Assembly (NCBI GenBank): GCA_019239425.1
Contig: JAFAZX010000103.1
Coordinates: 85,127-149,126 of the forward strand
Source: Acidobacteriota bacterium
Lineage (GTDB): Bacteria; Acidobacteriota; Blastocatellia; Pyrinomonadales; Pyrinomonadaceae
Direction of reading: 5' to 3'
Length of the DNA stretch: 64,000 bases
In this document: piece after piece, positions 1 through 64,000 of the stretch
How positions within the stretch are numbered: position 1 is the stretch's first letter
Layout: every line of letters starts with the position of its first letter
Program-made: the position numbers and the translations under genes
Notes under the pieces: generated by a model
Seen by the model: only the letters and a program-made list of their open reading frames with translations
Databases searched by the model: none
What the model was told of the DNA's origin: nothing

Positions 1-1269
1 GAAGAAGTTGAGCAGCGCCTTGCCGAACGGGTCGGCGCAGGGCCGGAGGTCGCCGTTCGGGGCGAGGTCGTCGTTGTTGTTGTTGTTGCCGGCGACCCCG
101 TTCGCGGTGCAGCCCGCCGGGACGGTCACCCGCTGGCCGGCGGCGACGGCCTCGCTGAAGTCGCCCTGCCGCTCCTTGAGCGTCGGCACGCGGAAGAGGC
201 CCGAGCCCTCGTCCACCTTCTGGTAGTAGCGCTCGTAGCCGACGAAGAAGAAGAGCTTGTCGCGGTTCCGGTTGAACTTCGTCCAGGGCAGGAGGAGCGG
301 GCCGCCGATGTTGCCGCCCGGGTAGTTGTACTTGCTCAGCGGGCGCGAGACGCGGTTGATGCTGTTCGAGCGGTCGTTGGCCTGGAACTTGTAGTGGCGG
401 ATGTAGTCATAGATCGAGCCGTGGAAGGCGCTGCTGCCGCCCTTGGTGGTGGCGCTGATCTGGACGGCGCTCGAACCGTGCTCGGCCGCGTAGTTGCTCG
501 TCTGAATCCTCACCTCCTGCACCATGTCGGGGTTGGCGGTGATGGTCGTGCCGTTGTTCGAGCCGATGTCGATCATGCGCGAGCCGTCGATGGAGACGTT
601 GTTCTGCTCGCCGCGCAGGCCGTTGACGTGGTAGGCGCTATTCTGGTTGGCGCCGCCGCCGAACGAGATGCTCTCCAGGTCGGTGTTGTCCGGGGCGACG
701 ACGCCCGGCAGGACGCGCAGCAGCTCCAGCGAGCTGCGGCTGATGATCGAGAGGTTCTCGATCTGGTTGGCCGTGATGGTGTTCTCGCGCGAGCCGGTCT
801 CGGTCTGGAGCTGGTTCTGCTCGGCGGTGACGGTGACCACCTCGTTCGCCTGCCCGACCTCCAGGCTGATGTCGAGGCCGCGGATGCTGCTGGTCTCGAT
901 GGCGAGGCCAGTCTGCGTGGTGGTCTTGAAGCCGCCGGCCTCGACCCTCACCGTGTAGGTGCCGGGCGTCACGGCCGAGAAGACGTAGCCGCCCTCGTCG
1001 TTGGTCGTGGCCTTGCGCTCCTCCTTGGTGCCCTCGTTGACGAGCGCCACGGAGGCGTTCGGCACCACGGCGCCCGCCGGGTCCTTGACCGTGCCGCGCA
1101 GCGTCGCGCTGCCCGTCGTCTGGCCGAGCGCGGCCTGCGCGCCCGCCAGGAGCGACGCGCAGAGCACGAGGCCCAAGAGGAGTGAGCTAGGACGAAGCCT
1201 GCGCCTTGGGTTGAGATTCATCTTCGAAGTCCCGCCTTCCTCTGGGGTGGAAAGAATGCTTGAAAGCAT
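1..1269 (-). CDS. TonB-dependent receptor, Oar-like, N-terminal part (truncated by window edge)
   Basis: This reading frame is open to the left edge and is missing from the ORF track because its stop lies outside the window. I translated it from the minus strand. A basic stretch (NPRRRLRPSS) and hydrophobic segment end in AQAALGQ, a likely signal peptide. A carboxypeptidase-regulatory-like beta-sandwich follows (TLRGTVKDPAGAVVPNASV). Then comes a plug domain, including SAYHVNGLRGEQNNVSIDGS and STTKGGSSAFHGSIYDYIR-like sequence. The beta-barrel is mostly beyond the edge. Such outer-membrane receptors import oligosaccharides or other large substrates with TonB energy. ATG at 1269 has GGAGG six bases upstream; ATG at 1221 is an in-frame alternative closer to the signal peptide. 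A strong promoter and two operator-like palindromes lie upstream, linking it to the xylose/GH31 genes. Substrate is inferred from context only. Confidence 0.9.
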   Translation of the reverse strand, partial: MLSSILSTPEEGGTSKMNLNPRRRLRPSSLLLGLVLCASLLAGAQAALGQTTGSATLRGTVKDPAGAVVPNASVALVNEGTKEERKATTNDEGGYVFSAVTPGTYTVRVEAGGFKTTTQTGLAIETSSIRGLDISLEVGQANEVVTVTAEQNQLQTETGSRENTITANQIENLSIISRSSLELLRVLPGVVAPDNTDLESISFGGGANQNSAYHVNGLRGEQNNVSIDGSRMIDIGSNNGTTITANPDMVQEVRIQTSNYAAEHGSSAVQISATTKGGSSAFHGSIYDYIRHYKFQANDRSNSINRVSRPLSKYNYPGGNIGGPLLLPWTKFNRNRDKLFFFVGYERYYQKVDEGSGLFRVPTLKERQGDFSEAVAAGQRVTVPAGCTANGVAGNNNNNDDLAPNGDLRPCADPFGKALLNFF

Positions 1270-1479
1270 GTGTGTCCTCCGGATGGACCGAATCCGTCGT
1301 ATGCCGGCTGCCTCACGCGGGCGGCGCGTTGGCGACCCGAAGGCTAAGGCCCGCGGGCGCGCGACCTCGCTCGAAGTAACCACTGGCAGCTATCTGCTGG
1401 GGAGCCGGGTGTTGCTTAACCTGACCGAAGAGGCCCGAAGGGTGACCTGCCCCTCGAAGCCTTCAAACGCAACCAAGTT

Positions 1480-1501
1480 TTCTTTGTACGACCGGAAAAG
1501 A
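1480..1501. promoter_or_regulatory. Second, weaker operator-like site in the TonB receptor leader
   Basis: This site matches 17 of 22 positions of the site at 18181-18202, including the core GACCGGA. It starts 32 bases from the stronger site at 1512, about three helical turns, as expected for cooperative binding by one regulator. It lies downstream of the predicted transcription start of the receptor gene. Confidence 0.45.
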
Positions 1502-1511
1502 TGCTAAAGGG

Positions 1512-1533
1512 TTTGTTGCACGACCTAACAAAA
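1512..1533. promoter_or_regulatory. Operator-like palindrome TTTGTT-N10-ACAAAA upstream of TonB receptor
   Basis: The half-sites are TTTGTT and ACAAAA with the 10-base core GCACGACCTA. It begins three bases downstream of the -10 box, so it would cover the transcription start, a classic repressor position. Sites with the same half-sites and spacing occur at 3056-3077 and 18181-18202. The half-sites resemble ROK-family XylR operators known from Firmicutes; assignment to such a regulator is inference. Confidence 0.6.
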
Positions 1534-1536
1534 GCA

Positions 1537-1565
1537 TTAGTATTACAGCTCAGATTCTTTGTCAA
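1537..1565 (-). promoter_or_regulatory. Sigma70-type promoter for the TonB receptor
   Basis: On the minus strand there is a perfect -35 TTGACA (1560-1565), a 17-base spacer and a -10 TACTAA (1537-1542). Transcription would start near 1530 and give a leader of about 260 bases. The operator-like palindrome follows the -10 immediately. Confidence 0.65.
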
Positions 1566-1788
1566 GAACTTTCTTAAAAGCTGCAACTGACTTAAACCTT
1601 ATAGCCGACCGAACGTGTTTGGTGTTGCTGACACCAGAGAATGTCTTTTTTCGCTCGCAAGACTTATGCCCCTACGCGACGGGCCTCGCGTCCACACGAT
1701 TTTGTTGAGGAATGCCGTGAGCCGAAGTCGCGGACTACGAAATTATGAATCCAAAAATCAGAAGGCAATCCAAAAAGCTAGAGCCAAT
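1566..1788. other. Gap between xylF terminator and TonB promoter; nothing further recognised
   Basis: This stretch is less GC-rich than its neighbours. Small ORFs in the track here lack start signals and family resemblance. I see no RNA gene or repeat besides the flanking promoter and hairpin. Confidence 0.5.
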
Positions 1789-1833
1789 GCGCGCGGGCCG
1801 GGCCGCTCTCTTAAAGCGGCCCGGCCCGCGCGC
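1789..1833 (-). terminator. Perfect 19-bp GC stem-loop after xylF
   Basis: The arms 1789-1807 and 1815-1833 are exactly complementary, built of GCGCGCGGGCC-type sequence with a 7-base loop (CTCTTAA). It sits 26 bases past the xylF stop. A T-run (CTTTTTGG) follows about a dozen bases later on the minus strand rather than directly after the stem, so it is either a terminator with a displaced T-tract or an mRNA 3'-end protector. Confidence 0.6.
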
Positions 1834-1858
1834 AAAACTTAGCGGAGTGCGCGTGCGT

Positions 1859-2950
1859 CTACTTCGCGCCCTGCCCCGCGGCGGCGTTCTGATAGATGGC
1901 CTCACGCTTCTGGTAGCCGTCCTTGACGACCGTGTCGTCGATGTTCGCCTTGTCCACGACGAGCGGCTCCAGAAGGATCGAGGGCACGTCGACCTTGCCG
2001 TTGTTGATGCGGGCGGGCGCGTCGACCTGCTCGCCGCGCGCTAAGGCCACGGCCGCCTCGGCCGCCTTGCGCGCGAGCAGGTGGACGGGCTTGTAGACGG
2101 TCATCGACTGCGTGCCGGCGACGATGCGCTGCAGCCCCGCGAGGTCTGCGTCCTGCCCAGACACTAAAACCTTCCCCGCCACGCCCGCCGTTTCCAGAGC
2201 GGAGACCGCGCCGCCCGCGGTCGCGTCGTTCGAGGCGACGACGGCCTGCACGTCTCTGTTCGACTTCGTCAGGGCGTCCTCGCAGATGCGCAGCGCCTCG
2301 CTCGCCAGCCAGTCCTTCGCCCACTGGTCGGAGACGACCTTGATGTCGCCGCGGTCGATGGCGGGCTGGAGGACGTTCATCTGCCCCTTGCGGAAGAGGA
2401 GCGCGTTGTTGTCGGTGGGCGCGCCGCCGATGAGGACGTAGTTCCCTTTCGGCGCACGGTCTAAAAGGTACTTCGCCTGCAGCTCGCCGACCTTCTCGTT
2501 GTCGAAGGAGACGTAGAGCGCGGGTTCGCTGCTGCGTATGAGCCGGTCGTAGGAGAGGACTGGGACGCCCTTGGCCTTGGCCGAAGCGACGATGGTGGCG
2601 GCGACCTCGCCGTTGTGCGGAATGACGACGAGCACGTCCACGCCCTGCGTCAGGAGGTTCTCGGACTGCTGCACCTGCGCCTTGTCGTCGCCGTTAGCCG
2701 ACTGGACGAGCACCTCCGCGCCGAGTTCCTTGGCGCGGGCAACAAAAAGGTCTCGGTCGCGCTGCCAGCGCTCCTCCTTGAGCGTGTCCATCGAGAGGCC
2801 GATGCGAACCGGGCCGGTCTTCTTTCCGCCGCCGGGCGCGCCGCCGGCCTGCTGCGCCGGCTGGACGCAGGCGAGCTGCGCGGAGGAGAAGACGAGCGCG
2901 AAGAGCGCGACGGCCCCGAAGAGGCTGCGAGAAAGTTTGTGTGTGTTCAT
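1859..2950 (-). CDS. xylF: D-xylose ABC transporter substrate-binding protein (XylF-type)
   Basis: The 363-aa product is a periplasmic binding protein of the sugar-binding Peripla_BP_4 family and closely follows E. coli XylF along its length. Recognised landmarks are LKEERWQRDRDLFV, VQSANGDDKAQVQQSENL, SFDNEKVGELQAKYL, VVASNDATAGGAVSAL, VSGQDADLAGLQRIVAGTQ and MTVYKPVHLLA. XylF binds D-xylose for an XylG ATPase and XylH permease. The N-terminus is a signal peptide with a Cys (QLACVQP), possibly a lipoprotein although the lipobox is not canonical. I chose ATG 2950 (preceded by AAGGAAGCAG) over the longer ORF, which has no signal peptide at its N-terminus. No xylG or xylH is visible in the window. 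The gap to the divergent GH2 holds an operator-like site, and a hairpin follows the gene. Confidence 0.93.
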   Translation of the reverse strand: MNTHKLSRSLFGAVALFALVFSSAQLACVQPAQQAGGAPGGGKKTGPVRIGLSMDTLKEERWQRDRDLFVARAKELGAEVLVQSANGDDKAQVQQSENLLTQGVDVLVVIPHNGEVAATIVASAKAKGVPVLSYDRLIRSSEPALYVSFDNEKVGELQAKYLLDRAPKGNYVLIGGAPTDNNALLFRKGQMNVLQPAIDRGDIKVVSDQWAKDWLASEALRICEDALTKSNRDVQAVVASNDATAGGAVSALETAGVAGKVLVSGQDADLAGLQRIVAGTQSMTVYKPVHLLARKAAEAAVALARGEQVDAPARINNGKVDVPSILLEPLVVDKANIDDTVVKDGYQKREAIYQNAAAGQGAK

Positions 2951-3055
2951 CTGCTTCCTTAAAGGTTGACAGGTCGGACGGAATTGGCTTATGCCTTCAC
3001 GAAAACCGGAGGCGGCGGTCGTCGACAACCATCTCACCTGCCCCGCCGCGCGCTG

Positions 3056-3077
3056 TTTGTTGCAGGAGTATACAAAA
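3056..3077. promoter_or_regulatory. Operator-like palindrome TTTGTT-N10-ACAAAA between xylF and GH2
   Basis: It has the same half-sites and 10-base spacing as at 1512 and 18181; the core here is GCAGGAGTAT. It lies in the divergent gap, 106 bases before xylF and 24 before the GH2 start. A minus-strand TATACT (3067-3072) lies inside it and could be a -10 for xylF, but no good -35 pairs with it. On the plus strand a TTGACA at 2968-2973 could serve the GH2 gene. Confidence 0.5.
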
Positions 3078-3100
3078 ACTTTCCCGTGCGAGGTACACCC

Positions 3101-5689
3101 TTGAAGACGAGAAGACTGACCCTTGCGGCCCTGCCCCTGCTCCTGGTGCTGTTGGCGCCTCCCGTTTGGGCACAGTTGCCGAAGACGAGCGTCACGCTCG
3201 ACTCCGGCTGGACGTTCCGGCAGGCCGGGAAGGACGACTGGCACAAGGCCAAAGTCCCCGGCTCCGTTCAGACGGACTTACTCGCCAACAAGCTCATCGA
3301 AGACCCCTTCTACCGCGACAACGAGCCGAAGCTGCAGTGGATCGGCAAGACCGACTGGGAGTACCGGACGACCTTCGACGTGCCGGCCGCAATGCTCGCG
3401 CGGCGCAACGTCGAGCTGGTCTTCGAGGGGCTGGACACGTACGCCACCGTCTACCTCAACGAACGGCAGGTGCTTGAAGCCGACAACATGTTCCGCACGT
3501 GGCGCGTGGACGCGAAGCTGAATCTGAAGGCCGGGGCCAACACGCTCCGCGTCGTCTTCCGCTCGCCGATTAACGAGGTGCTGCCGCGGATGAAGGCCCT
3601 CGGGTACGAACTCCCCGCGTCGAACGACCAGGGCGAGAAGACCTCGCCGCACACGCGCAAGGCACCTTATCAATACGGCTGGGACTGGGGGCCGCGCTTC
3701 GTCACCTGCGGCGTGTGGAAGCCCGTCCGGCTCGAAGCGTGGGACGACGCGCGCATCGACAGCCTGCGCGTTGTGCAGAATCAACTCGGCAGGGACAAGG
3801 CGCAGTTGACCGCCGAGGTTGAAATTATGTCGTCGGAGGCTTCGGCTGCTCGGCTCATCGTCACGGACACGGCTCGCACACTCAGCTTCTATGCGGAGGA
3901 GTTGGTCAAACTCAACCCGGGCATGAACAAGGTCTCCGTTGACTTCACCATCCGTCAACCTAAGCTCTGGTGGCCGAACGGGATGGGCGCGCAGCCGCTT
4001 TACGGCGTCGACGCAGACTTGCGAGTCTTCAAACGCGGACGAGGCATTAATACTTATGGCCTGACCGACCAGGCACAAACGCGCGTCGGACTGCGCACCG
4101 TGGAGTTACGACAGCAAAAGGATGCTGACGGCAAGAGTTTCACATTCGTCGTCAACGGCGTGCCCGTCTTCGCCAAAGGCGCGAACTGGATTCCGGCCGA
4201 CAGTTTTCCGGAGCGCGTGACGCGAGACAGGTACAGACATCTCTTAGAATCTGCGCGCGACGCGAACATGAACATGCTGCGCGTGTGGGGCGGCGGCTAC
4301 TACGAGTCGGACGAGTTCTACAATTTATGCGACGAGCTGGGGCTGATGGTCTGGCAGGACTTCATGTTCGCGTGCAGCATGTACCCGGGCGACGAGAAGT
4401 TTCTTGAGAGCGTGCGGGCCGAGGCGACCGACAACGTCCGGCGGCTCCGCAACCACCCGTCCGTCGTCATCTGGGTCGGCAACAACGAGGTCGAGACCGC
4501 GTGGCAGCACTGGGGCTGGAAGCAGAACCTCCCGGCGAAGCTCTGGGACGACTACAAGAAAATCTTCCACGGCGTCCTGCCCGAAGTCATCGCCGCCGAA
4601 GACCCTTCGCGCCCCTACTGGCCCAGCTCGCCGAGTTCCAACTTAGAGGAGGACTCCGACTCGCAAAGGATGGGCGACGTGCACTACTGGGAGGTCTGGC
4701 ACGCCTCGAAGCCGTTCGACTATTACGAGCGGCAGCACCCGCGCTTCATGAGCGAGTACGGCTTCCAGTCCTTCCCCGCAATCGAGACGGTCAACGCCTA
4801 CACCTTGCCTTCGGATCACAACATACAGTCGCCCGTCATGCTCGCGCACCAGAAGCACCCGCGCGGCAACCAGCTCATACGCGAGTACATGCTGCGCGAC
4901 TTCCCCGAGCCGAAGGACTTCGAGTCGTTCCTCTACGCGAGCCAGGTCTTGCAAGCCGAGGGCATCAAGGTCGGGGCGGAGCACCTGCGCCGCATCATGC
5001 CGCACAACATGGGTTCGCTCTTCTGGCAGTTGGACGACTGCTGGCCGGTCGCTTCGTGGTCGAGCGTGGACTACTTCGGCCGCTGGAAGGCGCTGCAATA
5101 CTACGCGCGCCGCTTCTACAACCCCGTGCTGTTAAGCCCGCACGTCGAGGGCGACCGGGTCAGGCTCTACGTCGTCTCCGACCGCACGGAGCCGCTCCGC
5201 GCGCAACTGCACGTCCGCCTGCAAGACTTCGACGGCCGCGTCGTCTCCGACATCACCAACCCCGTCGAGGTCTCGCCGCTGACGAGCAAGGCGTATCAGG
5301 CCCTGCCACTCTCGGCGATGCTCGAAGGCCAAGACCCGACACGCCTCTTCCTGTACTGCGAGCTGCTCGCGGGCGGAAAGGTGGTTTCGTCAAACACGCT
5401 CTTCTTCCGCCCCTTCAAAGACCTCACGCTCGCCGCGCCGAACGTCACCACGCAGGTCACGCGCGCGCGCGCCGAGACCTTCGTCACGCTCTCGACCGAC
5501 CGCCTCGCGCGCGCCGTCTACCTCTCCGCGCCCGGCCTCGAAGGCTCCTTCGCAGACAACTTCTTCGACCTCCTCCCCGGCCAGAAGGTCACCGTCGCCT
5601 TCCGAGGCAAAGGCACCGTCACCCCCGTCGAGCTGCGCCGACGCCTCCGCGTCCGCACCCTCTCCGACGCCTTCGATTGGAAGAAATGA
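3101..5689 (+). CDS. GH2 beta-mannosidase, secreted
   Basis: The 862-aa protein is a glycoside hydrolase family 2 enzyme of the beta-mannosidase type, cleaving terminal beta-mannose from mannan or glucomannan oligosaccharides. Domains in order are a signal peptide (LTLAALPLLLVLLAPPVWAQ), a sugar-binding jelly roll, an Ig-like domain, a TIM barrel and C-terminal Ig-like domains. The acid/base Glu is in WVGNNEVETAW near residue 462, and the nucleophile Glu is in FMSEYGFQSFP near 551. VWGGGYYESDEFYNLCDE is a typical mannosidase motif. The track ORF starts at 2966, but that would put 45 odd residues before the signal peptide. TTG 3101 fits the signal peptide and has GCGAGG upstream; GTG 3086 is an alternative. 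It is divergent from xylF and shares the operator-bearing gap. Confidence 0.9.
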   Translation: MKTRRLTLAALPLLLVLLAPPVWAQLPKTSVTLDSGWTFRQAGKDDWHKAKVPGSVQTDLLANKLIEDPFYRDNEPKLQWIGKTDWEYRTTFDVPAAMLARRNVELVFEGLDTYATVYLNERQVLEADNMFRTWRVDAKLNLKAGANTLRVVFRSPINEVLPRMKALGYELPASNDQGEKTSPHTRKAPYQYGWDWGPRFVTCGVWKPVRLEAWDDARIDSLRVVQNQLGRDKAQLTAEVEIMSSEASAARLIVTDTARTLSFYAEELVKLNPGMNKVSVDFTIRQPKLWWPNGMGAQPLYGVDADLRVFKRGRGINTYGLTDQAQTRVGLRTVELRQQKDADGKSFTFVVNGVPVFAKGANWIPADSFPERVTRDRYRHLLESARDANMNMLRVWGGGYYESDEFYNLCDELGLMVWQDFMFACSMYPGDEKFLESVRAEATDNVRRLRNHPSVVIWVGNNEVETAWQHWGWKQNLPAKLWDDYKKIFHGVLPEVIAAEDPSRPYWPSSPSSNLEEDSDSQRMGDVHYWEVWHASKPFDYYERQHPRFMSEYGFQSFPAIETVNAYTLPSDHNIQSPVMLAHQKHPRGNQLIREYMLRDFPEPKDFESFLYASQVLQAEGIKVGAEHLRRIMPHNMGSLFWQLDDCWPVASWSSVDYFGRWKALQYYARRFYNPVLLSPHVEGDRVRLYVVSDRTEPLRAQLHVRLQDFDGRVVSDITNPVEVSPLTSKAYQALPLSAMLEGQDPTRLFLYCELLAGGKVVSSNTLFFRPFKDLTLAAPNVTTQVTRARAETFVTLSTDRLARAVYLSAPGLEGSFADNFFDLLPGQKVTVAFRGKGTVTPVELRRRLRVRTLSDAFDWKK

Positions 5690-5756
5690 TGAGTGATGAG
5701 TGATGAATATAGCTACGGGGTCTTATTCATCATTCATCATCCCTAATTCATCATTT
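5686..5756. repeat. Inverted heptanucleotide repeat, ATGATGA/GTGATGA family
   Basis: The left arm is tandem TGATGAG/TGATGAA units, and the right arm (from about 5724) is the complement (TTCATCA units). It lies between convergent genes. The right arm encodes the last residues and the TAG stop of the oxidoreductase gene, and the left arm begins at the TGA of the GH2. It may act as a bidirectional terminator. Confidence 0.8.
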
Positions 5757-6750
5757 CCCAACGCCCCGACTCGGCGGAGCGGAAGACGGCGTCGATGACG
5801 GCCATGTTGCTGACGGCGTCTTCGAGCGGGGCGGCCTGCCCGGTGCCTTCGCGGACGGCGCGGGAGAAGAGGTCGCCCTGAATCGTGTACTGGTCGCAAG
5901 GCGGGAACTCTATCGTCTCGGCGTTGGCTCCGCCGAGCGCGGAGCCGTCGTCGACGAGTATCCGTGTGGGGCGGTCGGGCGGCGCGTTGAAGGGGATTTC
6001 GATCTCTATGCGCCCCTGCGTCCCTACCAACTCGACGCGCTGGTGCGGGGCGAGCTGCGTCGAGCAGGTGAAGGCCGCGCGGCCCGTCTCGAACTCGAGA
6101 ATGGCGGAGGTGAGGCGGTCGGTCTTCATCTCCGGGTCGCGCTCGACGAAGCCGAGGACGCGCCGCGGCTCCGCGCCGTAGACGAAGCGCGAGATTTGAA
6201 TCGGGTAGCAGCCGATGTCCATCAGCGCGCCGCCCCCCGCCTCCGGGATGTTGCGTATGTTTGCGGGGTCGCGGTTGAAGTAGCTGAAGAAGGCTTCAAT
6301 CGCGCGCAGCTCGCCGACGCGCCCCGAGCGCACGAGCCCGCGCGCCGCCAGCCACTGCGGGTGCGTGCGCACCATGAACGCCTCCTGAATCTTCACGCCC
6401 CAGCGGTCGCGCGCGTCGAGCAGGAGCCGCGCCTCCTCCGCGTTCAAAGCAATCGGCTTCTCGCAGAGGACGTGCTTGCCCGCCGCGGCCGCCTTCAAAG
6501 TCCACGGCACGTGCAGGTGGTTCGGCAGGGGGTTGTAGACGGCCTCGATTTCGGGGTCGGCCAAAAGCTCTTCATAACTGCCGTACGACTTCGCAATCCC
6601 CAGCTCGCGCGCGGCCCGCGCCGCCGCGCCCGCGTCGCGCGAAGCCAGCCCCCTGACCTCCGACCACGCGCCCTTCTGCATCGCCGGGATGACCTTCTCG
6701 ACGGCGATCTTCGCCGCGCCCAGCACGCCCCAACGCACTTTCTCGTTCAA
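5743..6750 (-). CDS. Gfo/Idh/MocA family NAD(P)-dependent oxidoreductase
   Basis: The 335-aa product has an N-terminal Rossmann fold (VRWGVLGAAKIAVEKVIPAM) and the family signature EKPIALNAEEA, where the Lys is the usual catalytic/cofactor residue. A C-terminal alpha/beta domain follows, with GGGALMDIGCYPIQISRFVYG. Members oxidise or reduce sugars and cyclitols with NAD(P), such as xylose, glucose or inositol dehydrogenases. The neighbourhood suggests a hemicellulose sugar, but the substrate cannot be read from sequence. There is no signal peptide, so it is cytoplasmic. The track ORF starts at TTG 6783. I prefer TTG 6750, which has AGGGGA seven to eight bases upstream and starts just before the Rossmann strand. 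The end of the gene is written by the heptanucleotide repeat. Confidence 0.88.
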   Translation of the reverse strand: MNEKVRWGVLGAAKIAVEKVIPAMQKGAWSEVRGLASRDAGAAARAARELGIAKSYGSYEELLADPEIEAVYNPLPNHLHVPWTLKAAAAGKHVLCEKPIALNAEEARLLLDARDRWGVKIQEAFMVRTHPQWLAARGLVRSGRVGELRAIEAFFSYFNRDPANIRNIPEAGGGALMDIGCYPIQISRFVYGAEPRRVLGFVERDPEMKTDRLTSAILEFETGRAAFTCSTQLAPHQRVELVGTQGRIEIEIPFNAPPDRPTRILVDDGSALGGANAETIEFPPCDQYTIQGDLFSRAVREGTGQAAPLEDAVSNMAVIDAVFRSAESGRWEMMN

Positions 6751-6821
6751 GACTCGTCCCCTTTCGAACAAGGCTGTTGTCAAACTCGACGCGAGTCAGC
6801 ATACTCAGGACTCTTCTCAAA

Positions 6822-7475
6822 GTGAAGAACCGTCATCCCAAACAACTCTTTCGGAGACGTGCGCCCGTCGTGCTCGTCCTACTCGCGGCCTGCGCGCTCG
6901 CGGCCTACGATGCACGCGGCGCGGAGGGTGCGTCTGTCCGCCTCAACACGGTCGGCTACCTGCCGCGACACGAGAAGCGCGCGACGCTCCCCGCGCCCTG
7001 CGTCGGGTTCAAGGTCGTGCGCGTCCCGGACGGCGCGGCCGTGCTGCAAGGGATATCCGCCGGCCCACGTCACGAGGACGACACGGACGAAGACCTCTGC
7101 GTCGCGGACTTCTCGGCGCTGCGCGGGCCGGGCCTCTACCGACTCGAAGCGGGCGCGGCACGCTCCGCGCCGTTCCGCGTCAGTGCCGACGTGTACGAGT
7201 CTGCCTTCAAGACGGCCGTGCGCGCGATGCACCTCTGGCGCTGCGGCTCGGCCGTGCGCCTTGAGCAAGGGGGCGTGACGTACGAGCACGCCGCCTGTCA
7301 CCTGGAAGACGCGCGGCTCGACTTCGTCGGCTCGCCCGGCGCGCGCCTCGACACCGCGGGCGGCTGGCCGCGCGCGACCGACTGGGTCGACGACTCGGAG
7401 AACTACCGCGTCAACGAGATCGCCATCAACTGGAACGCCCCGCTCGTCTACGCCCTCGCCGCCGCGCTGCCATGA
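6822..7475 (+). pseudogene. GH9 glycosidase remnant: N- and C-termini joined in frame, catalytic barrel missing
   Basis: The 217-aa ORF starts with a signal peptide (VVLVLLAACALAAYDARG) and a CelD_N-like Ig domain (VRLNTVGYLPRHEKRATL, ending near SADVYESAF). It continues into the first helix region of a GH9 (alpha/alpha)6 barrel (MHLWRCGSAV, EHAACHLEDA, DTAGGW). At the Trp codon 7365-7367 it jumps to what is normally the last 40 residues of a GH9 enzyme (TDWVDDSENYRVNEIAINW, then APLVYALAA). The DAGD catalytic-base motif and roughly 350-400 barrel residues are absent, while the C-terminal acid Glu (NEIAINW) remains. It therefore cannot be a working GH9. The start could be GTG 6822 or the track's TTG 6777. 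An assembly collapse is an alternative to a real deletion. Confidence 0.8.
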
Positions 7476-7480
7476 AAACT

Positions 7481-7559
7481 TTTAACCACAGAGACACAGA
7501 GACACAGCTAAAACAATTTCAAATTCCTAAAGCTGTGTCTCCGTGTCTCTGTGGTTAAA
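7481..7559. repeat. Inverted octanucleotide repeat, ACACAGAG family (copy 1)
   Basis: The 29-base arms 7481-7509 and 7531-7559 pair with one mismatch. Each arm carries tandem ACACAGAG units ending in GGTTAAA/TTTAACC. It lies between the GH9 remnant and the downstream GH3 on the same strand. Confidence 0.9.
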
Positions 7560-7587
7560 TCCTTTTCACATAGGAAGTCGAGAGAAG

Positions 7588-9762
7588 ATGAAAAGACTCA
7601 GTCTCGTCATGAACGTCGTAGTGCTCGTCCTCGCGCTGCTCGCATTCAACGTGCCCGCGCGCAGGACGAAAGCCGCCGGGTCTGACTTCCCTTTCCAGAA
7701 CCCGGAACTGCCGGCCGAGCAGAGGATCGACAACCTCGTCTCGCTCATGACGCTCGAAGAGAAGGTCGCGTGCCTCGGCACGAACCCTTCCGTGCCGCGC
7801 CTCGGCGTCAAAGGCTCCCCACACTCGGAAGGCTTACACGGGCTCGCGCAGGGCGGCCCCTCCGACTGGGGCCGCCGCAACCCCACGACGACCACCATCT
7901 TCCCGCAGGCCATCGGCCTCGCGGAGACGTGGGACGCGGACGTCGTCCGCCGCGTCGCCGCGGTCGAGGGCTTCGAGGCGCGCTACATCTTTCAACGTTA
8001 CGGCCGCGCCGGCCTCGTCGTCCGCGCGCCCAACGCAGACCTCGGCCGCGACCCGCGCTGGGGCCGCACCGAAGAGTGCTACGGCGAAGACCCTTTCTTC
8101 AACGGCACGCTCGCCTCCGCCTTCGTCAAAGGCTTGCAGGGCGACGACCCCGTCTACTGGCAGACGGCCGCGCTCCTCAAACACTTCCTCGCCAACAGCA
8201 ACGAGAACGGCCGCGGCCACACCTCTTCGGATTTTGACGAAAGACTCTTCCGCGAATACTACTCGGTGCCGTTCCGCATGGGCGTCGAGGAGGGCGGCGC
8301 GCGCGCCTTCATGGCCTCCTACAACAAGGTCAACGGCGTCCCGATGCACGTCAACAAGGAGGTCTTGGACATCACGCGCGAAGAGTGGGGGCAGGACGGC
8401 ATCATCTGCACAGACGGCGGCGCCATGCGCCAGCTCGTCACAGACCACAAGCGCTTCCGGACGTTCGAAGAGGCCGCGGCCGCCGTTATTAAGACCGGCA
8501 TCGGCCAGTTCCTCGACGACTACCGCGAGCCCACGGCGTCAGCGCTCGCCAAAGGTCTCCTGACCGAGTCGGACGTGGACAGAGTCCTACGCCGAACCTT
8601 CCGCGTCATGCTCCGCCTCGGCCTGCTCGACCCGCCCGAGCGCGTGCCGTATTCGAAGATAGGTCAAGGCCCGGAGCCATGGACGCTTGAAGAGCACAAG
8701 TCACTCGCGCGCCTCGCCACGCAGAAGTCGGTCGTGCTTTTGAAGAACGCGAAGGGACTTCTCCCGCTCGACCGCGCGAAGCTCAAGTCCGTCGCCGTCG
8801 TCGGCCCGCACGCCGACGAAGTCCTGCTCGACTGGTACAGCGGCACGCCGCCCTACACCGTCACGCCGCTCGCGGGCATCCGCGAGAAGGCCGGGCCGCA
8901 GGTTCGTGTGGTATATGCGAAGGACGATGAGAACGGCGCGGCGTCCAAAGCGGCGCGGGCGGCGGACGTGGCCGTCGTCATCGTCGGCAACCACCCGACC
9001 TGCGACGCGGGCTGGGAGCAGTGCCCCGTCGCCAGCGACGGCAAGGAGGCCGTCGACCGCCGCTCCATCACGCTCGAACAGGAGGAGCTGGTGAAGCGCG
9101 TCTACGCCGCGAACCCGAACACCGTCGTCGTGCTCATGTCGAGCTTCCCCTACGCCGTCAACTGGACGCAAGCGAACGTCCCCGCCGTCCTGCACCTCAC
9201 GCACAACAGTCAGGAGGAGGGGCACGCGCTCGCGGACGTGCTCTTCGGCGACTACAACCCCGCCGGCCGCCTCGTACAGACCTGGCCGGCCTCGATAGAG
9301 CAACTGCCGCCGATGATGGACTACGACATCCGCCACGGCCGGACGTACATGTACTTCAAGGGCGCGCCGCTCTACCCCTTCGGCTACGGCTTGAGCTACA
9401 CGACCTTCGCCTACTCGAACCTGCGGGCGAGTTCCCCCGCGCTCCGTTCAGACGGCTCCGTCAACGTCACCTTCGACCTCAAGAACACGGGCCGCCGCGC
9501 CGGAGAGGAGGTCGCACAGCTCTACGTCACGCACCTCGACTCGAAGGTGGACAGGCCCTTCAAAGAGCTGAAAGCCTTCGCCCGCGTCGCCCTCCAGCCC
9601 GGCGAGACGAAGCGCGTCACGCTCCCGCTCCCGGCCGCACGTCTCGCCTACTGGGACGTGAAGTCCAAGCGCTTCGTCGTTGAGCCAGACCGTGTTCGTC
9701 TAATGGTCGGCGGCTCTTCCGCGGACGTGAGGCTCAGCCGTGAGTTGAGTGTTGGACGCTGA
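7588..9762 (+). CDS. GH3 beta-glycosidase (beta-xylosidase/glucosidase type), secreted
   Basis: This 724-aa family 3 glycosidase hydrolyses terminal beta-linked glucose or xylose from oligosaccharides. A signal peptide (LVMNVVVLVLALLAFNVPA) is followed by the N-terminal TIM barrel (LMTLEEKVACLGT, ADLGRDPRWGRTEECYGEDP, LLKHFLANSNE). The nucleophile Asp lies in ICTDGGAM near residue 275, where the family usually has SD[WYF]; TDG is a variant. The alpha/beta sandwich domain (SVVLLKNAKGLLPL, VLFGDYNPAGRLVQTWP) and a C-terminal FnIII-like domain (NTGRRAGEEVAQLYVT) follow. Met 7588 is the internal start preceded by GGAAGTCGAGAG; the upstream extension in the track reads through the repeat. Exact sugar specificity is not determinable here. 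Confidence 0.92.
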   Translation: MKRLSLVMNVVVLVLALLAFNVPARRTKAAGSDFPFQNPELPAEQRIDNLVSLMTLEEKVACLGTNPSVPRLGVKGSPHSEGLHGLAQGGPSDWGRRNPTTTTIFPQAIGLAETWDADVVRRVAAVEGFEARYIFQRYGRAGLVVRAPNADLGRDPRWGRTEECYGEDPFFNGTLASAFVKGLQGDDPVYWQTAALLKHFLANSNENGRGHTSSDFDERLFREYYSVPFRMGVEEGGARAFMASYNKVNGVPMHVNKEVLDITREEWGQDGIICTDGGAMRQLVTDHKRFRTFEEAAAAVIKTGIGQFLDDYREPTASALAKGLLTESDVDRVLRRTFRVMLRLGLLDPPERVPYSKIGQGPEPWTLEEHKSLARLATQKSVVLLKNAKGLLPLDRAKLKSVAVVGPHADEVLLDWYSGTPPYTVTPLAGIREKAGPQVRVVYAKDDENGAASKAARAADVAVVIVGNHPTCDAGWEQCPVASDGKEAVDRRSITLEQEELVKRVYAANPNTVVVLMSSFPYAVNWTQANVPAVLHLTHNSQEEGHALADVLFGDYNPAGRLVQTWPASIEQLPPMMDYDIRHGRTYMYFKGAPLYPFGYGLSYTTFAYSNLRASSPALRSDGSVNVTFDLKNTGRRAGEEVAQLYVTHLDSKVDRPFKELKAFARVALQPGETKRVTLPLPAARLAYWDVKSKRFVVEPDRVRLMVGGSSADVRLSRELSVGR

Positions 9763-9767
9763 ATTTC

Positions 9768-9827
9768 ACCACAGAGACACAGAGGCACGGCTTGGGGCCT
9801 AATTGCTCCAAGCCGTGCCTCTGTGGT
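9768..9827. repeat. Inverted octanucleotide repeat, ACACAGAG family (copy 2), unequal arms
   Basis: The left arm reads ACCACAGAG-ACACAGAG-GCACGGCTTGG, and the right arm complement lacks exactly one 8-base unit. It lies between convergent GH3 genes. The difference indicates gain or loss of a unit by slippage after the palindrome formed. Confidence 0.85.
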
Positions 9828-9837
9828 TAATTCCTGC

Positions 9838-11760
9838 CTAGAACGTCAGCCCGAACCCGTACGGGAAGAGCGGGTCGTAGTCGCGGTCGCCGACGTTGAT
9901 GGGAAGCTGCGCCGTCGAGCGCGGCCAGGTGAAGGAGAGTTTCCCGGTCGGCCGGTAGTCGCCGAAGAGCACGTCCGCGACGCCCTGCCCCTCCGTCCCC
10001 GGCAGCCACGCCGCGACGAACGCGTCGGCCTTCGCCAGGGCGTCATTGATAATCAGAGGCCGCCCCGAGAACAGAACCACGACGACGGGGATGCCCGCCT
10101 CCTTCATCCTCTCAATCGCCGCCGAGTCCTCCGCGCCGAGCGCGAGGTCTTCGCGGTCGCCCACGCCCTCCGCGTAAGGCGTCTCGCCGACCACGACCAC
10201 GCCGACGTCCGCGCCCCCCGCGCCCGAGCCGTCCTTCGAGAACGTCACCTTCGTCCGGCGCGAGACGGTGTTCCGCACGGCCTGCAGGATGGTCGTCCCG
10301 CCGGTCGTCACGTCGCCGCTCTTGCCCTGCCAGTCAATCGTCCACCCGCCGCACTGGTTCCCGATGTCGTCGGCCGACCTGCCCGCGACGTGTATGCGCG
10401 CCGCCGTCTTGCGCAGAGGCAAAGTCCGCCGCTCGTTCTTCAGAAGCACCAACGACTGTCGCACGCACTCGCGCGCGACCGCCCGGTGCTCTGCCGAGCC
10501 GAAGGTGCGGTGCAGGCGGCGGTCGGCGAGGACGTTGCGGCCGCGCTCGGTCAAACCCATCGCCACCTTGACGCGCAGGATGCGCATCACGGCGTCGTCG
10601 ACGCGCGACTGCGGGACGCGCCCCTCGCGGACGAGCTGGACGAGGAGGCTGTGGAACTCGCGGTACTTCGTCGGCACCATCACCATGTCCATGCCGGCGT
10701 TGATGGAAATCTCAATCGCCTGCTTGTAGTCCTTCGTGATCTGGTCGATGGCGTTGTAGTCGGAGATGAGGAAGCCTTCGAACTTGAGTTCCCCCTTGAG
10801 CACGTCGGTCAGAAGGTACTTCTGCGCCGACATCTTCGTCCCGTTCCAACTGCTGTACGAGGGCATGATCGTGCCGACGCCCGCGCGCACCGTCGAGACG
10901 TAGCCCTGCATGTGTATGCGGCGCAGCTCGGCCTCGCTCAGGCGCGTGTCGCCCTGGTCGAGCAGGCGCTTCCCTCCCCCGTTGTTCTGGTCGATCCCGC
11001 CCGTACCCATCGACGTCCCTCCGTCGCCGACGTAGTGCTTGGCGCAGGCGAGGATGCTCAGGGGGTCGCCCAGGTCGTCCCCCTGAAAGCCGCGCACGGC
11101 CGCCTCACCCAAGTCGCGCGCGAGGTCGGGCGACTCGCCGAAGCCCTCGTAGGTGCGCCCCCAGCGCTCGTCGCGTGGAACTGTGACGCAGGGCGCGAAC
11201 GTCCACTGGATGCCGGTGGCGCGCACCTCCTCGGCCGTGACGCGCGCCGCCTGTTCGATCAGCCTCGCGTTGCGCGTGCACCCCAGCCCGACGTTGTGCG
11301 GGAAGACGGTCGCGCCGAGGACGTTGCTGTGGCCGTGCACGGCGTCGATGCCGTAGAGGATCGGAATGGCGAGGCGCGACTTGAGCGCCTCCGTCTGCAC
11401 GCGGTCGTAGAGGTCTGTCCAAGCCTGCAGGCTGTTGCCGGCCTTCGGGTCGGAGCTGCCGCCCGAGAGCAGAGAGCCGAGGGCAAGAGTCCGTATGTCC
11501 GCCGGCTCTTTCATGGCGGCGTCCTGCTCGGCCTGCGTCATCTGCCCGACCTTCTCTTCGAGCGTCATCTGATTCAGCAGCTCGCGCGCTCGCGCGTCGT
11601 AGGAGGTGAGCGGGCGCGGCCCCGCCCCGCGCCGCGCGCCGCCGCCCCTACGCTGCCCGCGCCGCTGCGCGGCCTCGACCCACTCGGGCACGACCAGCGC
11701 CGCCGCCCCGGCGACCGTTGCCGACTTGATGAAGTCGCGGCGGTCGAACTTTTTAGACAT
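9838..11760 (-). CDS. GH3 beta-glucosidase/exo-glucanase with Tat signal
   Basis: The 640-aa family 3 enzyme resembles plant/bacterial exo-1,3/1,4-beta-glucan hydrolases. The N-terminus [22 protein letters not shown] is a twin-arginine signal, so it is exported folded. Barrel motifs are [42 protein letters not shown] and the nucleophile Asp in [10 protein letters not shown] near residue 333. The second domain carries [14 protein letters not shown] and [17 protein letters not shown]. The protein ends right after the PYGFGLTF motif, so the FnIII-like domain of many GH3 enzymes is absent, normal for this subgroup. It follows the GH51 gene (40-base gap) in a minus-strand run with GH42 and GH51. 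Beta-glucosidase activity is the most likely role. Confidence 0.92.
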
Positions 11761-11799
11761 GTTGAGTGCTCCTTCTTTAAAGGATTGTGGATGAAGCTA

Positions 11800-13413
11800 T
11801 CAGACCTCGAACTGCAAGCGCGTGACCGACGCCGCGGGGAAGCGGAAGACGACCGTGGCGCCGCGCGGGGCGGCGATGGTCTCGTCCCTCGGCTCGACGC
11901 CGCGCGGGTTCTCGAAGGTGTTCTGCGCGTGGATGTCTGTGGCCGTCAGCACGCGCGCGCGGGCCGAGCGAATCGAAGACGCGCCGCGCACAGTGACCTC
12001 CGTCTCGCGCGCCTCCGACGCGTGCGGGTTGACGACCGTCAGCGTCACGGTTCGGCCTTCGAGCGAGGCCGAGCCGTTCAAAGCCCAGAAGCTCGCCGTC
12101 TGCCCCGCGCGCGGGTGCGTGAACTGCGGCGCGACGAAGACCGTGCGCAACCCTTGTGCGCCCTGGTGCGGCGCGTACATCTCGAAGACGTGGAAGTTGG
12201 GCGTGGCGACGAACTTCTCTTCCGTCGCGAGGAAGAGCGAGTGTAGACAGTTGACGAGCTGCGCGACGTTCGCCATCGCGACCTTGTCGGGGTGGCGGTT
12301 GAAGGTGTCGAGCGTTATCCCTGCGACGAGCGCGTCGCGCAAGGTCTGCGCCTGGCTGAGAATGTAGCGCTTGCCCAACTCCGTGCCGGGCCTGTACCAA
12401 GCGCCCCACTCGTCCACGACGAGCTTGACGCGGTGCTCGCGGTCGTACTCGCCCATCACGGCCCAGTTCGACTTAATCAAGCCTTCCATCTTGTCGGCCT
12501 CGCGAAACATCTCGTACCACTCTTCGAGGTCGAAGCGGAGCGCGTCGCCCTTGCCCTTGTCCCAGTCGGTGGTCGCGCCGCGGCTCACGTTCCAGGAATA
12601 GTGATGCAGGCCCCAGCCGTAGAAGTCGAAGTGGCGCCGCTCGGCCATCTTCGAGAAGAAGCCGCGCGTCCACGCGAGGTCGTCGCTGCCGGGGCCGGCG
12701 GCGATGAAGAGCGGTTGCAGACCCCAGCCCGGCACCGACGCCGTGAAGCGCCGGAACTCCATCGCGTACTCGTCGGGCGTGAAGTTGCCGCCGCAGCCCC
12801 ACGACTCGTTGCCGACGCCCCAGAAGCGCACGCCGAAGGGGTCGCGGCTCGCGGCCTCGCCCGTCGCGCGCAGGTCGGCCAGCGTCGTCGCCCCCGCGGG
12901 CGCGTTGCAGTAATCGACCCACTCGTAGAAGGTCTGCGCCGGCAGGCCGCGCAGGTTCGCGGCCATGTAAGGCTTCGCGCCCGTCGCCCGGCAGAAGCTC
13001 ATGAACTCGTTCGTGCCGAAGCTGTTCGGCTCCGCGCCGCCCCAGAAGTTCGGCCGCCGCGGGCGGCGCGCGCGCGGCCCGACTCCGTCGCGCCAGTCGT
13101 AGCTGTCGGCGAAGCAGCCGCCGGGGTAGCGTATGACGGAAGGCTTGACGCGCTTCAGATACTCGATCATCGCGCGGCGGACGCCGCCGACGTTCGGCAC
13201 CTTCGAATCCTCGCCGACCCAGATGCCGTCGTAGACGACGCCGCCCAGGTGCTCGACGAAGTGCCCGTAGATGTCGGGCGAGATGGTGCCGAGCTTCTCG
13301 TCCAGAAGAATCTCGACCTTCGCGCCCGGCCCCTGCCCACCGCGCGCCGCGAGCAGCGCGAGACTCCCCGCCAAAGCGCCGCCGACGAACTCTCTCCGAC
13401 CGACCTTAGACAT
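11800..13413 (-). CDS. GH51 alpha-L-arabinofuranosidase with Tat-like signal
   Basis: The 537-aa enzyme removes alpha-L-arabinofuranosyl side chains from arabinoxylan, arabinan or arabinosylated xyloglucan. The N-terminus MSKVGRREFVGGALAGSLALLAARGG is a twin-arginine-type signal. The (beta/alpha)8 barrel shows ISPDIYGHFVEHLG, VIRYPGGCFADSYDWRDGVG, acid/base Glu in GVGNESWGCGG near 202 and nucleophile Glu in LVVDEWGAWY near 332. A C-terminal beta-sandwich ends the protein. I used ATG 13413, whose first base overlaps the TAA of the upstream GH42 gene (TAATG), indicating translational coupling; the track's start five codons upstream has no signal. Most GH51 enzymes are cytoplasmic, so Tat export is notable. 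Confidence 0.93.
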   Translation of the reverse strand: MSKVGRREFVGGALAGSLALLAARGGQGPGAKVEILLDEKLGTISPDIYGHFVEHLGGVVYDGIWVGEDSKVPNVGGVRRAMIEYLKRVKPSVIRYPGGCFADSYDWRDGVGPRARRPRRPNFWGGAEPNSFGTNEFMSFCRATGAKPYMAANLRGLPAQTFYEWVDYCNAPAGATTLADLRATGEAASRDPFGVRFWGVGNESWGCGGNFTPDEYAMEFRRFTASVPGWGLQPLFIAAGPGSDDLAWTRGFFSKMAERRHFDFYGWGLHHYSWNVSRGATTDWDKGKGDALRFDLEEWYEMFREADKMEGLIKSNWAVMGEYDREHRVKLVVDEWGAWYRPGTELGKRYILSQAQTLRDALVAGITLDTFNRHPDKVAMANVAQLVNCLHSLFLATEEKFVATPNFHVFEMYAPHQGAQGLRTVFVAPQFTHPRAGQTASFWALNGSASLEGRTVTLTVVNPHASEARETEVTVRGASSIRSARARVLTATDIHAQNTFENPRGVEPRDETIAAPRGATVVFRFPAASVTRLQFEV

Positions 13414-15506
13414 TAACGCTGCCTCCACACGAGCACGTCGGCCGGCTTGAGCTGCCGCGCGCCGTAAAGAATCTCCGCGCCCGGCGGCACCGCGATCTCC
13501 ACCGGCTTCGAGTTGTAGTTGACCGCGACCCAGAAGCCGTCGCGCCAGTCAACGTAGACGCCCGCGGGGTAGTCTGCGACGGCCAGCCCCGCGCGCCTGT
13601 AGACTTCGCGCATCAGTTCCTTCTCAAGCCGCCCGTCCTTCGTGTGGACGCCGATGTACGTGACGCTCCCCTTGCCCAGGCGTCTGTATGTCGCCGCCGC
13701 CGCGCCCGCGTAGAACTGGTTCGCGTACGTCGCCAAAGTCTCCGTCCCCTCGTAAGGCTTGAGCACGTCGCCCCACGCGTTCCAGCCGTAGGTCGCGCCC
13801 TTCGAAGAGACCTCGCCGTTGCCGTTCTCCAACAGGAGGTCGAAGAAGGAGACCTCCGCGCCGATGAGCGGGCGGATGGGCGCGGCCCAAGGGCCTTCCC
13901 AGAGCCAGCCGTTGCGGCGCTTCTGCCCCGTGCGCGCGGTCAGGACGAGGTGGCCGCCCGCTTCGACGTAGCGCGTCCACTTGCGCACGAGTTCCTCGTC
14001 AAGAAGTTGATAGGCCGGCGCGACGAGGACTTTGTACTGATTGAAGTCCGCGGCCTCGTCGATCACTTCGAGCGGCGCGCCGGCCGACTTGATCGCTTCG
14101 AGATAGCGGAACGCGTGCCCCCACGTGTCCCAAAGGGCCGTCTGCCTCTGGTAGTCGATGTTCCAGAGGTTCTCGTGGTTCCAGAGTATCGCCGTCCGCC
14201 GCGCGAGGTAGTCGGCCGGGGGCTTCGCTGCGGGGTCGAACTTCGCGCGCAGCTCCCTCATCTCGCGCGCGACCTGCGAATACTGTAGGCCGCCGGGCGA
14301 AGGCGTAACGCCGTCCGTGTTGACGATGCCGTAGTGGTACAGCTCGCTCCCGTAGAGCGGCTGCCGGTAGCGGTAGTTGCACGCGAACGACAGCCCGCCC
14401 GCGAAGGCGTGCCAGAGCCACATCCGTATCACGCCCGGAGCGGGCTGCGGGTTGATGCGCGCCCAGTTGACCTGACCCGGCTGCAACTCCATCACGCCGG
14501 TCACGCCCTTGATCGGTTTATAAAAAGCGTTCGCCCAGGCGATGCCGTGCTGCCATCCCAGGCGGAAGCCGTCTTCGCCCACGCCACCGCCGCCGCCGAC
14601 CGGGTACATCGTGTAAGAGATGAAGTCCAGCTCGTTCGAGCGGCGCGGGTCTGAGCTGCCGATGGTCGAGATGTAGTTGGTCGTGATGAACTGCGCGGGC
14701 GAGGTGTTGCGCCGAAGTATTGACGCCTGCCAGTTGAGGAACTTCGCCGTCTGGTCGGCGGTGAAGCGCCGGAAGTCGAGCAGCGCGTGCGGGCTGACGC
14801 CGTAGAGGAACGATGGGTTCGGCGGCCTGACCTGTCCGAAGTCGTTGTACTTCAGACTCCAGAAGGCCGTGCCCCACTCCTGGTTGAGCGCCTCGACGGT
14901 CTTGTACTTCGCGAGCAGCCACTCGCGGAAGGCCACTTGCGCCGAGGGGCCGTAGTCGGGCGGCGAGTTCGGCTCGTTGTCGAGCTGCCAGCCCCAGACC
15001 GCGGGGTTCTTGCCGTAACGCCTGCCGAGTTCGTTAACCACGCGCTCGGTCAGGCGAAGGTAGTCCGCGTCCGCGAGCGCGTTGTTGCCGCGCGAGCCGT
15101 GCTCTCTACGTCTTCCGTCCTCGCCGACGAGAAAGCTGTTCGGGTACTTCTCGGCGAGCCAGGCGGGCGGCGTCGGCGTCGGCGTGCAGAGGATGACTTT
15201 GAGGTTGTGCTTCGCGGCGAGCGCGACCGCGCGGTCGAGCCAGGCGAAGTCGAACTTCCCCTCCTCCGGCTCCATGAAGGCCCACGCGAACTCGCCCATG
15301 TGGACGAACTCGAACCCGAGCTTCTCCATGTTGCCGAAGTCCCTGTCCCACTGCGACTCCGGCCAGTGCTCGGGGTAGTAGTAGACGCCGATCCTCATCA
15401 AGTCCTTCGTCGGAAAGAAGCGCGCCGCGGGCGACTGCGGCCGCACGGGGACGTACGAAGAGAGGATGATGAGAAGGACGCAGGACGGGCGTAGGAGCTT
15501 TTTCAT
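13413..15506 (-). CDS. GH42 beta-galactosidase, exported
   Basis: The 697-aa family 42 enzyme removes beta-galactose from galactan or xyloglucan side chains. It has a signal peptide (LRPSCVLLIILSSYVPVRPQ). The catalytic TIM barrel shows MRIGVYYYPEHWPESQWDRD, EFAWAFMEPEEGKFDF, acid/base Glu in GWQLDNEPNSPPDYG near 175 and nucleophile Glu in GVMELQPGQVNWA near 339. A trimerisation/amidotransferase-like domain and short C-terminal beta domain follow (YVDWRDGFWVAVNYNSKPVE). ATG 15506 begins the signal peptide, though no clear Shine-Dalgarno precedes it. It is first in a GH42-GH51-GH3 run, separated from GH31 by a palindromic repeat. Confidence 0.93.
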   Translation of the reverse strand: MKKLLRPSCVLLIILSSYVPVRPQSPAARFFPTKDLMRIGVYYYPEHWPESQWDRDFGNMEKLGFEFVHMGEFAWAFMEPEEGKFDFAWLDRAVALAAKHNLKVILCTPTPTPPAWLAEKYPNSFLVGEDGRRREHGSRGNNALADADYLRLTERVVNELGRRYGKNPAVWGWQLDNEPNSPPDYGPSAQVAFREWLLAKYKTVEALNQEWGTAFWSLKYNDFGQVRPPNPSFLYGVSPHALLDFRRFTADQTAKFLNWQASILRRNTSPAQFITTNYISTIGSSDPRRSNELDFISYTMYPVGGGGGVGEDGFRLGWQHGIAWANAFYKPIKGVTGVMELQPGQVNWARINPQPAPGVIRMWLWHAFAGGLSFACNYRYRQPLYGSELYHYGIVNTDGVTPSPGGLQYSQVAREMRELRAKFDPAAKPPADYLARRTAILWNHENLWNIDYQRQTALWDTWGHAFRYLEAIKSAGAPLEVIDEAADFNQYKVLVAPAYQLLDEELVRKWTRYVEAGGHLVLTARTGQKRRNGWLWEGPWAAPIRPLIGAEVSFFDLLLENGNGEVSSKGATYGWNAWGDVLKPYEGTETLATYANQFYAGAAAATYRRLGKGSVTYIGVHTKDGRLEKELMREVYRRAGLAVADYPAGVYVDWRDGFWVAVNYNSKPVEIAVPPGAEILYGARQLKPADVLVWRQR

Positions 15507-15540
15507 AAGAGGTACATGCGCGCGGAGAGAAAGAGTTTTC

Positions 15541-15620
15541 ACCACAGAGACACAGAGGCACAGCTTGAAGAGGACTAAAGATGATGCTGTGTCTTAGCTG
15601 TGTCTCTGTGTCTCTGTGGT
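15541..15620. repeat. Inverted octanucleotide repeat, ACACAGAG family (copy 3)
   Basis: The left arm (15541-15566) and right arm (15596-15620) pair with only A/G differences. The right side also has an extra partial copy (GCTGTGTCTTA). It lies between tandem minus-strand genes GH31 and GH42. Confidence 0.85.
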
Positions 15621-15639
15621 TCAATCCATTCTCCGCCAT

Positions 15640-18030
15640 CTATCTCGACGGGAAGCGCGTCACCTGCCACCTGACCTGGCCGCGCAGAGGGTCGGTTTGC
15701 AGCGTGTAGCCCGAGGCCGCGCCCGTCAGGTTGAGCGTCTGGACGTTGCCCGCGGGGAGCGCGAAGCGGCCGGCGGCCGGGGCGTTGTCGGTGCTGAAGA
15801 CGCGCAGCTCGACGTTCTTCCAGTCGATGTCGTCCGTGCTCTGCGCGACCTTCACGTGCGGGATGACGGCGTTGTTCCTCACGAGCAGCACGACCGGAAT
15901 CTGCCCCGCCTCGATCCGGTGCCAGCGCTCGCCCGCGTACGGCTTGCCCGTCTGGTAGTCGATCCATGTGCCCGGCGGCAGGTAGACACGCCTCGCGTCG
16001 GCGCTCTCCATCAAGGGCGCGACCAGGAGGTCTGAGCCGAACATGTACTCGTCGTCGACCGTCCAGGAGGTCGGGTCGCCCGGGTACTCGAAGAAGAGCG
16101 CGCGCAGCATCGGCCAGCCCTTCGCCGAAGAGTCCTTCGCCTGCGCCAGGATGTACGGCATCAGCGAATACTTCAGCCCGAGCGCGCGGCGGAAGTCTTC
16201 CGTCAAAGCCTCGTCGTACTCCCACGGCTCGCGCGGCGGCGCGCCGTGCGCGCGCGTGTGCGAGGTCAGCACGCCCCACGCCAGCCAGCGGCGGTAGAGG
16301 TCGCGCGGCGCCTTGTTGACGAAGCCGCCCACGTCGTGGCTCCAGTAGGTGAAGCCCGACAGCCCGAACGAGAGTCCGCCGCGCAGCTCGGCCGCCATCG
16401 CCGAGTCCGTGTTCTCGGCGTCGCCGCCCCAGTGCAAAGGATAACGTTGACTCCCCGCCCACGCGCTCCGCGCCCAGATGATGTTCTCGCCCGTCGTCTC
16501 GCGCGTGATGTCCGCGACGGCCTTGTTGTAGCGCAGGGGATAGAGGTTGTGCTCGTACCAGCCCGAGCGGCCCGAGGCGTAGAGGCCGCTGACGGGCGCG
16601 CCCTCGCCGAAGTCGACCTTGATGGCGCCGACGCCGAGTTTTAAGAGCGCCGCGATCTTCGACTGATACCACTTGACGGCCGCCGGGTTCGACATGTCGA
16701 GCACCGCGTCCTCGAAGGGCAGGTTGCCCGCGAGGTCTTTCACCTCGTAGCCGTGCTCGACGATTTCGGGGTAAAGCTCGTTCTTCGGCGTGAAGTAGGT
16801 GTACTGCCAGAGGCTCACGCGGAAGCCCTGCTTCTTCAAGTCCGCGATCATCTTCGCCGGGTCTCTGAAACGTGACTTCGAGAACTGGTAGTTGCTGCGC
16901 CAGTCGGTCTCGAACCAGCCGGTGTCGAGGTGGATGACGTCCGCGGGCACCTTGTACTGCCGGAGCTTCGCCGCCACGTCGCGCACCTCGTCCTCGCTCT
17001 TGTAGGTGATGCGGCTCATCCAGAAGCCGAACGACCAGAGCGGCGGGACGGGGCTGCGGCCCGTCAGGGCCGTGTACTCCGAAAGGACGTCCTTCGGCTC
17101 GCCGAGGAAGACGAAGATGTCGATATTCTCGTCGCCGGTGTAGATGGCGTTGTGGCTGTCGTAGGTCTTGCCGAAGTCGAAGGTGACGGGCGCGGAGGTG
17201 TGGACGAACATGCCGTAGCCGTTGCTGGAGAGGAAGAACGGGATCGGCTTGTACATGAACTCGTTCTGCACGCCCATGCCGTCGCGCGTCCAGGCGTTGA
17301 CCTTCTGCCCGCGCTTGTCGAAGCGCGTGAACGACTCGCCGCAGCCGAAGATTTTTTCGTCGTGCTGGAGTTCGAAGGTCGCGGCCGTCAGGCGCGAGAG
17401 GTCGGAGGCGCGGCGCACGAACGAGAAGGGTATCGGCGTGAAGTAGGTCGCGGGGTCGCCCGCGTTCTGCGTGCGCGTGAGCAGGCGGCCCGCCGCGTCG
17501 TAGAACTCGACGTGCCACGGGTTCTTAATCAACTTCACGCGCCCGTAGGCGCTCGTCCAGGTCACGGCGTCCGCCGTCTGTTCGACGCGCCAGGACTTAT
17601 CCGTCGGCACCGGGCCGGCGAGCATGACGGAGTCCGCGTCGCGCGGCATCTCCCCGCGGGTCGAGAAGCGGAGGCGGACGGTGCGCGGGCTGACGAAGGT
17701 GATCGAGAAGGGCAGGACGGGGTCCTGGTCGTACTCGGTGCCGGGGAACTCGGTGCCGCGCCCCTTGCCCAGGGTCACGTCGACCTTGTTGAAGGAGAGC
17801 GTGGTCGCGCGCAGATACCTGTCCCACTGGAGCGTGCCGCGCCCGCTGCCCGCGTCGAAGCTCGCGACCTTGGAGCCGACGAAGTAGACCTGCTCCATCC
17901 TCTGGAACTCCTGCGACACGTCCACGGGGTCGTTGAGCACCTGCGCCGCCGCCGGGCCGCACGCCAGCAGGACGAGCAGGGCCGCCTTCAGGATGTGCGC
18001 GCCGCGGCGCGCGCGTTCGGGTGTGAGCAA
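15640..18030 (-). CDS. GH31 alpha-xylosidase (YicI-type), secreted
   Basis: The roughly 796-aa family 31 enzyme releases alpha-xylose from the non-reducing end of xyloglucan oligosaccharides. An N-terminal signal (ILKAALLVLLACGPAAAQ) precedes a beta-sandwich domain (KIFGCGESFTRFDKRGQKVN). The TIM barrel has PLWSFGFWMSRITYKSEDEV and the YicI-like nucleophile motif GAIKVDFGEGAPVSG near 472. The acid/base Asp is probably in HWGGDAENTDSAM near 537. C-terminal beta domains follow (WPMLRALFFEYP, MFGSDLLVAPLM). KxDFGE is diagnostic of alpha-xylosidases over alpha-glucosidases. The start is ambiguous: TTG 18030 fits the signal peptide and has AGGAGG upstream, while TTG 18153 (track) has GGAGG five bases upstream but adds 41 low-complexity residues. 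The upstream promoter carries the same operator as the TonB receptor and xylF. Confidence 0.9.
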   Translation of the reverse strand: MLTPERARRGAHILKAALLVLLACGPAAAQVLNDPVDVSQEFQRMEQVYFVGSKVASFDAGSGRGTLQWDRYLRATTLSFNKVDVTLGKGRGTEFPGTEYDQDPVLPFSITFVSPRTVRLRFSTRGEMPRDADSVMLAGPVPTDKSWRVEQTADAVTWTSAYGRVKLIKNPWHVEFYDAAGRLLTRTQNAGDPATYFTPIPFSFVRRASDLSRLTAATFELQHDEKIFGCGESFTRFDKRGQKVNAWTRDGMGVQNEFMYKPIPFFLSSNGYGMFVHTSAPVTFDFGKTYDSHNAIYTGDENIDIFVFLGEPKDVLSEYTALTGRSPVPPLWSFGFWMSRITYKSEDEVRDVAAKLRQYKVPADVIHLDTGWFETDWRSNYQFSKSRFRDPAKMIADLKKQGFRVSLWQYTYFTPKNELYPEIVEHGYEVKDLAGNLPFEDAVLDMSNPAAVKWYQSKIAALLKLGVGAIKVDFGEGAPVSGLYASGRSGWYEHNLYPLRYNKAVADITRETTGENIIWARSAWAGSQRYPLHWGGDAENTDSAMAAELRGGLSFGLSGFTYWSHDVGGFVNKAPRDLYRRWLAWGVLTSHTRAHGAPPREPWEYDEALTEDFRRALGLKYSLMPYILAQAKDSSAKGWPMLRALFFEYPGDPTSWTVDDEYMFGSDLLVAPLMESADARRVYLPPGTWIDYQTGKPYAGERWHRIEAGQIPVVLLVRNNAVIPHVKVAQSTDDIDWKNVELRVFSTDNAPAAGRFALPAGNVQTLNLTGAASGYTLQTDPLRGQVRWQVTRFPSR

Positions 18031-18180
18031 GTTGAGTCTCCCTCCTCGCCTCTTCGCCAGAGTTTTCGATGGCGGTCGCCGGGCCGGAACGTCGCGCGCG
18101 GCCGCGCCGATGGACGGACGCGCGGCCGCGCCGTCTTGCGCGGCGCTCGACAACCCGACCTCCGTGTTGATAATTTCGGT

Positions 18181-18202
18181 TTTGTTGTAAGACCGGACAA
18201 AA
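18181..18202. promoter_or_regulatory. Operator-like palindrome TTTGTT-N10-ACAAAA at the GH31 promoter
   Basis: The core is GTAAGACCGG. It starts two bases downstream of the -10 box on the minus strand, the same geometry as at the TonB receptor promoter. It differs from the 1512 site at only four or so of 23 positions including the next base. Confidence 0.6.
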
Positions 18203-18204
18203 GG

Positions 18205-18233
18205 TTTCTATTACTCGGCCCGCCCCTTGTCAA
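18205..18233 (-). promoter_or_regulatory. Sigma70-type promoter for GH31
   Basis: On the minus strand there is TTGACA (18228-18233), a 17-base spacer and TAGAAA (18205-18210). This gives a start near 18198 and a leader of about 45 or 170 bases depending on the GH31 start codon. The leader contains self-complementary GCGCGGCCGCGC blocks. Confidence 0.6.
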
Positions 18234-18243
18234 GATAATTTTC

Positions 18244-18335
18244 GGCAGAAGCCCGACCGTCAGGGAGGGCGTCTCGACTCTCGCGTTGCGCTACGACGGA
18301 GGACGTACGCCCTCCCTTACGGTCGGGCTTCCGCC
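18244..18335. repeat. Long palindromic element, GAAGCCCGACCGTAAGGGAGG family (copy 1)
   Basis: The 29-base arms 18244-18272 and 18307-18335 pair with two mismatches. A near-identical element at 19187-19279 lies on the other side of the epimerase-like gene. It separates that gene from the GH31 promoter. Confidence 0.9.
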
Positions 18336-18346
18336 TAAAGCACATT

Positions 18347-19183
18347 ATGAACCGACGCCACTTCAGCAAACGCCTGACGCTCGCCGCCACGGGCGCACTC
18401 GCTCTTTCCAAAACGTCCGCACAGGCCGCAAGGCTCTCGCGCGTCGGCGCGCAGCTCTACACCGTGCGGAAGGAGTTGGAGAAGGATTTCGAAGGGACTC
18501 TACAGAAGGTCGCCGCGCTCGGCTACAGGGAGGTCGAATTCGCGGGCTACTTCGGTCACAAGCCCGACGAGGTGAGGTCAATACTCAAGCGTCTCGGGCT
18601 CGACTCGCCGGCCGCGCACGTGCAGCTCTCGGAGCTGCGCGGCGACCTGACGCCGTTGATTAAGGCGGCGCAGACAATCGGCCACAGGTACCTGCTCCTC
18701 GCCTGGACGCCGCCCGAGGAGCGCAAGTCCCTCGAACAGTACCGGCGGCTCGCGGAACTCTGCAACGAGGCGGGCCGGGCGCTGAGGCGTGAGGGGCTAC
18801 AGTTCGCCTATCACAACCACGACTTCGAGTTCGCGCCGCTGGAAGGCCGAGTCCCTTACGACCTCCTGCTCGAACGCACAGACCCGAACCTCGTCAAGCT
18901 CGAGATGGACTTGTACTGGACGGTGAAGGGCGGCGCGAACCCGGTCGAGTATTTCGGACGCCACCCCGGCCGCTTCCATCTCCTGCACGTCAAGGACATG
19001 GACGCGACGCCGCGCCGCTTCTTCGCCGACGTCGGCAAGGGCACCATCGACTTCAAGTCCATCTTCGCCCGAGCGCGCGAGGCCGGCGTCCGGCACTACT
19101 TCGTCGAGAACGACCAGCCCGCGGGCTCGCCCTTCGAAAGCCTGCGCACGAGTATCGAATACCTCAAGCGCCTCGAATTTTGA
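18347..19183 (+). CDS. Tat-exported sugar phosphate isomerase/epimerase-like TIM barrel protein
   Basis: The 278-aa protein belongs to the AP-endonuclease-2/xylose-isomerase-like TIM barrel family (IolE/hydroxypyruvate isomerase fold). The N-terminus MNRRHFSKRLTLAATGALALS is a twin-arginine signal. Barrel landmarks are RVGAQLYTVRKELEKDFEGTL, YREVEFAGYFGHK, FAYHNHDFEF (metal-binding His/Glu region), KLEMDLYWTVKGG and FHLLHVKDMDA. Such proteins epimerise or isomerise sugars with a divalent metal. The exported Tat-linked versions common in Bacteroidetes, Planctomycetes and Acidobacteria are mostly uncharacterised. It starts 11 bases after one palindromic element and ends 4 bases before its twin. 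Substrate unknown. Confidence 0.85.
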   Translation: MNRRHFSKRLTLAATGALALSKTSAQAARLSRVGAQLYTVRKELEKDFEGTLQKVAALGYREVEFAGYFGHKPDEVRSILKRLGLDSPAAHVQLSELRGDLTPLIKAAQTIGHRYLLLAWTPPEERKSLEQYRRLAELCNEAGRALRREGLQFAYHNHDFEFAPLEGRVPYDLLLERTDPNLVKLEMDLYWTVKGGANPVEYFGRHPGRFHLLHVKDMDATPRRFFADVGKGTIDFKSIFARAREAGVRHYFVENDQPAGSPFESLRTSIEYLKRLEF

Positions 19184-19186
19184 ACC

Positions 19187-19279
19187 GGCGGAAGCCCGAC
19201 CGTAAGGGAGGACGTACGTCTTACTCTACTTGAGCTTTGACGAGGGACGTACGCCCTCCCTTACGGTCGGGCTTCAGCC
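19187..19279. repeat. Long palindromic element, GAAGCCCGACCGTAAGGGAGG family (copy 2)
   Basis: The 24-base outer arms 19187-19210 and 19256-19279 pair with one mismatch. Together with the copy at 18244-18335 it brackets the epimerase-like gene on both sides. Confidence 0.9.
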
Positions 19280-19288
19280 TAAAAGCAC

Positions 19289-20797
19289 ATGACGAACAGT
19301 CTCCCCTTACGCGCCGCGTTCTTTCTGCTGACCCTGTGCGCCGCCGCGACCGCCGCGGCACAGACTCCTGTCGGAGAGTTCGAAGGCCAGACGGACGTGG
19401 GCGGCGCGCGCAAGGTCGCGCCCGCGGGCTTCGACGCGCAAAACGAGTCGTACAGGATCGAAGGCTCCGGCGCGAACATGTGGGGCACGCGCGACGAGTT
19501 CCACTTCGTCTGGCGGCGGATGCGCGGCGACTTCATCCTGACGGCCCGCGCACTTTTCGCCGGCCGCGGCAGGGAGGCGCACCGCAAGCTCGGCTGGCAG
19601 GTGCGCTCCACGCTCGACGCCGACTCGCCACACGCGAGCGCGGTCGTCCACGGCGACGGCCTGACTTCACTCCAATTCCGCCGGACGCAGGGCGCGGAGA
19701 CCGAGGAGGTCAAGTTCGAGCGCGGCGGCGCCGACGTTATTCAACTGGAGAGGCGCGGCGACGCCTTCATCATGTCGGCCGCGCGCTTCGGCGAGCCGTT
19801 CGTCACGCGCAGCGTCGAAAGCCTCCCACTCGGCGAAGAGGTCTACGTCGGCCTCTTCGTCTGCTCGCACAACAAGGACGTGACCGAGCACGCCCTCTTC
19901 GACAGCGTGCGCGTCACCATCCCTGCGCCCGCGAACCTCGTCCCATACCGCGACTACATCGGGAGCCGCTTGGAAATCCTCGACGTGGCGACAGGACGCC
20001 GCCGCGTCGTCCACACGGTCGAGGACTCTTTGCAGGCGCCGAACTGGACGCGCGACGGGCGCGCGCTCGTCTACAACCGCAACGGCCGCCTCTACCGCTT
20101 CGACCTGGCGCGGAAGGCCGCGGCGGAAATCAACACTGGCTCCGCCACCTCGAACAACAACGACCACGTCCTCTCCTTCGACGGGAGGATGCTCGGCATC
20201 AGCCACCACCCGAAGGAGGAGGGCGGGCGCTCGGTCGTCTACGTCCTGCCTTCGACGGGCGGCACGCCGCGGCGCGTCACCCGGCGCTCGCCCTCTTACC
20301 TTCACGGCTGGTCGCCGGACGGGAAGTCCCTCGTCTACACGGGCGAGCGCGATGGTGAGTTCGACATCTATAAGATTGCGGTCGAAGGCGGCGAGGAGGT
20401 GCGTCTGACCGACGCCGCAGGGTTGGACGACGGGCCGGAGTATTCGCCCGACGGCAGGTACGTCTACTTCAACTCGGCGCGGACGGGGCGGATGCAGCTC
20501 TGGCGCATGAAGGCGGACGGGACGGGGCAGGAGCAGTTGACCTCCGACGAGTTCAACAACTGGTTCCCGCACCTCTCGCCGGACGGCAAGTGGGTCGTCT
20601 TCCTCTCCTTCGGCCGGGACGTGCGCGCGGACGAGCACCCTTTCTACAAACACGTCTACCTCCGCCTGATGCCCGCGGGCGGCGGCCCCGCGCGCGTCCT
20701 CGCCTACGTCTACGGCGGGCAGGGCACCCTCAACGTCCCCTCCTGGTCGCCCGACGGCAAGCGCTTCGCGTTCGTCAGCAACACGAAGCTCGACTGA
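19289..20797 (+). CDS. Secreted PD40/TolB-like beta-propeller protein with N-terminal LamG/DUF1349-like domain
   Basis: The 502-aa protein starts with a signal peptide (AAFFLLTLCAAATAAAQ). Residues about 25-210 resemble a concanavalin-type domain seen in 'regulation of enolase' and related proteins (HKLGWQVRSTLDADSPHASAVVHG). Residues about 225-500 contain PD40/WD40-like TolB blades, with recurring W[ST]xDG motifs such as NWTRDGRALVYN, GWSPDGKSLVYTGERDG, YSPDGRYVYFNSARTGRMQ, HLSPDGKWVVFL and SWSPDGKRFAFV. Such proteins occur in polysaccharide loci and probably bind ligands, or act as oligosaccharide hydrolases in some relatives. It starts at ATG 19289 immediately after a palindromic element. 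No catalytic residues can be assigned. Confidence 0.8.
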   Translation: MTNSLPLRAAFFLLTLCAAATAAAQTPVGEFEGQTDVGGARKVAPAGFDAQNESYRIEGSGANMWGTRDEFHFVWRRMRGDFILTARALFAGRGREAHRKLGWQVRSTLDADSPHASAVVHGDGLTSLQFRRTQGAETEEVKFERGGADVIQLERRGDAFIMSAARFGEPFVTRSVESLPLGEEVYVGLFVCSHNKDVTEHALFDSVRVTIPAPANLVPYRDYIGSRLEILDVATGRRRVVHTVEDSLQAPNWTRDGRALVYNRNGRLYRFDLARKAAAEINTGSATSNNNDHVLSFDGRMLGISHHPKEEGGRSVVYVLPSTGGTPRRVTRRSPSYLHGWSPDGKSLVYTGERDGEFDIYKIAVEGGEEVRLTDAAGLDDGPEYSPDGRYVYFNSARTGRMQLWRMKADGTGQEQLTSDEFNNWFPHLSPDGKWVVFLSFGRDVRADEHPFYKHVYLRLMPAGGGPARVLAYVYGGQGTLNVPSWSPDGKRFAFVSNTKLD

Positions 20798-20838
20798 CCC
20801 TTTCCGCTTGAGAAAGGTCTCAAAAACTTTGCCCGCCT

Positions 20839-22329
20839 TTAACCCTCCGGGATAACCTGGCCGATTTTGGTGACGACCTGCTGGGCGATGGGCGGGTCGT
20901 AGTTTGACATGACGATGACCGTGTAGCCGGTGTCGAGATGAATGTCCAACTGGCTGTTGATGCCGGAGAAGCCGCCCGAGTGCCCGACGGTTCTCCTGCC
21001 GTCCACTTCGGCGCAGAAGAAACCGTAGCCGTATTTCACCCCCTGACCCGCGACCACTTTTCCGGTAGTCAGGACGTCCGTGTAGCGCTGACTGAGGAGT
21101 TTATGCCCGACGAGCGCGTTGGCGAATTTGAGCAGGTCGGGGGCGGTCGAAAAGCCACCGCCCGCCGGGCCGCCCTTGACCACGTGCCGAAAAAGGTTGT
21201 TCGCCCGCGGGCCGGGGATGAAACGCCCTTCCTCATTTTCGTTGGTGTAACCGACGGCGAGGTTCGGCGTGTCGTGCTCCAGGTCATACGCGTCGGTGTC
21301 GTTCATCCCCGCCGGTCTATAAATGTGTTCGCGGACGTAGCTGAAGTAGTCCTGACCGCTCACCTTTTCGATGATCGCGCCCAGCAGCATGAACCCTGCG
21401 TTGCTGTAGCTCATGCGCTCGCCGGGCTGAAACAGGAGCGGCTGGTCTACGAACAGCGGCAGGTAATCCTTGACGGCTTTAAAGCGCTCCTTCGACGTTT
21501 CAAAAAACTTTGGGGTGAAATAATCACCGATGCCGGAGGTGTGTGTCAGCAGGTGGTGAATCTTCACCTTCTCCGCGACTTCCCTGTTCGGGTAATCGGG
21601 CAGAACCTTGCCGACCGTGTCGTCGAAAGAGAGCCTCCCCTGCTCGACGAGCTGGGCGACCGCCACCGCGGTGAACATCTTGTTCATCGAGCCGAGGTTG
21701 AACTTGGTGTCTACTCGGTTGGGGACGTTGTAAGCCTTGCTGGCGAGACCGTAGGCGTTCTGGAAGACGGGCTTGCCATCCTTGGCGATCAGGACGCTGC
21801 CCGAAAACACGTCGGCGGTCGCCAGGCGCTTCAGGTAGCCGTCGAGCCAGCGTGCGAACTCCGCCTGACTCAGCTTGCGCGCGTTCGCCGGCCGGATGGG
21901 CTCGTTGTTAATGAACGTAATGATGTGCGGCTCTTCCGGGGCCACTTTAACCGTGAGCCTCGACTGCAACTCGGTCAGAGCGGTCTCCCCGACGGCGACG
22001 ATCTCCAGGTCGGAGGATTTTTCGACGGCGACGAGTTTCACCTCGCCGTTCGTGTGGCGCGCGCCGACCAGGTAGGCCGCACGAAGCTCCGCCGACGCCC
22101 GTTCGAGGATAGGCTTGTCGTAGCTCGCCGCCATGAAATTGCGGATGGCGTCGAAATCACCGCCCTTGTTCAAGCGCAGCCATTCCGAGAGGCGTCGTCC
22201 CGCCGGCGTGTCGGGGACGGAAGGGGCTTTACTCTGCGCGGACGTCTGCGCCCGAACCGGCGCGCCTGCAACCAACAGCAGAAGGCTTAATGCTGCGGAA
22301 GAGATAAAATTCAGTCGTGTTCGTTTCAT
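20839..22329 (-). CDS. Serine hydrolase of the class C beta-lactamase/penicillin-binding family
   Basis: The 496-aa exported enzyme has a signal peptide (FISSAALSLLLLVAGAPVRAQ) and an N-terminal domain of about 150 residues resembling those fused to beta-lactamase-family esterases. The beta-lactamase fold (Pfam Beta-lactamase) follows. Its triad motifs are SxxK in LGSMNKMFT near 213, YxN in MSYSNAGF near 309 and HSGG in VGHSGGFSG near 452. Members act as D-aminopeptidases, esterases or PBPs; drug resistance should not be assumed. ATG 22329 starts the signal peptide, with the track's longer start lacking support; GTG 22341 is possible. The gene looks visibly less GC-rich than its neighbours, suggesting later acquisition. 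It runs convergent with the PD40 gene. Confidence 0.85.
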   Translation of the reverse strand: MKRTRLNFISSAALSLLLLVAGAPVRAQTSAQSKAPSVPDTPAGRRLSEWLRLNKGGDFDAIRNFMAASYDKPILERASAELRAAYLVGARHTNGEVKLVAVEKSSDLEIVAVGETALTELQSRLTVKVAPEEPHIITFINNEPIRPANARKLSQAEFARWLDGYLKRLATADVFSGSVLIAKDGKPVFQNAYGLASKAYNVPNRVDTKFNLGSMNKMFTAVAVAQLVEQGRLSFDDTVGKVLPDYPNREVAEKVKIHHLLTHTSGIGDYFTPKFFETSKERFKAVKDYLPLFVDQPLLFQPGERMSYSNAGFMLLGAIIEKVSGQDYFSYVREHIYRPAGMNDTDAYDLEHDTPNLAVGYTNENEEGRFIPGPRANNLFRHVVKGGPAGGGFSTAPDLLKFANALVGHKLLSQRYTDVLTTGKVVAGQGVKYGYGFFCAEVDGRRTVGHSGGFSGINSQLDIHLDTGYTVIVMSNYDPPIAQQVVTKIGQVIPEG

Positions 22330-22385
22330 ACCATCATCCACCTCACTGTGTAATTGCCGGATATCGCGGCTAAAGTTCCGCGGGT

Positions 22386-24938
22386 TCATTTGGCTGTCAG
22401 GCGTTCGGCCGCGACGACGAGCATGAGGTAGTCGGTCGTGCCGCCGCCGAGGACGTACTCGGTCTGCTGCCAGAGGAAGGGCCAGGTCAGAAGCTCCGGG
22501 TAGTCGGGGCGGATGAGCGCCGTCCCCGACCCTACGCCGCCGGGGATGTAAGACCAGTCGGCGCGGTTGAAGCCGTAGGCGGTGGTGAGCGAACGCGCGC
22601 CCACGCCCGAGGCGAAGGAGGCCGTGTTCGGGCCGGGGTGACAGCCCAGTATGAAGTTGAGCGCGCGGAGCATGTACTCGTCGCCGAAGAGTTCGGGGAA
22701 CGCCGTGTGCAGAAAATACTGCTCGACGCCGAAGCGCTGTATGCCCCAGCCCGCGCCCCAGATGTCCGGCTCGTAGGGCACGCCGTACGGCGTCCGCTTC
22801 CCGCGCTCGTCCACCTGCGCCTTGTAAGCGCGCGCCGCTTCGGTCAGGGCGTCGGTGAACTGCCGGTCGTTCAACTTACGTATCGCGCGGCCCGCGACCC
22901 AGCCGACGCGCGGGAAGTTCCTGACGATGTCGGCGGTCGAGTTCTTGAGAAAGTCCGCATACCTCTTCCCGCCGGTCGCCAAAAGCAGCTCGACCGCCGG
23001 CTCGACTCTTTGCAGCGCGTCCCTCTCCTTCGTCCTCTCCCAAAGCTCCGTCGCGATGCGCAGGCAGTCGGCCGCGAGCTGCGGGTTGAAATTCTGCAAA
23101 ACCCTCGCGGCCGCGGCCAGGCCCGCCGCCGCCTGTAGCTCGCGCCCCGGGTTCTCCTCCGTGAAGACCCAGCGGTCGTCCGGCTCGCCCCCGCGCCCGA
23201 ACGGCGCGCCCCAGGGGTCGTGCGGCCGCGTGTCCGTCACGGCCACGCCGTCGCCGCGGCGGGGCGCGCCCGCCTCCTCCTTTTCACTTGAGCGCTTCGG
23301 GTCGAAGCGCACGTTGTCGGTCACGTTCGCGGTGTCGCCGAGCTGCGTATACTGCCGGAGCGTCGGCGTGATGATGCCGCGGTAGAGACGCCCCAGAGAC
23401 TTGTAGCCGCCGACGACCGAGAGCGCGCCGTGCTCGATCTGTTGAAGAACGTCGGGCCTCCCGTCCGGCCTTCCGATCTCGACGACGCGGCTCTGCTGGT
23501 CGATGGTCGTGTCGTCGTAATCGACCTTGAACGCCTCGTAGAGCAGCGCGAGCCCCTGCATCGTCTCGGTCTGCGACTCGACGCGGATGTCGTCGTCGCC
23601 CGCGTCGTGCCACGCGCCGCGGTCTAAGCCCGGGACTGATTCGCCGCCCGCGTACTTCGTCAGGGTCGAAGGCCCCTGCACGTAGCCGTCGATGTGGTTT
23701 TGGTTGGCGGGCGCCATCCGCGCGTCGTCCAGGTGACAGGCGCCGTGCCAGACGCGGTAGCGGTCGTTGACGCGCATGTGGCACATCTGCGCGGGCAGGA
23801 AGTATTCGAGCGTCGGCTGCCAGACGTGCCGCCTGTAGACGTCCGCGCTGATTTGGAAGGGCTCGGTCTGGTATTCGCCGTAACGGATGAAGTAGACGCC
23901 CGGCCGCTTCGCCTTCGTGAAGTCGAAGCGGAAGTAGCGGTAGCGCAGGAAGCGGCCCCACTCGGCGGGCGACTCTTCCAACACCGTCTCGAATCCGCCG
24001 CCCTCCTGCGCGCGGACGAGGACGGCCTTCGGGCGTCGCTCGTCGGATGGGTCTGTCTCGATGACGGCGACCTTCTCCTGCGCGGGGTGGTAGCCGACCT
24101 GCGAGACCTGCACGACCGGCTGGTACTTCCAGCCCGGAAGGGCGCGCGGCGTGACGAGCCACTCGACGGCGTTCGCGGTCGCGCCCTTCTCGACGAGCGC
24201 GCGGACGACGAACCAGCCGTTCGTGTGCTCGGCGCGACCGTCGAGCAGTTGCAGGTCGCCGCCGCGCACGCGCTCGACCACCATCGTCTGCCGTTCGTCC
24301 TCGGGCGCGACCGTCAGGCGTCGCCCCTCGGCCAGTTGCGCGCCCGGCCCGTTCGCCTGCCGCGGGAAGAGGCCGGGGCGCTCGTCCATGTAGAAGGTCT
24401 TGCCGAAGAGGAGGCCGGGGAAGAGTTCGAGGTTGAAGCCGACGCGCCCGGCCCACTCGTCGGGCACGGGGCGGTCGAGGTCGACGACGATGCGGAACGC
24501 ACGCCCGTCGGGTTTGATCTTGAGCGTGTAGCCGAGGTTCAGTTCGGGGTAGAAGACGGGGTTGAAGCCGCGGCGGTCTTTCTCGGGGTCGGGGTACTGC
24601 ATCCGCACGCTGATGGTCTGCGCGGCGCGGTCGACCAGGCGCTTGCCGACCTTCGGGACGGGCTGCCACTGCCCCGGCGTCGGCTCCAGGCGCAGGTCGC
24701 CGTTCGTCGCCACGCGCAGCCCGTTCTGGATGATGCCGACCCCGCCCTGATGGCTCTCCGGGTAGTAGTCGTGCGCGAGCATCACGTTCAGGCCCGGCAT
24801 CTCCAGGTACTCGAGCTCGTTGATGCGCAACACAGCCCCTTCGTCTTTAACCTGCGCGCGCAACGGCAGGACGAGCTGAGACAGCGCGAGACAGGCGGCG
24901 ACGGCGAGCGAGGCTGTGCGAGAGGTTTGCTTCGGCAT
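22386..24938 (-). CDS. GH9 glycoside hydrolase with N-terminal extension and CelD_N Ig domain
   Basis: The 850-aa exported protein has a signal peptide (LAVAACLALSQLVLPLRAQ) and an extra N-terminal beta-rich region to about residue 270. A CelD_N-like Ig domain (VSQVGYHPAQEKVAVIETDP ... FQISADVYRRHVW) and the (alpha/alpha)6 GH9 barrel follow. The catalytic base motif DAGD is in AWHDAGDDDIR near 444, and the likely acid Glu is in WQQTEYVLGGGTTDYLML near 827. GH9 enzymes are mostly endo-beta-1,4-glucanases or xyloglucanases; a minority are exo-acting on other substrates. The extension and the divergent DAGDDD make the substrate uncertain. ATG 24938 (MPKQTSR) begins the signal peptide. It is divergent from GH105, and an intact relative of the remnant at 6822. 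Confidence 0.85.
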   Translation of the reverse strand: MPKQTSRTASLAVAACLALSQLVLPLRAQVKDEGAVLRINELEYLEMPGLNVMLAHDYYPESHQGGVGIIQNGLRVATNGDLRLEPTPGQWQPVPKVGKRLVDRAAQTISVRMQYPDPEKDRRGFNPVFYPELNLGYTLKIKPDGRAFRIVVDLDRPVPDEWAGRVGFNLELFPGLLFGKTFYMDERPGLFPRQANGPGAQLAEGRRLTVAPEDERQTMVVERVRGGDLQLLDGRAEHTNGWFVVRALVEKGATANAVEWLVTPRALPGWKYQPVVQVSQVGYHPAQEKVAVIETDPSDERRPKAVLVRAQEGGGFETVLEESPAEWGRFLRYRYFRFDFTKAKRPGVYFIRYGEYQTEPFQISADVYRRHVWQPTLEYFLPAQMCHMRVNDRYRVWHGACHLDDARMAPANQNHIDGYVQGPSTLTKYAGGESVPGLDRGAWHDAGDDDIRVESQTETMQGLALLYEAFKVDYDDTTIDQQSRVVEIGRPDGRPDVLQQIEHGALSVVGGYKSLGRLYRGIITPTLRQYTQLGDTANVTDNVRFDPKRSSEKEEAGAPRRGDGVAVTDTRPHDPWGAPFGRGGEPDDRWVFTEENPGRELQAAAGLAAAARVLQNFNPQLAADCLRIATELWERTKERDALQRVEPAVELLLATGGKRYADFLKNSTADIVRNFPRVGWVAGRAIRKLNDRQFTDALTEAARAYKAQVDERGKRTPYGVPYEPDIWGAGWGIQRFGVEQYFLHTAFPELFGDEYMLRALNFILGCHPGPNTASFASGVGARSLTTAYGFNRADWSYIPGGVGSGTALIRPDYPELLTWPFLWQQTEYVLGGGTTDYLMLVVAAERLTAK

Positions 24939-24981
24939 CTTGGTTCGGTTCGTTATTAACTCGGGCACGGGTCTTTGCATG

Positions 24982-24987
24982 TATAAT
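24982..24987 (+). promoter_or_regulatory. Candidate -10 box for GH105
   Basis: A perfect TATAAT preceded by TG lies 35 bases before the GH105 start in the 83-base gap shared with divergent GH9. No convincing -35 hexamer is placed 16-18 bases upstream, so this rests on the -10 alone. Confidence 0.3.
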
Positions 24988-25021
24988 GCCCGCGCTCTTC
25001 GTCCGACTCAAAACAGGATTC

Positions 25022-26107
25022 ATGCGCGCGATGAAACTTCAAAGATTCTCGTCTCTCTCCCTGCTCGTGCTCTTCCTCTGTGTGCCCGCGTCGGCGCAGA
25101 CCGCCGACATCTACTCGAAGAAGTCCGTCCGCGCCGTCATGCAGAAGGTCTTCGAGTGGCAGGTGGCGCACCCGGTCGAGATCGACGCGCTCAACAACAA
25201 CCTCTGGGCGCGCGCCGCCTTCTACGCCGGGATAATGTCCGCGGGGAAGGCCACGGGCGACAAGCGCTACTTCGAGCAGGCGACGCGCTGGGCCGAGGGG
25301 CGCGGCTGGAAACTCGGCGACCGCCCGCGCCACGCCGACGACCACGCGCCGGGCCAGACCTTCCTCGAACTCTACATGCTCAAGAGAGACCCCGCGCGCA
25401 TCGAGCAGACGAAGTCCGTCATCGACGCGATGGTCGCCGCCCCGAAGCCCGGCCGCGAGGACTGGTGGTGGTGCGACGCGCTCTTCATGGCGCCGCCGGT
25501 GCTGGCGCGCCTCTACGCCGTCACGGGCGACAAGAAGTACCTCGACTTCCTCGACGCGATGTGGTGGGACACGACCGACTTCCTCTACGACCCGTCGGAA
25601 GGTCTCTACTACCGCGACAAGAATTTTCTGAACAAGCTGAACGCGAACGGCAAGAAGGTCTTCTGGGCGCGCGGCAACGGCTGGGTGATGGGCGGCGCGG
25701 TGCGCGTGCTCCAACACCTGCCGAAGAACCACCCGACGCGCGCGCGCTACGTCAAGCTCCTGCAAACGATGGCGGCCTCCGTCGCGCGCGTGCAGGGCGC
25801 GGACGGCCGCTGGCACCCCTCCCTGCTCGACCCGGCGGAGGCGCCCGTGCCCGAGACTTCCAGCACGGGCTTCTTCACCTACGCGCTCGCGTGGGGCGTC
25901 AACAACGGCGTCCTCGAACGCAAGACCTACCTGCCCGTCATCCGCCGGGCTTGGGCCGGCCTCGTCGCCTCCGTCGACGAGGAGGGCAAGCTCGGCTGGG
26001 TGCAGCGCATCGGCCTCGCCCCAGACAAGGTCACCGCCGACGACAACCAGGAGTACGGCTCCGGCGCGCTGCTGCTGGCCGGCAGCGAGATGTTGAAGCT
26101 GAAGTAG
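25022..26107 (+). CDS. GH105 unsaturated rhamnogalacturonyl/uronyl hydrolase-like protein
   Basis: The 361-aa exported protein belongs to the GH88/GH105 (alpha/alpha)6 family (YteR/RhiN-like). These remove unsaturated uronic acids left by lyases from pectin-type oligosaccharides by hydrating the double bond. A signal peptide (LSLLVLFLCVPASAQ) is followed by NNNLWARAAFYAGIMS, HADDHAPGQTFLELY with the probable catalytic Asp near 108, WWWCDALFMAPPVLARL and FWARGNGWVMGGAVRVL. The C-terminus has GSGALLLAGSEML. I chose ATG 25022 with AGGATTC before it; Met 25031 is also possible. Its TAG stop lies inside the left arm of the following repeat. Pectin or glucuronoxylan side chains are plausible substrates. 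Confidence 0.88.
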   Translation: MRAMKLQRFSSLSLLVLFLCVPASAQTADIYSKKSVRAVMQKVFEWQVAHPVEIDALNNNLWARAAFYAGIMSAGKATGDKRYFEQATRWAEGRGWKLGDRPRHADDHAPGQTFLELYMLKRDPARIEQTKSVIDAMVAAPKPGREDWWWCDALFMAPPVLARLYAVTGDKKYLDFLDAMWWDTTDFLYDPSEGLYYRDKNFLNKLNANGKKVFWARGNGWVMGGAVRVLQHLPKNHPTRARYVKLLQTMAASVARVQGADGRWHPSLLDPAEAPVPETSSTGFFTYALAWGVNNGVLERKTYLPVIRRAWAGLVASVDEEGKLGWVQRIGLAPDKVTADDNQEYGSGALLLAGSEMLKLK

Positions 26108-26213
26108 ACAGTAGCCAGCGGTCAGTAGTCAGTAGAAAAGCTCGGCGGCGTGTTTCAACCTTCGGGTCGGGCGCGCCGCTTTGTCTTCCTACTGTCTACT
26201 GGCTACTGTCTAC
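26104..26213. repeat. Inverted heptanucleotide repeat, GTAGACA/GTAGTCA family
   Basis: The left arm has 32 bases (26104-26135) and the right 25 (26189-26213). They pair well if one 7-base unit is skipped. It lies between convergent GH105 and GH10, and supplies the TAG stop of both genes. Confidence 0.85.
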
Positions 26214-27265
26214 CGCCTGCGGCGGAAGGCTTCGAGCAGGGCGTCGTACGCGGGCTTCTTTTTATAAGCCGCGTCGAACGGGAGCGGCGCGCCCTTCGCG
26301 CCCTTCGTGTAGCCCGGAATCCAGGTGTACTTGTCCGTGAAGCCCCACGTCTGGAAGGCCGTGCACTTCGGCTGGCGCAGGCAGGCGTCGGCGATGCGCC
26401 GGTAGATTTCGGCCTGACGTTTTAACGCCGCCGCGTCGGGCTGGCCCGCGCCCGAGGGGAGGCCCACGTCCAGCTCCGTGATGTGAATCTGCACCCCGAG
26501 CGCGGCGAGGCGCGCGAGGTTCTGCTCGATGGTGGCGAGGTCTTTCGCTTCGAGGTCGACGATGTGCGCCTGTATGCCGACGCCGTCGATGGGCACGCCG
26601 CGGCTACGGAAGTCTTTGACCATCGCGTAGACGGCGTCGGACTTCGGGTTGATTCCCTCCGTGTCGTAATCGTTGTAGAAGAGTTGCGCGTCGGGGTCTG
26701 CCGCACGCGCCCAGCGCAGGGCCTGCTCGACGTAGGCCGTCCCCTTCCCCTTCAGGCCGATGCCCGGCTGGTCGTACCAGACGGAGGACTCGACGCTCCC
26801 GTCGGCGAGGAAGATTTCGTTGACCACGTCCCAGGCGAAGACCTTGCCGCGGTAGTGCCGCATGACCTTCGTGATGTGCTCGCGCAGGAGTTCCGACATC
26901 TGCTCGGGGGTGAAGCTCCCCTTCTCCAGCCAGCGCGGGTTGTACTCGCTCCACGCGAGGCAGTGGCCGCGCACCTTCATCTTGTGCGCGCGGGCAAAGG
27001 CGACGAGGCGGTCGCCCGGCTCGAAGTTGAAACGCTCGCGCGTCGGCCGGATGGCACCCCACTTCAAAGCGTTCTCCGCCGTCAGCATGTTGAACTCGCG
27101 CGCCAGCGTCGAAGCGTACTCCGGCTCTTCCAGCAGGCGCGGCTCGGCGGCCGCGCCGACCAGCACGCCCGCGCGGTCTGCGTACTCGCGCAGAGTCTGC
27201 CCAAAGCACGCCCCACTCAGAATCAATAACAGCGCGGCGGCCCACAGAGTTTGTTTGAAGGTCAT
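26210..27265 (-). CDS. GH10 endo-beta-1,4-xylanase
   Basis: The 351-aa secreted single-domain enzyme cleaves internal xylan bonds. It has a signal peptide (LWAAALLLILSGACFGQ) and the GH10 TIM barrel: FNMLTAENALKWGAI, KVRGHCLAWSEYNPRW, acid/base Glu in FAWDVVNEIF near 149, YNDYDTEG, DGVGIQAHI and nucleophile Glu in IHITELDVGLP near 264. TAFQTWGFTDKYTWIP near the end is also typical. Its ATG overlaps the TGA of the upstream GH3/PA14 gene (ATGA), so xylanase and xylosidase are translationally coupled. It fits release of xylo-oligosaccharides for the GH3 and XylF. Confidence 0.96.
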   Translation of the reverse strand: MTFKQTLWAAALLLILSGACFGQTLREYADRAGVLVGAAAEPRLLEEPEYASTLAREFNMLTAENALKWGAIRPTRERFNFEPGDRLVAFARAHKMKVRGHCLAWSEYNPRWLEKGSFTPEQMSELLREHITKVMRHYRGKVFAWDVVNEIFLADGSVESSVWYDQPGIGLKGKGTAYVEQALRWARAADPDAQLFYNDYDTEGINPKSDAVYAMVKDFRSRGVPIDGVGIQAHIVDLEAKDLATIEQNLARLAALGVQIHITELDVGLPSGAGQPDAAALKRQAEIYRRIADACLRQPKCTAFQTWGFTDKYTWIPGYTKGAKGAPLPFDAAYKKKPAYDALLEAFRRRR

Positions 27266-29949
27266 CTTTCAGGCACCTCCGTCACGTTGCCCGTCACCTT
27301 GAAGCGGCCGCTGACGACGCCGGTCGTGCGCGCGTCGGCGTGGCCCTTGAAGCCGGGCTGCTTGCCGCCGACGCTCAGTGTGAACTCGCCCGGCTCGACG
27401 ACGCGTCGGCCGCGTTCGTCGATGACGGAGAGCTGGCGCGGGTCGAGGTTGAATGAGACCCGCCGGGTCTCGCCGGGGTTCAGCCTGACGCGCGTGAGAC
27501 CGGCGAGTGAGCGGACGGGGACGGGGTAGGCGGAGGCCACGTCGGTCACGTAGAGCTGCACGACCTCTTCGCCCGCGCGCGCGCCCGTGTTCTTCACGTC
27601 GGCCGTCACGGTCAGCCCGCGCCCCGCGCGCACGCTCTTCGCGCTCAACTTGAGATTGTCGTAACTGAAGGTCGTGTAGGAGAGTCCGTGGCCGAACGGG
27701 TAGAGCGGCTCGCCCTTGAAGAAGCGGTAGGTGCGCCCCTGCATCCTGTAGTCTTCGAACGGCGGGAGCTGTTCGACCGACCTGTAGAAGGTGACGGGCA
27801 GGCGGCCCGCGGGGTTGTAGTCGCCGAAGAGCACGTCGGCCACCGCCGCCCCGCCCTCCTCGCCCGGATACCAAGCCTCGACTATCGCCCCGACGTTCTC
27901 GTCCGCCCAGTTCACCGCCAGCGCGCTCCCGCCAAGCAGCACGAGGACGACGGGCTTGCCTAAGGCCTGAACCTGCTTAATCAACTCCTCCTGCGTACGG
28001 GGCAGTGAAATGTCCGTGCGGTCGCCGCCCTTGAAACCTTCGAGCTTCACGTCCATCTCTTCGCCCTCGACCGAGGGGTTGATGCCCATGACCATGACGA
28101 CCGCGTCCGCCCCGCGCGCCTTCGCCAGCGCGTCCTCGCGGAGCGCCTTCTCGCCGTTCGGCGGCGCCCAGACGAGCCGCGCCGAGGCGAACTGGTTCGC
28201 GTTCTCCTTGTAGTCGACCTCGACCATGTGGAGGCCGCGCTCCAACTCCACCTCCTTCGTGACAGTCCGCGTCCGCGTGTTGGAGAAATCTTCGACGACA
28301 ACTTTCCGGTCGAGCTTCAGGCGTACGCCGCCGTTGCCGTTGAAGCCGACGGTGTACCTGCCCGACTCCGGCGCCTTAAGATACCCGTACCAGCGCACCG
28401 AGAAGTTGTCAGCCGGCACGCCCGGCCCCGGTGACGCCGGCCCCCAGTTAAAGTTCAGCTCCGGCTCCCCGCGGACTAGCACCGGCTCCCCCTTCCACTC
28501 GCCGTTAGCGTAGTAACGGCCCACCACGCCTCCATACCAACCCGTGTCCACGATGTTCGGGAGGGAGGCGGCCGGCACCGGGACGACGACCGTGCCCGTC
28601 GGGTACATGCCCTGCGAGTAGAGGATTCTGGTTGAGGCAGAGACTTTGTCCCGGATGCCTTGCAGCGGCGTGACGGATTTTGAAGGCGTCCCGTTGTAGT
28701 TCCCCAACAGCACGTCGGGCGCGTCGGCGTTCGGGCCGATGACGGCGATGGTTTTTAAATCCTTCCTGAGCGGCAGCGTGTCGTTGTCATTCTTAAGTAA
28801 GACGATTGCTTCGCGCGCCGCGCGCAGGGAGAGGGCGCGGTGTGCGGGCGTGTCGTTCTCGGAGATGGGTATCTGCGCGTACTTCACCAACTCGGGCGGG
28901 TCGAACAGCCCCAAGCGGAAGCGCGTGCGCATGAGGCGTTTGACCGCCACGTCGATTTCGGCCTCCGTGATGAATCCGTCCTTCACGGCCTGCACGAGCG
29001 AGCGGTACTCGCGCCCGCAGGTCAAATCCGTGCCGGTCTTGACGGCGACGGCCGAAGCCTCGCCCTCGGTCGGCTTGAACTTGTGCCCCTTCCAGATGTC
29101 TTCGACGGCCGCGCAGTCCGAGACGACGTGGCCGCCGAAGGCCCACTCGCGCCGCAGGATGTCGAACAGTTTCTTGTTCGCGCAGGCCGGCTCGCCGTTG
29201 AGGCTGTTGTAGGCGCACATCAAGCCCTCGGCCTTCCCCTCCAGGATGGTCGCGCGGAAGGCGGGCAGGTAGGTCTCGCGCATGTCGCGCTCGTCGATCT
29301 TCGCGTCGAAGGTGTGGCGCTCAGGCTCGGGGCCGGAGTGGACGGCGTAGTGCTTGACGCTCGAGACGACCTTCAGGTACTTCGGGTCGTCGCCCTGCAA
29401 ACCCTTCACGTAGGCGACGCCGATGCGCGAGGTGAGGTAAGGGTCTTCGCCGAACGTCTCCTGCCCGCGGCCCCAGCGCGGGTCGCGGAAGATGTTGATG
29501 TTCGGCGACCAGAAGGTCAGCCCTTTGTAGCGGCCCCGGTCGCCGAGGCGCGCGGCCTCGTGGTGCTTGGCGCGCGCCTCGGTCGAGACCACGTCGCCGA
29601 TCTCCCGGATGAGTTCCGGGTTCCAGGTCGCGGCCATCCCGATGGCCTGCGGGAAGACGGTGGCTATCCCTGCGCGCGCGACGCCGTGCAAAGCCTCGTT
29701 CCACCACTCGTACTCGGGGACGCCGAGCCGCTCGATGGCGGCGGCGCGGTTCATCATCTGCGAGACCTTCTCTTCGAGCGTCATCCGCGAGACGAGGTCG
29801 TCCACCCGCCGTTCGACGGGCAGACTCGGGTCGAGGTACGGCGGCTTCGCCTGCGCCTGCGCTTTAGCTGCCGGCGCGACTAATAGAGGATAGAGATTTA
29901 AAACCAGCGCGCAGGAGAGCGCCGGGCGAAGGCGTTTCAGGTTTTTCAT
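27262..29949 (-). CDS. GH3 beta-xylosidase-type enzyme with inserted PA14 domain
   Basis: The 895-aa secreted family 3 enzyme has a signal peptide (LSCALVLNLYPLLVAPAAKAQ). The barrel shows YEWWNEALHGVARAG, FPQAIGMAATWNPELIREIG, SPNINIFRDPRWGRGQETFGEDP and the nucleophile Asp in VVSDCAAVEDIW near 280. This pattern is typical of beta-xylosidases. The second domain is interrupted at about 465-595 by a PA14 carbohydrate-binding domain (GWYGGVVGRYYANGEWKGEP, VRWYGYLKAPESGRYTVGF). A C-terminal FnIII-like domain follows (NTGARAGEEVVQLYVTD). It is probably coupled to GH10 by a 4-base overlap and would finish xylo-oligosaccharides to xylose. Confidence 0.93.
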   Translation of the reverse strand: MKNLKRLRPALSCALVLNLYPLLVAPAAKAQAQAKPPYLDPSLPVERRVDDLVSRMTLEEKVSQMMNRAAAIERLGVPEYEWWNEALHGVARAGIATVFPQAIGMAATWNPELIREIGDVVSTEARAKHHEAARLGDRGRYKGLTFWSPNINIFRDPRWGRGQETFGEDPYLTSRIGVAYVKGLQGDDPKYLKVVSSVKHYAVHSGPEPERHTFDAKIDERDMRETYLPAFRATILEGKAEGLMCAYNSLNGEPACANKKLFDILRREWAFGGHVVSDCAAVEDIWKGHKFKPTEGEASAVAVKTGTDLTCGREYRSLVQAVKDGFITEAEIDVAVKRLMRTRFRLGLFDPPELVKYAQIPISENDTPAHRALSLRAAREAIVLLKNDNDTLPLRKDLKTIAVIGPNADAPDVLLGNYNGTPSKSVTPLQGIRDKVSASTRILYSQGMYPTGTVVVPVPAASLPNIVDTGWYGGVVGRYYANGEWKGEPVLVRGEPELNFNWGPASPGPGVPADNFSVRWYGYLKAPESGRYTVGFNGNGGVRLKLDRKVVVEDFSNTRTRTVTKEVELERGLHMVEVDYKENANQFASARLVWAPPNGEKALREDALAKARGADAVVMVMGINPSVEGEEMDVKLEGFKGGDRTDISLPRTQEELIKQVQALGKPVVLVLLGGSALAVNWADENVGAIVEAWYPGEEGGAAVADVLFGDYNPAGRLPVTFYRSVEQLPPFEDYRMQGRTYRFFKGEPLYPFGHGLSYTTFSYDNLKLSAKSVRAGRGLTVTADVKNTGARAGEEVVQLYVTDVASAYPVPVRSLAGLTRVRLNPGETRRVSFNLDPRQLSVIDERGRRVVEPGEFTLSVGGKQPGFKGHADARTTGVVSGRFKVTGNVTEVPER

Positions 29950-29978
29950 CTCAATCTTGAAAGTTGAGCAAGGGGCAG

Positions 29979-30039
29979 TTCACCACAGAGACACAGCTTC
30001 AGGTCTTTAGCCCTCGACAAGCTGTGTCTCTGTGGTGAA
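29979..30039. repeat. Inverted octanucleotide repeat, ACACAGAG family (copy 4)
   Basis: The 21-base arms 29979-29999 and 30019-30039 are perfectly complementary. It lies between two tandem minus-strand GH3 genes. Confidence 0.9.
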
Positions 30040-30075
30040 ATTCAACGAACATCACATTCAAGACGCGCTGACGAT

Positions 30076-32472
30076 TCACTTCGCGACGACTTCGAGCTTG
30101 ACCTTGCGCGTGTTGACGGAGCTGGTGCCGACGAAGATGTCGAACCAGCCGGGCTCGACCGTGCGCCGCATGTCGAGGTCGATGAACGAGAGCTTGTCGG
30201 GCGTTAAGGTGAACGTCACGGTCTTGCTCTCGCCCGGCGCGAGCGAGACGCGCTTGAAGTCCTTCAACTCCATGACGGGGCGCGTGACGGAGCTGACGAG
30301 GTCGTTGATGTAGAGCTGCGCCACCTCCTCGCCCGCGCGCCGGCCCGTGTTCGTGACCACGACGCTGACAGTCGCGGTGCCGGCCGGCCCGATCTGCTGC
30401 GGCGAGACCTTCAGGTCGGAGTAGGCGAAGGTCGTGTAGGAAAGCCCGTGGCCGAAGGGGAAGAGCGGCTCCTTGCTCGTGTAGAGGTAGCCGCGCTTCG
30501 CCGTCGGCTTGTGGTTGTAGTAGATGGGCAACTGCCCGACCGTGCGCGGGAAGCTGACGGGAAGCCGTCCCGAAGGGTTGTAGTCGCCGAAGAGCACGTC
30601 GGCCACGCCCGTCCCCGTCTCCTCGCCGAGGTAGAAGCCTTCGAGGATGGCGGGCACGTTCTCGGCCACGTAGTTGACGGAGAGCGGGCCGCTGTTGATG
30701 AGCACCGCGACCACCGGCTTCTTCGTCGCGAGCACCGCGCGGACGAGGTCGTTCTGGCGGCCGGGCAGGTCGAGCGTGTCGCGGTCGCCGAGGTGGTTGT
30801 CGGCCCAGGCCTCCTTGTTCGTGTCCTCGTTCCCGCCGATGACGAGGACGACCGCGTCCGCCGCCTTCGCGACGTTCACAGCCTCTGCGATCAGGCGCTC
30901 GTCCTCGGCCGGGTCGGAAGGCGTCGAGGTGTCGGCCCACCAGTCGCCGCCCTCCTTCGTGATGTTCACGCCGCGCGCGCGCGTGACCTTGACGGCGCCG
31001 CCGAGCTTCTTCGTCAAACCTTCGACCACGCTCACGCCCGGCGCGGGGTTCGGGTCGCTGTAGCCGCCGAGGTGTGCGCGATCCGCGTTCGGGCCGATGA
31101 CGGCCAGCGTCTTGAGCTTCGTTCTATCGAGCGGGAGTAGGTTCCCTTCGTTCTTCAAGAGCGTGATCGAACGGCGCGCGGCCTCGGCCGCAAGTTGACG
31201 GTGCTCGGGCGAGTCGGTCACGCGCGCGGCGCGCTCCGGGTCGACGTAAGGGTTCTCGAAGAGGCCGAGCAGGAACTTGGCCTTGAGGTTGCGCGCGACC
31301 GCGCGGTCAACGGCCGCCTCCGAGACCTTGCCCTCGCGGACGAGTTGGACGAGCAGCTTGTAGCAGTCCGGGTCGGGCACCTCGGCATCCACGCCCGCGG
31401 CCATCGCGAGCCGCGCGGCCTCCTCCTTGCTGCCCGCGACGTGGTGCAGGCTCTCAAGCTGCGGGATGCCGTAGTAGTCCGAGACGACGAGGCCGTCGAA
31501 GCCCCACTCCTGCCTCAGCACCTTGTCGAGCAGCCAGCGGTTCGCGTGCGAGGGCACGCCGTCGATCTCGTTGTAAGAGGCCATCACGCTCATCACGCCG
31601 GCCTCCTTCACCGCCGCCTCAAAGCTCGGCAGGAAGTACTCCCTTAAAACTCTTTCGGAGACGTTGACGGGCGCGATGTTCGTCCCGCCCTCGGGCTGGC
31701 CGTGCGCGGCGAAGTGCTTGGCGGTGGCGATGACGTGCGCGTCGTCCACGCCCGGCCCAGGCCCCTGTATCGCCTTGATGACGGCGACGCCCATGCGCGA
31801 GACGAGGTAAGGGTCTTCGCCGTAGGTCTCTTCGGTGCGGCCCCAGCGCGGCTCGCGCGCGAGGTCGAGGTTCGGGCCGAGCACGAAGTGGCTCCCGCGC
31901 GCGCGCGTCTCGAGCGCCGCGGCGGTGAAGACCTTTGTCACCAACTCCGTGTCCCAGCTCGAAGCGAGCGCGATGGGCGTGGGGAAGTGCGAAGCCTTCT
32001 GCGCCATCAGGCCGTGGAGGATTTCGTCGTGGAAGATGGCGGGGATGCCGAGCCTCGTGTTCTCGACGAGCCACTTCTGCAAGGCGTTGGCGAAGAGCGC
32101 CGCCTCGCGCGGGTCTTTGCGCTCGCGCTGGCGCGCGATCTGGCCGATGCCGTTCTTCAACGTCTGGGCCGCGGCCGCGGGCGAGAACTCACCGCGGTTG
32201 GTCGAGAAGCCCTGGTTCGGCCCCGCCTCGGGCCGCTCGGCCCAGAGGCAGACGAGCTGCGCCACCTTCTCTTCGAGCGTCATGCGCGCGAGGAGGTCTG
32301 CGACGCGCCGCTCGACGGGCAGGCGCGGGTTCTTGTAGTCGGGCGGCGCCGTCTGCGTGCGCGCGGCGGGGGCGAACAGGCCGGACGTGACGAAGAGCGC
32401 CGCGCAGAGCAACACGGCGGCGCGGCGGGCCTTGCGCGAGACGAAAGAAGCCGGGCTTCTCATCAGAAACAT
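30076..32472 (-). CDS. GH3 beta-glycosidase with FnIII-like C-terminus, secreted
   Basis: The 798-aa family 3 enzyme has a signal sequence (AVLLCAALFVTSGLFAPAARTQ). Motifs in order are MTLEEKVAQLVCLW, IPAIFHDEILHGLMAQ, LGPNLDLAREPRWGRTEETYGED, ATAKHFAAHGQPEGG and nucleophile Asp in VVSDYYGIPQL near 329. The sandwich domain has SITLLKNEGNLLPL and VLFGDYNPSGRLPVSFP, and the FnIII-like domain NTGRRAGEEVAQLYIND. This architecture is that of BglX-like beta-glucosidases and beta-xylosidases; the substrate cannot be separated here. GGAGG lies four bases before ATG 32472. It is the fourth GH3 paralogue of the window. Confidence 0.92.
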   Translation of the reverse strand: MFLMRSPASFVSRKARRAAVLLCAALFVTSGLFAPAARTQTAPPDYKNPRLPVERRVADLLARMTLEEKVAQLVCLWAERPEAGPNQGFSTNRGEFSPAAAAQTLKNGIGQIARQRERKDPREAALFANALQKWLVENTRLGIPAIFHDEILHGLMAQKASHFPTPIALASSWDTELVTKVFTAAALETRARGSHFVLGPNLDLAREPRWGRTEETYGEDPYLVSRMGVAVIKAIQGPGPGVDDAHVIATAKHFAAHGQPEGGTNIAPVNVSERVLREYFLPSFEAAVKEAGVMSVMASYNEIDGVPSHANRWLLDKVLRQEWGFDGLVVSDYYGIPQLESLHHVAGSKEEAARLAMAAGVDAEVPDPDCYKLLVQLVREGKVSEAAVDRAVARNLKAKFLLGLFENPYVDPERAARVTDSPEHRQLAAEAARRSITLLKNEGNLLPLDRTKLKTLAVIGPNADRAHLGGYSDPNPAPGVSVVEGLTKKLGGAVKVTRARGVNITKEGGDWWADTSTPSDPAEDERLIAEAVNVAKAADAVVLVIGGNEDTNKEAWADNHLGDRDTLDLPGRQNDLVRAVLATKKPVVAVLINSGPLSVNYVAENVPAILEGFYLGEETGTGVADVLFGDYNPSGRLPVSFPRTVGQLPIYYNHKPTAKRGYLYTSKEPLFPFGHGLSYTTFAYSDLKVSPQQIGPAGTATVSVVVTNTGRRAGEEVAQLYINDLVSSVTRPVMELKDFKRVSLAPGESKTVTFTLTPDKLSFIDLDMRRTVEPGWFDIFVGTSSVNTRKVKLEVVAK

Positions 32473-32662
32473 TCTCCCTCCGAACAGTTTGATAAGAGCG
32501 CGGGTTTAAGCCACAGGGAAAGTTTGAGGAGGCAACAATATGCCCTGTAAAAAGCGCACCTCCGCCCCTCTGCTTTTCATTTAAAACTGTAGGGAGGCGA
32601 ATATACCACTACTTTCGCCCGGGCATAGGCAAAAGTTAAGCGCCCGCGTTTTATGGCCGGGG
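32473..32662. other. Gap upstream of GH3, possible promoter, nothing definite
   Basis: This region is AT-richer than the flanking genes and probably holds the promoter of the minus-strand GH3. I found no convincing -35/-10 pair, operator match or RNA gene. The rest of the gap to 32865 is the nested palindrome. Confidence 0.4.
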
Positions 32663-32852
32663 AAAGCCCCGAAAGGGCGGCATATGAAAGCCAGGGGCAA
32701 CGCCCCTGGTCAACAGTCGGAAAATAATAATGAGCCCTGAAAGGGCGGAATAACCTCCTTCATTATTCCGCCCTTTCAGGGCTCTTGGTCTTTATGCGGT
32801 TCGTACCAGGGGCGTTGCCCCTGGCTATCTCATTGCGCCCCTTCGGGGCTTT
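32663..32852. repeat. Nested composite palindrome, three element types in mirror order
   Basis: The order is X-Y-Z then Z'-Y'-X'. Z (32732-32753) and Z' (32763-32784) are exact 22-base complements of GAGCCCTGAAAGGGCGG type. Y (32689-32710) and Y' (32805-32826) are exact 22-base complements, and each is also self-palindromic (CCAGGGGCAACGCCCCTGG). X (AAAGCCCCGAAAGGGCGG) and X' match imperfectly. The whole folds into one hierarchical stem or smaller cruciforms. Confidence 0.9.
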
Positions 32853-32865
32853 CTCAACTAACCTT

Positions 32866-33813
32866 CTAAACGGTGCTCCACGCCGGCTGCGCGGCGACGT
32901 GGCGGAGCCAGTGTGTGTAACGCGGGTCACGTCCCGAGGTCGCTTCGAAGAAGGCCCGCTGAATCCTCTCCGTGACCGGCCCGCGCGCGCCCTCACCTAT
33001 CAAAGCACCGTCCACCTCGACGACGGGCGTGACCTCGACGGCCGTCCCCGTGAAGAAGACCTCTTCGGCCGCGCGCAGGTCTTCGAGGTCGAGCGCGCGC
33101 GTCTCGACCTCGAACCCGAGGCCCCGCGCGAGCTGGATGACGGCGTCGCGCGTGATGCCGAGCAGGATGGGGTGGCGCTCGTCGTTCGTGACGACGCGAC
33201 CGTCCTTCACGACGAAGAGGTTCTCGCCCGACCCTTCGGCGATGCGCCCTTCCGCATCGAGCAGCAGCGCCTCTGCGAAGCCGCGGCTCGCCGCGTCGCG
33301 CGCCGCGAGCATCGAGTTCAGGTACTGCCCGCAAGCCTTCGCCGTCGTCGGCATCATGCGCGAGTCGAACTTGAGCCACGGCGAGACCGTCACGCGCACG
33401 CCCGCGTCCTGCCCGCCCGCGCCGAGGTACGCGCCCCACGGCCAGGCCATGACCGCGACCTCGACGGGGCAGCCGCGCGGGTTCACGCCGAGGCTGCGGC
33501 TCCCGTAGAAGCAGATGGGCCGCACGTAGCAACTGCGGAACTCGTTGCGCGCGACCACCTCGCAGACTGCCTCGGACAGCTCCTCGCGCGTGTAGGGAAT
33601 CTCAAGCCCATAGACCTCGGCCGAGTAGTAAAGCCGTTCGAGGTGCGCGTCCAGGCGGAAGAGCGCCGGCCCCTCTTCGGTCTCGTAGCAGCGCACGCCC
33701 TCGAAGACGCCGCTCCCGTAGTGCAGGCCGTGCGCCGAGACGTGCACCGTCGCCTCGTCCCAGCGCACGCACGCGCCGTTCATCCAGACCCACTTCGCCG
33801 ATTCGAAACTCAT
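32866..33813 (-). CDS. ilvE: Branched-chain amino-acid aminotransferase
   Basis: The roughly 315-aa class IV PLP aminotransferase catalyses the last step of isoleucine, leucine and valine synthesis. Signatures are [31 protein letters not shown], the PLP Lys in [21 protein letters not shown] near 159 and [17 protein letters not shown]. Length is normal. It directly follows citramalate synthase: its Shine-Dalgarno (GAGGAGG) is inside the end of that gene, and ATG 33813 is two bases after the TGA. GTG 33819 is an alternative. The pairing suggests a dedicated isoleucine branch. IlvE is preferred over D-amino-acid transaminase because of its Arg-rich substrate region and partner. Confidence 0.9.
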
Positions 33814-33815
33814 CT

Positions 33816-35447
33816 TCACACCACCTCCTCAATTTGAAATTTCAAATTTGAAATCTCAAATTCCCTGGTCTCAGTCGGAGGCGGCGCGGCGCCGTCCTTC
33901 ATCAGCTTGTACTCGACCGCGTCCACGAGCGCGCGCCAGCTCGCCTCGACGATGTTCGAAGAGACGCCGACGGTGCCCCACTGCGCTCTACGGTCGCCCG
34001 AGGTGACGAGCACGCGCACGAGGCTCGCCGTGCCCGAGAGACTCCCCGGCCGGACGCGCACCTTGTAATCGACCAGGCGCACCTCCGCGAGCGACGGGTA
34101 GAACTTCTCCAGCGCGCGCCGGAGCGCCTGGTCGAGCGCGTTGACCGGCCCCGTCCCGCTCGCCGCCGTGTGCTCGACGTGCCCGCCCACGCGCACGCGC
34201 ACGGTCGCCTCGCTCAGGGGCATCTCGTCGCCGCGGTGCTCGTCTATGACGCGGAAGCCCAACAGCTCGAAGAAGGCTTTGTGCGTGCCGTCGAGCCGGC
34301 GCACCAACAGCTCGAAGCTCGCCTCGGCCGCCTCGAACTCGTAGCCGTTGTGTTCGAGCCGCTTCAGCTCTTCCAGCACGCGCCCCTCCTCAGGTAGTTC
34401 GAGTCCAAGCTCGCGCGCCTTCGCGTGCAGGTTCGCGCGCCCGGCGAGGTCTGAGACGAGGACGCGCCGGCGGTTCCCGACCGACTCCGGCGGGACGTGC
34501 TCGTACGTGCGCGGCTCGCGCTCGACGGCCGAGACGTGCACGCCGCCCTTGTGCGCGAAGGCCGAGTCGCCGACGAAAGCCGCCGACGGCGCGAGCGCGA
34601 GGTTCGCGATCTCGGAGACGAAGTGCGCCGTCTCGCGCAGGCACGGCAGGCGCGCGCGCCCGACGCTCGTCTGTCGTCCGAGCTTCAGCTCGAGGTTCGG
34701 TATCAGAGAGCAGAGGTTCGCGTTGCCGCACCGCTCGCCGTAGCCGTTGACCGTGCCCTGCACGTGCGACGCGCCGGCCGCGACCGCCGCCAGGGTGTTC
34801 GCCACCGCCAGCTCGCCGTCGTTGTGGCAGTGGACGCCGAGCGGCACCCCTATGTTCTTCGAGACCTCCCACGCCGCGAGCCCGACCGCGCCCGGCAGAC
34901 TCCCGCCGTTCGTGTCGCAGAGCACGACGCGCGCCGGCCCGCCCGACGCCGCCGCACGCAGAGTCGCCAGGGCGTACTCCGGGTCGTCCGCGAACCCGTC
35001 GAAGAAGTGCTCGGCGTCGTAGATGACGAACGGCACACGCGCCGCGAGATACCCGACCGTGTCCGCGATGATTTCAAGGTTCTCTTCCCTGCTAAGCCGC
35101 AGAGCCTCCGAGACGTGCAGGCCCCACGACTTGCCGAAGACCGTGACGACCGAAGTCTCTGCGCGCAGCAGGGCCTGTATGCTCGGGTCGGTCTCGCACG
35201 CCGTCCCGCGCCGCCGCGTCGCGCCGAAGGCCGCGAGCCGCGCGTGCGACAGACGCAAAGTCCGCGCCCGCTCGAAGAACTCCACGTCCCTCGGGTTCGA
35301 GCCCGGCCACCCGCCCTCCACAAAATCGACCCCGAGCGCGTCCAGGTGCTCCGCGATCCGGCACTTGTCCCCGACCGAGAAGTTCACCCCCTCGCCCTGC
35401 GCCCCGTCCCGCAAAGTCGTGTCGTAGATTTCGATAGCGTTACTCAT
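33816..35447 (-). CDS. cimA: (R)-citramalate synthase
   Basis: The 543-aa enzyme condenses pyruvate and acetyl-CoA to citramalate, the threonine-independent entry to isoleucine. The HMGL-like TIM barrel shows [59 protein letters not shown] and [22 protein letters not shown]. The C-terminal LeuA allosteric dimer domain (residues about 380-520) suggests isoleucine feedback. GGWPGSNP and the FGKS motif separate CimA (class II) from LeuA. ATG 35447 is the first Met of the homologous region; the track extension translates the upstream repeat. The last dozen residues ([16 protein letters not shown]) are encoded by an AATTTGA heptanucleotide repeat and are not part of the family. Confidence 0.93.
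33831..33862. repeat. AATTTGA/AATTTCA heptanucleotide repeat inside the end of cimA
   Basis: Four and a half degenerate 7-base units form a self-complementary tract. It is translated as the C-terminal tail of CimA. Other members are at 43571-43602, 60622-60650 and 63822-63842. Confidence 0.85.
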
Positions 35448-35463
35448 AGGTGATGAGCGGTGC

Positions 35464-35546
35464 GTGATAAGTGATGAGTGATAAGTGATAAGAAAAGGCA
35501 CGCGGGCTTTGTTCTTTCTTATCACTTATCACTCATCACTTATCAC
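35464..35546. repeat. Perfect inverted heptanucleotide repeat, GTGATAA family
   Basis: The arms 35464-35495 and 35515-35546 are exact 32-base complements made of GTGATAA/GTGATGA units around a 19-base loop. The TGA stop of proA lies in the right arm. It separates cimA from the upstream proA gene. Confidence 0.95.
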
Positions 35547-36886
35547 TTCAACCTCCTGTGTCTGAACGTGCGCTCGCCGCTGCTGTAGGAGGCGACGGTG
35601 TGGCCGTCGCCGTCGAGGAGGTATTTGTAGGTCGTTAGCCCTTCGAGGCCGACGGGGCCGCGGGCGTGGAGCTTGGCGGTGCTGATGCCGAGTTCCGCGC
35701 CGAGGCCGTAGCGGAAGCCGTCGGCGAAGCGCGTCGAGGCGTTGTGGTAGACGCCCGCCGCGTCCACCTCCGCGAAAAAGCGCGCCGCCGTGCCGCCGTC
35801 TTCGGTCACGATTGACTCCGTGTGGCGCGAGCCGTAGCGCGCGATGTGCCCGAGCGCCTCTTCGAAGTCCCTGAGGGTCTTGAGTGAGACGACCATGTCG
35901 GAATACTCGGTCGCCCAGTCGTCTTCGGCCGCGGGAACGAGCCCGCGTGAGGCGGCCGCGAGTTCCAAAGTGCGCGGGCAGGCGCGCACCTCGACGCCGG
36001 CCGAGACGAGCGCGGCGACGAGGCTCGGCAGGAACTTCGGCGCGACCGCTTCGTGCACGAGCACCGTCTCGGCGGCGTTGCAGGCGGCAGGGTACTGCGT
36101 CTTCGAGTCGATGACGACGGCGAGCGCCTTCCGCAAATCCGCCGCCGCGTCCACGTAGACGTGGCACACGCCCTCGCCGTGGCCGAGCACGGGCACGCGG
36201 CTGTGGGCGGCGACGTAGGCGACGAACTCCTTCGACCCGCGCGGGATGATGAGGTCTATCTCTTCGTCGAGCGCGAGCATCTGCGAGACCTCCTCGCGCG
36301 TGCGCAGCAGCAGCGCCGCGTCCGCCGGCACGTCCTCGAACTCGGCGAGCGCCCCGCGCCAGATGTCATATAAAGTCTCGTTCGTCCGCGCGGCCTCGGC
36401 CCCGCCTTTGAGCAGACACGCGTTGCCCGACTTGAGCGCGAGCGAGGCGACCTGCGGCACGACGTCCGGCCGCGCTTCGAAGACGACGCCGACGACGCCG
36501 AGCGGGCAGGAGACTTTCGAGAGCGTCAGCCCTTCGTCCAACTCCGTGACGGCGAGCGTGCGCCCCAGAGGGTCTTCGAGCGCCGCCACGTCGCGCACGC
36601 GCCCGGCCATCTCGGCCACGCCCTTCTCGCTCGTCTGAAGCCGCTTGAAGGTCGAGGCCGTCATCCTCCCTTCGGCGACCGAGCGCGCGGCCTCCAGACA
36701 GTCGCGCTCGTTGGCGGCGACGATCTCCGCCGCCCTCGACTCGATGGCATCGGCCGCCGCGCGCAGCGCCGCGTCCCGACGCCCGCGCGGCAGAGTCGCC
36801 AGACGCCTCGACGCAGACTTCGCCCGCCGCGCGAGTTCCGCGACGCCCGCCTGCTGTAACTCCTCCTCCGAAGCCGTAACGCTCAT
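35543..36886 (-). CDS. proA: Gamma-glutamyl phosphate reductase
   Basis: The 447-aa aldehyde-dehydrogenase-fold enzyme reduces gamma-glutamyl phosphate to glutamate semialdehyde with NADPH, the second step of proline synthesis. Recognised motifs are PLGVVGVVFEARPDV, ALKSGNACLLKGGAEA, the catalytic Cys in TQYPAACNAAETVLVHE near 268, RYGSRHTESIVTED and the end signature AELGISTAKLHARGPVGLEGLTTYKY. Length is normal. It lies 24 bases after proB on the same strand. The final codon and stop fall in the following repeat. Confidence 0.97.
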   Translation of the reverse strand: MSVTASEEELQQAGVAELARRAKSASRRLATLPRGRRDAALRAAADAIESRAAEIVAANERDCLEAARSVAEGRMTASTFKRLQTSEKGVAEMAGRVRDVAALEDPLGRTLAVTELDEGLTLSKVSCPLGVVGVVFEARPDVVPQVASLALKSGNACLLKGGAEAARTNETLYDIWRGALAEFEDVPADAALLLRTREEVSQMLALDEEIDLIIPRGSKEFVAYVAAHSRVPVLGHGEGVCHVYVDAAADLRKALAVVIDSKTQYPAACNAAETVLVHEAVAPKFLPSLVAALVSAGVEVRACPRTLELAAASRGLVPAAEDDWATEYSDMVVSLKTLRDFEEALGHIARYGSRHTESIVTEDGGTAARFFAEVDAAGVYHNASTRFADGFRYGLGAELGISTAKLHARGPVGLEGLTTYKYLLDGDGHTVASYSSGERTFRHRRLK

Positions 36887-36910
36887 AACTACCTCGCGCC
36901 CGTCGCCGCG

Positions 36911-38092
36911 TCACCCCTGGGCGGCGCGCTCCGTGATGACGATGTTGTCGCGCGTGACCAGGACCTTCGCGCGGCGCCCGCGCTGATGCCCTTCCCGCAT
37001 GCTCTCGTCGCTGCTCGCGCAGTTGGCGATGCCGCGCGCGAACTCGCAGCCCGAAGGGTCTGCGATGCTCAGAACGTCCCGCGGCCCGAACTCGCGCTCG
37101 ACGCGCACGACGCCGGAGACCAACAGCGATGCCTTGCCGCGCAGGATGGCCTCGCGCGCCCCCTCGTTGACGACGACGCGCCCGCGCAGCACGGCCGCGT
37201 ATGCGATCCACCGCCGCTTGCCCGCCATGCGAGACGTAGGCACGAAAGCAGTCCCGACCTCTTCGCCCGCGAAGACGCGCGCCAGGGTGTCGGGCCGCCG
37301 GCCGTTGGCGATGACGGCGACGCAGCCCGCGCGCATCGCGATCTCGGCCGCTTCCAACTTCGTCAACATCCCGCCGCGCCCCGTCGCCGAAGGCCCCGAG
37401 GCCAGTGCGCGCAGCTCCGGCGTCACCTCCGCCACGTAAGGCAGAACCATCGACTCCTCGTCGCGCTCGAACGCGCAAGGCTCCCTGGGCGGGCTTGGCA
37501 CTAGCAGCCCGTCCACGTCAGAGAGCAGCACGAGCGCGTCCGAAGCCAGCTCGCTCGCGACGAGCGCCGCCAACCGGTCGTTGTCGCTGAAGACGCGCGC
37601 GCCGCCGCGCACGCACTCGAGCTCGGCGGTCGAGACCGTGTCGTTCTCGTTGACTACGGGGACGACGCCCAGCTTCAAGAGGCGCTCCATCGTCCTCTGC
37701 AGATTCGAATAACGGCGACGGTCTTTGAAGTCGTCCTCGGTCAGAAGCACCTGCGCGATCTTCACACCGTGCGCGCCGAACCGCACCTCGTACGCGTGCA
37801 TCAGAAGGCTCTGCCCGACGGCCGCGCAGGCCTGCCGCACGACCACGTCGCCGAGCCGCGCGCGCGCGAGTCCGAGTCGGCCCGCGCCCAAACCGACCGC
37901 GCCCGAAGAGACGAGCACGACGCCGCGCCCTTCGGCGCGCAGCCCCGCGAGATGGCGCACGAGCGGCGCGACGCGCTCGGAAGCGACTTCGCCGCCCAGG
38001 CCCGAGACGACGCTCGTCCCGAGCTTGACGACCGCGCGCCGCGCGTCGCGGAAGCGGCGAAGCCTCTCGGCCCGTAAGTCTTCGGCGTGCAT
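36911..38092 (-). CDS. proB: Glutamate 5-kinase with PUA domain
   Basis: The 393-aa enzyme phosphorylates glutamate at the start of proline synthesis and is feedback-inhibited by proline in relatives. The amino-acid kinase domain shows RRAVVKLGTSVVSG, VVLVSSGAVGLGAGRLG, VPVVNENDTVSTAE, FSDNDRLAALVASE and GRGGMLTKLEAAEIAMRAG. A C-terminal PUA domain (about 295-370) follows. I use ATG 38092 (MHAEDLRAERL). The track start TTG 38131 adds 13 residues encoded partly by an upstream hairpin. It forms a proB-proA operon. Confidence 0.95.
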   Translation of the reverse strand: MHAEDLRAERLRRFRDARRAVVKLGTSVVSGLGGEVASERVAPLVRHLAGLRAEGRGVVLVSSGAVGLGAGRLGLARARLGDVVVRQACAAVGQSLLMHAYEVRFGAHGVKIAQVLLTEDDFKDRRRYSNLQRTMERLLKLGVVPVVNENDTVSTAELECVRGGARVFSDNDRLAALVASELASDALVLLSDVDGLLVPSPPREPCAFERDEESMVLPYVAEVTPELRALASGPSATGRGGMLTKLEAAEIAMRAGCVAVIANGRRPDTLARVFAGEEVGTAFVPTSRMAGKRRWIAYAAVLRGRVVVNEGAREAILRGKASLLVSGVVRVEREFGPRDVLSIADPSGCEFARGIANCASSDESMREGHQRGRRAKVLVTRDNIVITERAAQG

Positions 38093-38122
38093 GAAAAGTT
38101 CTCGGGGCGCCCTAACGCGAAA

Positions 38123-38150
38123 GGCCATCAAGCTGTCCGCTTTGATGGCC
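38123..38150 (-). promoter_or_regulatory. Hairpin GGCCATCAA/TTGATGGCC just upstream of proB
   Basis: The 9-base arms 38123-38131 and 38142-38150 are perfect complements with a 10-base loop, 31 bases before the proB ATG. A third copy of GGCCATCAAG is at 38179. It may be a leader stem-loop or an operator; no family is recognised. Confidence 0.35.
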
Positions 38151-38407
38151 CGCCGGGTGAATCCTTTGTGCTCTGACAGGCCATCAAGTCTGAAGCCGGG
38201 ACGTAATAATGCTCGGCGGCACCGGCACGTTGACGGCGGCCTGAAGCGCGGGCACGGACTTGACGTCGGCGAATCTCATCAGTTTTCGAGGAGTTTGACT
38301 TGGCGCGTTGGCGACGCGCCGGGAGACGACCCGTTCACTCTACAACCAACGCCGCGCGCCGCATAATTTAAATTTTTTCTAGGCTTATAAAAATGATTGA
38401 GAGAGCC
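38151..38407. other. Divergent gap between proB and aminotransferase
   Basis: This part contains a short minus-strand ORF of 31 codons (38184-38279) without a clear ribosome site. An AT-rich tract at about 38363-38400 contains TATAAA and probably holds divergent promoters. No tRNA or riboswitch was recognised. Confidence 0.4.
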
Positions 38408-38503
38408 GGGTCAGTAACCCCCCCGCGGTAGCGGGGGGTGCTGTGTGATACGGCGCGCCCGTCTTGCACAATATCACCCGCTACCGCGGGGGGTACTGCC
38501 CGC
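38408..38503. repeat. Palindrome with CCGCGGTAGCGGG arms (copy 1)
   Basis: The left arm (38408-38440) and right arm (38474-38503) pair with a few mismatches. The core CCGCGGTAGCGGG matches the perfect element at 50306-50396. It lies in the leader of the aminotransferase gene. Confidence 0.85.
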
Positions 38504-38581
38504 TATGGCGTCGGTCGCGCGGTCGCCTCGTGTTGTGTTATCAATGACGGAGAGATTTCCAGGACATGCAAGGGGTGCAGG

Positions 38582-39814
38582 ATGATTCGGCCGTCGAGTA
38601 GAACCGCGCAGTTCAGTTACGCCATCCGCAACATCGTCGGGGCCGCGGAGGAGCGCGAGCGCTCGGGCCGCTCCGTCATCTACCTCAACATCGGCGACCC
38701 GCAGGCTTACGGCTTCCGCCCGCCCGCGCACGTCGTCGAGGCCGCCGCCCGCGCCGTCAGCGAGCGCTTCACCGGCTACGAGCATTCGTCGGGCCTGAAG
38801 GAGGCGCGCGAGGCGGTCGCGCGCTACGCCACGGCGCTCGGCGCCGAGACCGCGCCCGCGGAGGTCTTGATGACGGCCGGCGCGTCCGAGGCCGCAGACC
38901 TCCTGCTGACGGCCCTGGTCGAAGAGGGCGAAGAGGTGCTCGTCCCCGCGCCCGGCTACCCGCTCTACCCGGCCATCCTCAAGCGGCTCGGCGCGCGACC
39001 GCGCTACTACACGCTCGACCCGCGCGCGGGCTGGCTGCCCTCGCCCGAAGAGGTCGAGTCTCTAATTGGCGAGCGCACGCGCGCCATCGTCCTCATCAAC
39101 CCGAACAACCCGACCGGCTCGATCACCGACGACGAGACGACCCGCAGACTTTTAAGGATCGCGGAGCGGCGCGGGCTGCTCGTCATCGCCGACGAGGTCT
39201 ACCGCGAACTCTGCTTCGGGGACGCGCCCGCGCCGGCCTCGGCGCTCGCGGCCGGTTCGGACGCGGCGGTCGTCACGCTGGAGAGCCTCTCGAAGACGCA
39301 TATGGTGCCGGGCTGGCGCGTGGGCTGGATGCGCTTCACGAACGCGGGCCGGATGCCTGAACTCGCGCGCGCCGTCCACCGCCTCGCGAGCGGGCGGCTC
39401 TGCTCGCCCACGCCCGCGCAGTACGCCGTGCGCCCCGCGCTCGAAGGCGACCGCGCGTTCCTCGACGACTTCATGCGCGAGATCAGAAGGCGGCGCGACT
39501 TCGTCCTGACTTCCGTCGCCAACGTCGAAGGCCTCTCGTGCGTCGAGCCGGCGGCGGCCTTCTACGCGATGATCCGCGCGGACGACCCCGAGCACCGCCC
39601 GGACGAGCGCTTCGTGCTCGACCTGCTCAAAGAGACGGGCGTGCTCGTCGTCCACGGCTCGGGCTTCGGCGCAGACCCCGCGTCGTGCCACTTCCGCCTC
39701 GTCTACCTCCCCGACGTGGACGTACTGGCCGATGTCTTCCGACGCGTCGCCTCCTTCATGCACGCAAAGACGATTAACCACAGAGACACAGAGGCACAGC
39801 TTGTTGAAGGCTAA
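38582..39814 (+). CDS. Class I/II PLP aminotransferase, alanine/aspartate (AlaA/AspC-like) type
   Basis: The 410-aa fold-type I aminotransferase has YLNIGDPQAYGF, the PLP-binding region TAGASEAADLLL, VLINPNNPTGSITDDE, VIADEVYRELCF and the catalytic Lys in LESLSKTHMVPGWRVGWM near 238. GDP-x-x-YGF near the start is typical of AlaA-like alanine aminotransferases; tyrosine or aspartate specificity cannot be excluded. ATG 38582 follows GGGGTGCAGG and starts the homologous region; the track extension translates a palindrome. The last residues (INHRDTEAQLVEG) come from an ACACAGAG repeat arm and are not part of the family. Confidence 0.88.
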   Translation: MIRPSSRTAQFSYAIRNIVGAAEERERSGRSVIYLNIGDPQAYGFRPPAHVVEAAARAVSERFTGYEHSSGLKEAREAVARYATALGAETAPAEVLMTAGASEAADLLLTALVEEGEEVLVPAPGYPLYPAILKRLGARPRYYTLDPRAGWLPSPEEVESLIGERTRAIVLINPNNPTGSITDDETTRRLLRIAERRGLLVIADEVYRELCFGDAPAPASALAAGSDAAVVTLESLSKTHMVPGWRVGWMRFTNAGRMPELARAVHRLASGRLCSPTPAQYAVRPALEGDRAFLDDFMREIRRRRDFVLTSVANVEGLSCVEPAAAFYAMIRADDPEHRPDERFVLDLLKETGVLVVHGSGFGADPASCHFRLVYLPDVDVLADVFRRVASFMHAKTINHRDTEAQLVEG

Positions 39815-39857
39815 AGATTAGGCTGTATCTTAGCTGTGTCTCTGTGCCTCTGTGGTG
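39776..39857. repeat. Inverted octanucleotide repeat, ACACAGAG family (copy 5), entering the aminotransferase gene
   Basis: The arms 39776-39801 and 39832-39857 pair with A/G differences. The left arm is translated as the tail NHRDTEAQ of the aminotransferase. Confidence 0.9.
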
Positions 39858-39879
39858 AAGTCCTTCTGAAGTACACTCA

Positions 39880-40599
39880 ATGCATCGCGAATATCAACGC
39901 TGGCACAGCCCCAGCCTCGACCGTGACATGGAGCTGCTCGTCGTCGGCCACGCGGGCGCGCCCGTGCTCGTCTTCCCGACCTCGAAGGGGAAGTTCTACG
40001 AGTGGGAAGACCGAGGGATGCTGGGGCTTCTGCGCCGGCAGGTCGAAGAGGGGTGGCTCCAGTTCTACTGCGTGGACAGCGTGGACGCCGAGAGCTGGTA
40101 CTGCCGCCGGGCGCACCCGGGCGCGCGCGCGTACCGGCAGACGCAGTACGACCGTTATCTCTCCCAGGAAGTCCTGCCGCTCGTCCGGCACCGGAATTCG
40201 AATCGTTTCCTCATGACCGTCGGCGCGAGCTTCGGCGCGTACCACGCGATGAGCTTCGGGCTCAAGCACCCGGAGGCCGTCCGCCGCGTCATCGGCCTGA
40301 GCGGCGTCTACGACATACGCCGCTGGGCCGGCGGCTTCGAGGGCGAGCACGTCTACCTCAACAACCCCGTCCAGTTCGTCGAAGGCGAGCACGACCCGAA
40401 CCGCCTCTCGCTCCTTCACAGCATGGACATCATCATGGCCTCGGGGCGCGAAGACCCTCTCATCGGCAGCGCCCGCGAGATGTCCCGCGTCCTCTGGTCG
40501 AAAGGCATTGGCAACGCCCTGCGCGAATGGGACGGCTGGGCGCACGACTGGGACTACTGGCGCCGCATGCTGACGCTCTACATCGACGGGCACGATTGA
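39880..40599 (+). CDS. Putative esterase of alpha/beta-hydrolase fold
   Basis: The 239-aa protein has an alpha/beta-hydrolase core related to the PF00756 esterase family. The nucleophile elbow is GASFGAYHAMSFGLKHPE (Ser near 118), and the end has GWAHDWDYWRRML, where the His likely completes the triad. Length is short and there is no signal peptide, so it is cytoplasmic. Related small esterases sit next to biosynthetic genes in many soil bacteria without a known substrate. It starts 22 bases after the palindromic repeat. Natural substrate unknown. Confidence 0.78.
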   Translation: MHREYQRWHSPSLDRDMELLVVGHAGAPVLVFPTSKGKFYEWEDRGMLGLLRRQVEEGWLQFYCVDSVDAESWYCRRAHPGARAYRQTQYDRYLSQEVLPLVRHRNSNRFLMTVGASFGAYHAMSFGLKHPEAVRRVIGLSGVYDIRRWAGGFEGEHVYLNNPVQFVEGEHDPNRLSLLHSMDIIMASGREDPLIGSAREMSRVLWSKGIGNALREWDGWAHDWDYWRRMLTLYIDGHD

Positions 40600-40602
40600 A
40601 AG

Positions 40603-40681
40603 AAAGGATGAAGGCGGAAGGATGAAGGATGAAGGTCAGGCCCTCTTCCCTTCATCCTTCATCCTTCCGCCTTCATCCTTT
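40603..40681. repeat. Perfect inverted heptanucleotide repeat, GGATGAA family
   Basis: The arms 40603-40635 and 40649-40681 are exact 33-base complements of GGATGAA/GGCGGAA units with a 13-base loop. It lies between convergent genes, and the right arm contains the TGA of the GH5 fusion gene. Confidence 0.95.
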
Positions 40682-42598
40682 CCTCTTCCGGCTCTTCTCT
40701 AAATCCTTACCTGTAGATTTGATTATCTTCCACGTGCTCAGGTCGGAGTCGAAGACGCTGTTGAGGCCCTGCTCTTCCATGGGCGGGTCGCCGGTGTAGT
40801 CGTCGCCTTCCTTCCAGAAGGTCTGCCCTTTGACGGGGCGCGCGCCGCCGCCGAAGGCCCAGAAGTTCGCGCCGGCGACGTGGCCGCCCGCGGCGGCCTG
40901 GCGCGTGAGCACGTCGAAGACTTTGGCGTAGAGGCCGTCGCGCAGGGTGGTCGGGGCCGCGGGGTCGAAGGAGTGCCCGTCGCGCGGGAGTCCGAACTCT
41001 TCGAGGACGAGCGGCTTGCCCAGCTTCTCGGCGACGCGCAGGTGCTCTTCGACGTAGGCGAGCGTCTTCTCGACGACGCCCGCGTAGTCGGCCGCGACCT
41101 CCTCGCCCTTGAACCAGCCCCAGTTCTTCGGCCAGATGTGGATGGTCAGGTAGTCGATGTTCGGGTCGTCGTGTATCTCTTCGAAGAGCTTGAGGTCGTC
41201 GGTGCCCATGCGCCCCTCGTGGCCGACGACGACGAGGTGGTTCCTGTCCTTCGACTTAATCATCGCCGCCGCGTCGGCGACCCAGCGCCTGTATGCCTCG
41301 GCCGCCGCGGGCCGCATCGGGCGCGGCTCGTTCGCCAGTTCCCAGGCCATGATGGCGGGGTCTTCGGCGTACTTACGTTTGCTGTACCTGTTGACTCTGT
41401 CCAGCAGAAAGTTGACCTGCTTGGCGTACGCGGCGGTGCAGGGCGCGCAGCCGTAGAACTGCGAGACCACGTCGCGCTGCTCGTCCCAGTTGAGCTTGCG
41501 CGTCCACATCTCCTCGGGCACCTTGCCGTTCCAGATGAGGTACTGCTGGAAGCCGCCGCTCCACTCCCAGTTGTTGCTGAGGAAGACGACGGCCTTGAGT
41601 CCGCGCTTGCCCATCTCGTAGAGGACGAGGTCGAGGCCGTCGAGCACCGACTCGTCGAACTCGCCCTGTGCGGGCTGGAGCGGCGGCCCGACGCGCCGGA
41701 CGCCGTTAATCAGCCCCGCGCCCTCCGCCCCTGCGAGCAGACGCAGGTTCGTCACGCCGTTCGCCTTCAGGAAGTCCAGCTCCCTGCGCAGACGTTCGGC
41801 CCCGCGCCTCTCGTCCTTCATTAAACCGAGCAGGCTCCCGTACCAGTAGTTCGCGCCGACGTAGTAGTAGGGTTTGTCTTTCAGATAAAGCTGGTGCCCC
41901 TTGACCGTCACGAACGAGGGCCTGGCCGACGCGCGCGCCGGGGACGTCAACGACGAGGCGCCCGCCAACGCCAACAGCAGAGCCGCCCTCACGCCGTCGC
42001 GCCCGCGCCCCGTGAAGAAGTCGCGCGCCGCCGCGAGCATCTTGCGGATGCGCCCGAAGACCTTCGGCATCAGCCAGAAGAAGAGGACGAGGAACGCGGC
42101 CACAAAGAAGAGCGCGACCAGGGGCGCGACGACCGACAGCACCGCGCCGCCTATCGCGACGACGTCCTCGACGACCGAGAGAACCCAGTTCGACACGGGC
42201 TCCGGGCTCAGGTTGGCCGCCGCGCGCACCGTCGCCTTCGTCCCGTGCGAAGAGAGCGCGACGCCCCCGCCCAAAAGGAACGCCAGCACCTGCACGGTCG
42301 GGTCGAGCTCGTTCGTCGCGGCGTACGCCAGCACCGCGCCCGCCGGCACGCGGATGAACGTGTGCACCGCGTCCCAGACGGTGTCGACGTACGGCACCTT
42401 GTCGGCGAAGAACTCGACGCAGTAGAGGCCGACGGCGACGCCGATGATCCACCAGTTGTCGAGCGCGTGCAGCCCGCCCGGCAGGCGCACCAGCTTGAAG
42501 TGCTCCAACAGCCCGAGCACCGCCACGGTCGCGTACAGGTTGATGCCCGAAGTCCAAGCCGCGCCGGCCGCGAGGCCGAGGATTTGAATCAGGTTCAT
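40673..42598 (-). CDS. DUF4126 membrane domain fused to GH5 endo-beta-1,4-mannanase
   Basis: The 641-aa frame is open throughout. Residues 1 to about 200 are a DUF4126 membrane domain (MNLIQILGLAAGAAWTSGIN, VGLYCVEFFADKVPYVD) with several hydrophobic helices. A hydrophobic stretch RAALLLALAGASSLTSPARA, looking like a former signal peptide, joins it to a GH5 barrel (about 220-640). The barrel has YYYVGANYWYGSLLG, acid/base Glu in MAWELANEPRPM near 422, NIDYLTIHIWPKNWGWF and nucleophile Glu in LVLEEFGLPRDG near 533. It resembles GH5_7 mannanases. GTG 41992 could start GH5 separately with its own signal peptide, the upstream frame simply lacking a stop. ATG 42598 abuts a repeat and has no Shine-Dalgarno. 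Confidence 0.75.
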   Translation of the reverse strand: MNLIQILGLAAGAAWTSGINLYATVAVLGLLEHFKLVRLPGGLHALDNWWIIGVAVGLYCVEFFADKVPYVDTVWDAVHTFIRVPAGAVLAYAATNELDPTVQVLAFLLGGGVALSSHGTKATVRAAANLSPEPVSNWVLSVVEDVVAIGGAVLSVVAPLVALFFVAAFLVLFFWLMPKVFGRIRKMLAAARDFFTGRGRDGVRAALLLALAGASSLTSPARASARPSFVTVKGHQLYLKDKPYYYVGANYWYGSLLGLMKDERRGAERLRRELDFLKANGVTNLRLLAGAEGAGLINGVRRVGPPLQPAQGEFDESVLDGLDLVLYEMGKRGLKAVVFLSNNWEWSGGFQQYLIWNGKVPEEMWTRKLNWDEQRDVVSQFYGCAPCTAAYAKQVNFLLDRVNRYSKRKYAEDPAIMAWELANEPRPMRPAAAEAYRRWVADAAAMIKSKDRNHLVVVGHEGRMGTDDLKLFEEIHDDPNIDYLTIHIWPKNWGWFKGEEVAADYAGVVEKTLAYVEEHLRVAEKLGKPLVLEEFGLPRDGHSFDPAAPTTLRDGLYAKVFDVLTRQAAAGGHVAGANFWAFGGGARPVKGQTFWKEGDDYTGDPPMEEQGLNSVFDSDLSTWKIIKSTGKDLEKSRKRKG

Positions 42599-42693
42599 GG
42601 GTGTTGGGTGCTGGGTGCTGGGTGTTAGGTGTTGGGTGTTAGGTGCTGGGTTCTGAGTTTTGGTTTTAACCAGCACCCAGCACCCAGCACCCC
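42599..42693. repeat. Inverted heptanucleotide repeat, GGGTGCT family (copy 1)
   Basis: The left arm (from 42599) has about eight GGGTGCT/GGGTGTT/AGGTGTT units; the right arm (42668-42693) is shorter (CCCAGCA units). The DUF4126-GH5 start codon directly touches it, and the DUF4159 stop codon abuts its other end. Confidence 0.9.
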
Positions 42694-43593
42694 TCAGTGG
42701 CTCATCGCGTAGACGACGACGTTGATGCCGACCTTGTAGGCGGCGAGGCCGTACTTGACTGGGTAGCGCGGGTCGTTGATCCACTCCCAGGCGTCGCCGA
42801 GGTCGGAGTTGCGCGAGAAGAAGGCGACGAGGCGCCCGCGCTTGTCCTCGATGCCCATGTAGTAGGGCGTGACGCCGCCCTTCTCCGACGTGACGCCGCG
42901 CATCGCGTTGTAGATGTTCGGCACCTGCACGGCCTCCGTGATGTCGAGGTAGGAGTGGAAGATGGGGTGCGTGAGCGGCAGCTCCTTCGGCTCCAAATCG
43001 GGGAAGACCTTCTTCATCTGCTCGACGACGTTGTCCCACTCGGCCGTGCCCCAGAAGTCGTCGAAGAACATGAAGCCGCCGCGCGCGACGTACTCGCGCA
43101 GCCGCGCCGCCTCCTCCTCGTTCAGCTCAAGGTAGCCGGGCTCGACGAAGTAGATGAGCGGGTAGTCGAACAGCTTCTCGTCCATGATCTCGACCTGCAC
43201 GGGGCGCTGGGAGACGTTGAGGTTCGTGCCCGCCCACTCGCGCAACCCGACGCTGAAGTGGTCGTCGGCCTCGGGGAAGTCGGTCGCCCAAGACCCGCCC
43301 CAACGTCTGCCGTACCCCGAGGGCGAGCGGTAGATGGTGCGAGTGAAGATGAACTCGCCCGTCGGCTCCGAAGCGCCCGCGCGCCCCATCTGCGTCGGCT
43401 CCTGCGCGCGCGGCGCGCGGCGGCGCGGGCTCACCGTGCCGAAGGGGGGCAGGCCGCCGAAGGGCGAGCCGGACTGGACTTGCGGCCCCGTTTCGGGAGG
43501 CATCTGCGCCCTCACGGGGAAGAGCGCCAGCGCGACGAGCAGCAGAGGGAGCCCCGCGCGCAGCCGTCTCAAATTTGAAATTTCAAATCTCAA
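42694..43593 (-). CDS. DUF4159 protein, exported
   Basis: The 299-aa protein matches DUF4159, found with MoxR/VWA gene sets. It has a signal-like N-terminus (LPLLLVALALFPVRAQ), a Pro/Gly-rich linker, and a flavodoxin/GATase-like core with FIFTRTIYRSPSGYGRRWGG, TDFPEADDHFSVGLREWAGT and DYPLIYFVEPGYLELNEEEAARLREYVARGGFMFFDDFWG. Function is unknown; the family may bind a ligand next to VWA proteins. TTG 43593 has AGGGGG upstream but both lie within or beside the AATTTGA repeat, so the first residues (RFEISNLRRL) are repeat-encoded. TTG 43572 is an alternative. Confidence 0.82.
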   Translation of the reverse strand: MRFEISNLRRLRAGLPLLLVALALFPVRAQMPPETGPQVQSGSPFGGLPPFGTVSPRRRAPRAQEPTQMGRAGASEPTGEFIFTRTIYRSPSGYGRRWGGSWATDFPEADDHFSVGLREWAGTNLNVSQRPVQVEIMDEKLFDYPLIYFVEPGYLELNEEEAARLREYVARGGFMFFDDFWGTAEWDNVVEQMKKVFPDLEPKELPLTHPIFHSYLDITEAVQVPNIYNAMRGVTSEKGGVTPYYMGIEDKRGRLVAFFSRNSDLGDAWEWINDPRYPVKYGLAAYKVGINVVVYAMSH

Positions 43594-43602
43594 ATTTCAA
43601 AT
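43571..43602. repeat. AATTTGA/AATTTCA heptanucleotide repeat spanning the DUF4159 start
   Basis: About four and a half units of 7 bases, self-complementary. It fills the gap between the large DUF4175-like gene and DUF4159 and provides the latter's start codon. Confidence 0.85.
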
Positions 43603-43608
43603 CCCCCT

Positions 43609-46600
43609 TCACCTCCGGCCGCCCTGCGAGAGACGGCGGTAGTACTCTTCGACCGACTTGCGGTAGCGGCCGGGCGCGGCGCCCTCGTCGCCGAGCCGCA
43701 GGTTCGTGCGGCCGAGCTGCTCGCGCAGCCGCTTGCTCAGCTCAAGCTCAAGCTGCCGCAGAGGGTCTATGACCGCGGCCTTGAGCGACGCGGCGGTCTG
43801 CGCCTCGCCCTCCATGCTTCCGTCGGCGATGCCGCGCAACCGTTCGATGACCCCGCCGAGTTCCCTGCCCCCCGAACTGCCGCCCCACTCGCGGCGCAGG
43901 CCCTCGGCGTCGCGCAGGCGCTCGCGCAGTTCCGAGGCGAGCTGGCGCGCGTCGTCCGTGCCCGTGCCGGAGATGACGTCGCCGCCGCGTCCGCCGCCGC
44001 CACCACCGCCGCCGGACTGTTGCGCAGACTGCTGCGAGCGCGAGCCCTTCTGCCCGCCCTGCCCCTGCTGCCCGAGCTGCGACTGTTGAGAAGACTGCTC
44101 ACTTCCTTGCTGCCCCTGACGGCCTCCCGCCTGCCGTCCTCCCTGCGACTGTTGCTGCCCGCCCTGCGACTGCTGCCGCTGACCGCGGCCCTCGCGGCGC
44201 GAGCGTTCTTCGAGCTTGCGGCGCAGAGAGTCGAGGTCGTCCGCGAGCTGGCGCGTGCGGTCGAGCGCCTCTTCGGCCCCGTTGCCGGATGACTGACGCC
44301 CGGCCGCGGCCTCCGCCTCCTGCAGGCGCTCGGACATCTCGCCCAGGCCCTGCTGCGCCGCGCGCCCCGCTTCGCGCGCGGACTCGGGCCTCCCCTGTTC
44401 GGCGCCGCGCGAGCCCTCGCGTACGCGCTCGGCCACGCGGTTACGCCGGAGCGCGTCGGCCGCCTCGCTCAGACGGCGGGCCGCCGCCTGCTGCTTGCCC
44501 TCGCCGAGCGAGCGCGCCGTCTGGCGCACGTCCTCTTCGAGGTTGTTGACCGAGTCGGCCAGGGCCTGCTCGCGCTCGGCCAGGCGCTCGCGCGCCCCGC
44601 GCGAAGACTCCTCCCCCTGCTGCCCCTGTTGAGAACCTTGAGGGCCGCGGCGCGCGAGCTGTTCCGCCTCGCGCGAGAGTTCGCGCTGTCGCGCCGCCGC
44701 CTCGGCCGCGCGCTGACGCAGGTTGCCAATCTCCTGCTGCTGCCCCTGCTGCCCCGCAGACCCGCCGCCTCTCATCTGTTGCAGACGGCGTTGCGCCTGC
44801 CGCATCCGTTCGAGCGCGCGCTCGCCCTGCGCGATTGAGTCCTGCTGGCCGCCCTTCGAAGAGGACTGCGCGCGTTGCAGGTCGTCGGCCGCCTGATCCA
44901 TCTGACGGCTCAGCTCCTGCATCCTCGCGTCGCGCCGCTCGCGCGAGAGTCTTTCGAGTTCGCGCGCGGCCCTGCGCGCCTCCTCGACCATGTCCTGCTG
45001 CTGCCGCTCGCTGCCACCGCCGCTGCTGTTGCGCGGCTGCCCCTGTTGGGCCTGCTGCCGCCTGCGCTGCTCTTCGAGCGCGCGCTCCTGCCTGCGCGCG
45101 AGTTCTTCCAGACGCCGCTCGGCCTCGGACTTCGCCTGCTCCTGCCGCTGCCTCTGCTCCCGGTTGAGCGTCTCGTACTGGTTCTTCATCTTGTCGAGTT
45201 CGAGCTCCATCAGGTCGGAAAGCTCCCTCGACTCGCGCCCGCCGCCCCCGCCGCCGCTCTGGTTGCCGAAGGCGACCTGCATCTCCCGGACGATGGCGTC
45301 GGCCGAGAGCAGGCGCTGCAGCGCGCGCTGCTCGGGCGGCAGGGCGTCGCGGCCCGCCTGCTTACGCAGAGGGGGCGGCGCGCCCTCCATCTCGCGCGCG
45401 GCCGCGCGCAGGTCTTCGGCCATGCGCGAAAGCTCCTCGCGCCCCTCCAACTGCTCGCCCATGCGCCGCCGCACGCGCTCGAGGAATTCGAGCGTGTCGG
45501 CCTTCAACTTCTCCTGTCCCCCTGCGACGGCCTCGTAGCCGTCCGCGCGCTCCTGCGGCGTGTAGCGCTGCCCCTCGCGCATCAAGCGGTGCGTCGCGGC
45601 GATCAGCTCCTTCTGCCGGCGCGTCAAGGCGTTCTGATCCTGGTCGGCGCCCTCGCCCTGCCCGCCGCCGCCCTGCTGCTGCTGCGACTGCGACTGCTTG
45701 TACTGCATCTCGAACGGTTTGACTTCGATGAAGTAGATGTCGCTCGTCGTCTCGTTCGAGGCGTCGCGCGCCTTCGCGTAGTAGGAGATGAAGTCGCCGG
45801 GCTTGAGCTTGAACTCTTCGATGAAGAAGGTGTGCGTGCCCGTCAAGCTCCGCGCCGCGTCGCGGCTGAGGTCTTGCAGGTTGACCTTCTGCTCCTCGCC
45901 CCCGTTGACCGAGAAGAAGAGCTCGATGCTCGCGACGCCGAAGTCGTCCTCGGCGCGCGCCTGCGTGAAGACCTCTTCGAGGTTCGTCGCCTTCGTGTCT
46001 CTGCCGGGGCGTTCGAACGAGACGGTCGGCGGCGTGTCTTCGAGCGCCGTCACGTCGAACTCGTTCGAGCCGCGGTAAGTCTCGCCGTCGAGGCTCGTCA
46101 GCTCGACGAAGTAGCTCGTGTCGCCCGTCACCGTCAGCGCGCCGACGAAGTCCGACCCGGCGGCCTTCATCTCAGCCTTGCGCCCGTCCGCGAAGACGAT
46201 GCGCGCCGCGCGCGCCCTGCCCGAGAGGCGCGCCGTCACGGTCACGACCGTCCCCTTCAAAGCCGCCACGTCGCCGCCGTCTTCGACCGCCTTCGCGGGC
46301 AGGCGCGAGAAGGCCGGGAAGTTGAGGACGAGGTCGAGCTGTTTGACGAACGGCAGGTCTACGACTTCGAGCTTGAAGACCTCGGAACGGACGCCCTCGG
46401 ACTCGACGAAGTACTCGGCCGACTCCTGCACGTTGGGCAGGGAGAGCTGGAACTCGCCGCGCGCCTTCGCCTGCTCCATCGCCTGCCCCTGCCAGGCGTC
46501 CTCGCCCGCGCCGGCCGCGCGCGTAAACAGCGAAGCCATCTCCGCGTCGAAGCCCGCGAGCGCCGCCTTGATCTCCTGGTCAGAACCCTTCGGCACGCGC

Positions 46601-47205
46601 GTCGTGCCCGGCTTGACCTTGATGGCGCGCGCGTCGGCCTCGGCCGCCAGGCCCGTCGGCGCGACCAACTGCGCCAGCCCCGCGGAGACGCCGCGCGGCC
46701 CCCACTTCAAGACGCCCGCGAAGAACAGGAGGCTCATGAGTGCCGCCGCGCCGTACGCCGCCAGCGCGCGACGGCTGAACACGCGGTCTAAATCCACGCC
46801 CGCGGCCGCGCCGTCCGCGTCCGACCTCAACCTTTCGAGCAGCGCGCGCGAGACGCGACGCGACTCTTCACCCTCCGCGAACTCGACGGCCGTGACGAGC
46901 CTGTCCTCCGTCCCGCGCGCGCGCTCCTCTATGAAGCGCGCCAGCCGCGCGTCCGCAACGCGACGCGCCAGCGGCCGCACCAGCGAGAAGTACGCGGCCG
47001 AGACGAACGCGACCAAGGCCCCCGCGCGCAGCGCCAGCAGAGCGCCCTCACTCCCCCTGTAGCGGTACGCCGCCCACCCCAACAAAAGCAGCACGCACGC
47101 GCCCAACCCCACACAGACCGCCGCCCCGCGCAGCGCAATCAACAGACGCCGCCGCCGCCGCGCCCTCGCGAGGAGTTTCTGAAGTTGTCCGACTTCGTAA
47201 GTCAT
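43609..47205 (-). CDS. Large DUF4175-like membrane protein with Gln-rich coiled-coil region
   Basis: The 1198-aa protein has three predicted membrane segments in the first 170 residues (LLIALRGAAVCVGLGACVLL, ALRAGALVAFVSAAYFSLVR and YGAAALMSLLFFAGVL). Ig-like regions follow (about 190-500: VKPGTTRVPKGSDQEIKAAL, VSFERPGRDTKATNLEEVFTQ). A very long highly charged Gln/Arg/Glu coiled-coil part (about 520-1060) has many RQQ and Q-runs. The C-terminus (QLASELRERLRDAEGLRREWG ... LGDEGAAPGRYRKSVEEYYRRL) is characteristic of this family. It accompanies MoxR-type ATPases and VWA proteins and probably acts in an envelope complex. Its ATG overlaps the preceding gene's TGA by four bases. Biochemical function is unknown. 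Confidence 0.8.
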   Translation of the reverse strand: MTYEVGQLQKLLARARRRRRLLIALRGAAVCVGLGACVLLLLGWAAYRYRGSEGALLALRAGALVAFVSAAYFSLVRPLARRVADARLARFIEERARGTEDRLVTAVEFAEGEESRRVSRALLERLRSDADGAAAGVDLDRVFSRRALAAYGAAALMSLLFFAGVLKWGPRGVSAGLAQLVAPTGLAAEADARAIKVKPGTTRVPKGSDQEIKAALAGFDAEMASLFTRAAGAGEDAWQGQAMEQAKARGEFQLSLPNVQESAEYFVESEGVRSEVFKLEVVDLPFVKQLDLVLNFPAFSRLPAKAVEDGGDVAALKGTVVTVTARLSGRARAARIVFADGRKAEMKAAGSDFVGALTVTGDTSYFVELTSLDGETYRGSNEFDVTALEDTPPTVSFERPGRDTKATNLEEVFTQARAEDDFGVASIELFFSVNGGEEQKVNLQDLSRDAARSLTGTHTFFIEEFKLKPGDFISYYAKARDASNETTSDIYFIEVKPFEMQYKQSQSQQQQGGGGQGEGADQDQNALTRRQKELIAATHRLMREGQRYTPQERADGYEAVAGGQEKLKADTLEFLERVRRRMGEQLEGREELSRMAEDLRAAAREMEGAPPPLRKQAGRDALPPEQRALQRLLSADAIVREMQVAFGNQSGGGGGGRESRELSDLMELELDKMKNQYETLNREQRQRQEQAKSEAERRLEELARRQERALEEQRRRQQAQQGQPRNSSGGGSERQQQDMVEEARRAARELERLSRERRDARMQELSRQMDQAADDLQRAQSSSKGGQQDSIAQGERALERMRQAQRRLQQMRGGGSAGQQGQQQEIGNLRQRAAEAAARQRELSREAEQLARRGPQGSQQGQQGEESSRGARERLAEREQALADSVNNLEEDVRQTARSLGEGKQQAAARRLSEAADALRRNRVAERVREGSRGAEQGRPESAREAGRAAQQGLGEMSERLQEAEAAAGRQSSGNGAEEALDRTRQLADDLDSLRRKLEERSRREGRGQRQQSQGGQQQSQGGRQAGGRQGQQGSEQSSQQSQLGQQGQGGQKGSRSQQSAQQSGGGGGGGGRGGDVISGTGTDDARQLASELRERLRDAEGLRREWGGSSGGRELGGVIERLRGIADGSMEGEAQTAASLKAAVIDPLRQLELELSKRLREQLGRTNLRLGDEGAAPGRYRKSVEEYYRRLSQGGRR

Positions 47206-49259
47206 ATCTTCATTCCGACAGTCTTCACAACTTTAGTCCGGCGCGCGAGAACGGACTCGGCGGCGAGGAGGAGCAGCGCGGCGAGGAGGAGCGGCCACCA
47301 CGCGCGCTGCCGCGCCTCTATCTCTTCGCCGCTCTCGCGCCCACGTGCGTCGGCGGCGGGCGAGGCCGAAGGGTCGCCGCCGGTGAAGGCCGCGAGGAAC
47401 TCCTCCTCGTTCAGCTTCGCGAAGTCGCCCTCGCGCCCTTCGACGTTGACGGCCGCGAAGTCGTACCCCGCGGCGTAGCGCAGGCGGTAGAAGCCCGGCT
47501 CGCGCCCCGTCAAAAGCAGCTCGCCGCCCTTCGCCTCGTTCACGTTCTTCAGCCTCGCGCCCGAAGGCGTGTCCACCGCGGGCGGCTGTCCTTCAGTCCC
47601 CTTCTCCACGACGAACGCCTGACCCAGGCGGTGCCACGCGCTCACCTCGCGCTCGCCGAGGTAGCGAACCATCTGCTGCACGAGCGGAAGGTAGACGGGC
47701 GAGAGCGGCAGGTCGCTCCACGCCATCCCGAGCGTCGAGTTATACATCAACACGCGCCCGGCGCCCGCGCCCGCTTCGACGAGGGCCGGACTCCCGTCCT
47801 CGAAACTAGCGAGCACCGACGCGCCCTCGCGCGCCTCGCCGCGCTGGTAGCCGTAGACGCGCGCCGCGGGCATCCGCCCGCCCTCGTTGAAGACCTCGAA
47901 GACCGGGTGCGAACTCTTCAACGCCGTCATCGCGACCGTTTCGCCGCGCTGAAGCTGCACGGCTTCGACCAGATTCGCAGGGGCGACACGGCCGAGGGCG
48001 CGATTAAAACTCTCGGATCTGGTGTGCGGCCCCGCGGCGATGATGAGGCGGCCGCCCGCTTCGACGAAGCGTTCGACGCCCTCCGAGAGCGGGCCGGGCG
48101 CGAGGCCCGCGTCGTTGAGGATGACGAGCGTGTGCGCGGCCAAAGCGTTCGGGTCGACGGCGCCCGCGCCGCGCACCTCGAACGTGAACGGCAGGTCGCC
48201 GCCCGCGGCGAGCGCGCTCTGCAAGTAGAAGCTGTCGCCGCCGCGCGCCGAGCCGTCGATGATGAGCGCCTTCGCGGGCGACTCGCGCCGCAGCGTGAAG
48301 TAGAAGTCGTTGTCGGGCGCGAAGTCGTCCGCGCGCAGGCGCAGGGCGCAGCGGTTGGTGCCTTCGCCGAGGTTGAAGTCTGTGAACTCGACGACCTTCT
48401 CCTCGCGCGGCGCGAGCCTGACCTCGCGCTTCTCGACCGTCTGCTCGTTAATCTGGAAGTCGAGCGTGAAGGGGCCGCGCTCTTCGTCTGCGAAGTTGGC
48501 GACGTGGACGGCGACCTTGTCCGTGTACTTCTGCCCGTAGACCGCGCCGCGGGCCTCGACGTTCGTGACGGCGGCGTTCGACTCGGGCCGGCCCGCGGCC
48601 ACGTCGATGAGCGCGAGGCGCACGTCCGAAGGGAGCCGGAAGGTCGCGCGCCCCGCGTCCCACCCCGTCGCCTGAAAGTCGGAGACGACCAGCACGCGCT
48701 TCGCGCCCGACGCCTTCGACTCGCGGAAGAGAGCCTCGGCGCCGCGCAGGGCCTGCTCGTAATCGGTCGCCTCGAACCCGACCTTCACGCCGGCGAGCGC
48801 CGCGCGCAGGGCGTTCCTGTCCGTCGTGAACTGACTGACGACCTCGTACCCTTCCCCGAAACTCAAGAGCGCCACGCGCTCGTCCGGCGCGGTCTCGCCG
48901 ACGAGAGCATCGACACGCCGCTTCGCCTCCTCGAACAGCCCCGCGCGTCTCATGCTCAGAGAAGCGTCGAGCACGATGACGGTCGAACGCACGCCCTCCC
49001 TCTCCGCGGCCCTGCCCGCGCTCGTGAAGTACGGCCGCGTGAACGCGAAGACGACGAGCAGCAGCGCCAGGCACCTCAGCGCCAGCAGCAGAAGGTCTCG
49101 CAGAGTCCGACGCCTGATGGTTCGCTGCGGCACCTGCCGCACGAAGTAGAGCGCCGGGAACTCCACCTGCCGCGCCCGCGTCCGCCGCACCAGATGCACC
49201 AGCACCGGCGCCGCCAGCGCCGCCAGCCCGAGCAGGAAGAATGGATTTAGAAATGACAT
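47202..49259 (-). CDS. BatA/VWA membrane protein with C-terminal GATase-like region
   Basis: The 685-aa protein begins with the BatA domain (SFLNPFFLLGLAALAAPVLVHLVRRTRA), with two N-terminal membrane helices. A von Willebrand A domain follows, with metal site DASLSMRR near 97. The middle has CARDB-like (RGPFTLDFQINEQTVEKREV) and GATase-like regions (AHTLVILNDAGLAPGPLSEGVERFVEAGGRLIIAAG), and one C-terminal helix (WWPLLLAALLLLAAESVLA). Proteins of this type work with MoxR ATPases and DUF58 proteins, as in Bat operons. It overlaps the downstream DUF4175-like gene by four bases, so they are probably made together. Confidence 0.88.
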   Translation of the reverse strand: MSFLNPFFLLGLAALAAPVLVHLVRRTRARQVEFPALYFVRQVPQRTIRRRTLRDLLLLALRCLALLLVVFAFTRPYFTSAGRAAEREGVRSTVIVLDASLSMRRAGLFEEAKRRVDALVGETAPDERVALLSFGEGYEVVSQFTTDRNALRAALAGVKVGFEATDYEQALRGAEALFRESKASGAKRVLVVSDFQATGWDAGRATFRLPSDVRLALIDVAAGRPESNAAVTNVEARGAVYGQKYTDKVAVHVANFADEERGPFTLDFQINEQTVEKREVRLAPREEKVVEFTDFNLGEGTNRCALRLRADDFAPDNDFYFTLRRESPAKALIIDGSARGGDSFYLQSALAAGGDLPFTFEVRGAGAVDPNALAAHTLVILNDAGLAPGPLSEGVERFVEAGGRLIIAAGPHTRSESFNRALGRVAPANLVEAVQLQRGETVAMTALKSSHPVFEVFNEGGRMPAARVYGYQRGEAREGASVLASFEDGSPALVEAGAGAGRVLMYNSTLGMAWSDLPLSPVYLPLVQQMVRYLGEREVSAWHRLGQAFVVEKGTEGQPPAVDTPSGARLKNVNEAKGGELLLTGREPGFYRLRYAAGYDFAAVNVEGREGDFAKLNEEEFLAAFTGGDPSASPAADARGRESGEEIEARQRAWWPLLLAALLLLAAESVLARRTKVVKTVGMKI

Positions 49260-49262
49260 AAA

Positions 49263-49328
49263 GGGTGTTGGGTGCTGGGTGCTGGGTGCTGGTTAAAACC
49301 AGAACCTAGAACCCAGCACCCAGCACCC
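49263..49328. repeat. Inverted heptanucleotide repeat, GGGTGCT family (copy 2)
   Basis: The left half has GGGTGTT-GGGTGCT-GGGTGCT-GGGTGCT units and the right half CCCAGCA complements. It separates DUF58 from the downstream BatA gene on the same strand. Confidence 0.9.
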
Positions 49329-49331
49329 TCC

Positions 49332-50282
49332 TCACCTCCCCGCGCGGCGCGAGAGGAAGGAGAAGAGGGCGAAGTCGAGCGGCCGGTCGGTCGTGACCAG
49401 CTCGTAGTCGACGTGGTTGGCCGAGCACGTCCGGCGCAGCGCCTCGACGTGCGCGTTGACGCGCTGGCGGTAGCCGCCCGCGACCACCGCGGGGAGCACG
49501 GGCAGTTGCTCGGCCGTCTCCGAGTCTTCGAGCAGGAGCAGAGAGTCTTCGAAGTCGAACTCGACCTCGCGCGGGTCGAGCACGTGGAACGCGATCACGT
49601 CGTGGCCGCGGAAGCGCAGGTGCTGGAAGGCGCCCGCCAGACGTTCCGGACTCTCGTAGAAGTCCGAGATGAGGACGACCACGCCGCGGCGCGTCAGGCG
49701 GTCGGCCGTCAGGTGGAGCGCCTCGGCCAGGCGCGTCTCGCCGCCCGCTTCGAGCGTCGAGAGCCGGCCGTAGATGGTCCGCATGTGCCCCGTCCGGTTG
49801 AGCGCGGGGACGTGCGTGTGCACTTCGCGGCCGAAGGCCGTCAGGCCCACCGCGTCCTGCTGTCTGGCCGCGAGGTGCGCGAGCGCGGCGGCGAGGAACT
49901 GCGCGTACTGCAACTTGGTGACGCCGCCCTCGGCACCCGCGTAGCGCATCGAGCCGCTCGTGTCCACGAGCAGCGTGACCTGCGCGTTCGTGTCGGCCCG
50001 GTACTTCTTGATGAAGAAGCGGTCGGTGCGCCCGAGCAGACGCCAGTCGAGGTAGCGCAGGTCGTCGCCCGGGTGGTACTGCCTGTACTCCGTGAACTCG
50101 GTCGAGAAACCCGTGAACGGCGAGCGGTGCAGCCCCGCGATAAAGCCCTCGACGACCGCGCGCGCCAAAAGCTCCAGAGACCCGATGCGCGCCAGAACCT
50201 CCGGGTCTAAGAAGCGCGGCACGCCCCGCGCAGACGACTCCGCCTCCGCCGCCTTGGCCTTCTTGTCCCGCCGCCACCACAT
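49332..50282 (-). CDS. DUF58 protein (VWA-like, MoxR partner)
   Basis: The 316-aa cytoplasmic protein belongs to DUF58, the usual partner of MoxR ATPases. It contains the signature YRQYHPGDDLRYLDWRLLGRTDRFFIKKYRAD and the VWA-like motif LLVDTSGSMRY near 106, with LISDFYESPERLAGAF. It lacks membrane helices. ATG 50282 (MWWRRDKKAK) precedes the conserved core; the track extension translates a palindromic repeat. It follows GNAT with MoxR upstream on the same strand. Confidence 0.92.
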   Translation of the reverse strand: MWWRRDKKAKAAEAESSARGVPRFLDPEVLARIGSLELLARAVVEGFIAGLHRSPFTGFSTEFTEYRQYHPGDDLRYLDWRLLGRTDRFFIKKYRADTNAQVTLLVDTSGSMRYAGAEGGVTKLQYAQFLAAALAHLAARQQDAVGLTAFGREVHTHVPALNRTGHMRTIYGRLSTLEAGGETRLAEALHLTADRLTRRGVVVLISDFYESPERLAGAFQHLRFRGHDVIAFHVLDPREVEFDFEDSLLLLEDSETAEQLPVLPAVVAGGYRQRVNAHVEALRRTCSANHVDYELVTTDRPLDFALFSFLSRRAGR

Positions 50283-50305
50283 AAAGAGGAGCCTCGTTGC
50301 CACCG

Positions 50306-50396
50306 GGTCAGAACCACCCGCGGTAGCGGGTGGCCCTCTGTTATTCGCACGTGCCATGTCGCCACGCGCCACCCGCTACCGCGGGTGGTTCTGACC
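50306..50396. repeat. Perfect palindrome with CCGCGGTAGCGGG arms (copy 2)
   Basis: The arms 50306-50334 and 50368-50396 are exact 29-base complements. It overlaps the 3' end of the GNAT gene (coding its last residues, GDSGQNHPR) and fills the leader of DUF58. Confidence 0.95.
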
Positions 50397-50954
50397 GCTA
50401 TCGCCAGCGCGCTGAATGCCACCCACCTCTTTCCTCATCGGCACGAACTCAATCGTGACGCCGTCGGATATTTCATAAGAGACGCGTCCGATTCCCTCGT
50501 AGCCGCGGGCGGCGTAGAAGGGGACGCCGGGGAGCGTCGCCATCAGCTCGAGCGAGCGGAAGCCTTCGGCCCGTGCCTCGCGCTCGCAGGTCTCAAGGAT
50601 CGCGGCGGCGACGCCGCGCCGCGCCCAGTCGGGGCGGACGAAGAAGGCTCGTATCTTCGCCGCGTCCGTCCGCGAATCCAGATAGCCCGAGTCGCGCGCG
50701 CCGTAGCGGTCGCCGCCGAAGAGCGTCCGGCGCTTGCTCCAGCCGCCGCAGCCGACGGGCTCGCCCCCGGCCTCGGCGACGAAGTACGTCCCGTCGTGAA
50801 TCAAGTCCGTGTCCACGCCGAAGACCGAACGAAGCGCGGCCTCGACCTGCTCGCCCGTGTAGTCGCCGAGGCTCAGGCCGCGCGCCGACTCGCCGATGAG
50901 ACGTTCGAGCGCCGGCCGGTCTTCGAGCCCCGCGCGCCTGACAGAGAAGTCCAT
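50376..50954 (-). CDS. GNAT family N-acetyltransferase
   Basis: The 192-aa protein has the GNAT fold: VRRAGLEDRPALERLIGESA, GTYFVAEAGGEPVGCGGW, the acetyl-CoA pyrophosphate loop IRAFFVRPDWARRGVAAAILE and a C-terminal LPGVPFYAARGYEGIGRVSYEI. The substrate is unknown. ATG 50954 is one base away from the MoxR stop, so they are likely co-transcribed, although such insertion between MoxR and DUF58 is not usual. The last 8-10 residues come from a palindromic repeat. Confidence 0.88.
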   Translation of the reverse strand: MDFSVRRAGLEDRPALERLIGESARGLSLGDYTGEQVEAALRSVFGVDTDLIHDGTYFVAEAGGEPVGCGGWSKRRTLFGGDRYGARDSGYLDSRTDAAKIRAFFVRPDWARRGVAAAILETCEREARAEGFRSLELMATLPGVPFYAARGYEGIGRVSYEISDGVTIEFVPMRKEVGGIQRAGDSGQNHPR

Positions 50955-50955
50955 C

Positions 50956-51975
<1,020 letters not shown>

Positions 51976-51987
51976 GTACTCTCCTGG

Positions 51988-52127
51988 AATGATGAATGAT
52001 GAGTGATGGATGATGAACTGAAGACGGGTTCTGGGTTTTGGGTGCTGGGTGCTGGGAAGACAAAACCAGAACCCAGCACCCAGCACCCACTCCCCATTCA
52101 TCACTCAGCATTCATCATTCATCATTT
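51988..52127. repeat. Two-layer inverted repeat: ATGATGA outside, GGGTGCT inside
   Basis: The outer arms (about 51988-52017 and 52096-52126) are ATGATGA/GTGATGA heptamers. The inner arms (about 52026-52056 and 52066-52089) are GGGTTCT/GGGTGCT heptamers. Two different families are nested in one palindrome between the TPR gene and moxR. Confidence 0.9.
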
Positions 52128-52131
52128 CTTC

Positions 52132-54744
52132 TCACTGTCCCGTGATGGTCAACAAAAGCTCCTGCGCCTTCTCGTAACTGGGCGCGGCTTCGAGCGCACG
52201 TAAGACTGAACGCTTGGCGTCGGCCGTCTTGCCCAGGGCGTGGAAGGCGCGGGCGACGTTGTAGTGCGCCTCGGCCTCGTTGGGCGGGCGGAGCGCGAGC
52301 GCCGACTGAAACTCCGTGAGCGCGGCGGCCGCGTCCTTCGCACCCATGTAGAGTTCGCCCGCGCGCGCGTGCGTCGTCGGCTCGAAGGGCGCGACGTAGA
52401 AGCCGAGGCGCAGAGCCCCGACGGCGCGCGCCGCGTCGCCCTGCTTGAACCGCAGGTCTGCGAGGCGTACGGTCGCCTTCAGGTTCGTCTCGTCGTACTT
52501 CAAGAGCGTTTCGAGCGCCTCGGCCGCCGCCGCCGTGTCGCCGCGCTTCTCGTAGATGTCGGCGAGCGCCTCGTAGGCGTTCCCCTCGCCCGCGTAGAAA
52601 GGGTAGAGCTCGGCCGCGCGCCGGAAGTGCCCGGCGGCGCCTTCGAGGTCACCCTCTTCGCGCAGCAGCTGGCCCGCGCGCAGGCGCAGCGCGTACGTGT
52701 CGCGCGCCGAGAGCATGCTCAGCACGTCGTTCTTCGAAAGCTGTGAGACGCCGCCCAGCGGCTCGCCGAGTCCCGCCAGCAGGGGCCGCGCCTTCGTCCC
52801 GACGTACTCAAGAAAAGCGCGGTCGAACTCGTCTTCACTCAGCTTCAAAGCCTGCCGCAAGACCTCGGGCGTGCGCGCCTTGTCGCGGTAGAGCGCGAGC
52901 ATCCTGAGCACCGCGTCGAAGCCGTAGCGGTCGTTGACGAACTCGACGACCTGCGACGCCTGGAAGTAGGCGAGCTGCAAGTCGTCGGGCTGCCGCGGCC
53001 GCACGAAGCCCGCGTCGAGGTTCGCGATCTTGAACCAGCGCCCGGCGGCGTAGGCGCGCAGCACGGGCGGGTTCCAGCCGCCGCCCCAGCCGGGCCGCGC
53101 GCGCCGCTCCTCGTAGACCGAAAGCCCTTCGGAGAACCAGCGCGGGATGCGGTAGTCGGTCATCTGGAGCGTGATGACGTGCGTGTACTCGTGCCACAGC
53201 GTGCCGCCCCAGTTGAACTCGCCGGCCGCGCGCGCCGAGGGCGAGTCCTGCGCGACGACCTGCCCGAAGCAGACGCCCAGAGCGCCCAAGCCCGGCAGGC
53301 CCAGGGCGCGCACGGCGAAGTCTTCGTGGTTGGGGAAGAGCTCGACGTAGACCGGCCCCTTCGGCGTGAACTTATATTTCGCGGTCAGCTTCGCGGCCGC
53401 CTCTTCGAGCAAATCGGCGGCGAGCGGCGCGAGCACCTCCGTCTCGTTCGCCGCCGCCTTGATGACGAACGGGCCGCGCCGCGTCTCGCGGAAGTCCCGC
53501 ATCGTGTCGAGCAGGTCGAGCGTGTTCTTGGCCCACGCGTTGAACGGGTCGCCCTCGAAAGACTTCTCGACCTCGGCCCGCCCCTCCTCCATCCGGCCCA
53601 GGCGCAGCAAGGCCATCCCCAGACTCAGGTGCGCGCTCCAGAGCCGCGGCGACAGCTCGACGGCGCGGCGCGAGAAGTCCGCCGCCTGCTCGACGCGGCG
53701 CGTGATGGTCGCGTAGTGCGCGAGCGTCTCGTAGAGCCGTCCGTAACGCGGGTTCGACTGAAGCGCCTGCGCGGCCGCGGCCGAGTAGTCCCTGTCCTGC
53801 AAGTAGAGCATCGACGCGCGCAGCGCGTGCAGCTCGGCCGAGTTCGGGTTGACCTTCAGCCCTTTCTCTATCTCCACGTTGGCGTCTTCGAACTCGCCGG
53901 ATTCGAGTTCGAGCGCGGCGGCGAGCGCGCGCGCCTCGACCATGTTCGGGTTGACGGCGAGCGCGCGTGCAAGCGCTGAGAGAACCTGTTCGTCGCCTTC
54001 GATCCGCTTGTTGAGGGCGACGCCGAGGTGCGCGCGCGCGCTGTTCGGGTTGACCTTCAAAGCGTCTTCGAAGAAGACGGCCGCCTCGGCGTAGTTGTAC
54101 TTCTCCGTGAAGAGGTCGCCGCCGCCGAGCTGAGCCTCGACGCATTCGGGGTCGGACTCGACGGCGTCGGCGTAGAGGTTGCGCGCGTCCTGAAACCTTT
54201 CGAGCCGGACGAGCGCGCGCGCGACCGCGGCCAGCGTCGGCGCGTCGGTCGGCCCGCTCTCCTGATAGAACCTGACGAGCGAGCTGTAGATTTCGCGCGC
54301 GCGCGACTCCTGCCCCGTCGCTTCCAACAACTCCGCGCGGCGCACGTCGCTCGCGGGCCCCGTCGCGGCGCGCTCGAACTCGCCAATCGCCTCCCTGTAA
54401 CGCCCCGTCGCAGCCAGCGCCTCGGCCAACTCGTGACGCACGCCGCCGGCCTCCGGGTGCGCGCCGAGGAAGGCGCGCGCCGAAGTCTCGGCCTCGGCGT
54501 AGCGGCCCGTCTCCAGCTGCGCGCGCAGCAGAAGTCTCTGCGCCGTCGCGTCCGAAGGGCTCGTCTTCAGGCGCGCGCCCAGCAGCTCTATCGCGCGCGC
54601 GTACTCGCCGCGCTTCAGCTCGGCCTCGCCCGGCAGCGCGTCGCCGTTCGACTGTGCACGGCCTGCGTGTGCGAAGGCGCAGGCGAGCGCCGCGGCGAAG
54701 GCCAGCGCGAGAAACGTCGGGTTGGACTTCAAAGCCGCCCTCAC
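52132..54744 (-). CDS. TPR protein with peptidase MA-like HExxH domain
   Basis: The 870-aa exported protein has a signal peptide (FLALAFAAALACAFAHAGRAQ). TPR repeats fill about residues 35-400 (for example AEAAVFFEDALKVNPNSARAHLGVAL), with a short set at the C-terminus (GEGNAYEALADIYEKRGDTAAAAEAL, EAEAHYNVARAFHALGK). Between them lies a peptidase MA/M1-like domain with zinc motif LWHEYTHVITLQMTDYRIPRWFSEG near 519, where the downstream Glu in WFSEGLSVYEE would be a third ligand. So an active zinc metallopeptidase is possible. It overlaps the upstream caspase-like gene by four bases (ATGA). Possibly a periplasmic protein-quality or envelope role with MoxR. Confidence 0.85.
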   Translation of the reverse strand: MRAALKSNPTFLALAFAAALACAFAHAGRAQSNGDALPGEAELKRGEYARAIELLGARLKTSPSDATAQRLLLRAQLETGRYAEAETSARAFLGAHPEAGGVRHELAEALAATGRYREAIGEFERAATGPASDVRRAELLEATGQESRAREIYSSLVRFYQESGPTDAPTLAAVARALVRLERFQDARNLYADAVESDPECVEAQLGGGDLFTEKYNYAEAAVFFEDALKVNPNSARAHLGVALNKRIEGDEQVLSALARALAVNPNMVEARALAAALELESGEFEDANVEIEKGLKVNPNSAELHALRASMLYLQDRDYSAAAAQALQSNPRYGRLYETLAHYATITRRVEQAADFSRRAVELSPRLWSAHLSLGMALLRLGRMEEGRAEVEKSFEGDPFNAWAKNTLDLLDTMRDFRETRRGPFVIKAAANETEVLAPLAADLLEEAAAKLTAKYKFTPKGPVYVELFPNHEDFAVRALGLPGLGALGVCFGQVVAQDSPSARAAGEFNWGGTLWHEYTHVITLQMTDYRIPRWFSEGLSVYEERRARPGWGGGWNPPVLRAYAAGRWFKIANLDAGFVRPRQPDDLQLAYFQASQVVEFVNDRYGFDAVLRMLALYRDKARTPEVLRQALKLSEDEFDRAFLEYVGTKARPLLAGLGEPLGGVSQLSKNDVLSMLSARDTYALRLRAGQLLREEGDLEGAAGHFRRAAELYPFYAGEGNAYEALADIYEKRGDTAAAAEALETLLKYDETNLKATVRLADLRFKQGDAARAVGALRLGFYVAPFEPTTHARAGELYMGAKDAAAALTEFQSALALRPPNEAEAHYNVARAFHALGKTADAKRSVLRALEAAPSYEKAQELLLTITGQ

Positions 54745-55739
54745 TGCGCGCCCCTCTTGATGCTGCGGTTCACCTTCGCGAGACTGACGAAGATGCGTTC
54801 GAGCTCGGCCTCGTACTCCGACTCCGGCAGAGAGGTCTTTCGCGCCTTGAGCTGCTCGACCTCGACTTCGAGCCGCTCGCGCTCGCGCAGCAGGCGCGCC
54901 GCCTCGGCCGTGGCCGCCGCCTGCTCCGCCGTGAGCGAGTCGAGGTAGGTCGTGCGCGCGAGCACGCCGTCGCCGCCCTCGGCGGTCGCGTGGCCGACGC
55001 CGTCGCCGCTGTCGTCAAACATCGCGTGCTCGGTCGCCAAGCGACCGTCGCGCTTGTACCGCTCGGCCGTCATCCGCGCGGCGTAGTCGAAGGCTTCGAA
55101 GATGGAGACGCGGCCGTTCTGGTCGGCGTCCGATTCGCGGCTCGTGAGGGCTTCGATGAAGAACTCGGGGAAGCGCGTCGCGTTCTGCTCCTGCCCGCTG
55201 CGCGTCGCGGCGACGACGACCCGGTTGCGACCAGAGAGCGGCTTGATGAACTCGCCGCTCGCGCTCGCCATGTTTAAGACGACGACGCGCTTCACCGTCA
55301 GGCCGTCCAGCAGCTCCGCGTACTCGTTCGCCGTCAGGTCAGGGCCGACGAGGCCGAACTTCGCCTGTCGCCCGTCGTAAGTGCCGTGTCCGATGAGGAA
55401 GACGAAGACAGTGCTCTCCGGCCCGGCGGACGAGCGCAGGGTCTGGAACGTGCGCCGCACCTCCTCGGCCGTGGCCTTCAAAGCGCGCCCGCCCTCGGGC
55501 GATTCCGACAGAACCGTCACGCGCGCCTCGTCGAACCCGAACCTTTCGACGAGCGCGCGCCGCAGCGCCGCCGTCCACTGCGCGAAGCGCTTCGCGTACT
55601 CCTCCTCGCCGCTCGCCCCGCTCAGGATGACGGCGTACTTGTTCGGGTCGGCCGCCGGCCGCGCCGCCGCGCCTTGCGCACACGCCACGCCCGCCGCGAA
55701 GCAGCAACACGCGAGCACACCGGTTAGACGACGCCACAT
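54741..55739 (-). CDS. Caspase/legumain-like (C13/C14-fold) protein without catalytic Cys, EF-hand-like motif
   Basis: The 332-aa exported protein has a signal peptide (LACCCFAAGVACAQ). The caspase-fold region has NKYAVILSGASGEEEYAKRF, the His motif FVFLIGHGTYDGRQAKF near 118, and VVVLNMASASGEFIKPLSGRNRVVVAATRSG. In active members the Cys stands where MASASG lies here, so it is probably inactive as a cysteine protease. DADQNGRVSIFEAF is an EF-hand-like calcium loop typical of the family. The C-terminal part (RLLRERERLEVEVEQLKARK) is coiled-coil. It overlaps the TPR/peptidase gene, suggesting they act together. Confidence 0.83.
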   Translation of the reverse strand: MWRRLTGVLACCCFAAGVACAQGAAARPAADPNKYAVILSGASGEEEYAKRFAQWTAALRRALVERFGFDEARVTVLSESPEGGRALKATAEEVRRTFQTLRSSAGPESTVFVFLIGHGTYDGRQAKFGLVGPDLTANEYAELLDGLTVKRVVVLNMASASGEFIKPLSGRNRVVVAATRSGQEQNATRFPEFFIEALTSRESDADQNGRVSIFEAFDYAARMTAERYKRDGRLATEHAMFDDSGDGVGHATAEGGDGVLARTTYLDSLTAEQAAATAEAARLLRERERLEVEVEQLKARKTSLPESEYEAELERIFVSLAKVNRSIKRGAQ

Positions 55740-55756
55740 TGCAGTCAGTTAAAATT

Positions 55757-55829
55757 AACCACAGAGACACAGAGACACAGCCCAAGACAAGAAGCTGTGT
55801 CCAAGCTGTGTCTCTGTGTCTCTGTGGTT
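55757..55829. repeat. Inverted octanucleotide repeat, ACACAGAG family (copy 6)
   Basis: The 25-base arms 55757-55781 and 55805-55829 are perfect complements. A partial extra unit (GCTGTGTCCAA) precedes the right arm. It lies between the VWA gene and the caspase-like gene. Confidence 0.9.
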
Positions 55830-55843
55830 CATATCTTTTACCG

Positions 55844-58159
55844 TCACGCCAGCCCGTGCCGCTTGCGCAGGAACCACTCGCCGCTCAAGAGGCCGACGAG
55901 CAGGAGGAAGTTGACGGGCATGTCCCAGAGGTCTTTCGTCACGGGGCGCGAGTTGTCGGTCTGACGGTAGGTCAGATCGGCGACGAGCGCGCCGGCCTCT
56001 TCGAGCGTGTAGTACCTGCCGCCCGTCTCGGCGGCGACGCGCTTGAGCAGCTCCTCGTTGAGCGAGGCGTCGTAGAACTCGCGGTTCAGCTCCGCGACCA
56101 GGAACTCCGACTGCGCCGCGGCCTCGCCGATGGAGACGCCGCTTGCCGTCAGCTCGATCCGATGACGACCCAACTCGTCGGCCTTGAACTCGCCGACGTA
56201 GACCGCCCGCTCGTCGCGCGCGGTGAAGCGGAGCGGCACCTCGACGGTCGCGCCCGAGGGCTTCGTGACGTGCGCGACGGCGCGCGCGTCCGCCGCCGGG
56301 TCGAACTTCTTATCCCTCAGGTCGGCGACGATGCGCACCGTGTCGCCGTCGGCGTATACGTCCTGCTCGGCCGCGACCTCGAACTGGCGCGGGGTTGTTT
56401 GCACAAGGTAACGTAACATCTGACGCCAGAAGTTCTCGTGCGCGTTGCTCTTCGAGTCCATGCGCATCCGCCAGCGCCAGGTGTCCGACGCCGCGAACGC
56501 GAGCGCCTGCCCGCGCCCGTAGCGCTGCTGCGCGAGCAGCGTCACGGCCCCACCCGCGCGCCCCGCGCCCTCCGCGCGCCGCGCTTCGAGCAGGACGGTC
56601 GCGCCCGGCTTCACGCCCGCGGGCGCTTCGGGGACGGAGACGGGCGGCAGTTCGCTCCAGGTCTTCTGACTCTGCTGCCGGTCTTCGCTCAGGCGCGTGA
56701 CCGGGTGCGAGGCGCCGCGCGCGGTGAGCTGCGCCTTGTAGACGGCCGCGTACGCATCCGGGTTCGGCGCCTGCGGCACGCCCGAAGGCCGCGCGTTGAT
56801 GACGAAGGGGAGCGCGTCGGCCACGGGCGTGCCCGCGTAGCCCCCCGCGCCGAAGGCGAAGCGTCCCCCTAAAGCGAGCAGCCCGCCGCCCCGGCGCGCG
56901 ACGAAAGCCTCAATCGCACGCAACTGCTCGGCCGTGAAGAAGCTCGCCTCGACGCTTCCCAACATCAGGCCGTCGTATGCGAACAGCTCCCCCTCGGTTT
57001 TAGGGAAACCTTCCGACAGCTCCGCCTCGCCCGAGACGCCCTGCCGGTAGAGTTTGTTCTCGCCCGTGCGCAGGAGGGAGATGAGCTGGACGTTCTTCTC
57101 GTCGCGCGCGAGCGAGTCGCGCAGCTTGCCCAGTTCCCAGCGCGGCTCGCCCTCGACGTAGAGCACGCGCATCGGCCCCTCGACGACTTCGACCAGGGCC
57201 TCGCGCCGGTTGTTCTCGACCGTCAGCTCGCCTTCGAGCGGCTGTACGTCGAACGTGTAGCGGTGCGTGCCCGGCGTCTCCGGCACAAGCTCCATCCGCA
57301 CGACCTCGGTCTCGCCGCCGCGCAGGGGGAACTCGTCCGTCCTGACCGCGCGGCCGTCCTCGCTCGCCGCGATGCGCACCTTCGTCGCGCCGTAGCCGCT
57401 CGCGCGCACGAACGCCTCGACCTCGACGCTCGAACCGACGAGCACGCGGCGCGGGAGGTTGACGCGCACCAGTTCCGCGTCGGCCGGGCGGCGCGCGCTC
57501 CCGACGCCGACCGTGTAGACGGGCAGGCCGCGCGCGCGCAGGTTGCGCAGCTCCGCGCCCAGGTCTGCGCCCGCGTTCGCCGCGCCGTCCGAGACGAGCA
57601 CGACGGCCGACAGGGGCGCCCCCGTCGAACGCCTCGCCGCCTCCGCAAGCGCGCCCGAGAGGTCGCTCGCGCCGCCTTCGCCCGTCAGTTCTGCGACGTC
57701 GCCGACGTTGTCGAGTTGGCTTGAGAAGCCGTACTCCTGCGTCCTGAACTTCTCGCGCAGGCGCTTCTGGAAGTCGCCCTCCGGGTCGAAGAGCGCGGCC
57801 TTCATCGCTTCGAGGCGCGTGAGGCCGCCGCCCGCGTCGGCCATCTGCATGCTGCGCGAGTCGTCCCCGACGAGCGCCACGGTGCTGCTGCGCGGGACGA
57901 CCGAGGGCACCACGACCACGGGCTTTAAGAGCAGGAAGAGGATGAGGAGGAAGAGCGCCGAGCGCAGGGCGATGAGGCCGGCGCGCGTCGTGCCGCCGAG
58001 GCGCGTGCGCGGGCGCACGTACGCGAAGTAGACGAAGGCGACGAGCGCCAGCGCGCAGGCGACGATGACGAGCGTGTGCGGGCGCACGTCGAAGCCGAAA
58101 CGCCCGTTCGCGAAGACGGCGCGCTCCTGACCCGAGAGAAACTGCAGGAGCCTTTCCAT
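55844..58159 (-). CDS. VWA/GATase-like membrane protein
   Basis: The 771-aa protein has two N-terminal membrane helices (LVIVACALALVAFVYFAYV and ALRSALFLLILFLLLKPVVVV). A VWA domain follows (VALVGDDSRSMQMAD near 101, VVLVSDGAANAGADLGAEL), then bacterial Ig-like sheets, a class I GATase-like domain (RVLYVEGEPRWELGKLRD, EAFVARRGGGLLALGGRFAFG) and a final helix (MPVNFLLLVGLLSGEWFLRKRHG). This is the same general architecture as the BatA protein of the MoxR set, and it probably belongs to the same complex. The Asp-rich DDSRSM differs from the usual DxSxS only in the first Asp spacing. A promoter candidate lies upstream. Confidence 0.87.
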   Translation of the reverse strand: MERLLQFLSGQERAVFANGRFGFDVRPHTLVIVACALALVAFVYFAYVRPRTRLGGTTRAGLIALRSALFLLILFLLLKPVVVVPSVVPRSSTVALVGDDSRSMQMADAGGGLTRLEAMKAALFDPEGDFQKRLREKFRTQEYGFSSQLDNVGDVAELTGEGGASDLSGALAEAARRSTGAPLSAVVLVSDGAANAGADLGAELRNLRARGLPVYTVGVGSARRPADAELVRVNLPRRVLVGSSVEVEAFVRASGYGATKVRIAASEDGRAVRTDEFPLRGGETEVVRMELVPETPGTHRYTFDVQPLEGELTVENNRREALVEVVEGPMRVLYVEGEPRWELGKLRDSLARDEKNVQLISLLRTGENKLYRQGVSGEAELSEGFPKTEGELFAYDGLMLGSVEASFFTAEQLRAIEAFVARRGGGLLALGGRFAFGAGGYAGTPVADALPFVINARPSGVPQAPNPDAYAAVYKAQLTARGASHPVTRLSEDRQQSQKTWSELPPVSVPEAPAGVKPGATVLLEARRAEGAGRAGGAVTLLAQQRYGRGQALAFAASDTWRWRMRMDSKSNAHENFWRQMLRYLVQTTPRQFEVAAEQDVYADGDTVRIVADLRDKKFDPAADARAVAHVTKPSGATVEVPLRFTARDERAVYVGEFKADELGRHRIELTASGVSIGEAAAQSEFLVAELNREFYDASLNEELLKRVAAETGGRYYTLEEAGALVADLTYRQTDNSRPVTKDLWDMPVNFLLLVGLLSGEWFLRKRHGLA

Positions 58160-58213
58160 GCAGCGGAAATCAGATTTGTCCCAACTCCGACCTGAGGGTT
58201 ACGCCCGGAGGAT

Positions 58214-58288
58214 TTCACCACAGAGACACAGAGGCACAGCTTTGAAGACAATAGTCAACAAGCTGTGCCTCTGTGTCTCTGTGGTGAA
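58214..58288. repeat. Inverted octanucleotide repeat, ACACAGAG family (copy 7)
   Basis: The 29-base arms 58214-58242 and 58260-58288 are perfect complements. It lies in the leader region of the VWA gene. Confidence 0.92.
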
Positions 58289-58497
58289 CTGCCCCTTACT
58301 CATCACGCACGCGTCAACGGAGGCAGGCCGGTCACCGTCGCAGGCGCCGACCGGTTGAAAAATTCAAACGCCCCGGCGGCGACGCGCCGAAGCGTTGGCT
58401 GTATGGCGACAATATCCAATCTGGCAAACCGAAAGTCAACACCCTCTCGGACGCTTCTCCAAACCTTCCGAGATTCCGTCCAAACGAACCCAACTTC
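58289..58497. other. Gap after eutBC with a promoter but no gene
   Basis: It separates the eutBC gene (same strand, upstream) from the VWA gene. It contains the promoter candidate and no recognisable RNA gene. The short palindromic GGTTGAAAAATTCAAAC at 58352 is the only other structure seen. Confidence 0.45.
58411..58439 (-). promoter_or_regulatory. Candidate promoter for the VWA-caspase-MoxR set
   Basis: On the minus strand there is TTGACT (58434-58439), a 17-base spacer and GATATT (58411-58416). It would start transcription near 58404 and give a leader of about 245 bases that includes the 58214 palindrome. Confidence 0.4.
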
Positions 58498-60615
58498 CTA
58501 CCGTTTCTTGAACCCCGAGCCGAGCGCCACGCCCGAGCGCCGCTCTTCGAACGCGCGCGAGACGCAAGCCCTTATCTCCTCGACGGCCGCGTCCGCGCGC
58601 TTCCCCTTCGCGTTGATGCCGCAGACGGCGGTCGTGCACGCGTGGTCGAGCGAAGGACTCCAACGCGACTTCCCCGCCGCGTCGCGCCCGTAGGTGACGT
58701 AGGCCGAGAGCGTGTTCAGGCCCGTCCCCGGCCGCTCGCCGATGAGATGAACGATCAAGTCAACGCCCAGCAGCTCGCCCGCGTGATAGCCCGCGCGCAC
58801 GCGCCCGTTCGTCAAGACCAGGTTGACCTCGCCGACGTGCAGACCCGACTCCGTCAACTCCCTGCGCAGGCGCGGCAGGACGGCCCGCAAATTCTCGTTG
58901 AGCGCGTCGGCGTTGAGTCCGTCCGAGAGGACGAGCTGCACTTGCGGAAGCCGGGCGCCATAGAGCGTCGAGACGCGCGCCGCGTCCTCCGGCCGCAGCA
59001 GCTCGCCCGCCGCAGGCTCCGAAAGGTAATGCTCGCGGTCGCGCGCCGGCGTCAGCACGCGCAGGTGCTTCGGACTGACTTCCCGCAAGACCCCTTCGTC
59101 AATCGTCGAGTAGAGAGCGCGCCGCGCGTGCTTGTAAATCATCTCAAGCCGCGCCCCGACCGCGGGCGGCGCCTCGAACCCTTCCGCGCGGCCGAGGCCG
59201 AGGTCGAAGCCGCGCCCCTTCAACGTCTCGACCTTCTTCAAAGCTTCGGCGCGCAGAGCCTCGTCGGTGCGCGTGTCGCCGCCGGCCCTCGAATACGCGG
59301 CGTAGAGCGCCGCCACACTCTCCGCGCCCGCGCGCGGCCGTCCGCTTGAGTCCAATACCCCGAGTTCGTTCAGACGCCTCCGCATCGGCGTCGAGATGCT
59401 TTTCCGCGTGCGCGCGCGCAACTGCGGGTGCTCGCGGAAGGAGGTCGTCAGGTAGCCGAGCATCGGGTCGGCGTTGCCCGCGACGGCCATCAGGTACGCG
59501 GGCGCCGCGCGCTCGACGACCTCGGCCGTGACCCGCTTCAGCTCGGACGGCTCGACGCCCATGTGGAAGGTCGAGCACACGTCCAGGCCCATCGTCAGCC
59601 CGTGCAGCTTCGCCATCACGGTGTCTTCCAGGCACGCGCGCAGAAGCTGTTCGCCCGTCCTGAAGACCTCCGGCCCGATGAACCCGGCCACGTCGTTGAC
59701 GATCATCCACGCGCCCGTCCGCTTCCCCACGTGGCGCGCGACGCCGTACGTCCGCGCTTCGAGCGTGACCATGTCTAACCCTTCGGCCGCGCCGTTCGTC
59801 ACCTCCGCGCCCTGCCCTGTCTCGAAGTAGAGGCCCTCGAAGCCGCGCGCGAGTTCCATCACGCCCTCCACGTCTAACCCGACCATCCCGCCGAGCGCCT
59901 TCGAAGTGCCGGCCAGGCTCTGAAAGCCCACGTCAACCTTCACGCGCTGGCGCGCGCTCGACTGCTTCACGATGTCGGAGAGGACGCAGTAGCGCGTGGG
60001 GAGTTGGAGACGCTCGACGACGGAGCGGAGCAGCTCTTCGAGGCGGACGATTGTCTCCAGGTCGTCGCCCGCGGGGTTGAGGCCGAGGATGACGTCGCCG
60101 CAGCCGTAGGTGAGACCTTCGAGGACGGAGAAGAGTATCTCCTCCTCGTCGTCGCCCGGACTGTTCGGCTGCAGGCGCGAGCCGAAGTGTCCCGGCGAGC
60201 CGACGGCCACGCCCTCGCCCGGCAGGGGGTTGAAGAGCTTGCGCGCGACCGCCGAGAGCTCGTCGTTCGTCATGAGCTTGACGACCGCGGCGATTGACTC
60301 GCTGCCCAACCCGTCCCGGTAACGCCGAACCCACCCCGCGCCGCCCTCGCCCAGAAGAAGACGCTTCAACCCCGCGACCGTCAGGTTTGAGATTTCCGCC
60401 GCGAGCCTTCGGTCGAGCGCCGCGTCCAAAGCCTCGCTCACGCCGTCCTCGACGAACGCCGCGGCCCGCAACTCACCCAACGTCAACGCGCCGAGCGCCG
60501 AGCGCGCCGACGCGCGCAACCGTTCGTCCCGCGTCCCGCCTAACGTCGCGTCACCCTCCTTGAACTCGTTGGCGAGGGCGAACGTGCGCAGCAGCTCCTC
60601 TCGGTCGAAAGCCAT
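58498..60615 (-). CDS. eutBC: Fused ethanolamine ammonia-lyase (EutB-EutC in one chain)
   Basis: The 705-aa product joins both subunits of coenzyme-B12-dependent ethanolamine ammonia-lyase, which converts ethanolamine to acetaldehyde and ammonia. Residues 1 to about 450 are EutB: LMTNDELSAVARKLFNPLPG, VGSPGHFGSRLQPNSPGDD, TYGCGDVILGLNPAGDD, QSLAGTSKALGGMVGLDVEG. Residues about 500-705 are EutC: RVSTLYGARLPQVQLVLSDGLNADAL, LIGERPGTGLNTLSAYVTYG, CTTAVCGINAKGKRADAAVEE. In enteric bacteria these are separate genes (about 453 and 295 aa). Here EutC lacks its usual first part. No eutJGH shell, EutA reactivase or regulator is visible. ATG 60615 has no strong ribosome site, with an AATTTGA repeat just upstream. 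Confidence 0.93.
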   Translation of the reverse strand: MAFDREELLRTFALANEFKEGDATLGGTRDERLRASARSALGALTLGELRAAAFVEDGVSEALDAALDRRLAAEISNLTVAGLKRLLLGEGGAGWVRRYRDGLGSESIAAVVKLMTNDELSAVARKLFNPLPGEGVAVGSPGHFGSRLQPNSPGDDEEEILFSVLEGLTYGCGDVILGLNPAGDDLETIVRLEELLRSVVERLQLPTRYCVLSDIVKQSSARQRVKVDVGFQSLAGTSKALGGMVGLDVEGVMELARGFEGLYFETGQGAEVTNGAAEGLDMVTLEARTYGVARHVGKRTGAWMIVNDVAGFIGPEVFRTGEQLLRACLEDTVMAKLHGLTMGLDVCSTFHMGVEPSELKRVTAEVVERAAPAYLMAVAGNADPMLGYLTTSFREHPQLRARTRKSISTPMRRRLNELGVLDSSGRPRAGAESVAALYAAYSRAGGDTRTDEALRAEALKKVETLKGRGFDLGLGRAEGFEAPPAVGARLEMIYKHARRALYSTIDEGVLREVSPKHLRVLTPARDREHYLSEPAAGELLRPEDAARVSTLYGARLPQVQLVLSDGLNADALNENLRAVLPRLRRELTESGLHVGEVNLVLTNGRVRAGYHAGELLGVDLIVHLIGERPGTGLNTLSAYVTYGRDAAGKSRWSPSLDHACTTAVCGINAKGKRADAAVEEIRACVSRAFEERRSGVALGSGFKKR

Positions 60616-60621
60616 AACGAT

Positions 60622-60649
60622 TAAATTTCAAATTTGAACTTTCAAATTC

Positions 60650-60650
<1 letters not shown>
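60622..60650. repeat. AATTTGA/AATTTCA heptanucleotide repeat between GH2 and eutBC
   Basis: About four degenerate 7-base units fill the gap between the GH2 stop and the eutBC start codon. Confidence 0.8.

Positions 60651-64000
<3,350 letters not shown>

Follow-up and report, generated by a model that had tools for sequence, protein, structure and literature searches.

Which regulator governs the TonB-dependent receptor gene in a large carbohydrate-enzyme cluster, and which sugar would it answer to? The gene lies in a 64,000-nucleotide stretch of DNA, here called the window (C47:85127-149126), from the 7.45 Mb draft genome of an uncultured soil acidobacterium. Named relatives are Pyrinomonadaceae or subdivision 4 Acidobacteria, and most of the relatives are metagenome-assembled genomes. 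The cluster runs from C47:48001 into the window and holds GH1, GH2, GH3, GH5, GH9, GH10, GH31, GH42, GH51, GH88 and esterase genes. Positions 1-1221 of the window (minus strand) encode the N-terminal part of the receptor, with carboxypeptidase-regulatory, plug and OMP_b-brl_4 domains, and the gene continues past the window edge to C47:82634. Near it lie genes for XylF, a D-xylose ABC transporter substrate-binding protein (1859-2950, minus strand; TIGR02634, 428.9 bits against a cut-off of 389.55), and for a GH2 beta-mannosidase-like enzyme with Pfam mannosidase domains (3101-5689, plus strand). A Pfam GH31 enzyme is encoded at 15640-18030 (minus strand); its best match is an alpha-xylosidase, although its 524.6 bits against the NCBIfam alpha-xylosidase model PRK10658 fall under the cut-off of 606. 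At 6870-7475 the window also contains a short GH9 remnant, probably an internally deleted gene, in which an N-terminal Ig-like domain meets only the final 27 catalytic-domain positions. Xylose isomerase of this genome (G000) is on contig C13, as two partial genes truncated by its opposite ends (C13:1-471 and C13:40330-40608); being 99.6% identical over 279 bases, they represent either a duplicated gene or a repeat at which the assembly broke.

The receptor promoter reads on the minus strand as a -35 element TTGACA (1565-1560), a 17-base spacer, a -10 element TACTAA (1542-1537), a 3-base gap and the palindrome TTTTGTTAGGTCGTGCAACAAA (1533-1512), exactly as the original prediction had described. 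Both hexamers were read directly, and relatives carry a similar type of -10 element. The palindrome, a predicted main operator with the top matrix score of the window (34.6), would cover the expected transcription start; the likely start codon of the receptor, by reading, is the ATG at 1221, about 290 bases downstream. A second site had been claimed 32 bases further. It is real (1479-1500, minus strand, about three helical turns downstream of the main one) and matches the GH31 site at 17 of 22 positions, but its score against a 26-site matrix is only 8.6 versus 34.6. Scores this high occur at only 6 of 63,980 window positions. It is at best a weak accessory site, and a full operator at this place is not supported. 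Tandem sites at full strength occur elsewhere, 80 bp apart in G001 and 98 bp apart in L196.

The exact palindrome pattern occurs at three places in the window (1512, 3056 and 18181), bearing out the recurrence reported earlier for the latter two. Three exact sites compared with none in 300 dinucleotide shuffles cannot be put down to chance; shuffling in 200-base blocks gave a mean of 0.005, and tolerating up to two mismatches yielded seven matches against 0.48 expected. The predicted operator at 3056-3077 (minus strand, score 28.0) lies between the xylF-like gene on the minus strand and the GH2 gene on the plus strand. No clear -35/-10 pair at standard spacing accompanies it, and the element is kept 5' of the GH2 orthologue in G001 despite differing flanks. 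The predicted operator of the GH31 gene (18181-18202, minus strand, score 31.5) follows by 2 bases the end of a minus-strand promoter at 18205-18233, made up of TTGACA (18233-18228), 17 bases and TAGAAA (18210-18205). A further predicted target in this genome is a SASA esterase gene (C47:63549), where a perfect TTGACA stands 33 bases before the site.

The symmetric consensus of the original description is too loose genome-wide. Searched across the genome, it found mixed targets, and we set aside its matches at PEP carboxykinase, HSP33, a HemN-like gene, a TetR gene, a CBS protein and, on contig C103, a stretch of low coding content. The refined matrix was built from 26 sites selected for lying outside coding sequence; GH3 matches in G001 and G002 were left out, being inside signal-peptide coding sequence. 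The resulting motif, TTTGYYNGGTCNTGCAACAAA, is asymmetric, with a nearly invariant right half TGCAACAAA and a looser left half, most sites taking the form CTTTTG...CAACAAAG. The asymmetry recurs from genome to genome and so probably contributes to recognition. In 119 family genomes the strict pattern TTTG-N8-TGCAACAAA had about 66 matches and its backward control about 15; for about 20 of the 66, a ROK gene was no more than some 300 bp away.

Two of the symmetric matches are conserved in their own right. Four genomes of the genus share the palindrome TTTGTT-CAAGAGTTC-AACAAA about 90 bp 5' of the PEP carboxykinase gene (G000 C66:82335-82357, or L037:10035-10057, with orthologues at L126:4443, L127:4571 and L128:5139) while its flanks drift. 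With a core unlike that of the ROK motif, it likely belongs to another regulator, one of gluconeogenesis. About 240 bp 5' of a HemN-like radical SAM gene, CTTTTGTTCCTTCACACAACAAA is kept in three genomes (L036:9939-9960, L129:5092 and L130:5201).

The original prediction had proposed a shared repressor regulon that a matrix of the three window sites should tie to a ROK or similar gene. We applied this matrix (1512, 3056 and 18181) to the 400 bp downstream of ROK in 29 acidobacterial ROK loci. A match above the 99.9th percentile of shuffles was present in 16 of the 29, and 12 of the 29 beat all 2,900 shuffles; in the same loci the upstream scan and the reversed matrix each gave 0. The gene after the ROK-linked site is nearly always a TonB receptor. 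These receptors form two groups, one of them orthologous to that of the window (50-77% identity). This linkage supports a shared, probably ROK-type, repressor regulon. G001, a genome of the same genus, has xylose isomerase followed by ROK, the site, a second site and TonB, and G002 has ROK, then the site, then TonB; L163, L164, L167 and L196 carry a site orthologous to 1512-1533 between ROK and TonB. The upstream regions of the ROK orthologues in relatives contained no site, which sits instead after the gene and before TonB.

The position of the sites on their promoters is conserved. At the TonB genes of about 20 relatives TTGACA begins 30-34 bases 5' of the site, a spacing from which it follows that the operator would cover the transcription start; sites begin 2-4 bases past the -10 element. 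The same unit recurs at the GH31 and SASA esterase genes and at a GH27-GH5 operon in G001; a canonical -35 is absent at site 3056, at the G001 SASA gene and at the G002 GH31 gene. Site-linked genes in relatives encode GH2, SASA esterase and the GH27-GH5 operon in G001, GH31 in G002 and xylulokinase in L188.

Other ROK proteins may use other sites. Most ROK homologues of 54-60% identity are without the motif, and upstream of three stands TACTAAATCGATTTAGTA or a close variant. In L069, L072 and L074 a palindrome of the TACTAAATCGATTTAGTA form stands 5' of ROK orthologues (57-60% identity) without a TTTG-type site, and may be the operator of those genes themselves. At L041:9100-9180 (C1) a ROK gene is divergent from a TonB receptor gene whose -35 element is overlapped by the perfect palindrome CATTTTGTTGACAAAATG, possibly a third ROK-TonB pair with another operator. 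At L034:8730-9994 (C5) ROK precedes TonB and TTTTGTCCAAACTTCGAACAAA, found also in G003, overlaps the ROK -10 element after a TTGACA; the ROK-TonB pair here is paralogous and its operator related. In two Bacteroidota loci (L192 and L193) two tandem ROK genes lie 5' of a large gene, which in L192 encodes a TonB receptor; the first ROK gene is preceded by TTTGTTGGTTGCGACAACAAA or TTTGTTGGTTGAAACAACAAA.

The candidate repressor is P0001, a ROK gene on the minus strand of the same contig (C47:65932-67113), 18 kb outside the window and inside the same carbohydrate-enzyme cluster. It is one of ten ROK-family matches in the genome, and its ROK domain (PF00480) scores 189.8 bits against a cut-off of 22.9. 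The N-terminal winged helix (residues 25-67) matches MarR_2 and HTH_24 weakly, with E values of 7e-5 and 4e-4 that are under the curated cut-offs. Among solved structures the closest relative is Lmo0178, also a ROK protein (PDB 5f7p, 5f7q and 5f7r), matched nearly full length from residue 13 with E = 1e-44. ROK proteins carry the zinc motif CxCGxxGCxE; at this position P0001 reads CAAGNRECWE, retaining the outer cysteines and losing the second cysteine and one glycine, and its paralogues on C88 and C10 retain the second cysteine. P0001 groups with the ROK proteins of L163, L164 and L167 at 97/89 support, and the receptors in those ROK-site-TonB cassettes are 63-74% identical to that of the window. 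The promoter of P0001 has a weaker copy of the motif, TTTGGTCAGTCGTCAAACAAA (C47:67164-67186, score 16.8).

The motif holds a fixed place on a sigma-70-type promoter, is conserved beside ROK genes and recurs at hemicellulose genes. On this sequence evidence it is very probably the operator of a ROK-family repressor, and we regard with considerable confidence the region at 1512-1565 as the promoter-operator of a TonB glycan receptor under P0001, which would be released by a hemicellulose-derived sugar, most likely D-xylose. An operator on a sigma-70-type start site together with a ROK protein is the classical arrangement for repression; sites of the ROK protein XylR in or overlapping promoters have been taken as repressor sites (PMC8579813). 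Without inducer, a ROK dimer would sit on the 21-22 bp imperfect palindrome, 2-4 bases past the -10 element and over the transcription start, and block initiation. Hemicellulose, probably xyloglucan or xylan, would supply the inducer, the repressor would leave, and the receptor and the xylose-binding protein would be made together with the GH31 alpha-xylosidase and further enzymes. Counting against this reading are the lower score of the copy at the P0001 promoter, the place of the site behind ROK rather than in front of it in relatives, the general lack of the motif at homologues of 54-60% identity and the sites that have no canonical -35.

The identity of the inducer is where another reading survives best. 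The proposed link of site-bearing genes to xylose is supported by XylF, XylA and XylB, which all score above curated cut-offs: XylA lies directly 5' of ROK in G001 (529 against 447), and in L188 XylB (537 against 380) lies 24 bp behind a related site, together with a sugar permease, ROK and an XylF-like protein. The target genes form a hemicellulose set, and the known activities of the GH31, GH5, GH42, GH95 and GH27 families together point to xyloglucan. The same ROK repressor could nevertheless respond to a xyloglucan or mannan oligosaccharide, galactose, glucose or mannose, which we think possible but rather unlikely. Mannoside and galactoside enzymes are also present in the locus, where GH2 mannosidase, GH42, GH3, GH5, GH51 and GH10 accompany GH31, and the linked cluster of G001 has GH27 and GH95. 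Distant Firmicute homologues (about 33% identity) adjoin galactose genes, so the inducer cannot be told from homology alone; a reading of these neighbors as XylFGH was rejected, the genes being GalT, GalK and GalM. Against such an inducer, XylF, XylA and XylB recur beside ROK or its sites in Pyrinomonadaceae, and these gene neighbors make D-xylose the most likely inducer.

That the sites are bound by a LacI-type or other regulator, with the ROK gene a mere neighbor, is improbable. LacI-family proteins bind palindromes too and the genome has five LacI genes, but none of the five is on C47, where P0001 is the only transcription factor recognized among the scanned genes of C47:48000-149126 (some of which had no match at all). 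Moreover, many genomes have the site just after a ROK gene, and G003, which lacks a close ROK orthologue, lacks TGCAACAAA sites. Slightly less probable still is that ROK acts as an activator, or that the element works in the RNA leader instead of in DNA: leaders of 70-430 nt follow the site and the site is an inverted repeat, but a start 2-4 bases past the -10 element is a repressor position, and the site occurs in both orientations relative to its target gene (GH2 versus TonB). Chance likeness among AT-rich pieces of promoter within a genome rich in GC, which the matches of the loose palindrome to unrelated genes and two GH3 matches within coding sequence might suggest, is hardly credible in view of the shuffles, the reversed-pattern controls and the family-wide conservation; for the main sites the controls already refute it.

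How does the predicted ROK control by P0001 compare with known systems? In Bacillus, Paenibacillus and other Firmicutes, XylR is a ROK repressor with an N-terminal HTH that controls xylA, xylB, xylFGH and alpha-xylosidase genes (PMC2873477). The likeness drawn in the original prediction extends to a predicted ROK repressor at xylose or xyloside genes, with xylose-gene linkage and a predicted operator overlapping the promoter and expected start, but not to close membership in Firmicute XylR. The Bacillaceae-type operator is GTTT-N7-AAAC (cited in PMC9104551), and the 26-site motif does not match it, differing in spacing and core (TTTG-N13-CAAA, with the right half as above). The Paenibacillus site has ACTTNG...CNAAGT ends and is functionally asymmetric, repair of the palindrome reducing binding to 1.9% (PMC9104551); the sites here resemble it in mostly reading CTTTTG...CAACAAAG, and they too keep an asymmetry. 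Targets here include a TonB outer-membrane receptor, whereas Firmicutes are without such receptors. Sequence comparison also places P0001 closer to Lmo0178 than to the XylR of known structure, 4ija. Lmo0178, described as a regulator of alpha-glucan breakdown (PMC9104551), is a Firmicute protein with another substrate, a distant relative and not an orthologue. In Thermotoga maritima, the ROK repressors XylR and ManR respond to xylose and mannose and control xylan or mannan enzymes and sugar transporters; the targets, in the part of that account available to us, are ABC transporters, and no TonB receptor is described there (PMC3750489). The top-scoring NCBIfam models for P0001 are those of Escherichia coli NagC and Mlc, at 173.7 and 149 bits, far below the membership cut-offs of 650 and 530, and their targets differ.

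These results describe a new predicted regulon of Pyrinomonadaceae, in which a ROK protein would control a TonB/CAZyme locus for hemicellulose, a type of control that is already known; our literature search found no paper on such a regulon in Acidobacteriota. More tentatively, and at somewhat less than even chances, ROK-operator-TonB could be a recurring, self-contained cassette that controls how Pyrinomonadaceae and other bacteria import glycans. Its duplicates would have receptors of their own, and each operator would drift along with its ROK protein. If so, the cassette would serve these soil bacteria as SusR and hybrid two-component systems serve the polysaccharide loci of Bacteroidetes. 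Soils are rich in Acidobacteriota, most of them uncultured, and a motif that joins receptor, transporter and enzymes in one regulon allows substrate prediction for TonB receptors that carry no functional label.
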